Position numbers and translations under genes: made by a program. From IMG/VR virus record IMGVR_UViG_3300028610_001325, positions 1 to 27,514 of that record: a stretch of DNA of 27,514 bases. One strand, 5' to 3'. Source of the DNA: a virus. How positions within the stretch are numbered: the stretch's first letter is position 1; every line of letters starts with the position of its first letter. Below are positions 1-27,514 of this stretch, piece by piece. Under the pieces are notes generated by a model, which made no database searches, had not been told where the DNA came from, and was given only the letters and a program-made list of their open reading frames with translations.

Positions 1-1
1 G

Positions 2-454
2 GGCATACCGTATACCTATACAATTCGACCAGCAATGGTTACACAGGGTGGTAGTCATGCTTCTCCCAGTACACATGGTTGGGGTACAGGTCCACGCTTT
101 CCGTTAGTGCCAACATTTGGTTTTGGTAATAATACAAGTAGACAAGCCCTTGCAGGAACAAGTGTAGCAGTACTCGGTGCTGTAACTTCTACTTTGAGCG
201 CATTTCAATCTTCACCAAACCATAATTCAGATAGCGGTGTAGGTTCTTATTCTGCTGGTACATTTAATAGAGAAATATGGTATCAATGGGGAATTAATAA
301 TGCTAATGATGTGGGTGGCATAAAAGGGTTATTCCTGAAAACAAGTATGGGTGCATATCAAATGACATTTGATATTGTTATACCAAAAGTATTTGGTGAA
401 GTCTTTACGTTTTACCATAACTTTAGTTGGAATAGAAAGAATACTTGGATATGA
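2..454 (+). CDS. Tail-associated virion protein, 5' end outside window (partial)
   Basis: The frame is open from base 2 with no stop before an internal ATG at 35, so the gene most likely begins upstream of the window and the ATG at 35 is internal. About 150 residues are visible. They are rich in Gly, Ser, Thr, Asn and aromatic residues and have no charged helices or membrane segment, which suggests a beta-rich structural protein. The C-terminus contains a hydrophobic stretch (MTFDIVIPKVFGEVFTFY). The stop codon overlaps the next start in an ATGA junction, so the two are translationally coupled. Lying upstream of a portal gene and next to a tail-type protein, it is probably a tail tube or sheath component. 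I do not recognise a specific family. Confidence 0.6.
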   Translation, partial: GIPYTYTIRPAMVTQGGSHASPSTHGWGTGPRFPLVPTFGFGNNTSRQALAGTSVAVLGAVTSTLSAFQSSPNHNSDSGVGSYSAGTFNREIWYQWGINNANDVGGIKGLFLKTSMGAYQMTFDIVIPKVFGEVFTFYHNFSWNRKNTWI

Positions 455-1074
455 GTGTACCAATTAACCAGGGCGGTAGTTATATGTCTTCTGCTTTGAT
501 GGAAGCAGAATATTATATTCCTGATAATCAGGAAGGTGGGCTCACAGAATCAAGAGAGAAGGGCGGTATAGGCCTCAGTGACCCTTCTGCAGGATTGTGG
601 TACCAAAACTGGGTAGCAACATATAATGGCGCTACAAGCAATGTAGAGATTGAGGCACCTAATTCACCTATTAGTACGTTATTTAATCAACCCAATCTGA
701 CAGAGCTTTCTTTAGCATTTGATCAGAATATGAAACCTTTTATTGCTTTTGTTGAATCTAATATTGCCAAATTTTGGTGGTACGATACAGATATAGAAAA
801 TACTACAATCTCTACTTTACCTGCAGGCTCTTTAACACCAAGATGTTGTTTAGACGATAAACGATTACATAGAGATGGAACATCTGATATTATTCTTTGC
901 TATATACATAATGGCGCCCTAAAGAAAAGAATACAACGCGAGAGGTACACAATCGAGTATACTGTTGTTGATCCATTCATACATCCTGTAACATTACAGG
1001 CAGCATTCCTTAAGAAAGTGGGTATGAATAAGATCAGCCGGCTTCAATGGACAGGCCAATTAGCAGTCCAATGA
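451..1074 (+). CDS. Tail protein resembling the C-terminal part of phage tail-sheath/tubular proteins
   Basis: The 207-residue protein starts at the ATG at 451, which shares ATGA with the upstream stop. A TTG at 445 would add two residues but is less likely. The C-terminal half has a pattern I know from phage tail and stabilisation-type proteins: an aromatic strand (KFWWYDTD), then SLTPRCCLDDKR, then SDIILCYIHNGALKKRIQRE with a following TIEYTV, then a terminal KKVGMNKISRLQW. In relatives this segment ends larger tail proteins such as the N4 sheath, so the short two-gene arrangement may be a split version. No signal peptide or membrane segment is visible. It lies 13 bases before the portal gene in the same transcription unit. 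The family resemblance is from memory and the exact role is inferred. Confidence 0.55.
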   Translation: MSVPINQGGSYMSSALMEAEYYIPDNQEGGLTESREKGGIGLSDPSAGLWYQNWVATYNGATSNVEIEAPNSPISTLFNQPNLTELSLAFDQNMKPFIAFVESNIAKFWWYDTDIENTTISTLPAGSLTPRCCLDDKRLHRDGTSDIILCYIHNGALKKRIQRERYTIEYTVVDPFIHPVTLQAAFLKKVGMNKISRLQWTGQLAVQ

Positions 1075-1087
1075 ATATATAGGTAAT

Positions 1088-3235
1088 ATGATGCCAGAAA
1101 ATGACAATAATGAATTTAATGAGTTTGAAATAGAAAGAGACTCACAAGAACTTCCAAAATTAACTGATTGGGATAATGAACCCACAGTTATGCAGTTAAA
1201 GAAGGATCTTGAAGAGGCTACACCACATCATGAGACACACGTATCTAACGTTAATAAATGGTTGGATAATTTAAATGTCACAGGATCGGCTAAGATTGTT
1301 AAAGTTAAAGGCCGTTCTACTATTGTTCCCAAACTCATACGTAAACAAGCTGAATGGCGTTATTCTGCTCTTTCTGAAGCATTTCTTAGCGATGAAAATA
1401 TATTTAAAACGGATCCTGTATCATGGGAAGATAAAGATGCGGCTATCCAAAACGGACTCGTACTTAATAACCAATTTAATACAAAATTAGACAAAGTAGC
1501 TTTTATAGATGAGTATGTACGTACTGCAGTAGATGAAGGTACTGTTATTGTACGTACAGGTTGGGATTTTAAAGAACAAGAAGTAACTGTTCCTAATGTC
1601 AAAGCTAAACGTGTTACTGACCCAGAATTAATAGCCATTATCCAGAAAACCATGGAAATGCTTATTGAAACACCAGAAGGTGCCGAACAAGTTCCTAAAG
1701 ATCTGTTAGAAATGGTTGAATTATCCAGCAAGATGGGTATACCAGTACAACCTATTACAAAAGGTACTAAAACAGTATTAAGAACTGTTCGCAATCAACC
1801 TACCGTTGAAGTATGTGATTTTAGTTCAGTTATATTGGATCCAACATGTAAAGGTGATATCAAGAAAGCTAATTTCGTTATTTTCAAGTTTGAAACAAGT
1901 TTGAGCGATTTACGTAAAGAAGATATTTACTCTAACCTTGATGATATAAAAATCGAAAGTAATGCAATACAAAATGAACCTAATCATCATACAGAAGATA
2001 CTTCTTCGTTTAATTTTACAGATAAACCCAGGAAGAAATTCATTGCGTATGAATATTGGGGTTTCTGGGATAAAGATAATAGCGGTGAAACCAAGCCTAT
2101 AGTGGGTACTTGGGTGGGGGATACTCTCATTCGTATGGAGGATTCTCCATTCCAGGATGAAGGTATCCCTTTTGTTTCGGTTCAATACTTACCTAAACGA
2201 AAAAATGTATACGGAGAACCTGATGGTGAATTACTAGAAGATAATCAAAGGATCTCTGGCGCAGTAACACGTGGAATGATGGATATTCTCGGTAGATCGG
2301 CTGCAGGTCAGACAGGAATTCGGAAGGATGCACTTGATGTCACTAATCAACGTAAATATGATTCTGGCATGGATTACTCTTTTAATGCACAAGTTACTGA
2401 CCCAAAAACAGCCTTCCATACTCATGTATACCCAGAAATCCCACAATCAGCTCAATATATGTTAAATTTACAGAATCTTGAAGCTGAAAGTATGACAGGT
2501 GTTAAAGCCTTTGCGGCTACAGGTATTTCAGGTGAAGGTCTTGGTAGATCGGCTACCGCGGCAAGAAGTGCCTTAGATGCAGCTAGTAAACGTGAATTAG
2601 GTATTCTTCGTAGATTGGCTAAGGGTGTAACTGAAATCGGACGTAAAGTTATGTCCATGAATGGTGATCTACTTTCCGATGAGGAAATAGTTCGTATTAC
2701 AAATGAAGAGTTTATTACGATTAAGCGTGATGATTTAGCTGGACGTGTAGATATCAAACTTCATATCAGCACAGCTGAAACTGATGATGCTAAAGCGCAA
2801 GAATTGGCATTCATGTTACAAACGATGGGTAACAGTATGCCGTTTGAAATGTCGCAAATAGTACTTGAAGATATCGCCAGATTGCGTAAAATGCCAGAGT
2901 TAGCTAAAAGAATTAAAGAATTTACTCCAGAACCTGATCCATTAGCAGTACGTTTACAGGAACTGGAAGTAGATAAGTTGGAAGCAGAGATTCGGAAGTT
3001 AAATTCCGAAGCGTTAGAGAATGAAGCTGAAGCTAATTTGGATCGTGCGAAAGCACGAGACACAGGAGCTTCAGCGGATCAAAAGGATTTGGATTTTGTT
3101 GAGCAAGAGAGTGGTGTGACACATGCACGTAATCTCCAGCAAGACGGTGCCCAAGCAGAAGCGAATCTTACTAGAGATATCGTTAAGGAAACTCTGAAAG
3201 GCGGCAATGACGGCAATAATGCCACAACCCCCTAA
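1088..3235 (+). CDS. Portal protein (N4 gp59-like)
   Basis: This 715-residue protein is the probable dodecameric portal at the unique capsid vertex through which DNA is packaged and ejected. Its length is close to the portals of N4-like phages (roughly 700-760 residues). Visible features are a charged N-terminus, a central region around residues 240-272 with the portal-like run VEVCDFSSVILDPTCKGDI, an Arg/Gly/Ala-rich helical stretch (GEGLGRSATAARSALDAAS), and a C-terminal region from about residue 623 of long Ala/Glu/Lys-rich heptad-like coils suited to the portal crown. A weak AGGTAA lies before the start, and an ATG at 1091 is an alternative one codon in. It is followed by a small helical protein, the scaffold and the capsid gene, the usual head-module order. 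Confidence 0.8.
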   Translation: MMPENDNNEFNEFEIERDSQELPKLTDWDNEPTVMQLKKDLEEATPHHETHVSNVNKWLDNLNVTGSAKIVKVKGRSTIVPKLIRKQAEWRYSALSEAFLSDENIFKTDPVSWEDKDAAIQNGLVLNNQFNTKLDKVAFIDEYVRTAVDEGTVIVRTGWDFKEQEVTVPNVKAKRVTDPELIAIIQKTMEMLIETPEGAEQVPKDLLEMVELSSKMGIPVQPITKGTKTVLRTVRNQPTVEVCDFSSVILDPTCKGDIKKANFVIFKFETSLSDLRKEDIYSNLDDIKIESNAIQNEPNHHTEDTSSFNFTDKPRKKFIAYEYWGFWDKDNSGETKPIVGTWVGDTLIRMEDSPFQDEGIPFVSVQYLPKRKNVYGEPDGELLEDNQRISGAVTRGMMDILGRSAAGQTGIRKDALDVTNQRKYDSGMDYSFNAQVTDPKTAFHTHVYPEIPQSAQYMLNLQNLEAESMTGVKAFAATGISGEGLGRSATAARSALDAASKRELGILRRLAKGVTEIGRKVMSMNGDLLSDEEIVRITNEEFITIKRDDLAGRVDIKLHISTAETDDAKAQELAFMLQTMGNSMPFEMSQIVLEDIARLRKMPELAKRIKEFTPEPDPLAVRLQELEVDKLEAEIRKLNSEALENEAEANLDRAKARDTGASADQKDLDFVEQESGVTHARNLQQDGAQAEANLTRDIVKETLKGGNDGNNATTP

Positions 3236-3253
3236 TCTATGAGGTAGAATAAA

Positions 3254-3613
3254 ATGAACCACGAAAATCAATTGGAACAAGTCGAACTTGGTATAAAAGA
3301 AGCAGAAGAAATGATAGAACTTGCAGATTCGTTACAACGCCTGCATAATAATAAGGACTTTAAGATAGTAATAACAAATGGTTATTTTGTAGAAGAGGCT
3401 AGACGAGCAGTATTACTCAAGTCTGATCCAGAAATGCAAAGTAACGAACACCAAAAACAAGTAGATAATATTATACTTAGTGTTGGCGGGTTATACGCAT
3501 ATTTTAACAAGACATACCAAATGGGTAATATGGCCCAAAGAAGTCTTGAGGATAATGAGCAAACTCGCAGTGAAATTCTCCAAGAACAACTTGGTGAGGA
3601 TACAATACAATGA
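3254..3613 (+). CDS. Small helical head-assembly protein between portal and scaffold
   Basis: The 119-residue protein is acidic and almost entirely helical by composition (QLEQVELGIKEAEEMIELAD, then a central GYFVEEARRAVLL and a Gln/Glu-rich end). A small protein with the GYF..EA.R motif commonly lies directly after the portal gene in podoviruses, but its function is not well established; an assembly or portal-associated role is inferred. A GAGGT ribosome binding site lies eight bases before the ATG. The stop overlaps the scaffold start (ATGA), so it is probably translated together with the scaffold. No membrane segment or catalytic motif is visible. Confidence 0.6.
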   Translation: MNHENQLEQVELGIKEAEEMIELADSLQRLHNNKDFKIVITNGYFVEEARRAVLLKSDPEMQSNEHQKQVDNIILSVGGLYAYFNKTYQMGNMAQRSLEDNEQTRSEILQEQLGEDTIQ

Positions 3614-4869
3614 GTACCGATAATAAAAAAATAAACCTGGCAGAACTGTCAGATGACGAAATTATGAACCTTGATCCTTCTGAGTTGCCAGAAGAAGAAG
3701 AAGAAAAAGAAGAACATATTGACGGCGACAATAAGAACAAGGATAATAAAGACGATAAAGATGAATCTCCAAAGCCGGGTGATGACCCGGATGGAGACCA
3801 GTCCGCAGACGACGACGACAGTGGTGACGACGATTCTGATGATACGGATGGTGCCGACTCAGAAGACGATCCCCCAGCAGGCGACGACGATGGTGCGGGT
3901 GATACCTCTGGAGATGAGTCCGGTGGAGACGGCAATGATGGAGATGGCTCTGATGAGTCTGGTAAGGGATCTGAAGACGACCAATCTTCAGACGACGAAC
4001 CCGGTAAAGAAGAGAAGGATCCAACAACCGATAAAACGGACTACAAAGCAGAGTTAGCCAAGGTTTTGGCGCCTTTTAAGGCTGCAAAGCGAAATATCAC
4101 GGTCAATACGATCGCAGATGCTCGCAGATTAATGCAGATGGGTGTGGACTATTCTCGCAAGATGGAAGCGATGAAACCATATCAAAGGGTGTTAAAAACA
4201 TTGGAACGAAATAACCTTCTCGATATTGAAAAGGTTAATTTCCTGATTGATTTGGATAAGAAAAACCCGGATGCAATCAGAAAATTCCTTAAGGACAGTG
4301 AAATTGATCCTATGGATCTAGACCTTAAGGACGATATCGATTACCGGCCCAATGATCACATGGTTGGTGATAACGAACTGGCTCTCGACTCTGTCATTGA
4401 TGACATTCGAGGCACGGATGCATTTGACCGTACAGTTGACGTAATCACAAATCAGTGGGACACGGCAAGTAGGCGTATATTGCTGGACAACCCGGATGTT
4501 ATTCGGTTTATCAATGATCATGTTGATGCAGGAATTTATGACATGATTGCTGATCGCTTAGCAAATGAGCGTATATTCGGACAACATAAGGGCCTGTCTG
4601 ACCTGGAAGCGTATAAAGCGGTAGGTGATGCAATGCATAAGGAAGGCAAGTTTGAAAAGCCAGCTCCAAATGGAACATCACTTAATGGCGATGACAGCCA
4701 GGACTCGCAGGATCTTAACGGATCAGATGATTCAACCGAAAAAGATCGGAAGAATCGAAGAAAAGCTGCAAGTTCCACTAAAGGAAATGCAACTACAGGG
4801 AAGAAAGCGCCGAATTTCTTAGCTATGACGGATGAAGAAATTGAGAACTTCGACATTAATTCCTTGTAA
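3610..4869 (+). CDS. Capsid scaffolding protein with acidic low-complexity N-terminal region
   Basis: The 419-residue protein lies directly upstream of the major capsid gene, where N4-like phages encode the scaffold. Residues about 17-140 are an extreme Asp/Glu/Gly/Ser low-complexity tract, coded by GAC/GAT-rich DNA that is GC-rich compared with the window. Residues about 145-340 form a folded, mixed-charge domain that begins YKAELAKVLAPFKAAKRNIT. The C-terminus is basic and then ends in a short acidic motif, NFLAMTDEEIENFDINSL, which resembles the N-terminal NLAELSDDEIMNLDPSEL. Scaffolds commonly bind coat protein through a terminal helix, so these may be two coat-binding ends (inference). 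Translation is coupled to the upstream gene by ATGA. The position makes scaffold likely, but the protein is not recognised from catalytic motifs. Confidence 0.7.
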   Translation: MSTDNKKINLAELSDDEIMNLDPSELPEEEEEKEEHIDGDNKNKDNKDDKDESPKPGDDPDGDQSADDDDSGDDDSDDTDGADSEDDPPAGDDDGAGDTSGDESGGDGNDGDGSDESGKGSEDDQSSDDEPGKEEKDPTTDKTDYKAELAKVLAPFKAAKRNITVNTIADARRLMQMGVDYSRKMEAMKPYQRVLKTLERNNLLDIEKVNFLIDLDKKNPDAIRKFLKDSEIDPMDLDLKDDIDYRPNDHMVGDNELALDSVIDDIRGTDAFDRTVDVITNQWDTASRRILLDNPDVIRFINDHVDAGIYDMIADRLANERIFGQHKGLSDLEAYKAVGDAMHKEGKFEKPAPNGTSLNGDDSQDSQDLNGSDDSTEKDRKNRRKAASSTKGNATTGKKAPNFLAMTDEEIENFDINSL

Positions 4870-4897
4870 TCACTTAAACGTTTACTAGGAGAAATAT

Positions 4898-6406
4898 ATG
4901 CCTTTTGAAAGTCCACAAACTTATGGTGCCCCACCGGGTACTCCGTCCAGTGCTGGTCCACAGATTCGCACTGATTATTATAAACGCAAAGCATTGGTCG
5001 AAGCGTCCAAGGAAATGTACTTCGGTCAGTTGGCTGATGTAACCGCTATGCCGAAAAATTTCGGTAAGACCATTAAGCTTTATCACTACATGCCTATTCT
5101 GGATGATCGAAATCAGAATGACCAGGGTATTGATGCTAGTGGTGTTAGCACAGCTGCTGCTTTTGTTGCTAATGTAACTCTCACCAAACAAGTCATTATA
5201 CTTGTAGCTCCGGCTGCTGATGGCGGTGGGTCTTTCTATTTTGAAAGTGTAGTTACTGCGGCTGACCACGCAACTGCCATTGCCTTGGCTGATGATATCT
5301 CCGAAGGTAAGGTATGGGCATGGGCAATCCAGCAAGGTTACGTTGCATCTTCTACGCTTGATTATGCAGCTACGAAGACCGCTCTCGAAGCCGCTGGTTG
5401 GACTGTAACGGCCCAAAATAGCGGTGACGAATACGAGAACTACGGTAACCTGTATGGTTCAAGCAAAGACGTTGGCGTTATTGCTTCCAAGATTCCGGCT
5501 CTGTCCGAGACTGGTGGCCGCGTTAATCGTGTTGGCATGAAGCGTATTGAGCTGAGTGGTTCACTGGAGAAGTTCGGCTTCTTCGATGAATATACACAGG
5601 AATCTCTTGACTTCGATACGGATGCAGATTTGCTTCAGCATCTTACTACCGAATCTGTCAAGGCTGCAAACGAAATCACGGAAGACCAGTTGCAAATCGA
5701 TTTGCTGAATGGTGCCGGCGTTGTTCGTTTTGCTGGCGATGCAACTTCAACTGCTACGCTTGGCGGTTCTACCGCTGCTGCTAATGCAGAAGATGTAGTT
5801 GTATACGATGATCTCATCAAGCTCGGTATCGAGTTGGATAATAACCGCACTCCCAAGAACACTAAGGTAATCACCGGTTCCCGGATGATTGATACCAAGG
5901 TGGTCAATGCGGCTCGTTATGCCTATATCGGTTCTGAACTGCAACCTGCTCTAATGCGTATGACTGATTACCACAGTGAGAGAGCCTTCTTGCCTGTGGC
6001 ACAGTATGGTGCAGCTACCACGATTGCTCGTGGTGAGTTTGGCGCAGTTGGTGACTTCAGGTTCATCGTTGTTCCTGAAATGATGCATTGGCGTGCTGCT
6101 GGTGCAGCTGTTGGTGCAACCGCTGATGAGGTTGTTAACTGGTCTGTTGATCAGGCTACTGCGGCTGCTAAGGTCAACGTGTATCCAATCCTGGTTGTTG
6201 GTGATGGTTCCTTTACGACTATTGGTTTCCAGACTGATGGTAAAACTGTGAAGTTCAAGATCACTCACAAACGGCCCGGCAGAGATGTTGCTGATCGCAA
6301 TGACCCGTATGGCGAGGTTGGGTTCTACTCAATCAAGTGGTACTATGGCTTCATGCTACTGCGTCCTGAACGCTTGGCAGTACTGAAGACGGTTGCTACT
6401 CTTTAA
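4898..6406 (+). CDS. Major capsid protein, N4-gp56 family
   Basis: The 502-residue protein matches the N4-gp56/P22-coat-like HK97-fold capsid family. Segments I recognise are NQNDQGIDASG, GNLYGSSKDVGV, GGRVNRVGMKRIELSG, KFGFFDEYTQESLDF, KVITGSRMIDTK, VVPEMMHW, DGSFTTIGFQTDGKTVKFK and the C-terminal SIKWYYGFMLLRPERLAVLK. Residues about 82-183 are extra compared with the compact family pattern, in which IDASG runs almost directly into NLYGSS, and look like an inserted domain. A strong AGGAG lies seven bases before the ATG. The gene is followed by a strong terminator hairpin. The GC content is clearly higher than in flanking genes (55% in the 60-base line at 5461), with many C/G-ending codons, as is often seen for a very highly expressed capsid gene. 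Confidence 0.92.
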   Translation: MPFESPQTYGAPPGTPSSAGPQIRTDYYKRKALVEASKEMYFGQLADVTAMPKNFGKTIKLYHYMPILDDRNQNDQGIDASGVSTAAAFVANVTLTKQVIILVAPAADGGGSFYFESVVTAADHATAIALADDISEGKVWAWAIQQGYVASSTLDYAATKTALEAAGWTVTAQNSGDEYENYGNLYGSSKDVGVIASKIPALSETGGRVNRVGMKRIELSGSLEKFGFFDEYTQESLDFDTDADLLQHLTTESVKAANEITEDQLQIDLLNGAGVVRFAGDATSTATLGGSTAAANAEDVVVYDDLIKLGIELDNNRTPKNTKVITGSRMIDTKVVNAARYAYIGSELQPALMRMTDYHSERAFLPVAQYGAATTIARGEFGAVGDFRFIVVPEMMHWRAAGAAVGATADEVVNWSVDQATAAAKVNVYPILVVGDGSFTTIGFQTDGKTVKFKITHKRPGRDVADRNDPYGEVGFYSIKWYYGFMLLRPERLAVLKTVATL

Positions 6407-6421
6407 GAGTAACAACAACCC

Positions 6422-6450
6422 GGTTAGCCCCCATGTGGGGGCTAACCTTT
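6422..6450 (+). terminator. Strong hairpin terminator after the capsid gene
   Basis: GGTTAGCCCCC at 6422-6432 pairs perfectly with GGGGGCTAACC at 6437-6447 around an ATGT loop, giving an 11-bp GC-rich stem followed by TTT. The U-tract is short, so termination may be partial. That would lower expression of downstream genes relative to the capsid while still allowing readthrough. A second, weaker inverted repeat (ACTCTTTAAGAGT, 6398-6410) overlaps the capsid stop codon just upstream. Confidence 0.8.
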
Positions 6451-6495
6451 CACGCAAGGATGCAATTAATACTTTACTAACCATAGGATATCGAT

Positions 6496-7107
6496 ATGAC
6501 AAATACACAAACAAAATTACAAATAATTCGTGAACAAGCTGATAGTTTAGGCGTTTCATACCACCACCGCGCAGGTGTCGACAAGATTCAAAGTCTTATC
6601 GATCATTATCTTGTAGCACAAAATAATTTAAATGTGACAGATGAAGAAAAACCTACACCAACTGTAGAATCTACACTCAGTAAAAAAGATAGACTTCTTG
6701 CAAAACCCGTAATACCGATGGCTCCCGAGAAGTTTAAACAACAACGTTTATCAGAAGCGCGTAGATATGTAGGTAGGCTTGTTCGTTGCAGGATCCAGAA
6801 CATGAATCCAAACAAGAAGGACTGGCCTGGTGAGATTATATCTACTGGTTCAGCAAAACTTGGAACATTCAAAAAGTATGTACCTTTTAATTCTGGAGAA
6901 CCGTACCATATTCCTCAAATTATATTTGATGTAATGAGTGAAAAGAAATGTAGTGTCTTTTATAATGAAAAAAATTCATACGGGCATCAAACAAGGCGAA
7001 GTCGTTTAATCAATGAATATGTACTCGAAATATTACCATCATTGACTCCAGAAGAATTGTCAGATCTTGGTCGCACACAAGCATTAGCAGCGGGACAAGG
7101 CGCGTAA
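6496..7107 (+). CDS. Virion-associated protein with N-terminal helix-extension-helix-type motif
   Basis: The 203-residue protein follows the capsid gene, the position of N4 gene 55. Residues about 9-40 (IIREQADSLGVSYHHRAGVD, then KIQSLIDHYL) fit a short HeH/LEM/SAP-like helix-extension-helix unit, often found in phage head and nucleic-acid-binding proteins. After a Lys/Pro/Thr-rich linker, residues about 80-180 form a second basic domain (RYVGRLVRCRIQNMNPNKKD, later HQTRRSRLINEYVLEILPSL). AGGA lies eight bases before the ATG. The 89-base gap before it contains the capsid terminator and no clear promoter. Its role is unknown; a minor capsid or DNA-contacting structural protein is plausible. 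Confidence 0.65.
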   Translation: MTNTQTKLQIIREQADSLGVSYHHRAGVDKIQSLIDHYLVAQNNLNVTDEEKPTPTVESTLSKKDRLLAKPVIPMAPEKFKQQRLSEARRYVGRLVRCRIQNMNPNKKDWPGEIISTGSAKLGTFKKYVPFNSGEPYHIPQIIFDVMSEKKCSVFYNEKNSYGHQTRRSRLINEYVLEILPSLTPEELSDLGRTQALAAGQGA

Positions 7108-7109
7108 AA

Positions 7110-7781
7110 ATGACTACAATTACTCCAACTTTCCCTCAGTACACTAACCTTGCCTTAAAGGAAGGTTTGTTTGACCAATTGATGGCTACTGTTAAGCATC
7201 ACTTGGAATTAGAATATGATGCACACCGTTTACGTGGAGATAATTACTCTAAAGTGTACTTGGGATCGATGGAGGCCGTCATGGCGAATACTACCCAGTA
7301 TTTACTGGGTATTCTTCTGATTGATGAACGTAGAGATAAATTAATTGCAGATACGAATCTTGTAAATATAGAAACAGATAAAGCTGAGTTTGAACTCAAT
7401 ACACTATTCCCATTACAGGCTACTAAACTTCAATCTGAAATTAATTTACTTGATGCTCAGAAAATACTAACTGATGCTCAAAAACTTAAGGTTGATAAAG
7501 AAGTAGAATTCCTAACTCAGAAAATTGTTACTGAACTAGCAAATGTTGATGGTACAGGTGTAACTTCTGATAGTATTATTGGCCGGCAAGTAGCCTTATT
7601 GCTTGCCCAAAAACTCGGTTTTGCTGGAGACATTGAAACTAAGACTGCCAAATTGCATGCAGATTATGCAGCTGTATTCCAATCAGTACAAGAAGTACCA
7701 GAAGATGTCCTTCTCAATGTGGATGCACAAACTGCTATTACGCTTGCATTAGCCACAGCTACTACAATAAAGTCGGCTTGA
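7110..7781 (+). CDS. Connector/neck-type helical protein (position of N4 gp54)
   Basis: The 223-residue protein has a recognisable start, LKEGLFDQLMATVKHHLELE, followed by a short motif with NYSKVYLGSMEAVMANTTQY. This pattern occurs in head-tail connector or neck-type proteins of several podoviruses. The central part (about residues 80-150) is a long amphipathic coiled-coil-like helix (LLDAQKILTDAQKLKVDKEV). The C-terminus is Ala/Thr-rich. It begins two bases after the previous stop with only a weak AAGG upstream, which suggests coupled translation. Assignment to the neck or tail tube rests on position and general pattern, so the exact role is not certain. Confidence 0.55.
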   Translation: MTTITPTFPQYTNLALKEGLFDQLMATVKHHLELEYDAHRLRGDNYSKVYLGSMEAVMANTTQYLLGILLIDERRDKLIADTNLVNIETDKAEFELNTLFPLQATKLQSEINLLDAQKILTDAQKLKVDKEVEFLTQKIVTELANVDGTGVTSDSIIGRQVALLLAQKLGFAGDIETKTAKLHADYAAVFQSVQEVPEDVLLNVDAQTAITLALATATTIKSA

Positions 7782-7787
7782 TATGGT

Positions 7788-10166
7788 ATGGGCCTTTTTA
7801 GTAGTTCCACTGAATATTTTGCATATGCAGGTTCGAGTGACTTATTTGAAGAAGATGAAAGACCTGATACTGTAAAGGCATTAATGCTTCAAGCTACTAT
7901 TGGCAATGAAGTAACAATCAGTGAATCCATCAAGTTAGCATTACAAACAGATATGTATGCACGTGCGCGTAGTATGATTCGCTACGCTTTACGTTCATTT
8001 GTTCGTGGACTACCAGAAACAAACGCAACTCGAGTAATAGTTACTATTGAGGCAATTGACGCCGCAATTGAATCAGAACTTGGAGTACCTGTTTCAGTGC
8101 GTTGGCAAGTTTCTGGACCTTTAAATGAAGATTTCCATATTGATCGACATCTAAAAGAAAATTATTTAAATCCAGTATTCTTTCCCTGGCCTGAAGGGGA
8201 TCCTGTGGATCCTACATGGGATGAGAATAGGGATATAATTGAAATACCTGTTATTAATCCTGATACCGGTATCTACTACACTACAGACAATAACCCAACG
8301 TATAGTAGGGTTTCTCCTTCCTCTCCTATATACTCAATATCATTTCCATATACAGATAATTTAGGGCAACCTGCAGTTTGGGCTATGCCTGGAACTGCTG
8401 ATTTCACAGTTTTTGATGCAGGCGATTGGGTGCAAGCAAGATACTGGATATTACCAATTGTTCCTGGACAGGAAACATTTTATTGGGTATATGAAATTGG
8501 ATCAGGCGGGCATCCGGATTTAGATGCAGATATAGAATCAAGAACCATTGAAGGTGAGTACTTACCCGTTGCTATACTTATGCATGATAAAGTTTGGTTT
8601 GATGATCCTATTGGTACAGATTTAGAGATTACAACAAATAGGTTATTAAAAAAACTTGCACTTGATGGTACAGAAATTAAAGAAGATTATCTTATACAAA
8701 AAGCTGAAGATGACGCATCACAAGATCAGGACAAAAGTAATGCTGAAGAATGGGATTTCTTCATTCATTTTGCTGTACCTATTCATAGCAAAATACGCGG
8801 TTCATTAGAGTATTTGTATCATTTCTTTAGGTTAATGAGACCTGCTTCAAATAGTTTCGATTTCTATCAGGCAGGTATAGCAGGCGGCAATACTCCTCTA
8901 TTTACAGAATTATTAATTACAGAGGGTGATGTAAATGGTTTTAATGTTGAACTCAGATGGCACTATATACACTCAGAAACATTCCCTGGTGAGTTTTTAG
9001 TTAATGGTGTTCCACTATTACCACGTCGCATGCATTCTGTACTGGTAGAGCGTACTGCATCTAATGATGCGGCATATAGGGTAGTGTTAGAAGAAATACA
9101 CGGTACTGGTATCAATATTGGCACATGGAGCGAAGATAATTCCACTGGGTATCACGATTACATCGTTGTTACACAGCAACATCAAGATTCAGCGGGTGTG
9201 AAATCATATACACGTGTTATTGTCATGGGCCCCAGTATGGCATATGTTATTAACACATCTGAAGATAGTGGAGATTTTAGATTCAGAAAAGCGTTACCAC
9301 TATTATTTGGTTTAGAAGAGGAAGAAGACGAATTTAGACTACCAGTACATATTGGAGCTATGAACAATGTTTCTCGTATGCATAGAGAAGAAATGTTATC
9401 AGATGCGCTATGTGCTACTGTATTTCTAGTTGAAAGTAGGAAAGTTAAATGGTATCAAACAGGTTTCTTTAAATGGTTAATCATTTTAATTGTTGTAATC
9501 ATCATAGTGCTTTCATTTCGTTTTGAATTTTTACCTAAATTAGCTGCTTTAGCATCTGCAGCAGTAGGAACTACGGCCGCAGGTTTATGGCTTATATATG
9601 TAACTCTAACATTTGCACTAGGTTTTCTTATATCTTTTGCTGGATCTCTTATTGGTGGTAGACTAGGTATACTATTTGTTCTTGTTGGTTCATTGGTGGC
9701 AGCACGAGCTAATCCATTTTCTAATCTCAGTGCAAAATGGGGATCATTGACTACAAAAGTAAGTTGGGGATCCGCATTTGAGTTTATAAAAGCAACTGCT
9801 CCATTTACAAATTTTGCTATGACTGTAGCCCAGGATATAAGTTTACAGAAACTAGAATCTGATATGCGAGAGTTTCTAAAAACCGCGCGTGAGAAGCAAG
9901 ATGCACTACAAGATGCGTGGGATGCGCTTGGTCCATTACCAACTTGGCTGGACCCAATGGATCTTATTAGGATACAATCTACTACATACATTGAATCAGC
10001 GGATAACTTTATAGAACGAACTTTAAATGCTAATCCAGGCTTATTAGGGTATGATTTGATAAGTAACTTTATAGAAATGGCATTAATACTTCCCGAGGAT
10101 CAGGGAGATATGAGTATAATACAAGGTGTGTTTAATGATTTTGAACGACAAAGAGGTGCGGCATAA
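7788..10166 (+). CDS. Large virion protein with C-terminal membrane segments (candidate ejection/tail protein)
   Basis: The 792-residue protein has a mostly soluble, aromatic- and acidic-rich N-terminal part (residues 1-555) and then a cluster of hydrophobic helices at about 560-580, 598-625 and 626-642 (KWLIILIVVIIIVLSF, WLIYVTLTFALGFLISF, LGILFVLVGSLVAA). A helical C-terminus follows. A phage late-gene product with multiple membrane helices, placed just before coiled-coil ejection-type proteins, is probably injected or membrane-inserted during DNA entry (inference). No clear Shine-Dalgarno sequence precedes the start, which lies seven bases after the previous stop, so coupling is likely. 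Its stop overlaps the next start (TAATG). I do not recognise the soluble domain. No catalytic motif was found. Confidence 0.6.
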   Translation: MGLFSSSTEYFAYAGSSDLFEEDERPDTVKALMLQATIGNEVTISESIKLALQTDMYARARSMIRYALRSFVRGLPETNATRVIVTIEAIDAAIESELGVPVSVRWQVSGPLNEDFHIDRHLKENYLNPVFFPWPEGDPVDPTWDENRDIIEIPVINPDTGIYYTTDNNPTYSRVSPSSPIYSISFPYTDNLGQPAVWAMPGTADFTVFDAGDWVQARYWILPIVPGQETFYWVYEIGSGGHPDLDADIESRTIEGEYLPVAILMHDKVWFDDPIGTDLEITTNRLLKKLALDGTEIKEDYLIQKAEDDASQDQDKSNAEEWDFFIHFAVPIHSKIRGSLEYLYHFFRLMRPASNSFDFYQAGIAGGNTPLFTELLITEGDVNGFNVELRWHYIHSETFPGEFLVNGVPLLPRRMHSVLVERTASNDAAYRVVLEEIHGTGINIGTWSEDNSTGYHDYIVVTQQHQDSAGVKSYTRVIVMGPSMAYVINTSEDSGDFRFRKALPLLFGLEEEEDEFRLPVHIGAMNNVSRMHREEMLSDALCATVFLVESRKVKWYQTGFFKWLIILIVVIIIVLSFRFEFLPKLAALASAAVGTTAAGLWLIYVTLTFALGFLISFAGSLIGGRLGILFVLVGSLVAARANPFSNLSAKWGSLTTKVSWGSAFEFIKATAPFTNFAMTVAQDISLQKLESDMREFLKTAREKQDALQDAWDALGPLPTWLDPMDLIRIQSTTYIESADNFIERTLNANPGLLGYDLISNFIEMALILPEDQGDMSIIQGVFNDFERQRGAA

Positions 10167-10624
10167 TGGCTCACAATAATGCAAATCAATCTAGTAGTGG
10201 TTTTGGTCCTATTGATTTTTCGAATCAAGATCAAAGTCATATTGCACAATCTTCTGCAATTAATGCGGGTAATACCGCTGGTATTTTTCCAGAACTTGAT
10301 GTATTAAACCCAAGTAACCAAACGGGGGGTGGTACTTTTGGGGATTTGGACTTTAGGGGAAAGATTGGTGCTATTGGCACTGGATTTCAAGCCTTTTCAT
10401 CTTTGGCAAATATTTATGCTGGCTTTAAGGCCATAAAATTACAAAAAGATCAGTTTAAATTTCAAAAGGAAGCATTCAATAAGAATTTTGCAGCTCAAGC
10501 AAAAAGTTTTGAAAATGAACTTAGAGATCGCTTTGCCGCACGAAGTGCTTCTGCACAGGTAAATAACAGAGATTTCCAAAGCTTAAGTACTTTTCTTGAT
10601 CAACGTGCTATTCCTGGTACTTAA
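10166..10624 (+). CDS. Small internal virion protein, T7 gp14-like in layout
   Basis: The 152-residue protein has a disordered N-terminus rich in Asn, Gln, Ser and Gly. A Gly/Ala-rich hydrophobic helix follows (KIGAIGTGFQAFSSLANIYA), and then a basic coiled segment (LQKDQFKFQKEAFNKNFAAQ). This combination is seen in the small ejection proteins of many podoviruses (T7 gp14 type), which insert in the outer membrane as part of the ejection channel. It overlaps the upstream gene by one base (TAATG) and precedes two larger ejection-type genes, matching the small-medium-large order of T7 gp14-gp15-gp16. Function is inferred from layout and composition. Confidence 0.55.
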   Translation: MAHNNANQSSSGFGPIDFSNQDQSHIAQSSAINAGNTAGIFPELDVLNPSNQTGGGTFGDLDFRGKIGAIGTGFQAFSSLANIYAGFKAIKLQKDQFKFQKEAFNKNFAAQAKSFENELRDRFAARSASAQVNNRDFQSLSTFLDQRAIPGT

Positions 10625-10638
10625 TACGGAGTTTTGAT

Positions 10639-12309
10639 ATGCCAACACCTCTTACTTTCCGTAGTATAAACCTACCAGCGTTTAACACATCTGGGTTGAA
10701 TGCTGCTTCCTCTGCCTTTGCATCTGCTGGTCAAGGATTTGCAGAACTTACAGATCAATTACGTCGTGATACTGAACGTGAAGATGAATTACGTACTAAT
10801 GAGGCCATTTCAGCCGCACTGAGTGGTGGACCTAGTATATCAACTGATCGTAGAGTAGATGCTGAAGCTTTACGCTCTTCTGTGGCAGCTAGAGATATTA
10901 CTAAAAGTGACCTCTCTAGTGCAAAATTGAGTAGAGCTCTTACTGGTATAGAAACTGAGCAAGCACAATTTAACCTTGATAGTGCGCCTGCAAAACTTGA
11001 TGCTGATTTGAAACAAAAATTGGCTTCTGCTGAGGCTTCTAGATTACGCGGAGACTTTGCATCTTTCCAACTACAATCTGCTGAAGCTGCGGATTTACGT
11101 GCAACAAAGTTGCGTGAAGGTAGACTTGGTGCAGAACGTGATTTTGATGCACTTTTTGCTGGACAAGTTAAATTTGAATTAGATCAAGTACCGGGTATAG
11201 TTGAGGATTTAAAAAGACAAGGATTCAGTCCCGAAGAAATACGTACTCGTGTTAGGGATATTGCAGCTAATGCTCGTGCAGAAGGTTTTGCAAGAGTTGG
11301 TGATCTTATACCCGAATTCTTACAACGTACTAAAACTAAATATGGTCTCACTGATGCGGATTTACAAGGTACCACGGCCAAGCAAATTAGTGATGTTGCA
11401 TTGCAAGCAAGCGCTACAGAAGCGGCTTCTCGTCAGGTAGATCAAAGAGCTACTGATAAGTTTGTTAGTGGTGTTATACGATCTGCTAGAAATCAAGATA
11501 TCTCTGGAATAATATTGGATAGTAACGGTAATGCACGTCCTGCTCAAAATAAAGAAGAAAAAGCTGGTAACAAATTAAGCGATACAAAAGGTGATTTATC
11601 CGCGGTTATTGCACAACAATTTAATGTTGAATTAGATGATGATCTGGTAGCTGCACAAAGAGTACTAAAAACCGTTGATGGTAATCGATCTGCATTTATA
11701 CAAGCAGTTAATAACTCTAAAGATGTATCAGAACCTTTACTCGGCTTTGGTGGCGGTAAAACTACAATTGATTGGAAAGCAGCTCAATTGCAAGCTAATA
11801 TACAAAAAACTGCTCTTACACAATTTGCCAATACATTCAATGATCAAGAACCATTGCGTGGTTTTAGTACTGCTGATGTAGCAGCTGGATTACGAGAAGG
11901 AACTGCTGATGTAGATTTTCTTAGTTCGGAAGCTGCAGTAACACCAATAACTACACCTACTGATGATGTATCACCTACTCCACCTGTAAGTCGTGTGGAT
12001 CAATTTGTTAACACATTACAAGGCGCCCAAAGTAGGTTTGATAATTTAATAAATGATAAATCTTTTACTGGTAGTAGTAAATTACGTAATTTACGTAATA
12101 AAGCAACATCTGGTACGGGTACATTAGCTAGTCAAGAAACAGCTTTAAATAGATTCCTTAAGGCATTAGAACAAGCTGAAAGTTCAAGATCTTTACAGGA
12201 TAGGAATGCAGCAGCTATAGCAGCGGGATTTAGAAGCGCTGTTCAAAAATCAAGAGAAGAACAAGCTGAGATTGCTGATCTTAGAAAAAGACTTGAACAA
12301 GAAAGATAA
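10639..12309 (+). CDS. Coiled-coil internal virion (ejection) protein
   Basis: The 556-residue protein is helical, Ala/Gln/Arg/Glu-rich and has no membrane segment or enzymatic motif. The N-terminus (LNAASSAFASAGQGFAELTD) is typical of phage internal proteins. Long coiled-coil stretches cover about residues 30-180 and the C-terminal ~80 residues (SREEQAEIADLRKRLEQE). Between them is a Thr/Pro linker near residues 435-455 (TPITTPTDDVSPTPPVS). A GGAG ribosome binding site precedes the ATG. It sits between the gp14-like protein and the giant protein, the place of T7 gp15, so it probably forms part of the ejected tube that carries DNA and the vRNAP across the periplasm (inference). Confidence 0.55.
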   Translation: MPTPLTFRSINLPAFNTSGLNAASSAFASAGQGFAELTDQLRRDTEREDELRTNEAISAALSGGPSISTDRRVDAEALRSSVAARDITKSDLSSAKLSRALTGIETEQAQFNLDSAPAKLDADLKQKLASAEASRLRGDFASFQLQSAEAADLRATKLREGRLGAERDFDALFAGQVKFELDQVPGIVEDLKRQGFSPEEIRTRVRDIAANARAEGFARVGDLIPEFLQRTKTKYGLTDADLQGTTAKQISDVALQASATEAASRQVDQRATDKFVSGVIRSARNQDISGIILDSNGNARPAQNKEEKAGNKLSDTKGDLSAVIAQQFNVELDDDLVAAQRVLKTVDGNRSAFIQAVNNSKDVSEPLLGFGGGKTTIDWKAAQLQANIQKTALTQFANTFNDQEPLRGFSTADVAAGLREGTADVDFLSSEAAVTPITTPTDDVSPTPPVSRVDQFVNTLQGAQSRFDNLINDKSFTGSSKLRNLRNKATSGTGTLASQETALNRFLKALEQAESSRSLQDRNAAAIAAGFRSAVQKSREEQAEIADLRKRLEQER

Positions 12310-12324
12310 TTATAAGGATAAAAA

Positions 12325-15300
12325 ATGAGCACATCATTTGATGCTTTAATGCGCTCTCTGCAGCAAACACAGCAGAGTTTTGGTGAAGCCAGGCAGCGCC
12401 GTGTAGAAGACAGTGCTGAACGTAAACGTACTACTATTGATCCTAACTTTGAATCATTTGATCCAGATCTGTATGATGTTACAGATGCGGATACATTGAG
12501 ACATCGTCGTACGGGCGAAGAAATTCGTATTCAAGGTCCAAAAGGTGAATCACTTGATTCTTTTGAGACACAAGAAAGCACATACTTAAATAACCCACGA
12601 CGAGCGGAATTTCACAAGCGTGCTTATGCCCAAGCCTTTGGTGTAAAACGCGAAGATGTAACAATAAAAGATCTCACTGAATTGGGTGAAATACAAAAAG
12701 AACGTTTGAATAATAGCCTAGAGACTTTACGCGGTGTAGGCCTAAATCGAACAGGTCAAGATCAATTCGGACGTACTCTTGCCACATTGGATGATTTTGG
12801 ACCACTTGAAGATGCTAAACGTTTGGGTGGTAATGCTAGCTTTTTTGCACCAAGTAATTTTGCTGGACAATTAAGATCCATTGCTTCTGGTGAATTTGGT
12901 GAAACAATTGCTCCTCAAGAACGTTCCCTTAAACGTGCTTTGTTGGGTGATCAAGCTGTTAATTTAATAGCTGGCGCTAGTCGTATGGCTAATAGTTTGC
13001 TACAAGCTGGATCCGTACTTACAGGTACCAATACAGAAGCTGTAACCAATTTCTTTAATGCAAATAAAGAACGTATTCAAGGTTTCAAAGAAGCGTTATC
13101 TAGTGAAGATCAACTATTCCGCGAACGAATGGATGCTAGACGATCGTCTTTGAATCCAGAACTATTTGAATTACGTAAACAGAAAGCTATTGATGCTGGT
13201 AAATCTGAAAAACAAGCTGCTATATCTGCTGGTATTGATGAATTTACAGATCGAATAGGGTTCCTTATTGATAACCCTGGTCGAATTTTAGACGCGACCA
13301 TCGAATCACTGCCTTATATGATAGGTGTAGGTGCAGTTGGTCGTGTTGCAATAAATGCAGCAGTCAAACGTATAGGCGAAAATATATTAAAGCGTACAAC
13401 AGCTAAATCTGTTGCAACAGGTGTTGCAGAAGCACCTGAAATACTTGCTGCACAAGCTGCTAATATTACTAACCGCTTTCTAGGCAGTAAAACTGGTCAA
13501 CAAACATTAAACAGAATTGCAACCAATACAGGTACAACAACTGTTGGTTTAACAGAGGGTTTATCTAGCTCTGCTGATGTTTACGACTCTATTGCTAATA
13601 TGACTGAGGAAGAAGCTTCTCAATCAGAAGAATATCAAGCACTCCGTAAACTGGGTTTAGATCATAAGGAAGCCACTCGCCAACTTGCAGAAACGGCATT
13701 TATGGATACCTTGGCTACAGTTACATTAATGGCTGGCGCTGCCGGCCGCCTTACAGGTGCTGCCGCGTTTGAAAGCAAGTTGTTTACTGGATTGGCCAGT
13801 GCCCGTAAAGGAGCTAAAACGATTGTACAACAAGTTGACGATGTAGGGGCAGCTGCTACAGCTGTCAAAGCTACTGCTGCTACTGCAGTTCCTCAAAAAA
13901 CAAAAGTTTTACGTACTGCGGCTAAAGCTGTTGCCACCCCACTGGTAAGAGGTGTTAAACATATTTCAGGGCCCGGTGCTAGAGAAGCTGTAGAAGAAAC
14001 TATTCAATCTGGCGGTGGAGAGTTTTTATCACAGTTAGCATCATTTGATGCTACTGGCGAACCTATTGGGCCTGGTGTTGGTGCTGCTACAGCTGAAGGT
14101 GCTGTTGTAGGTTTTGCATCAGGTGCTGGTGCCAGTGCAGTTACAGATTCTTTGAAAGCAATTGCAAATGCAGCTACAAAACCTCGTAGTAATTCTTCCG
14201 GTTTGAAAGAACGTAATAAAGTTGCTCAATCAATCGCTGAAGCTGGCACTATTGTTCCTGGTGGATCCATTTCTGATATTAATAATACACAACCTGCACC
14301 TGATACAGATTTTAAGAAATCTTATAACGATATAATTGTAGGTATACAGGAAGAAACTATTCAACCTTTGGAAGCCATTAATAGATTAGTTTTATTCCAT
14401 GATTTACATATTGCACAGGGTAATACATTTACTCCTGAAGAAGAACAATTACACAAAAAATTACTAGGTATTTATAAAGAAGAACTTGCCAATCGAATGA
14501 ATGACATTCGTAAAACACCTGAATCAAAATGGACAGACTTAGATCGTGCAGTAATTAATGCAGCTGGTGTATTAGGTATAAAAAAGAAAGCAGATATTGA
14601 AGAGTTACCTGAATCTGGTGTTGAAGCCCTCGAGATTTCTGCTGAAATTAATGCACTTGAAAAAGAATCCGAACAACAATTGGCTGAACAAGTAACGAAT
14701 GCTAATACAGATACTGTACGACAGCGTGCTATTGATGTACATAATGAAAAGTTTTCTGATGCAATAGGTAGTAAGGGCCCTGGTCTTGCGTGGTACAGAC
14801 GTGAGATGGTAAATACAATGACAGACCCTGATATAGATAGTCGCGATGGTAAATTCCTTGCTTTATCTAAAGATTTAACCAATTTTATTGATACACAAGT
14901 TAAAAAATTACAATCTAATATAAATAAGAAAAGTTCTCCTGTTTTTATAGAACAATTGCAGAAAGAACTTCAAATTATGAGTGATACTCATAAAGCATTG
15001 AAAAAACAGTTTTTGGTTTGGAATCCCAACGCAACTTCTGAGATTGTAGAATCTGCTAAAAAAGATGATTTTGTACCTATAGATGTATCAGATATACCTA
15101 TTCCTACTGATGTTACACCCAGTACTGTATCAATTCCCAGTAAAACACCTGTTAAAGCTGCTGAGAAGCCCCCAGTTGCCTCCAGTTCTATTAAGTCTGA
15201 AAAGATACCTAAGATTGCAGTAAAGGAACCTGTAAGGGCTCCTGAGCCATCTGAGAAGCAAAAAGATACACGTACTGTTGATGAATTACGATCTCGTGCA

Positions 15301-18300
15301 AAAGAATTGGGATTAACGGGTTATTCTGCACTTAGACGCACAGAACTCTTGCAATCAGTCGTTACTGCAGAAGCTAAATCATTAGACAGTAGAGAAGATG
15401 CTGCCGAAGTTAAAGACGACGCTGTGGCGGAGCCTATAGCGGCGTCTGAGACTGCTGATGTAGTTGAAATTGCTGATACTACCATTAAAGAAACAAAACC
15501 TGCAGTTATACAAACTACAGAAGAAAAAATTAGTAATAGATTAGCTGCTACTAAAAGCTTGTTACGTCGTATTAAAGATCCAGACTTTTTAATTGCAGAA
15601 CTAAAATTATCCAATAAATCTGATAATAAATTTTTACAAGATCAAATTGAGTCTGGTGTATCTGCTAAAGAAGCTATTAATGCAATTGTGAACCGTATTG
15701 AACCGGACCCAACAAAGCGTAATATTTCTTTTAAATCAACTATTGATAAAGAAGTACTTGATAATGCTATTCAAATAATTGGTTTATTAAATGCTGAAAA
15801 AAGTGTACCTGCAATTGGTATTTCAGATCATTGGAATAATTTTGTTGAAAATACTAAAGATAGCTGGCAATGGCTTAAAGGTGAATGGATTTGGGGCACC
15901 CAAAAACCCCTTGAAACAGATGAACATTTTAAGCAAATTGCTATTGAAGCTGAAAAGAAGTTTGCGGCAGCCAAACTGCCAACTAGCATAGCTGATGCAT
16001 TTGCACGTAAATCACAAGTTAGTAATACACTATTTGGCGCCATACCTAATTTAATGGATGTACTTAATGATTTAGGTGCAAAAAATAAGTTATTACAAAC
16101 ACTTCAAGTAAAACCAGCTGAAGAAGTTGCATTAAATGCATTTATTAGCTATTACAATCAATTTAAAAAGACTTTAGAGGATAATTATCGTGAATTAGAT
16201 ATTAAAAAGAGCTTTGCAGATATAACATTGCAAGAACATGGTATACATTACTTTGAAAATAAACTTGGAGAAATAGACCCTAATGTAATTGCTGCTATGG
16301 CTTTTGAAGCTATGAATTGGGCTACACATTCTGGTGCACAAACAGCCTGGAATGATCAAGAAGCAATTAATAGTATATTAGGTCGTGATGGTGATACTTT
16401 AATTACAAATAAAGAAGCAGAAATATTACGTACAGCCGGCACAGTACGTAATAATGCAGCCAATGAAATTGGCCAAGCAATTTGGAAGCACCTTAATTTA
16501 GAAAAAATAGTGAATACAGATATTAATTCACTATTTATGGATAAACTTATTGCCACTCTAGGTGGTACAGCTTTATCTGTATTGGCTAATCAAAATAGAA
16601 TAGAACTTACTACAGTTGATCGTAAATGGTTTCAAAAAGCACGAGAACAAAATCCAGATAATCATACAACTGTAATAGAAGGACAAAATACTAAAGATAA
16701 ACGTGTAAATTTTGTACGTAATGCTCAAATTTTGATTGATGTAGAACAAGGACAAGTTTGGAAAGATGAAAATAATAGTTTAATTGTAGCTGTACGCGAA
16801 GGCCAAAGTATGTTTACACGTTTGTTTGGTTCTGATCCTAAAGTACGTATACCTAGTTTTACTAAGCCGACAAAAGTACCTAATACAATTAGCCGTTCAG
16901 TTGCAAATATTAGTTCAAAAATGAAAGAACGTGTATTAAATATGTCTCAACGAGCATGGCAAGTTGACACATCAGTTATGTCAGTTTTGGCTCGAATGGA
17001 TCAACGTTCATACCTTAAGATGGCACATAAATATGTAGATGAATCAGAAATTGACAGTAAACATGTTACACAACGTGAAGGTACAAGGGGACGTAATGCA
17101 GGACTAGATAGGGATTTTTCTAGTGCAAGGGAGTGGAACGAACAGTATGGAAGCAGACCGTTCTACTTCGATTATAAGATGATTCGTAATGGTCGAATAC
17201 ATATTAATAGTAATGTAATAAATCCACAAGCAAATAAATTGCATAGATTTATGTTTGGTATGAAACAGTGGGAAGTATCAGTACCTGTGAATCCCAATAC
17301 AGATGCTGGTAAAAAAATTGTAGAAGACATGAAGATTGCAATTGCTTTGGGTTTTGATATTAATGCTGATAAAAAACTTAGACATGATGTATTAGCAGAA
17401 ATTGAAGTTGTACTGCAATCTTTAGAGATGAAAGATGCATTAGATGTTTTAAATAAAGATGGTACAGATCAATACAATGAAGATGATATGGCAGCTTTTG
17501 CAAAGTTTTTGCAACCATCAAAAGGTAAACCAGGTGGTGAAGGAACACATACTTTAGCTGCACTTGTTGCGTGGAATACTTACAATAATGCTACAGAAGG
17601 CCATGTTACAATCAGTTTACCGATGGAAACTGATGGAATTACAAATGGTTTTATCGCCGGTTTATTACAAACTCCAACTAATGTAATTCAAAAATCTTAC
17701 AAAAATTTACTTCGTGCAGGTGGTTATTTCTTCAAAGGTGATCCTTGGAAGAGTTTTCCAGAATTTATAGCCGATGGTGGCCGAGACAATTATCAACAGG
17801 TAGCTGATTCAACAGCTAAATTTTTACGAAAAATGTCTAAAGGTATTCTTAATGTTTCACCCAAGAAACCTGTAGATTTCAGAGATAATGATATACGAAT
17901 TAATTCTAGTAAAATTGTTGGTAGCGGGTTATTACCTGATATAACTGAATTATCATTAAAGAAAGGTCGTGATTGGGCTAAAAATCCCTTAATGGTAGTA
18001 GCATATGGTGCTTCTGTTGCTTCTGTAATAAGAGCTATTACTGAGGCAGCTTTTGAAGATTTTCACACAAATTTAGCTGAGGCTGTACAATCTGATAATC
18101 CATTAGAAGCAATTACTGCCGCGGTAAATGCCGGGCATGACATAGCTAATGTGGTACTTGCTGCTAATCGTAAATCTGAAATTTCAAAAGATAAAGGACC
18201 ACTTAATAAAAAAGGACAACCCATAACTTTTAGCGTTACAACTGATAATGTTCTCACATTAGCTAATCGCAAAGAGTATGGTGGAGACTTAAATAAATTT

Positions 18301-21300
18301 GCTACTAATTTTACTTTATCAGGTGAAATTTTAACTTTATTTAATTTAGGTATTGAAAAGACTTATGGAGCAGCCTTAGGTGCAGCTTTAGAAGCTAAAT
18401 TGGCACCAATACAAGAAATAAGAACACAATTAAATCATGCAAATAAATTGATGAATATTATTTTTGTGCAGGATTTTACACGTAGAGTAGATACATTACA
18501 AAAATCAAGAGGAATAATTTTAGGTCCAGATGATAGACGTGTTATATACGCAGATATGCACAATGAAGGTTTGCTTCCTTCAGTAGCAACTGCATTTTCA
18601 GAAAAATTTAGTGAAAATTTAGAAACTACTAATTTTCAAACAGAATATATTCCAGGTAAAGATGGTATAGGTGAAGCTAAATTTAATAGTACACTTGATA
18701 TTATTGATCGTGCATTTGCAGGTGAAGAAGGTAAAGCTGTAACACCTAAAGGTCAAGCTGCTATTTTTACACGCATTATCTCTAATATGCCAAATACCGA
18801 TGTTGGTGTTTCTGGTGTTGTAAAACTTATTCATGCTTTGGATGGTGTAAATAATTCTGAAGCTTGGGGAAATAATCCTGTACTCAATGTACATGATGCA
18901 CAAGTAAGTAAATTTACAGATGCAGATAAAATTGCAGGTGATACAAATGCAGATTTTATAAGTATGCATGCTGGATATAGTCTTGGTGATGCAATTTTAG
19001 AATCTACTGGTCGTATGATGTCATTACTACTTGCAGAAACTGATTCAAGACTTAGTCCACAATTTAAACAAAAAATATATAATGATTTTATTGATCATTT
19101 AGTTGAATTTAAACATTATACAAAAAAAGATTTAAAAGAATTTGATACACAGTCATTAACAGAACAATGGTTTGCAAATTTACAAAATGAAATATTACAA
19201 TCCAATGAAGGGCGTAAAATACTGTTCGAAGATGGTAGTTTTATTAATCAATTTGCTAAAGAAGGGTCTGAACGATCTAATCCAGAAGGCGGACCTGAAT
19301 TGGCTCAAGCTGATGAAACATTAGCGCAATTAAATACTCTTTCTGTAAATGAAGTACTTCGTAATTTCCGCGGAGAATTACTTGAAGGTAAACAGATAGA
19401 ACAAGATAAACAGCAAATTATTGCAGATATACAAGAAAAAGTGATTTCACAAGAGAACCCACTTAATATTGTACGTACTTGGATTAATCACACAGCTCCA
19501 TCAGCTGAACGTTTAATTGATGTTTTACAAGCTGCATATACAGACACACCTGCAGGTAATACATTAAGAGTATTGTTTAATATTCTTAAACCTCATTTAA
19601 ATGGTGTAAAGGTTGTAAGTCAATCTATTCCAGGAGAAAAAGAAGAGGGTAAAAGCGCTAAAGGTAAATATTTTTTAAGAAGTCGCACAATAGTATTTAA
19701 TGAAGGCGTAACTGATCCTAATATAGCTTCGACAGCATTTCATGAAGCTATACACGCTGCTAATGTAAATAGATTAGAAGAATTAGAGGAACAGAATCCA
19801 GATGAATTTGAAATACTATATAACAAAGCAATTAATTGGGCTACAAATTTACGTAAAGATAAAGACGCTGATAATGTTAAATATAGGTTAGCTACTCAAA
19901 TATTACGTTATAAACGTAATCAACCAAAAGCTAGTCCAGTTAGTGCTGTATCTGAATATCTTGCATATGCTTTAACTACTCCAAGTCTTGCAGAAGATTT
20001 TACAATATATAGTGATAATGTTGTTGAACTACTTGGGGATTTGTTTAGTTCTTTACAGGATCCCTCCACTGGTGCTGTGAAGTTGCATTCTACTGGTGAA
20101 TCAGTAGATAGAACATTATTTGAAAATAAGTTTGAAACACTTGAAGCTGATAAAATGCAACAGATATTTGATCAGTTATCTAAACATGACCAGGGCCCAG
20201 TAGATTTAGGTCATCAACAAACTTTAAATACATTACTCAATAATTTCATTATTCCTGGTATTGAATCCATAGAAGATGTCATTCAACAGGAAATTGCAAA
20301 GGATCCATATGCAACAGAGCACATAGGTGAAATAGAGGGCGGTATTATTCGTTTACAAGCTGCTGGTAATGTATTGTCATCTAATGTTGACATGTCAATG
20401 CAAGAAACAGCCTTACATGAGTATACACATGCTATTCTTAGATCCGCAATAGATGGTAATCATTTTGTACAGAAAGAAGCACGTAGATTATATGAGTTAG
20501 CTAAAGAAGGTATTACACCAGACGACTTTTTACCTGAGAAAATATCTGGAAGTTCTATTATAGCTCGTGAAAAAGCGCAAGCTCGATATGACCATATTTT
20601 TGATAATCCAAATGGTGTGCAATATCATGAGTTCATGGCAATTGCATTAACTAATCAGGCTTTTGCCACCGCTCTCTCTAATCTTGATAACAAGGATGTT
20701 GTGGTAAGGATACCAAATTGGAGCGGTGGCATTTTAAATCAAATGCTGGAATTAATGCGTACAGCTATTCAATGGCTTTCTGGACAGTCTTTACGTACAA
20801 ACAAAGGTAGTATACACCAAGGTGTCTTTAGTTTAGCTAAAGCAACTGTTGCTATTAATCAGCGAAATATGCAACGTACTCAAGACCTAGCAAATGGCCA
20901 AGATCAAACAAGTAAGTTAAATCGTGTCAATGATAGGGTTACAGGTATTATCAATAATAGGATAATAAGTCCCCTTCAAGCTGGTTTTGCTGCTAGTGAT
21001 AAAAAGCGTTTAGATCCAAAGAACCCAAACATAGCTGGATTCATTAGGTCCACGACACACGTAGCACTTGCCAGTAAAAACTCTGAAGTACGTAAAGCAT
21101 ATAGTGAAGTATATCGATCAATGGGTGGTGCAAAAGATAACCTGTTATTTGATCTTATCCAGGAAGTTAGTCCATGGAATCAAGAAAACATAGGTACTGA
21201 TGCAGCTCCTGGCTGGATTGATTTATTACGCAAATCTAAAGTAATAGTTGATATGGCTAGACAAAATATTACTGAACATACCCGTTCTTTTATAGACAAA

Positions 21301-23634
21301 TCATTTGATAAAAATAATCATCTTACTGATGCACATAAAGAAAGTATTACTCGAGTTATGATGAAAACTGATATTACTTCTTTAATGGAAAATGACAGAC
21401 TGACTGTAGGTGGATTACAGGATTTATTAAATGATCCAAGTAAAATTGTAGCTTTACAGGCTACAATTGAAGCTGAATTGAGAACAGAATTAAGTACACA
21501 AAATGCTACTAATTTGTTTAATGTTTTTATAAATCAAGCAAACTCACTAGCTAGTATTATGGTGGATGGTATTGCTTCAGTTGAAAATCCATTATTAAAT
21601 GCCGGTAACATAGTTAAGCAATTTAATTTAAGTATAAGAGATCGTGTATCACTTAATAACGTAGATAAATTAACAGAACTTGTTGATAAAATTACTACTT
21701 TAATTGCACTTAAAAGAACACCCAGTAATGATATAAATCTTGCATTAGATATGATTAACCATGAAATGGGTCGCACTGATGTAGCTAATGATAATGGTTT
21801 TAGTCGATTGCTTGGTATGCAAGTTAATTTTAAGAAATTAGCCCAAGAAAGATTATTTGAAAATAGTCCTGTACAAATGATTAAAGGTTATGTTTATGAA
21901 ATTTTTGATGGTGATATTAATATAGAAATTATTGATGATACGCCTGAAGAACGTGTACGAATGATTAATGAAAATTTAATTGAAGTTGGACCTGTAGCCA
22001 GAGATAATTTAGACCCTAATAAACGACGTAGAGTTTTATACAGAGGACTTAAGGGTCTTGCTGGATACAATAAGAGTATTGTTTCACTTACAGATATGCA
22101 ACATCGTGGTGCCAATTTGTTTTCTGCAGTACAATTTAGTACACAAACAGCTTTAAAAAATCTTGGACAAGTTAAAAATGATTCTTTTCGTAGCGCTCGT
22201 AACCAGTTCCAACAAAATTATGTAAAACCTGGTGCCAATATGGTGCCTGTATTAGATGATCAAGGTAATATTGTTGATTATCGTTATATGATGAGTGAAG
22301 CTAATAAACAAAAAATATTAAAGAAAAAAGATCCATTTGATAAAGTTTTACCGCGCATGTTTGCTTCTATAACAGATAGAAACAATACAAAAGAAATAAA
22401 TCGTGATGTTGCTGATTTACTTTGGAAAGAGTGGGATAAACTTGGTCCTTCCGGTGATATTGAAGTAACAAAGGGAGTTGTTATACAAGGTGAGCATAGA
22501 TTTTTAGAAATCAGCAAACATAGTAATAATGCTGAAGCTAGAGATATGTGGAATTTATTACCTGTTGATATGCAGCTAGAATTGCAAGCACGATTTGGAA
22601 CAGAAGTTTTTTATGTTAGAGATGATGTGGCCAATCTTGTATTAGGTTTTCGTAAAGTAAGCATGTCTAATAATAAAATGCTTGGTCGTGCAGCACCTAT
22701 AGTAAAAATGGCTGAAAAATATTGGCAAGAGATTGTTCAATTAATGCGTATTAAAATTGCTGTATTAACACCAGCTGTTGTAGTAGGCAATGCTGCATCT
22801 AATACTGCAATATTACTATCAGAAGGTATTAAACCTTCATATATACGACGTAAAGGTTCTGAAGCTATTTCTGCTATGCGTCAATTCCAAAAGGACATAC
22901 GTGCACGAGATGAGCTGTTAATACAAATTGGTGCAGATGAAGCATTAGGTAAAAATGTACGAAGTAAAATTAATGAGTTGACCAGGCTGGAAGCAGGTAT
23001 TAATACAAATCCAGTGGGTCGATTGGTTAATGAAGGTTTATTTACCAGTATTGCTGAAGATTTAGGGGCTGACGATGATAGTCTCAGAGGACACTTGATA
23101 AACAAAGCAGTTGACAAAGCCAAGGGAATTATCCCTGACATTATTGTGGAAGGAGCAAAAGAATGGTACATGCTCCCTGGTACAAGAGGATATAAAGCTG
23201 CTGTGGCTGCTACACAATATGGTGATTTTGTAGCTAGATTTATAAAATTTAATTATGATACAGAAGTTCGTGGAAAAGACAAAGCTACTGCTATTAAAGA
23301 ATCGTTATCTGCATTTATTTACTATGACATACCGCAGAACAAATCTTTACAGTTTCTCAATGACAATGGTTTCTTAATGTTTACTAAATTTTTCTTGAGA
23401 ATCCAACCAATTGTGGCTCGTGTATATACACAGAATCCTGTAAGTGCTTTTGGTACATTAGCTTTACAAAAAGCTTTATTGGCGGATCCATTCAATGAAA
23501 ATATAATGAATTATGGTATGGGAAGTGGATTAACACAGAAACCAACCATTAATCCTATTGGTAAGGCGTGGGATACACTTAACCCATCTGAACCAGCCCT
23601 TCTTCAATGGATTTTGAATCCATTTGGATTATAA
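12325..23634 (+). CDS. Giant virion RNA polymerase with nuclease-like and tandem zincin-like domains
   Basis: The 3,769-residue protein is of the N4 vRNAP type, a single-subunit RNA polymerase packaged and injected with the DNA to transcribe early genes. Polymerase motifs are a T/DxxGR-equivalent IRNGR ending at R1624, motif A with D1770 (ETDGITNGF), motif B R1882-K1886-Y1894 (GRDWAKNPLMVVAYG) and motif C H2190-D2191 (NVHDAQV). Their spacings are close to those I recall for N4. Residues about 50-155 look like a staphylococcal nuclease: D54/D56, R68, D78xxE81, FGR150. Gly/Ala-rich hydrophobic stretches lie near 333, 459-480 and 582-606. A Pro/Lys linker (about 915-980) and a SAP-like unit (983-1016) precede the polymerase. 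Two HExxH...E units follow (H2473/H2477/E2544 and H2698/H2702/E2769). A good ribosome binding site, AAGGAT, precedes the ATG. The polymerase call is firm; the other domains are inferred from motifs. Confidence 0.9.
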   Translation: MSTSFDALMRSLQQTQQSFGEARQRRVEDSAERKRTTIDPNFESFDPDLYDVTDADTLRHRRTGEEIRIQGPKGESLDSFETQESTYLNNPRRAEFHKRAYAQAFGVKREDVTIKDLTELGEIQKERLNNSLETLRGVGLNRTGQDQFGRTLATLDDFGPLEDAKRLGGNASFFAPSNFAGQLRSIASGEFGETIAPQERSLKRALLGDQAVNLIAGASRMANSLLQAGSVLTGTNTEAVTNFFNANKERIQGFKEALSSEDQLFRERMDARRSSLNPELFELRKQKAIDAGKSEKQAAISAGIDEFTDRIGFLIDNPGRILDATIESLPYMIGVGAVGRVAINAAVKRIGENILKRTTAKSVATGVAEAPEILAAQAANITNRFLGSKTGQQTLNRIATNTGTTTVGLTEGLSSSADVYDSIANMTEEEASQSEEYQALRKLGLDHKEATRQLAETAFMDTLATVTLMAGAAGRLTGAAAFESKLFTGLASARKGAKTIVQQVDDVGAAATAVKATAATAVPQKTKVLRTAAKAVATPLVRGVKHISGPGAREAVEETIQSGGGEFLSQLASFDATGEPIGPGVGAATAEGAVVGFASGAGASAVTDSLKAIANAATKPRSNSSGLKERNKVAQSIAEAGTIVPGGSISDINNTQPAPDTDFKKSYNDIIVGIQEETIQPLEAINRLVLFHDLHIAQGNTFTPEEEQLHKKLLGIYKEELANRMNDIRKTPESKWTDLDRAVINAAGVLGIKKKADIEELPESGVEALEISAEINALEKESEQQLAEQVTNANTDTVRQRAIDVHNEKFSDAIGSKGPGLAWYRREMVNTMTDPDIDSRDGKFLALSKDLTNFIDTQVKKLQSNINKKSSPVFIEQLQKELQIMSDTHKALKKQFLVWNPNATSEIVESAKKDDFVPIDVSDIPIPTDVTPSTVSIPSKTPVKAAEKPPVASSSIKSEKIPKIAVKEPVRAPEPSEKQKDTRTVDELRSRAKELGLTGYSALRRTELLQSVVTAEAKSLDSREDAAEVKDDAVAEPIAASETADVVEIADTTIKETKPAVIQTTEEKISNRLAATKSLLRRIKDPDFLIAELKLSNKSDNKFLQDQIESGVSAKEAINAIVNRIEPDPTKRNISFKSTIDKEVLDNAIQIIGLLNAEKSVPAIGISDHWNNFVENTKDSWQWLKGEWIWGTQKPLETDEHFKQIAIEAEKKFAAAKLPTSIADAFARKSQVSNTLFGAIPNLMDVLNDLGAKNKLLQTLQVKPAEEVALNAFISYYNQFKKTLEDNYRELDIKKSFADITLQEHGIHYFENKLGEIDPNVIAAMAFEAMNWATHSGAQTAWNDQEAINSILGRDGDTLITNKEAEILRTAGTVRNNAANEIGQAIWKHLNLEKIVNTDINSLFMDKLIATLGGTALSVLANQNRIELTTVDRKWFQKAREQNPDNHTTVIEGQNTKDKRVNFVRNAQILIDVEQGQVWKDENNSLIVAVREGQSMFTRLFGSDPKVRIPSFTKPTKVPNTISRSVANISSKMKERVLNMSQRAWQVDTSVMSVLARMDQRSYLKMAHKYVDESEIDSKHVTQREGTRGRNAGLDRDFSSAREWNEQYGSRPFYFDYKMIRNGRIHINSNVINPQANKLHRFMFGMKQWEVSVPVNPNTDAGKKIVEDMKIAIALGFDINADKKLRHDVLAEIEVVLQSLEMKDALDVLNKDGTDQYNEDDMAAFAKFLQPSKGKPGGEGTHTLAALVAWNTYNNATEGHVTISLPMETDGITNGFIAGLLQTPTNVIQKSYKNLLRAGGYFFKGDPWKSFPEFIADGGRDNYQQVADSTAKFLRKMSKGILNVSPKKPVDFRDNDIRINSSKIVGSGLLPDITELSLKKGRDWAKNPLMVVAYGASVASVIRAITEAAFEDFHTNLAEAVQSDNPLEAITAAVNAGHDIANVVLAANRKSEISKDKGPLNKKGQPITFSVTTDNVLTLANRKEYGGDLNKFATNFTLSGEILTLFNLGIEKTYGAALGAALEAKLAPIQEIRTQLNHANKLMNIIFVQDFTRRVDTLQKSRGIILGPDDRRVIYADMHNEGLLPSVATAFSEKFSENLETTNFQTEYIPGKDGIGEAKFNSTLDIIDRAFAGEEGKAVTPKGQAAIFTRIISNMPNTDVGVSGVVKLIHALDGVNNSEAWGNNPVLNVHDAQVSKFTDADKIAGDTNADFISMHAGYSLGDAILESTGRMMSLLLAETDSRLSPQFKQKIYNDFIDHLVEFKHYTKKDLKEFDTQSLTEQWFANLQNEILQSNEGRKILFEDGSFINQFAKEGSERSNPEGGPELAQADETLAQLNTLSVNEVLRNFRGELLEGKQIEQDKQQIIADIQEKVISQENPLNIVRTWINHTAPSAERLIDVLQAAYTDTPAGNTLRVLFNILKPHLNGVKVVSQSIPGEKEEGKSAKGKYFLRSRTIVFNEGVTDPNIASTAFHEAIHAANVNRLEELEEQNPDEFEILYNKAINWATNLRKDKDADNVKYRLATQILRYKRNQPKASPVSAVSEYLAYALTTPSLAEDFTIYSDNVVELLGDLFSSLQDPSTGAVKLHSTGESVDRTLFENKFETLEADKMQQIFDQLSKHDQGPVDLGHQQTLNTLLNNFIIPGIESIEDVIQQEIAKDPYATEHIGEIEGGIIRLQAAGNVLSSNVDMSMQETALHEYTHAILRSAIDGNHFVQKEARRLYELAKEGITPDDFLPEKISGSSIIAREKAQARYDHIFDNPNGVQYHEFMAIALTNQAFATALSNLDNKDVVVRIPNWSGGILNQMLELMRTAIQWLSGQSLRTNKGSIHQGVFSLAKATVAINQRNMQRTQDLANGQDQTSKLNRVNDRVTGIINNRIISPLQAGFAASDKKRLDPKNPNIAGFIRSTTHVALASKNSEVRKAYSEVYRSMGGAKDNLLFDLIQEVSPWNQENIGTDAAPGWIDLLRKSKVIVDMARQNITEHTRSFIDKSFDKNNHLTDAHKESITRVMMKTDITSLMENDRLTVGGLQDLLNDPSKIVALQATIEAELRTELSTQNATNLFNVFINQANSLASIMVDGIASVENPLLNAGNIVKQFNLSIRDRVSLNNVDKLTELVDKITTLIALKRTPSNDINLALDMINHEMGRTDVANDNGFSRLLGMQVNFKKLAQERLFENSPVQMIKGYVYEIFDGDINIEIIDDTPEERVRMINENLIEVGPVARDNLDPNKRRRVLYRGLKGLAGYNKSIVSLTDMQHRGANLFSAVQFSTQTALKNLGQVKNDSFRSARNQFQQNYVKPGANMVPVLDDQGNIVDYRYMMSEANKQKILKKKDPFDKVLPRMFASITDRNNTKEINRDVADLLWKEWDKLGPSGDIEVTKGVVIQGEHRFLEISKHSNNAEARDMWNLLPVDMQLELQARFGTEVFYVRDDVANLVLGFRKVSMSNNKMLGRAAPIVKMAEKYWQEIVQLMRIKIAVLTPAVVVGNAASNTAILLSEGIKPSYIRRKGSEAISAMRQFQKDIRARDELLIQIGADEALGKNVRSKINELTRLEAGINTNPVGRLVNEGLFTSIAEDLGADDDSLRGHLINKAVDKAKGIIPDIIVEGAKEWYMLPGTRGYKAAVAATQYGDFVARFIKFNYDTEVRGKDKATAIKESLSAFIYYDIPQNKSLQFLNDNGFLMFTKFFLRIQPIVARVYTQNPVSAFGTLALQKALLADPFNENIMNYGMGSGLTQKPTINPIGKAWDTLNPSEPALLQWILNPFGL

Positions 23635-23809
23635 GCAATCTTTTCCATGCAAAGAAAGCTTGCATTGCATTATTATAATTATCAAATATGTGTATACACA
23701 TACCTGATTTTACTAATTTATATCTTGGTTCAGGCCAACCTTTTGAGGATGCAATATAATATTCTATTAATTTAAAATTTTTATATTCTAATATTATTTT
23801 ATTGTCCAT
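23579..23809 (-). CDS. Small hypothetical protein overlapping the 3' end of the vRNAP gene
   Basis: The 76-residue protein (MDNKIILEYKNFKLIEYY...) uses the ATG at 23809 because GAGGAAA lies just upstream. An earlier in-frame ATG at 23845 lies well inside the preceding gene and has no such site. It contains a pattern common in small phage proteins (GWPEPRYKLVKSG, then NYNNAMQAFFAWKRL), compatible with a compact alpha/beta fold. It overlaps the upstream minus-strand gene by 11 bases and runs 56 bases antisense into the end of the giant gene. It is the last gene of the minus-strand cluster. Function is unknown. Confidence 0.6.
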   Translation of the reverse strand: MDNKIILEYKNFKLIEYYIASSKGWPEPRYKLVKSGMCIHIFDNYNNAMQAFFAWKRLLIIQMDSKSIEEGLVQMG

Positions 23810-24143
23810 TATTTTCCTCACAATTACATTGGTAATTTTTTCCAATATTTCTTATAATTAATTTTTTTGTATCCATTGGCCAATTTCTAGGGAGAACCCA
23901 CCCAATCTGGGCATCATCTTGCCCAGATTGGGTATCTAACGGTGGCGAGGTATATTCAGGAGCTCTGTATGGCCCTGTGTTAGGTTTTTCTTTATTAGTT
24001 AAGGTTTTGTCCTGTATATACTCTGTATCATATACATCGTCCAATTCAGAGCCATAGGCAAGACTGCCAGCAATGATAATTATTATTGTAGTAATAACAA
24101 CTATCATTAAAATTTGTAGTGCAACATGGCATGGAGTTTTCAT
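23799..24143 (-). CDS. Small membrane-anchored or secreted hypothetical protein
   Basis: The 114-residue protein begins with a very hydrophobic segment at about residues 9-30 (ILMIVVITTIIIIIAGSLAY), either a signal anchor or an uncleaved signal peptide, and then a soluble, Pro/Asp/Thr-rich tail expected in the periplasm. There is one Cys at residue 5 and a CNC near the end, but no clear lipobox. It is coupled (ATGA) to an upstream small membrane protein. A spanin-like or other envelope role is possible but not shown: the tail lacks the long coiled coil of a typical inner-membrane spanin. A perfect 14-bp inverted repeat lies inside the coding sequence (23900-23933). Confidence 0.6.
   Translation of the reverse strand: MKTPCHVALQILMIVVITTIIIIIAGSLAYGSELDDVYDTEYIQDKTLTNKEKPNTGPYRAPEYTSPPLDTQSGQDDAQIGWVLPRNWPMDTKKLIIRNIGKNYQCNCEENNGQ
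23900..23933. repeat. Perfect 14-bp inverted repeat inside a minus-strand gene
   Basis: ACCCAATCTGGGCA (23900-23913) and TGCCCAGATTGGGT (23920-23933) are exact reverse complements separated by six bases. It would form a stable hairpin in either transcript or in single-stranded DNA. No U-tract follows on either strand, so a standard intrinsic terminator is unlikely. It lies about 266 bases past the end of the vRNAP gene, where converging transcripts meet. Confidence 0.85.
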
Positions 24144-24298
24144 GCTGATATTCTCCCAATAAGTGTAATAAGTGCGTCTAAAATGTCTGGTTCACCAATA
24201 ATAAGTACGAAAAACCAGAATAAGGGCCAACCTGGTACAGAACATCCACTTGGATCTGTACCTTTGAATGCATCTTCTAATTGTTTTTTAGTGATCAT
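24140..24298 (-). CDS. Small membrane protein (52 aa)
   Basis: This short gene reads MITKKQLEDAFKGTDPSGCS and then a Trp/Phe-rich hydrophobic stretch (GWPLFWFFVLIIG) and a second weakly hydrophobic helix (ILDALITLIGRISA). It starts at the ATG at 24298, with GGGAGAT upstream, and shares ATGA junctions with the genes on both sides. One or two membrane passes are likely. A 52-residue membrane protein coupled to a membrane-anchored neighbour is compatible with a lysis or envelope module (holin-like, for example), but no family could be assigned. Confidence 0.65.
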   Translation of the reverse strand: MITKKQLEDAFKGTDPSGCSVPGWPLFWFFVLIIGEPDILDALITLIGRISA

Positions 24299-24474
24299 TT
24301 TTTATCTCCCGTACCACGTATTAAATACAATGTTTGATTGTCGTCTTCTTGTGCAATATTATCTTCTAAAATATCAATAATATTGCCCCAACGATCATAC
24401 GGGCCATCTATAAATACAGCATCACCTACTTGTAATCCAATTGGTAAACGTAGTTGATACATATTAAAACTCAT
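24295..24474 (-). CDS. Small hypothetical protein, possible SH3/KOW-like fold
   Basis: The 59-residue protein starts MSFNMYQLRLPIGLQVGDAV at the ATG at 24474 with a strong AGGAG upstream. It continues with short beta-type stretches (VFIDGPYDRWGNIIDI, then TLYLIRG). The VGDAVFIDGPYDRWGNI pattern recalls small barrel domains, but this is only an impression. The stop overlaps the downstream start (ATGA), so it is part of one polycistronic unit. Function is unknown. Confidence 0.65.
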   Translation of the reverse strand: MSFNMYQLRLPIGLQVGDAVFIDGPYDRWGNIIDILEDNIAQEDDNQTLYLIRGTGDKK

Positions 24475-24496
24475 TGATAATCTCCTTTTAATAATA

Positions 24497-24655
24497 TTAT
24501 GTTAATTCTTCAAAGAATTTATCAAGCGTGTCCCAGGCTTTTTTATATCGTTTAACATATTCATTTATGTCTGGTTCTTTTAATTCTGAACCTTCAAAAC
24601 CACAATCTTCATCTAAATTTTGAATAATAATAATCCAAGCTTCTTTAATTTCCAT
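24497..24655 (-). CDS. Small acidic hypothetical protein (52 aa)
   Basis: The 52-residue protein (MEIKEAWIIIIQNLDEDCGF ... KKAWDTLDKFFEELT) is acidic and helical, with no membrane segment. Its start at 24655 overlaps the stop of the upstream phosphatase gene by one base (TAATG), and AAGGTGA lies upstream. The next gene starts 22 bases downstream with its own AGGAG. Function is unknown; a small partner or regulator of a neighbouring protein is possible but unsupported. Confidence 0.6.
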   Translation of the reverse strand: MEIKEAWIIIIQNLDEDCGFEGSELKEPDINEYVKRYKKAWDTLDKFFEELT

Positions 24656-25110
24656 TAATAATCACCTTCAGCTACTTGGCAAACATGATATCCAAGTTTT
24701 CTCCATGCTGTAGTAACTCTTTTACGATCTTCAAAAATAGTTATTATATCTGAAAAAGGGTGTGGACCAAATATTTTAGCTAGTTCTGCTGGTTTCACAA
24801 TAGTATCTGAACGACTATCGCCTATTGGTCGCATAATTAATAAATCAAATTTAATTTTATGTTTATTTAACCATTTTATTGTCATTTTACGTTGATTTTC
24901 ACGTCTTCCAGTAGATAAAATGATTTCATACCCTATTTCATACAAATTAGTAATGAGTGTAACCATTGATGGAATAGGCGGATCATCTTTAGCTGCATCC
25001 AAAAATTTATCCCAATTTGGAGAATGAATCTTTTTTCCAGCATAATCTATAATTAAATGGACTCTATGACTAGCGTCACTAAGTGTGCCATCTATATCAA
25101 ATACATACAT
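24655..25110 (-). CDS. HAD-family polynucleotide 3'-phosphatase-like protein
   Basis: The 151-residue protein has the HAD phosphatase motifs in the order of the C-terminal phosphatase domain of T4 polynucleotide kinase: motif I FDIDGTLS (nucleophile D5, acid/base D7), HR at residues 15-16, motif II STGR (66-69), MRPIGDSRSD (93-102) with K106 as the motif III lysine, motif IV FEDR (126-129), and the terminal WR..G..CQVAEGDY. This family removes 3'-phosphates from nucleic acid ends in repair, although the substrate here is inferred. The N-terminal kinase domain of T4 PNK is absent, so this is a stand-alone phosphatase. A strong AAGGAG lies before the ATG. It is the second gene of the minus-strand cluster. 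Confidence 0.85.
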   Translation of the reverse strand: MYVFDIDGTLSDASHRVHLIIDYAGKKIHSPNWDKFLDAAKDDPPIPSMVTLITNLYEIGYEIILSTGRRENQRKMTIKWLNKHKIKFDLLIMRPIGDSRSDTIVKPAELAKIFGPHPFSDIITIFEDRKRVTTAWRKLGYHVCQVAEGDY

Positions 25111-25120
25111 AAAAATCTCC

Positions 25121-25312
25121 TTAAAGATTTAATTTCAATTGTGTGCCTAAATAATTTATAGGTTGTCTTTTACCATTAATTTTAATTCTTAACTTTTTGT
25201 TTTCTTCTTTCAAAGTTTTAATCTGTTTTACTAATGATAGATAGCGTGCACCACATTGTGTACATTTTAAATAAGTACAAGCACAATTTTTTTTAATAAA
25301 CATCATTTCCAT
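25121..25312 (-). CDS. Small Cys-rich protein with coiled coil, first gene of the minus-strand cluster
   Basis: The 63-residue protein (start at 25312, AGGA upstream) has four cysteines in a C-A-C...C-x2-C arrangement (NCACTYLKCTQCGARY), compatible with a small zinc-binding knuckle. A short coiled coil follows (LVKQIKTLKEENKKLRIKI). ATGs at 25306 and 25303 are alternative starts, and the frame also extends upstream through the intergenic region to 25375, which I consider too long. A tiny zinc-plus-coil protein at the head of an operon could be a regulator, but nothing proves this. Ten bases separate it from the phosphatase gene. Confidence 0.5.
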   Translation of the reverse strand: MEMMFIKKNCACTYLKCTQCGARYLSLVKQIKTLKEENKKLRIKINGKRQPINYLGTQLKLNL

Positions 25313-25373
25313 ACGGACTGTCCTGTAGTATGATATAGTCTCTTCGTACATTAATCGATTAAGAGGAAATATC
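25313..25373. promoter_or_regulatory. Divergent intergenic region between minus cluster and fiber genes
   Basis: These 61 bases separate divergent genes and must drive at least one direction, unless the plus genes are read through from far upstream. On the plus strand TATGAT (25329-25334) and the overlapping TATAGT are -10-like, but no good -35 lies at the right distance. The minus strand has no good match either. AAGAGGAAA before the plus start is a good ribosome binding site. Confidence 0.4.
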
Positions 25374-25883
25374 ATGCGTAGAAAGAATTTACATAGGGAA
25401 GCTCTATCTTCTGTACCTGCAACTGGTTATGTAGAAGTTGTACAGGATCATAGAAATAGCGGTGAATCCCATCCACAATTTATACTAGCTAGTATATTTG
25501 GTACAAGTGCTGCACTTGCTTCATCTATTGCAGGTGGCGGTTCAGGAGTTGTAGCAACTGCTGATGGTCTAACTACTGGTTTAATTCCAGCAACGGCTGA
25601 ATTTGTTACAGTTACTTGTGATACTATTACCAAGCAAATTAGTTTGCCGGCCGCTGTGGCTGGTAAGATTCTAAGAATCTTTGTACCTGCAGTAGGTTGT
25701 GAACTTATTTCAGCAGTAGCTGCTGATAAGGTCAACAATGTTGTTGTTGGTGCCACTAACGAAGCTGCTCTTGTGGCTGGTACACATTATACTTTGCGTT
25801 ATGATGGCGTAGATAACTGGGTTATGGATGGTCTAACTGCTACCGCGGGCGTTGAAGTTCCAGTTATACCTGATGTACTGTAA
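25374..25883 (+). CDS. Virion structural beta-protein (decoration or tail-accessory type)
   Basis: The 169-residue protein has a polar N-terminus, an Ala/Gly/Ser-rich stretch near residues 40-60, and a C-terminal beta domain (FVTVTCDTITKQISLP, GKILRIFVPAVGCEL, NNVVVGATNEAALVAGTHYT, NWVMDGLT). This strand pattern, FVTVT...I.LP...G...RI...G.EL...NEAA..AGT, is one I know from small phage virion proteins, often head-decoration or fiber-associated. AGAGGAAA lies before the ATG. It opens the plus-strand distal gene group. The exact location in the virion is unknown. Confidence 0.6.
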   Translation: MRRKNLHREALSSVPATGYVEVVQDHRNSGESHPQFILASIFGTSAALASSIAGGGSGVVATADGLTTGLIPATAEFVTVTCDTITKQISLPAAVAGKILRIFVPAVGCELISAVAADKVNNVVVGATNEAALVAGTHYTLRYDGVDNWVMDGLTATAGVEVPVIPDVL

Positions 25884-25891
25884 TTTTGACT

Positions 25892-25911
25892 AAACAGTTA
25901 TTATGACTGTT
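25892..25911 (+). other. Hairpin enclosing the start codon of the LamG-like gene
   Basis: AAACAGT (25892-25898) is the exact reverse complement of ACTGTTT (25905-25911). The six-base loop plus the stem edge contain the ATG at 25903, and no AGGA-type site is visible upstream. The pairing is AT-rich and short, so a regulatory effect is only possible. Confidence 0.4.
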
Positions 25912-26664
25912 TTAGGATCAGTTTTATCAAATGTTATTGGGCCCATTGCCAGTAGGCTTATACCTTCTGGCGGTGTTCCTGATTCATTATTAACTGGTCT
26001 TGTTTCTTGGTGGGGACTTGATCAAGCTAGTGGTAAAAGATGGGATTCACATGGAAATACCCATTTAACAGAAAGTGTTCCTTTATTACAAGCAGTAGGT
26101 AAAATTAATAGTGCAACACAATTTATTCAAACCAATTTTCCATATGAATACTTATTTCATGGCGTTGGGCATGGTTGCCATGCCGGCTCACGAGATTTTA
26201 CATTTGTTTGTTGGGTATATTTAGACGATTTACAAAATCAAGGAATTGGTCGTGTAGGACTTGGAAATCTTGGTCAAAACCATGACTGGCTAATGTATTA
26301 TCAAGCTTCCGGTTTAGACAGATTTCGTTTTTTTGTTCCAAATGGATCTTCTTTTTGGTCTACAACAGCTAATACTTTTGGTGTACCTAGTATTAATACA
26401 TGGTATTTTTTATTGGGCCAATATGATTTTTCCTCTGGTACATTAGGAATTTCAGTAAATAACGGAACACTTGATACACTTGCGGGTAAAACATCTCCTA
26501 ATACAACTGGACGTGATTTACAAATAGGTAGATACGATGTAGATGTAAATTTAATGAATGGTCGTATAGATGAACCTGCTTTTTGGTCTCGTTTATTAAC
26601 ATCTGATGAAAAAAGTAGAGTATATAACAGTGGTGCAGGTATATTCTATCCAGGTCAAGATTAA
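25903..26664 (+). CDS. LamG/concanavalin A-like lectin-fold virion protein
   Basis: The 253-residue protein has the layout of a LamG-like jelly-roll domain. The sequence LVSWWGLDQASGKRWDSHGN leads in, the central strands include FTFVCWVYLDD, WLMYYQASGLDRFRFFVP and TWYFLLGQYDFSSGTLGISVNN, and the typical ending is GRIDEPAFWSRLLTSDEKSR followed by VYNSGAG. Such domains bind glycans or stabilise virion surfaces and often occur in fibers or decoration proteins, so a host-recognition role is plausible. No chaperone or endosialidase motif is visible. No clear ribosome binding site precedes the ATG, which lies in a small hairpin. Confidence 0.75.
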   Translation: MTVLGSVLSNVIGPIASRLIPSGGVPDSLLTGLVSWWGLDQASGKRWDSHGNTHLTESVPLLQAVGKINSATQFIQTNFPYEYLFHGVGHGCHAGSRDFTFVCWVYLDDLQNQGIGRVGLGNLGQNHDWLMYYQASGLDRFRFFVPNGSSFWSTTANTFGVPSINTWYFLLGQYDFSSGTLGISVNNGTLDTLAGKTSPNTTGRDLQIGRYDVDVNLMNGRIDEPAFWSRLLTSDEKSRVYNSGAGIFYPGQD

Positions 26665-26689
26665 CAATGTACAATGTATAGAGTATAAT
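26661..26689 (+). promoter_or_regulatory. Near-consensus sigma70-type promoter
   Basis: TTAACA (26661-26666) and TATAAT (26684-26689) are separated by exactly 17 bases. The -35 matches TTGACA at five of six positions and the -10 is perfect. The -35 overlaps the stop codon of the LamG-like gene, and the element precedes the genes at 26720 and 26980. N4 late genes use host RNA polymerase, which fits. Confidence 0.65.
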
Positions 26690-26719
26690 TATGAATAAAC
26701 AGCTATTTGGAGTATACAT

Positions 26720-26971
26720 ATGCCTGCAATAGATGCACCATTGTCAGATAATGAACCTTTAATTGTTGCTGGTACAGGTCCTGTAATATTTAGAACACAT
26801 AGACCATTTAGTAAATTATCTGTAACACAATCAGGATTTATAGAATGTTGGGAAGGTACCGGATGGTCTTCTGCAATTGTATTTACAGAATCTCGCACAC
26901 TAAATCCTCCAGGCAAGTACAGACTTACATTAGATGTAGCCGGTAATGCATCAGTACAAGAATCTGGTTAG
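26720..26971 (+). CDS. Small virion-type hypothetical protein
   Basis: The 83-residue protein is beta-rich and has no membrane segment (PLIVAGTGPVIFRTH, ... WEGTGWSSAIVFTESRTL, PPGKYRLTLDVAGNASVQ). GGAG lies about nine bases before the ATG, and a near-consensus promoter lies upstream. It sits between a lectin-fold gene and a fiber-like gene, so a small tail-fiber or decoration accessory protein is the likeliest reading. I do not recognise a family. Confidence 0.6.
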   Translation: MPAIDAPLSDNEPLIVAGTGPVIFRTHRPFSKLSVTQSGFIECWEGTGWSSAIVFTESRTLNPPGKYRLTLDVAGNASVQESG

Positions 26972-26979
26972 AGGTAAAT

Positions 26980-27514
26980 ATGACTACACGTGAAATTGTA
27001 AGCCTTGATGAATTAGGCACAGAATTAGAAGCACCACAAGCAGGTGATACATATTTAGCTAAGCGTGCTATGCACTTAGAACAGCCGCTTACTACTGATT
27101 CTCTTATTGATGGTAGAGATGTAGCTGCTGATGGAGCTCTAGCTACATCAGCTACGCAACCTGCTGATAATATATCTACTCTCACAAATGATGCAGGTTA
27201 TGCCGCTAATGCGGCTTTAGCATCACAAGGTGAGGCTGAAGCCGGTACTGAAAATACCAAAACTATGACAGCTTTGCGTGTTGCTCAGGCTATAGCTATT
27301 TTAGCTGCTGGTCTTTTAAATAAACTTGATGGTGCCACTGCACCCACGTCAACTGATGACGATGTAGCTGGATATTCTATTGGTTCTTTCTGGGTTGACA
27401 TAGTAAATGATGAGAGTTATCGTTGTGTAGATGCTCGCACTAATATTGCAGTATGGATCAAAACGACTCTTTCTTCTAATGATTTAGCCACAGTAGCTTT
27501 GTCAGGTGATTCTG
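26980..27514 (+). CDS. Fiber-like virion protein, 3' end outside window (partial)
   Basis: The start at 26980 has a good GAGGTAAAT upstream and the frame stays open to the window end (178 codons). The visible part begins MTTREIVSLDELGTELEAPQ. Next comes an Ala/Thr-rich stretch with the segment GEAEAGTENTKTMTALRVAQ, a repeat-type pattern common near the start of phage tail-fiber and collar proteins, and then an aromatic segment (GSFWVDIVNDESYRCVDART). A trimeric fiber or adhesin is likely, but the receptor-binding end lies outside the window. It starts eight bases after the previous stop and probably shares the upstream promoter. Confidence 0.65.
   Translation, partial: MTTREIVSLDELGTELEAPQAGDTYLAKRAMHLEQPLTTDSLIDGRDVAADGALATSATQPADNISTLTNDAGYAANAALASQGEAEAGTENTKTMTALRVAQAIAILAAGLLNKLDGATAPTSTDDDVAGYSIGSFWVDIVNDESYRCVDARTNIAVWIKTTLSSNDLATVALSGDS

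Follow-up and report, generated by a model that had tools for sequence, protein, structure and literature searches.

The virion RNA polymerase gene and its surroundings

The window analyzed here is a 27,514-base contig of an uncultured virus (IMGVR_UViG_3300028610_001325), and the features discussed below are listed in Table 1. The product of the open reading frame at 12325-23634 matches the virion RNA polymerase (vRNAP) family of PHROGs, phrog_2206, with an E-value of 1.1e-302. The T7-like motifs R..NPQ..K..R, ExDGxTNG and RxxAKNPLM..YG are kept in this protein, based on an alignment with the vRNAPs of N4, LUZ7, SP-058, phi 1, MS02, PG11, pYD6-A and PT15-A5. Upstream, matches are found to PHROGs for portal, major head, structural and gp52-position proteins, with the genes ordered as in N4. 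The gene in the gp52 position (10166-10624) matches phrog_2646, and the gene in the gp51 position (10639-12309), which has no PHROG match, is assigned from the N4 gene order alone. By the PHROG match, the motifs and the gene order, the product is identified as an N4-type vRNAP. It shares with N4 gp50 the polymerase core motifs, the overall size, HExxH and the gp56-gp50 gene order.

Table 1. Features of the window, with the evidence on which each is placed (residue numbers are those of the vRNAP)
Feature	Position	Strand	Basis
Two ejection-protein genes upstream of vRNAP, placed as gp52 and gp51 in N4	10166..12309	+	PHROG match and gene order (see text)
vRNAP, N4 gp50-like, 3769 aa	12325..23634	+	phrog_2206, T7-like motifs
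SNase-like domain, residues 37-172 (core 42-157)	12433..12840	+	Held-out HMM, iterated HMM (37-189), hhalign, AlphaFold models, fold matches
D54-A-D56-T57 (SNase D19/D21 equivalents), in the turn from strand 1 to strand 2	12484..12495	+	D in 25/25 at both
R68 in IRIQG, equivalent of R35, strand 3	12526..12528	+	24/25; model strand E33-37 (segment starting at residue 34)
R68-D78 loop, with five more residues than that of S. aureus SNase	12529..12555	+	R+10 vs R+5
D78-S-F-E81, equivalents of SNase D40 and E43	12556..12567	+	25/25 each
Extended helical region, first helix to strand 4, residues ~92-134	12598..12726	+	Alignment, AlphaFold helices
FGR150-TLA, equivalent of YGR87 motif, R just before strand 5	12766..12783	+	R 25/25; segment strand E118-122 after R at 117
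Hydrophobic stretch, residues 321-350, near aligned N4 membrane-spanning region	13285..13374	+	Hydropathy, N4 alignment
Polymerase core, basis of tree and relative searches	16102..18204	+	Core alignments

The homology of the cultured vRNAPs to this protein starts only around residue 196-317, and the N-terminal region of the window vRNAP is identified as an add-on relative to them. The membrane-spanning region of N4 vRNAP comprises residues 224-278 (PMC12633501), and the hydrophobic stretch of the window protein lies C-terminal to the domain described below.

Two HExxH motifs are found in the C-terminal half of the protein, at residues 2473 (19741-19755) and 2698 (20416-20430), at the level of the motif only; the HExxH of the N4 C1 domain has already been described (PMC12633501). 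A Rho_N/SAP-like stretch (residues 984-1018, 15274-15378) is located in the linker between the N-terminal domain (NTD) and the RNAP, with a Pfam E-value of 1.2e-4 that is under the curated cut-off.

A staphylococcal nuclease-like domain at the N-terminus

An earlier note on this DNA had proposed a domain related to staphylococcal nuclease (SNase) at the N-terminus of the vRNAP, with D54, D56, R68, D78, E81 and R150 as the equivalents of SNase residues D19, D21, R35, D40, E43 and R87. The residues that it named, D54 (12484), D56-T57 (12490), R68 in IRIQG (12526), D78-S-F-E81-T (D78 at 12556, E81 at 12565) and FGR150-TLA (R150 at 12772), are all found at the positions given for them. The domain itself is supported here by profile homology, the predicted fold and six conserved positions, and the equivalences hold as well, with the six columns conserved in relatives and superposed in hhalign.

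On its own, the N-terminus of the window protein (first 300 residues) matches nothing in Pfam, PHROGs, PDB sequences or the cultured phages, and the hhalign comparison of the single sequence with SNases is not significant. As the single sequence is below the detection level of Pfam and hhalign, its membership in the SNase family rests on its relatives. These were obtained by searching viral contigs with polymerase-core alignments, which gave 57 and 80 loci, partly overlapping. A nine-sequence alignment of the core was too diverse as a query, and the bare N-terminus or single polymerase stretches recovered one contig, with a protein identical over the compared stretches. Many of the recovered vRNAPs open with the pattern D-G-D-T ... 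R ... D-x-x-E ... [Y/F]-G-R, and the N-terminal domain is present in 28 other vRNAPs of uncultured phages (29 including the window).

A profile of 15 other vRNAP N-termini, with the window held out, finds window residues 42-157 at an E-value of 3e-22 in a database of 4,053 ORFs of the fetched loci and the window protein, which greatly exceeds chance expectation. The match persists, at 1.3e-16 in the same database, when the relative nearest to the window and the member most like SNase are also left out. The held-out profile also recovers further members of the domain, and an iterated HMM covers window residues 37-189. One member, L127, is above the Pfam cut-off for SNase (30.4 vs 21 bits, E=5.8e-7). 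Among PDB sequences, the best matches of the family profile are SNases (E=1.7e-8). They are still the best matches for a profile without L127, L057 and L063 (1.8e-5), and the possibility that the Pfam-positive L127 drives the profile was therefore rejected. Profile-profile comparisons with four other SNases in hhalign have probabilities of 96.4-96.8% and E-values of 1e-9 to 3e-10, with the D/D/R/D/E/R residues superposed. By these profiles and the models below, residues ~37-172 are assigned to a divergent SNase-family (PF00565) domain.

The conservation is concentrated on the expected residues. In an alignment of 16 sequences, with 18-33% identity to the window, the only invariant columns are those of D54, D56, R68, D78, E81 and R150. 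With 25 sequences, D54, D56, D78, E81 and R150 are present in 25/25 and R68 in 24/25, where the one exception is an alignment gap. The 25 copies are mostly 16-31% identical to the window, and the six catalytic columns are the only near-universal ones. The first 16 sequences were chosen partly by a D-x-D-[T/S] motif and the nine later ones came through the profile. The selection made no use of the R, D, E and R columns; these columns and the nine profile-found members therefore provide independent evidence for conservation. As judged from the alignments, the catalytic positions D19, D21, R35, D40, E43 and R87 are all present in the window domain.

The structure prediction suggested in the earlier note gave an SNase-like barrel. 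The AlphaFold2 models have pLDDT values of 84.7 (16 sequences, longer model) and 88.7 (25 sequences, trimmed model), and their elements are arranged in the order strands 1-3, helix, extra helix, strands 4-5 and helix. In the models, strand 3 contains R68, strand 5 is immediately preceded by R150, and D54 and D56 occupy the turn that joins strands 1 and 2. The equivalent residues of SNase are in the same elements, with the same order of strands and helices. An OB-like five-stranded barrel with a helix between strands 3 and 4 is thus predicted with moderate confidence. For the longer model, the best Z score in VIA-align is 6.9, with a Tudor-domain entry (7cfd) among the matches, and for the trimmed model it is 7.9 (95 residues, rmsd 3.1), with SNases making up all of the best 50 matches; Z scores below 8 may mean merely a common arrangement and are not decisive by themselves. 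Foldseek finds no SNase near the top with the longer model, for which the E-values are weak. With the trimmed model, the first 34 matches are all SNases, also with weak E-values (best 0.011). The SNase identity is convincing because the sequence and fold results agree.

The window domain has in common with the SNase family (PF00565; thermonuclease, PDB 1snc/1ey0) the six catalytic positions, the predicted element order and the profile homology. There are differences, however. The window domain is fused to the N-terminus of a vRNAP, is not detected by Pfam from its own sequence, carries a five-residue insertion and has a longer helical region. In S. aureus SNase, the equivalents of R35 and D40 have a spacing of R+5, compared to R+10 in the window, or about five extra residues. 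The R+10 spacing is also found in L015, L070 and L038, and the canonical R+5 in L057, L063, L127 and L045. Moreover, strand 4 is preceded by a more extended helical part than that of S. aureus SNase.

Distribution among N4-like phages

For 20 cultured N4-like phages with diverse hosts, N4 and LUZ7 among them, a profile search of the vRNAP regions found no SNase domain. The idea that the domain is present in all N4 vRNAPs and merely unannotated was rejected, as 0/20 cultured phages carry it. The search of prokaryote genomes gave three vRNAP relatives, and 0/3 have a significant SNase match. The conservation that the earlier note had asked about among N4-like vRNAPs therefore holds in part: the named residues are kept in the domain-bearing relatives, but N4, LUZ7 and the other cultured N4-like phages are without the domain.

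A tree was calculated for 124 polymerase cores; it is a quick tree, with long branches and many weak forks. All 29 SNase-bearing vRNAPs fall in one group of 45 rows (SH-aLRT 97). The SNase label undergoes 5 changes on this tree, compared to 25.6 for shuffled labels, and 0/500 shuffles are as low. PT15-A5 is the sole cultured phage in the group, and is without the SNase domain. One ancestral gain and several losses is the simplest reading of the tree. By sequence, the SNase-bearing vRNAPs are confined to one large, mostly uncultured clade, and within the sample to uncultured viruses only.

In several loci the vRNAP is split into consecutive genes on the same strand: L121 (5544-17284), L036 (5050-17203), L124 (5202-17997), L123 (5910-18192), L027 (4495-18231), L099 (6988-17355), L062 (3403-17180) and, with two genes, L110 (5208-15703). 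The split genes resemble the NTD (with the SNase at its start), the RNAP and the CTD, near the three-domain layout of N4 gp50. The SNase domain remains N-terminal even in the split-gene vRNAPs. In a survey of N4-like phages, splitting in AD45-P1 and pSb-1 was treated as miscalling or read-through, and vRNAPs under 2500 aa were filtered out (PMC10654107). In L106 (9178-10402), the polymerase reading frame is interrupted close to where the core starts, and the upstream SNase-bearing ORF is intact.

Other vRNAPs have a different domain in this position, as seen in L026 (6308-7207; also L040 and L042) and L008 (2743-3642). Vibrio-type vRNAPs have a phage-lysozyme-like N-terminus. The match of the L026 domain to PF00959 (2.6e-4) is just under the cut-off. 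The N-terminus of pYD6-A appears transglycosylase-like by eye, with no Pfam match.

Possible roles and relation to known accessory enzymes

The NTD is the least understood part of N4-type polymerases and is unresolved in cryo-EM. In N4, the vRNAP enters the cell by ejection and inserts in membranes through its NTD, and the tunnel is made up of gp51 and gp52 (PMC12633501). By cryo-EM and AlphaFold, this NTD is helical and lipid-binding, and no nuclease is named (PMC12633501). The corresponding paper on DEV describes an NTD with no similarity to known structures, again with no nuclease named. The window differs from N4, LUZ7 and the rest of the cultured phages examined, whose vRNAP N-termini carry no SNase domain.

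By analogy with N4 gp50, the vRNAP with its SNase domain would be packaged in the capsid and, as infection begins, would leave by way of the tail and the tunnel of gp51/gp52. The domain would then refold into what is likely to be a divalent-metal-dependent phosphodiesterase with low sequence specificity. It would sit N-terminal to the membrane-inserting part, where other vRNAPs bear lysozyme-like domains. The N-terminal end of a vRNAP may well be exposed at the envelope, as a lysozyme-like domain is found at the same end in L026. The most likely place of action would be the cell envelope or the ejectosome, on nucleic acid that is not shielded by the ejection channel. Possible targets are host DNA or RNA near the entry site, or the DNA of a competing phage. 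The phage's own genome could be spared if the enzyme requires calcium and stays unfolded inside the capsid. On the other hand, the phage genome would itself be at risk from a nonspecific nuclease at the ejectosome if this were not controlled. As the six catalytic residues are kept in the relatives, these phages probably deliver a nucleic-acid-cutting enzyme with their polymerase. The cutting of nucleic acid in the host, raised in the earlier note, may reasonably be inferred from how the active site is conserved. Taken as a whole, an SNase-family nuclease domain with a complete active site, ejected with the vRNAP and most likely acting at the envelope or ejectosome, is the explanation that we consider probable.

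The main rival is a nuclease that reaches the cytoplasm together with the polymerase and, as soon as infection starts, breaks down host DNA, mRNA or nucleic acids used in defence. We judge this possible but unlikely. Free Ca2+ in the cytoplasm is low, which speaks against activity there. Yet a Mg2+-dependent SNase is known (PMC3585158). A nonspecific cytoplasmic nuclease would also cut the entering phage DNA and the early transcripts. The active site, however, is complete by sequence, other vRNAP accessory domains have been proposed to act on host targets (PMC5512222), and an SNase-like gene is among the putative establishment genes of pLS20-family plasmids (PMC8708921).

The domain could instead process the phage's own nucleic acids, by shortening early transcripts of the vRNAP or by cutting the phage DNA as it enters, consistent with its being physically joined to a polymerase that binds the incoming genome. 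The split-gene relatives have nuclease and polymerase on separate polypeptides, however, and most vRNAPs lack the SNase domain, so that such a role is improbable. A non-catalytic module that only binds nucleic acid or has a structural role, like the degenerate SNase domains of Tudor-SN-like proteins, is quite improbable. OB folds often bind nucleic acid, and the Tudor-domain entry is among the structural matches, but a binding-only module is not expected to keep its catalytic residues while the remainder diverges to ~20% identity. A chance resemblance, to which the missing Pfam match of the window alone and the weak Foldseek E-values might point, is already contradicted by the held-out HMM, the PDB profile, hhalign and the fold results, and is very hard to credit.

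The preferred explanation, delivery of a nuclease to the envelope or ejectosome, can be extended. In this large and mostly uncultured group, sister to the cultured N4-like phages, an ancestral virion-delivered SNase at the leading end of the polymerase may be a calcium-triggered weapon against unshielded nucleic acid of competing phages or the host, with the phage's own genome inside the channel. This extended version is doubtful. The domain, predicted to have an intact active site and kept across a very divergent clade, gives the NTD an enzymatic role that can be tested. It also leaves to be explained how a naked genome escapes cutting by a nuclease that is packaged and ejected alongside it.

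The window protein resembles the N4-RNAP polyvalent proteins, in which one ejected polypeptide likewise combines an RNAP, a zincin-like peptidase and an extra enzyme (PMC5512222). Its RNAP is joined to a zincin-like HExxH domain, judged at motif level only. The N4-like RNAP fusions in Iyer et al. 2017 include peptidase, ART, lysozyme/transglycosylase and PBECR RNase, and SNase is not mentioned in the main text (PMC5512222). The IMG/VR-based survey of N4-like phages mentions no vRNAP nuclease (PMC10654107), and a literature search covering few subscription papers found no publication joining vRNAP with SNase or thermonuclease. We take the fusion as new because the polyvalent-protein survey, the N4 and DEV structure papers and the N4-like survey name no such nuclease. 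Ejected polyvalent proteins of this kind are known, but the putative nuclease is new among their accessory enzymes, and it would widen by one enzyme class the range of activities that phages deliver along with a polymerase.

Stand-alone phage SNases, such as SP15_233 of Bacillus phage SP-15 and the YncB-like endonuclease of a Microcystis phage, have the same fold family and motifs as the window domain. They are separate small genes, in contrast to the window SNase, which is part of an ejected-type polymerase. Among the loci recovered here, L087 has a stand-alone SNase gene (5929-6762, Pfam E 1.3e-20) directly upstream of a vRNAP without a fused SNase.

What the first reader, a model, noticed from the sequence alone, without database searches (positions are those of the whole stretch)
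19741..20631. Two tandem zincin-like metalloprotease units behind the polymerase
HEAIH (H2473, H2477) is followed by SEYLAYAL (E2544), and HEYTH (H2698, H2702) by HEFMAIAL (E2769). In both copies the distance from first His to third-ligand Glu is exactly 71 residues, and the copies are 225 residues apart with similar preceding strands. This points to an internal duplication of a gluzincin-type domain. A protease fused to an injected RNA polymerase could process itself, ejection proteins or host targets.
Basis: partly seen in the sequence, partly recalled or inferred. Interest (0 to 1): 0.85.

Follow-up and report, generated by a model that had tools for sequence, protein, structure and literature searches.

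The report
Twin metalloprotease domains in phage polymerase
The giant RNA polymerase that this N4-like phage injects into bacteria carries two related zinc-protease domains side by side, and across about 180 related phages at least one of the two always keeps its complete active site while the other is often deleted or dead, which suggests that the protease activity itself is needed for infection.

Summary
In detail: the 3769-aa virion RNA polymerase (vRNAP) of an N4-like phage has HEAIH...E2544 and HEYTH...E2769, coordinates exact. Both are zincin domains by alignment, predicted fold and match to the solved N4 vRNAP. A zincin in N4-like vRNAPs was already published (PMC5512222; PMC12633501), so the protease itself is not new. 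What appears new is the two-slot architecture. Unit 2 is present in every complete vRNAP surveyed. In one large clade (N4, LIT1 and others) it has lost its metal site, and that clade always keeps an active unit 1. Elsewhere unit 1 is usually absent and unit 2 is always active. Both are active in the window and about eight others. None of about 183 sequences lacks a complete site. In N4 the decayed unit 2 (residues 2373-2592) is the start of the region published as 'C2', said to have no structural homologue. The equal 71-residue spacing is coincidence, and a local internal duplication is not shown. Best reading: a metallopeptidase delivered with the polymerase and needed after ejection; substrate unknown. 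Two relatives encode polymerase and zincin-CTD as separate genes yet keep the zincin intact, which argues against a role limited to cutting the linker between them.

The parts
12325..23634 (+). virion RNA polymerase (vRNAP) gene, 3769 aa, N4 gp50 homologue
   Evidence: ORF; PHROG 2206 'virion RNA polymerase' E 1.1e-302
18895..18897 (+). D2191 in LNVHDA, polymerase palm aspartate aligned with invariant N4 D1948; marks the polymerase that precedes the zincins
   Evidence: invariant column in 7-way alignment and D1948; its role as catalytic Asp is from knowledge of single-subunit RNAPs
19438..20091 (+). unit 1 zincin domain, aa about 2372-2589
   Evidence: borders taken from the 218-aa indel between Vibrio phages JA-1 and phi 1; AlphaFold2 model helices - three strands - HExxH helix - Glu helix
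19741..19755 (+). unit 1 HEAIH (H2473, E2474, H2477)
   Evidence: in helix 116-139 of the model
19954..19956 (+). unit 1 third ligand E2544
   Evidence: Glu in 123 of 123 unit-1 sequences; in model helix 187-200
20125..20814 (+). unit 2 zincin domain, aa about 2601-2830
   Evidence: single-domain model pLDDT 86.5, pTM 0.85; matches N4 vRNAP 2373-2592 in 9pnr, Z 11.7, rmsd 3.9, 180 aligned
20416..20430 (+). unit 2 HEYTH (H2698, E2699, H2702)
   Evidence: conserved as a set in 64 active unit-2 sequences, lost in 117
20629..20631 (+). unit 2 third ligand E2769
   Evidence: Glu in all 64 active, in 0 of 117 dead unit-2 sequences
20902..23631 (+). C2 region (rest of the C-terminal domain), aa 2860-3769
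   Evidence: C2 profile match in relatives; PHROG 2206 covers it

Best explanation
Between polymerase and C-terminal domain, Schitoviridae vRNAPs have two slots for related zincin (gluzincin-type metallopeptidase) domains. Unit 2 is a fixed part of the C-terminal domain, inherited vertically and never deleted, even where its metal site is destroyed. Unit 1 is a removable module in front of it. At least one of the two always keeps a complete site (HExxH plus distal Glu); in the window both do. Shown here: homology, fold, ligand conservation, and the at-least-one pattern. Inferred: the retained site is an active peptidase carried in the virion, ejected with the polymerase, that acts in the infected cell after ejection, most likely on a protein other than the RNAP-CTD linker alone (a further site in the ejected proteins, or a host protein). 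Where unit 2 is dead it is expected to serve only as scaffold of the C-terminal domain.
For: Motifs exact. Unit 1 vs active unit 2 profiles: hhalign prob 98.8, P 8e-17, 169 columns; with both motifs masked still E 2.7e-4 in the same register, against 0.73-0.97 for column-permuted and about 0.02 for reversed controls. Active vs dead unit 2: prob 99.9, E 4.7e-33. Window unit 2 profile finds N4 vRNAP 2399-2594 among PDB sequences, E 4e-30, and its model fits N4 9pnr 2373-2592. Survey: 181 distinct sequences, 116 with dead unit 2 and unit 1 site, 57 with active unit 2 and no unit 1, the rest both; the apparent exceptions (L131, L218, L206) all have a site on inspection. All-or-nothing loss in unit 2: third Glu in 64/64 active and 0/117 dead. 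Tree: unit 2 death is one clade of 116; unit 1 changes at least 7-8 times outside it and 0 times inside, although the inside has more total branch length (63.9 vs 49.5); expected about 9, Poisson P about 1e-4. JA-1 and phi 1 vRNAPs, 95-97% identical, differ by one clean 218-aa in-frame indel that is unit 1. L073 and L206 encode RNAP and zincin-C2 as separate genes with the zincin intact. Same family in ejection proteins of phiKMV-like, DarB-type and other phages without a vRNAP.
Against: No activity, zinc binding or substrate is shown. Unit 2 death is a single event on the tree, so the at-least-one rule rests mainly on retention of unit 1 in that one clade. Parsimony counts and a constant rate are rough. 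Recombinant N4 vRNAP showed no evidence of degradation, so there is no ready self-cleavage in vitro. Foldseek itself gave no significant PDB match (E >= 0.15); the fold match comes from VIA-align, with Z 6-7 to known zincins. A few long-linker sequences without HExxH were not checked for a decayed unit 1.
Confidence: 0.55

Rival explanations
1. The zincin cuts its own chain between polymerase and C-terminal domain after ejection, freeing the polymerase from the autoinhibition by the CTD.
For: The zincins sit directly behind the polymerase; the N4 CTD inhibits the polymerase in vitro, and a flexible 23-residue linker joins them. Processing of polyvalent proteins by such domains was proposed in PMC5512222.
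Against: In L073 and L206 polymerase and CTD are already separate genes, yet the zincin is intact. No conserved cleavage motif in the linkers. N4 vRNAP is packaged unprocessed (PMC5512222) and recombinant protein showed no degradation. The same zincins occur in ejection proteins without a polymerase.
Confidence: 0.2
2. The domains are metal-dependent but not peptidases (for example hydroxylases like the alphaKG-HExxH proteins), or bind metal only for stability.
For: The cryo-EM authors mention alphaKG-HExxH enzymes beside zincins; the HExxH domain of such an oxygenase appears among weaker fold matches, Z 4.5.
Against: Closest solved zincin folds are peptidases (lethal factor catalytic domain Z 7.3, PPEP Z about 5.9); the Glu of HExxH, needed as general base in zincins, is invariant in 123/123 unit 1 and 64/64 active unit 2 (HExxH partly by construction in unit 1).
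Confidence: 0.15
3. The tandem in the window arose by a recent local duplication of unit 2 and has no special role (redundant copy drifting).
For: Window unit 1 is divergent, and in one tree with outgroups it falls with L025 unit 1 near the base of unit 2, with weak support and long branches. Its nearest relatives include one without unit 1 (L198).
Against: Window unit 1 scores higher on the unit-1 profile (25.7 bits) than on the unit-2 profile (8.1); all four ligand and catalytic residues are kept in spite of the divergence.
Confidence: 0.1

Closest known systems
MPTase (zincin-like metallopeptidase) domain of N4-like vRNAPs and other polyvalent proteins (Iyer et al. 2017, PMC5512222)
   Same: Same protein family, place and motif: HExxH domain C-terminal to the N4-like polymerase (N4 aa 2130-2448), 'one or more' copies, proposed to process proteins or act as effector.
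   Different: The passages read do not describe two defined slots, a decayed copy in N4, or the rule that at least one site stays intact. The published domain range in N4 runs from unit 1 into the decayed unit 2.
C1 and C2 subdomains of N4 gp50 (cryo-EM, PMC12633501; PDB 9pnr, 9pnt)
   Same: C1 (2124-2375) is unit 1; window tandem model aligns collinearly with 2124-2590.
   Different: The preprint gives C2 (2376-3500) no structural homologue; here its first 220 residues match the window's active zincin (Z 11.7; sequence profile E 4e-30).
Anthrax lethal factor catalytic and N-terminal domains; Pro-Pro endopeptidases (PPEP-1/2/3)
   Same: Closest solved zincin folds outside the vRNAPs: Z 7.3 for unit 1 and 6.6 for unit 2 to lethal factor, about 5.5-5.9 to PPEPs. 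Lethal factor too pairs an inactive with an active zincin-like domain and enters cells through a pore (own knowledge).
   Different: No sequence match; identity 10-16%; different context and targets. A resemblance of fold, not a shared function.
Ejection ('internal virion') proteins of phiKMV-like phages and DarB-like proteins (phikF77, DoCa4, YIMV22061, Parlo)
   Same: Carry a zincin that matches the unit-1 profile at 65-89 bits with HExxH and the distal Glu.
   Different: No vRNAP polymerase in the protein; single copy in the stretches read.

Membership tests
Schitoviridae (N4-like) virion RNA polymerase | Giant chain with N4-type polymerase core and C-terminal domain, in the N4 order of virion genes | tested here: met
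   PHROG 2206 over aa 857-3732; portal, tape-measure-annotated and major head genes upstream
Zincin superfamily, gluzincin type | HExxH on one helix and a distal Glu on a later helix | tested here: met
   both copies
Zincin superfamily, gluzincin type | Zincin fold with three-stranded sheet before the active-site helix | tested here: met
   Predicted order of elements and alignment to solved zincins, Z 6-7; the fold match is moderate
Zincin superfamily, gluzincin type | Ligands converge on one zinc ion | not testable with these tools
Zincin superfamily, gluzincin type | Peptidase activity | not testable with these tools
   No experiment reported in the papers read
Lethal factor / PPEP family | Sequence membership | tested here: inconclusive
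   No sequence match to PDB chains other than N4 vRNAP with the unit-2 profile; fold resemblance only
Internal tandem duplication | The two units are each other's closest relatives | tested here: inconclusive
   Unit 2 is one clade (98%), window unit 1 has a long branch and unstable place; window unit 1 prefers the unit-1 profile

The most novel reading that the evidence does not exclude
Every Schitoviridae phage depends on an injected metallopeptidase activity that can be housed in either of two zincin slots behind the polymerase, so that one slot is free to decay into a scaffold; the activity has a target other than the polymerase-CTD linker and is shared with ejection proteins of unrelated phages.
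Probability: 0.4. Interest if true: 0.78.

Novelty: new variant of a known kind. Interest (0 to 1): 0.55.

Why it matters
The role of the huge C-terminal domain of the N4 polymerase, and of its HExxH motif, is an open question in the 2025 structural work. The two-slot pattern says which residues to remove in which phage, predicts that removing the single intact site in N4 should matter, and explains the start of the 'new fold' C2 as a decayed zincin. The phages with both sites, with one, and with the polymerase and C-terminal domain as separate genes are natural variants for testing what the protease does.

Tried and rejected
Tandem 71-residue spacing as evidence for duplication: rejected, the spacing varies widely. 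Unit 1 by tblastn in the phage collection: no match with the window's sequence, nor by single-protein scans of IMG/VR; profiles were needed. Pfam and NCBIfam: no family at threshold for either unit or for the N4 counterparts. Foldseek against PDB: nothing significant; the large N4 chain came up only in the VIA second look. A conserved cleavage motif in the polymerase-zincin linker: none seen, only a mild proline excess in the unit-1 group (0.056 vs 0.037). Apparent exceptions to the at-least-one rule: L131 (gene split over ORFs, unit 1 in the upstream ORF), L218 and L206 (active unit 2 missed by the first filter). L077/L184 stop between polymerase and CTD: same-species contigs read Tyr there, so not counted as a split gene. 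Second HExxH motifs in L033, L046, L048, L099 and the upstream ones in L042, L044, L083 and D497 do not match the unit profiles well and were not counted as unit 1.

Full report
WHAT IS THERE. The window is an IMG/VR virus contig of 27514 bases with the virion gene order of an N4-like phage. One ORF, 12325-23634, encodes a 3769-aa vRNAP. Its only two HExxH motifs are HEAIH (aa 2473) and HEYTH (aa 2698), each followed 71 residues later by a Glu in a similar sequence (E2544, E2769).

ARE THEY DOMAINS, AND RELATED? I collected 22 phage records and about 200 loci from IMG/VR and bacterial genomes. Profiles of unit 1 and of unit 2 with intact sites align over 169 columns (hhalign probability 98.8, P 8e-17). 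With both metal motifs masked they still align in the same register (E 2.7e-4; permuted controls 0.73-0.97, reversed about 0.02). AlphaFold2 of the tandem (pLDDT 79.7, pTM 0.56) shows in both halves helices, three strands, the HExxH helix and later a helix with the Glu; unit 2 alone gives pLDDT 86.5 and pTM 0.85. Closest solved structures are N4 vRNAP and then the lethal factor and Pro-Pro endopeptidase zincins. Foldseek gave no significant match. I could not measure ligand distances in the models.

THE TWO-SLOT PATTERN. Among 181 distinct sequences with unit 2 and the following C2 region, 64 have all four unit-2 residues and 117 have lost the site. Loss is not gradual: the third Glu is present in 64/64 and 0/117. 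Of the 117, 116 show a unit-1 HExxH upstream, and the last (L131) is a gene split over ORFs with unit 1 in the upstream ORF. The unit-1 distal Glu, not used for selection, is Glu in 123/123. Of the 64 active, most lack unit 1, and in many the distance from polymerase to unit 2 is shorter by a whole domain (about 190-240 against 440-560 residues). Both sites are intact in the window, PG11, L025, L038, L089 (phi 1), L097, L213, L098 and L072, the last by inspection. Two sequences missed by the filter, L218 and L206, have an active unit 2. No sequence lacks both.

HOW INDEPENDENT IS IT? On a tree of the C2 region, loss of the unit-2 site is one event, a clade of 116 rows with N4 and LIT1 (support 96; 43 rows). 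Unit 1 presence changes at least 7-8 times outside and never inside that clade, which holds more branch length (63.9 against 49.5); about 9 changes would be expected, Poisson P about 1e-4. This is rough: FastTree, minimum counts, constant rate. Vibrio phages JA-1 and phi 1 give a natural experiment: vRNAPs 95.5-97.5% identical that differ by one clean 218-aa in-frame indel, which is unit 1.

THE HIDDEN COPY IN N4. N4 unit 1 is HELVH at 2228 with E2310. At the unit-2 place N4 has FQMVT (2456) and no Glu. The unit-2 profile finds N4 2399-2594 in PDB sequences at E 4e-30, and the window's unit-2 model fits 9pnr 2373-2592 with Z 11.7, rmsd 3.9 over 180 residues. The preprint assigns residues 2376-3500 to C2 and reports no structural homologue. 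I found no description of a decayed zincin there in the papers I read.

ORIGIN. Unit 2 sequences form one clade (98%). Unit 1 sequences lie outside it and mix, with weak support, with zincins from ejection proteins of unrelated phages. An old duplication with repeated loss of unit 1, and repeated capture of unit 1 from such proteins, both fit. The window's unit 1 is divergent and its place uncertain.

HOW IT PROBABLY WORKS. Shown: homology, fold prediction, conservation, the pattern. Inferred: the retained site is a working peptidase. N4 vRNAP is packaged unprocessed (PMC5512222) and recombinant protein showed no degradation, so activity before ejection or spontaneous self-cleavage is unlikely; action after ejection is the natural alternative. 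Cutting the polymerase from its inhibitory CTD is attractive, but L073 and L206 encode polymerase and zincin-C2 as two adjacent genes, each with a start codon behind a Shine-Dalgarno-like GGAG, and keep the zincin intact, and the same zincins occur in ejection proteins without a polymerase. I therefore favour another target, in the ejected proteins or the host, with the substrate unknown.

NOVELTY AND VERDICT. A zincin in N4-like vRNAPs is known, and more than one copy per protein is known for polyvalent proteins. The two defined slots, the decayed copy in N4, the at-least-one rule and the split-gene relatives appear to be new, within the limits of an open-access library. New variant of a known kind.

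Noticed in passing
L073 4052-11539 and 11523-15566; L206 8114-12748 and 12748-17079: Polymerase and zincin-C2 are encoded as two adjacent, slightly overlapping genes instead of one giant vRNAP, with GGAG-like sites before the second start; two vRNAP loci, both with an intact zincin.
   Followed up: partly
L025 aa 1282, L029 aa 1565 (vRNAP ORFs): Extra unit-1-type zincins upstream of the polymerase (41.9 and 84.1 bits on the unit-1 profile); L025 then has three zincins.
   Followed up: partly
L241, L242, L243, L244, L245, L246: Unit-1-type zincins in ejection or DarB-like proteins of phages with no vRNAP in that protein.
   Followed up: partly
window 15274-15378 (aa 984-1018): Weak Rho_N / SAP-like match (E 1.2e-4, below Pfam cut-off) in the linker between N-terminal domain and polymerase; possible nucleic-acid-binding motif.
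   Followed up: no
L024: IMG/VR contig from another metagenome with best segment 100% identical to window vRNAP aa 1-2332; it ends before the zincins.
   Followed up: no
L131 (Shigella phage pSb-1-sized record), L077/L184: vRNAP broken into several ORFs in L131; a stop between polymerase and CTD in L077/L184 where near-identical contigs read Tyr. Possibly sequencing errors.
   Followed up: partly
L038, L046, L048, L071, L079: Giant vRNAPs of 4600-5000 aa with 900-1300 residues inserted between polymerase and unit 2, content not examined.
   Followed up: no
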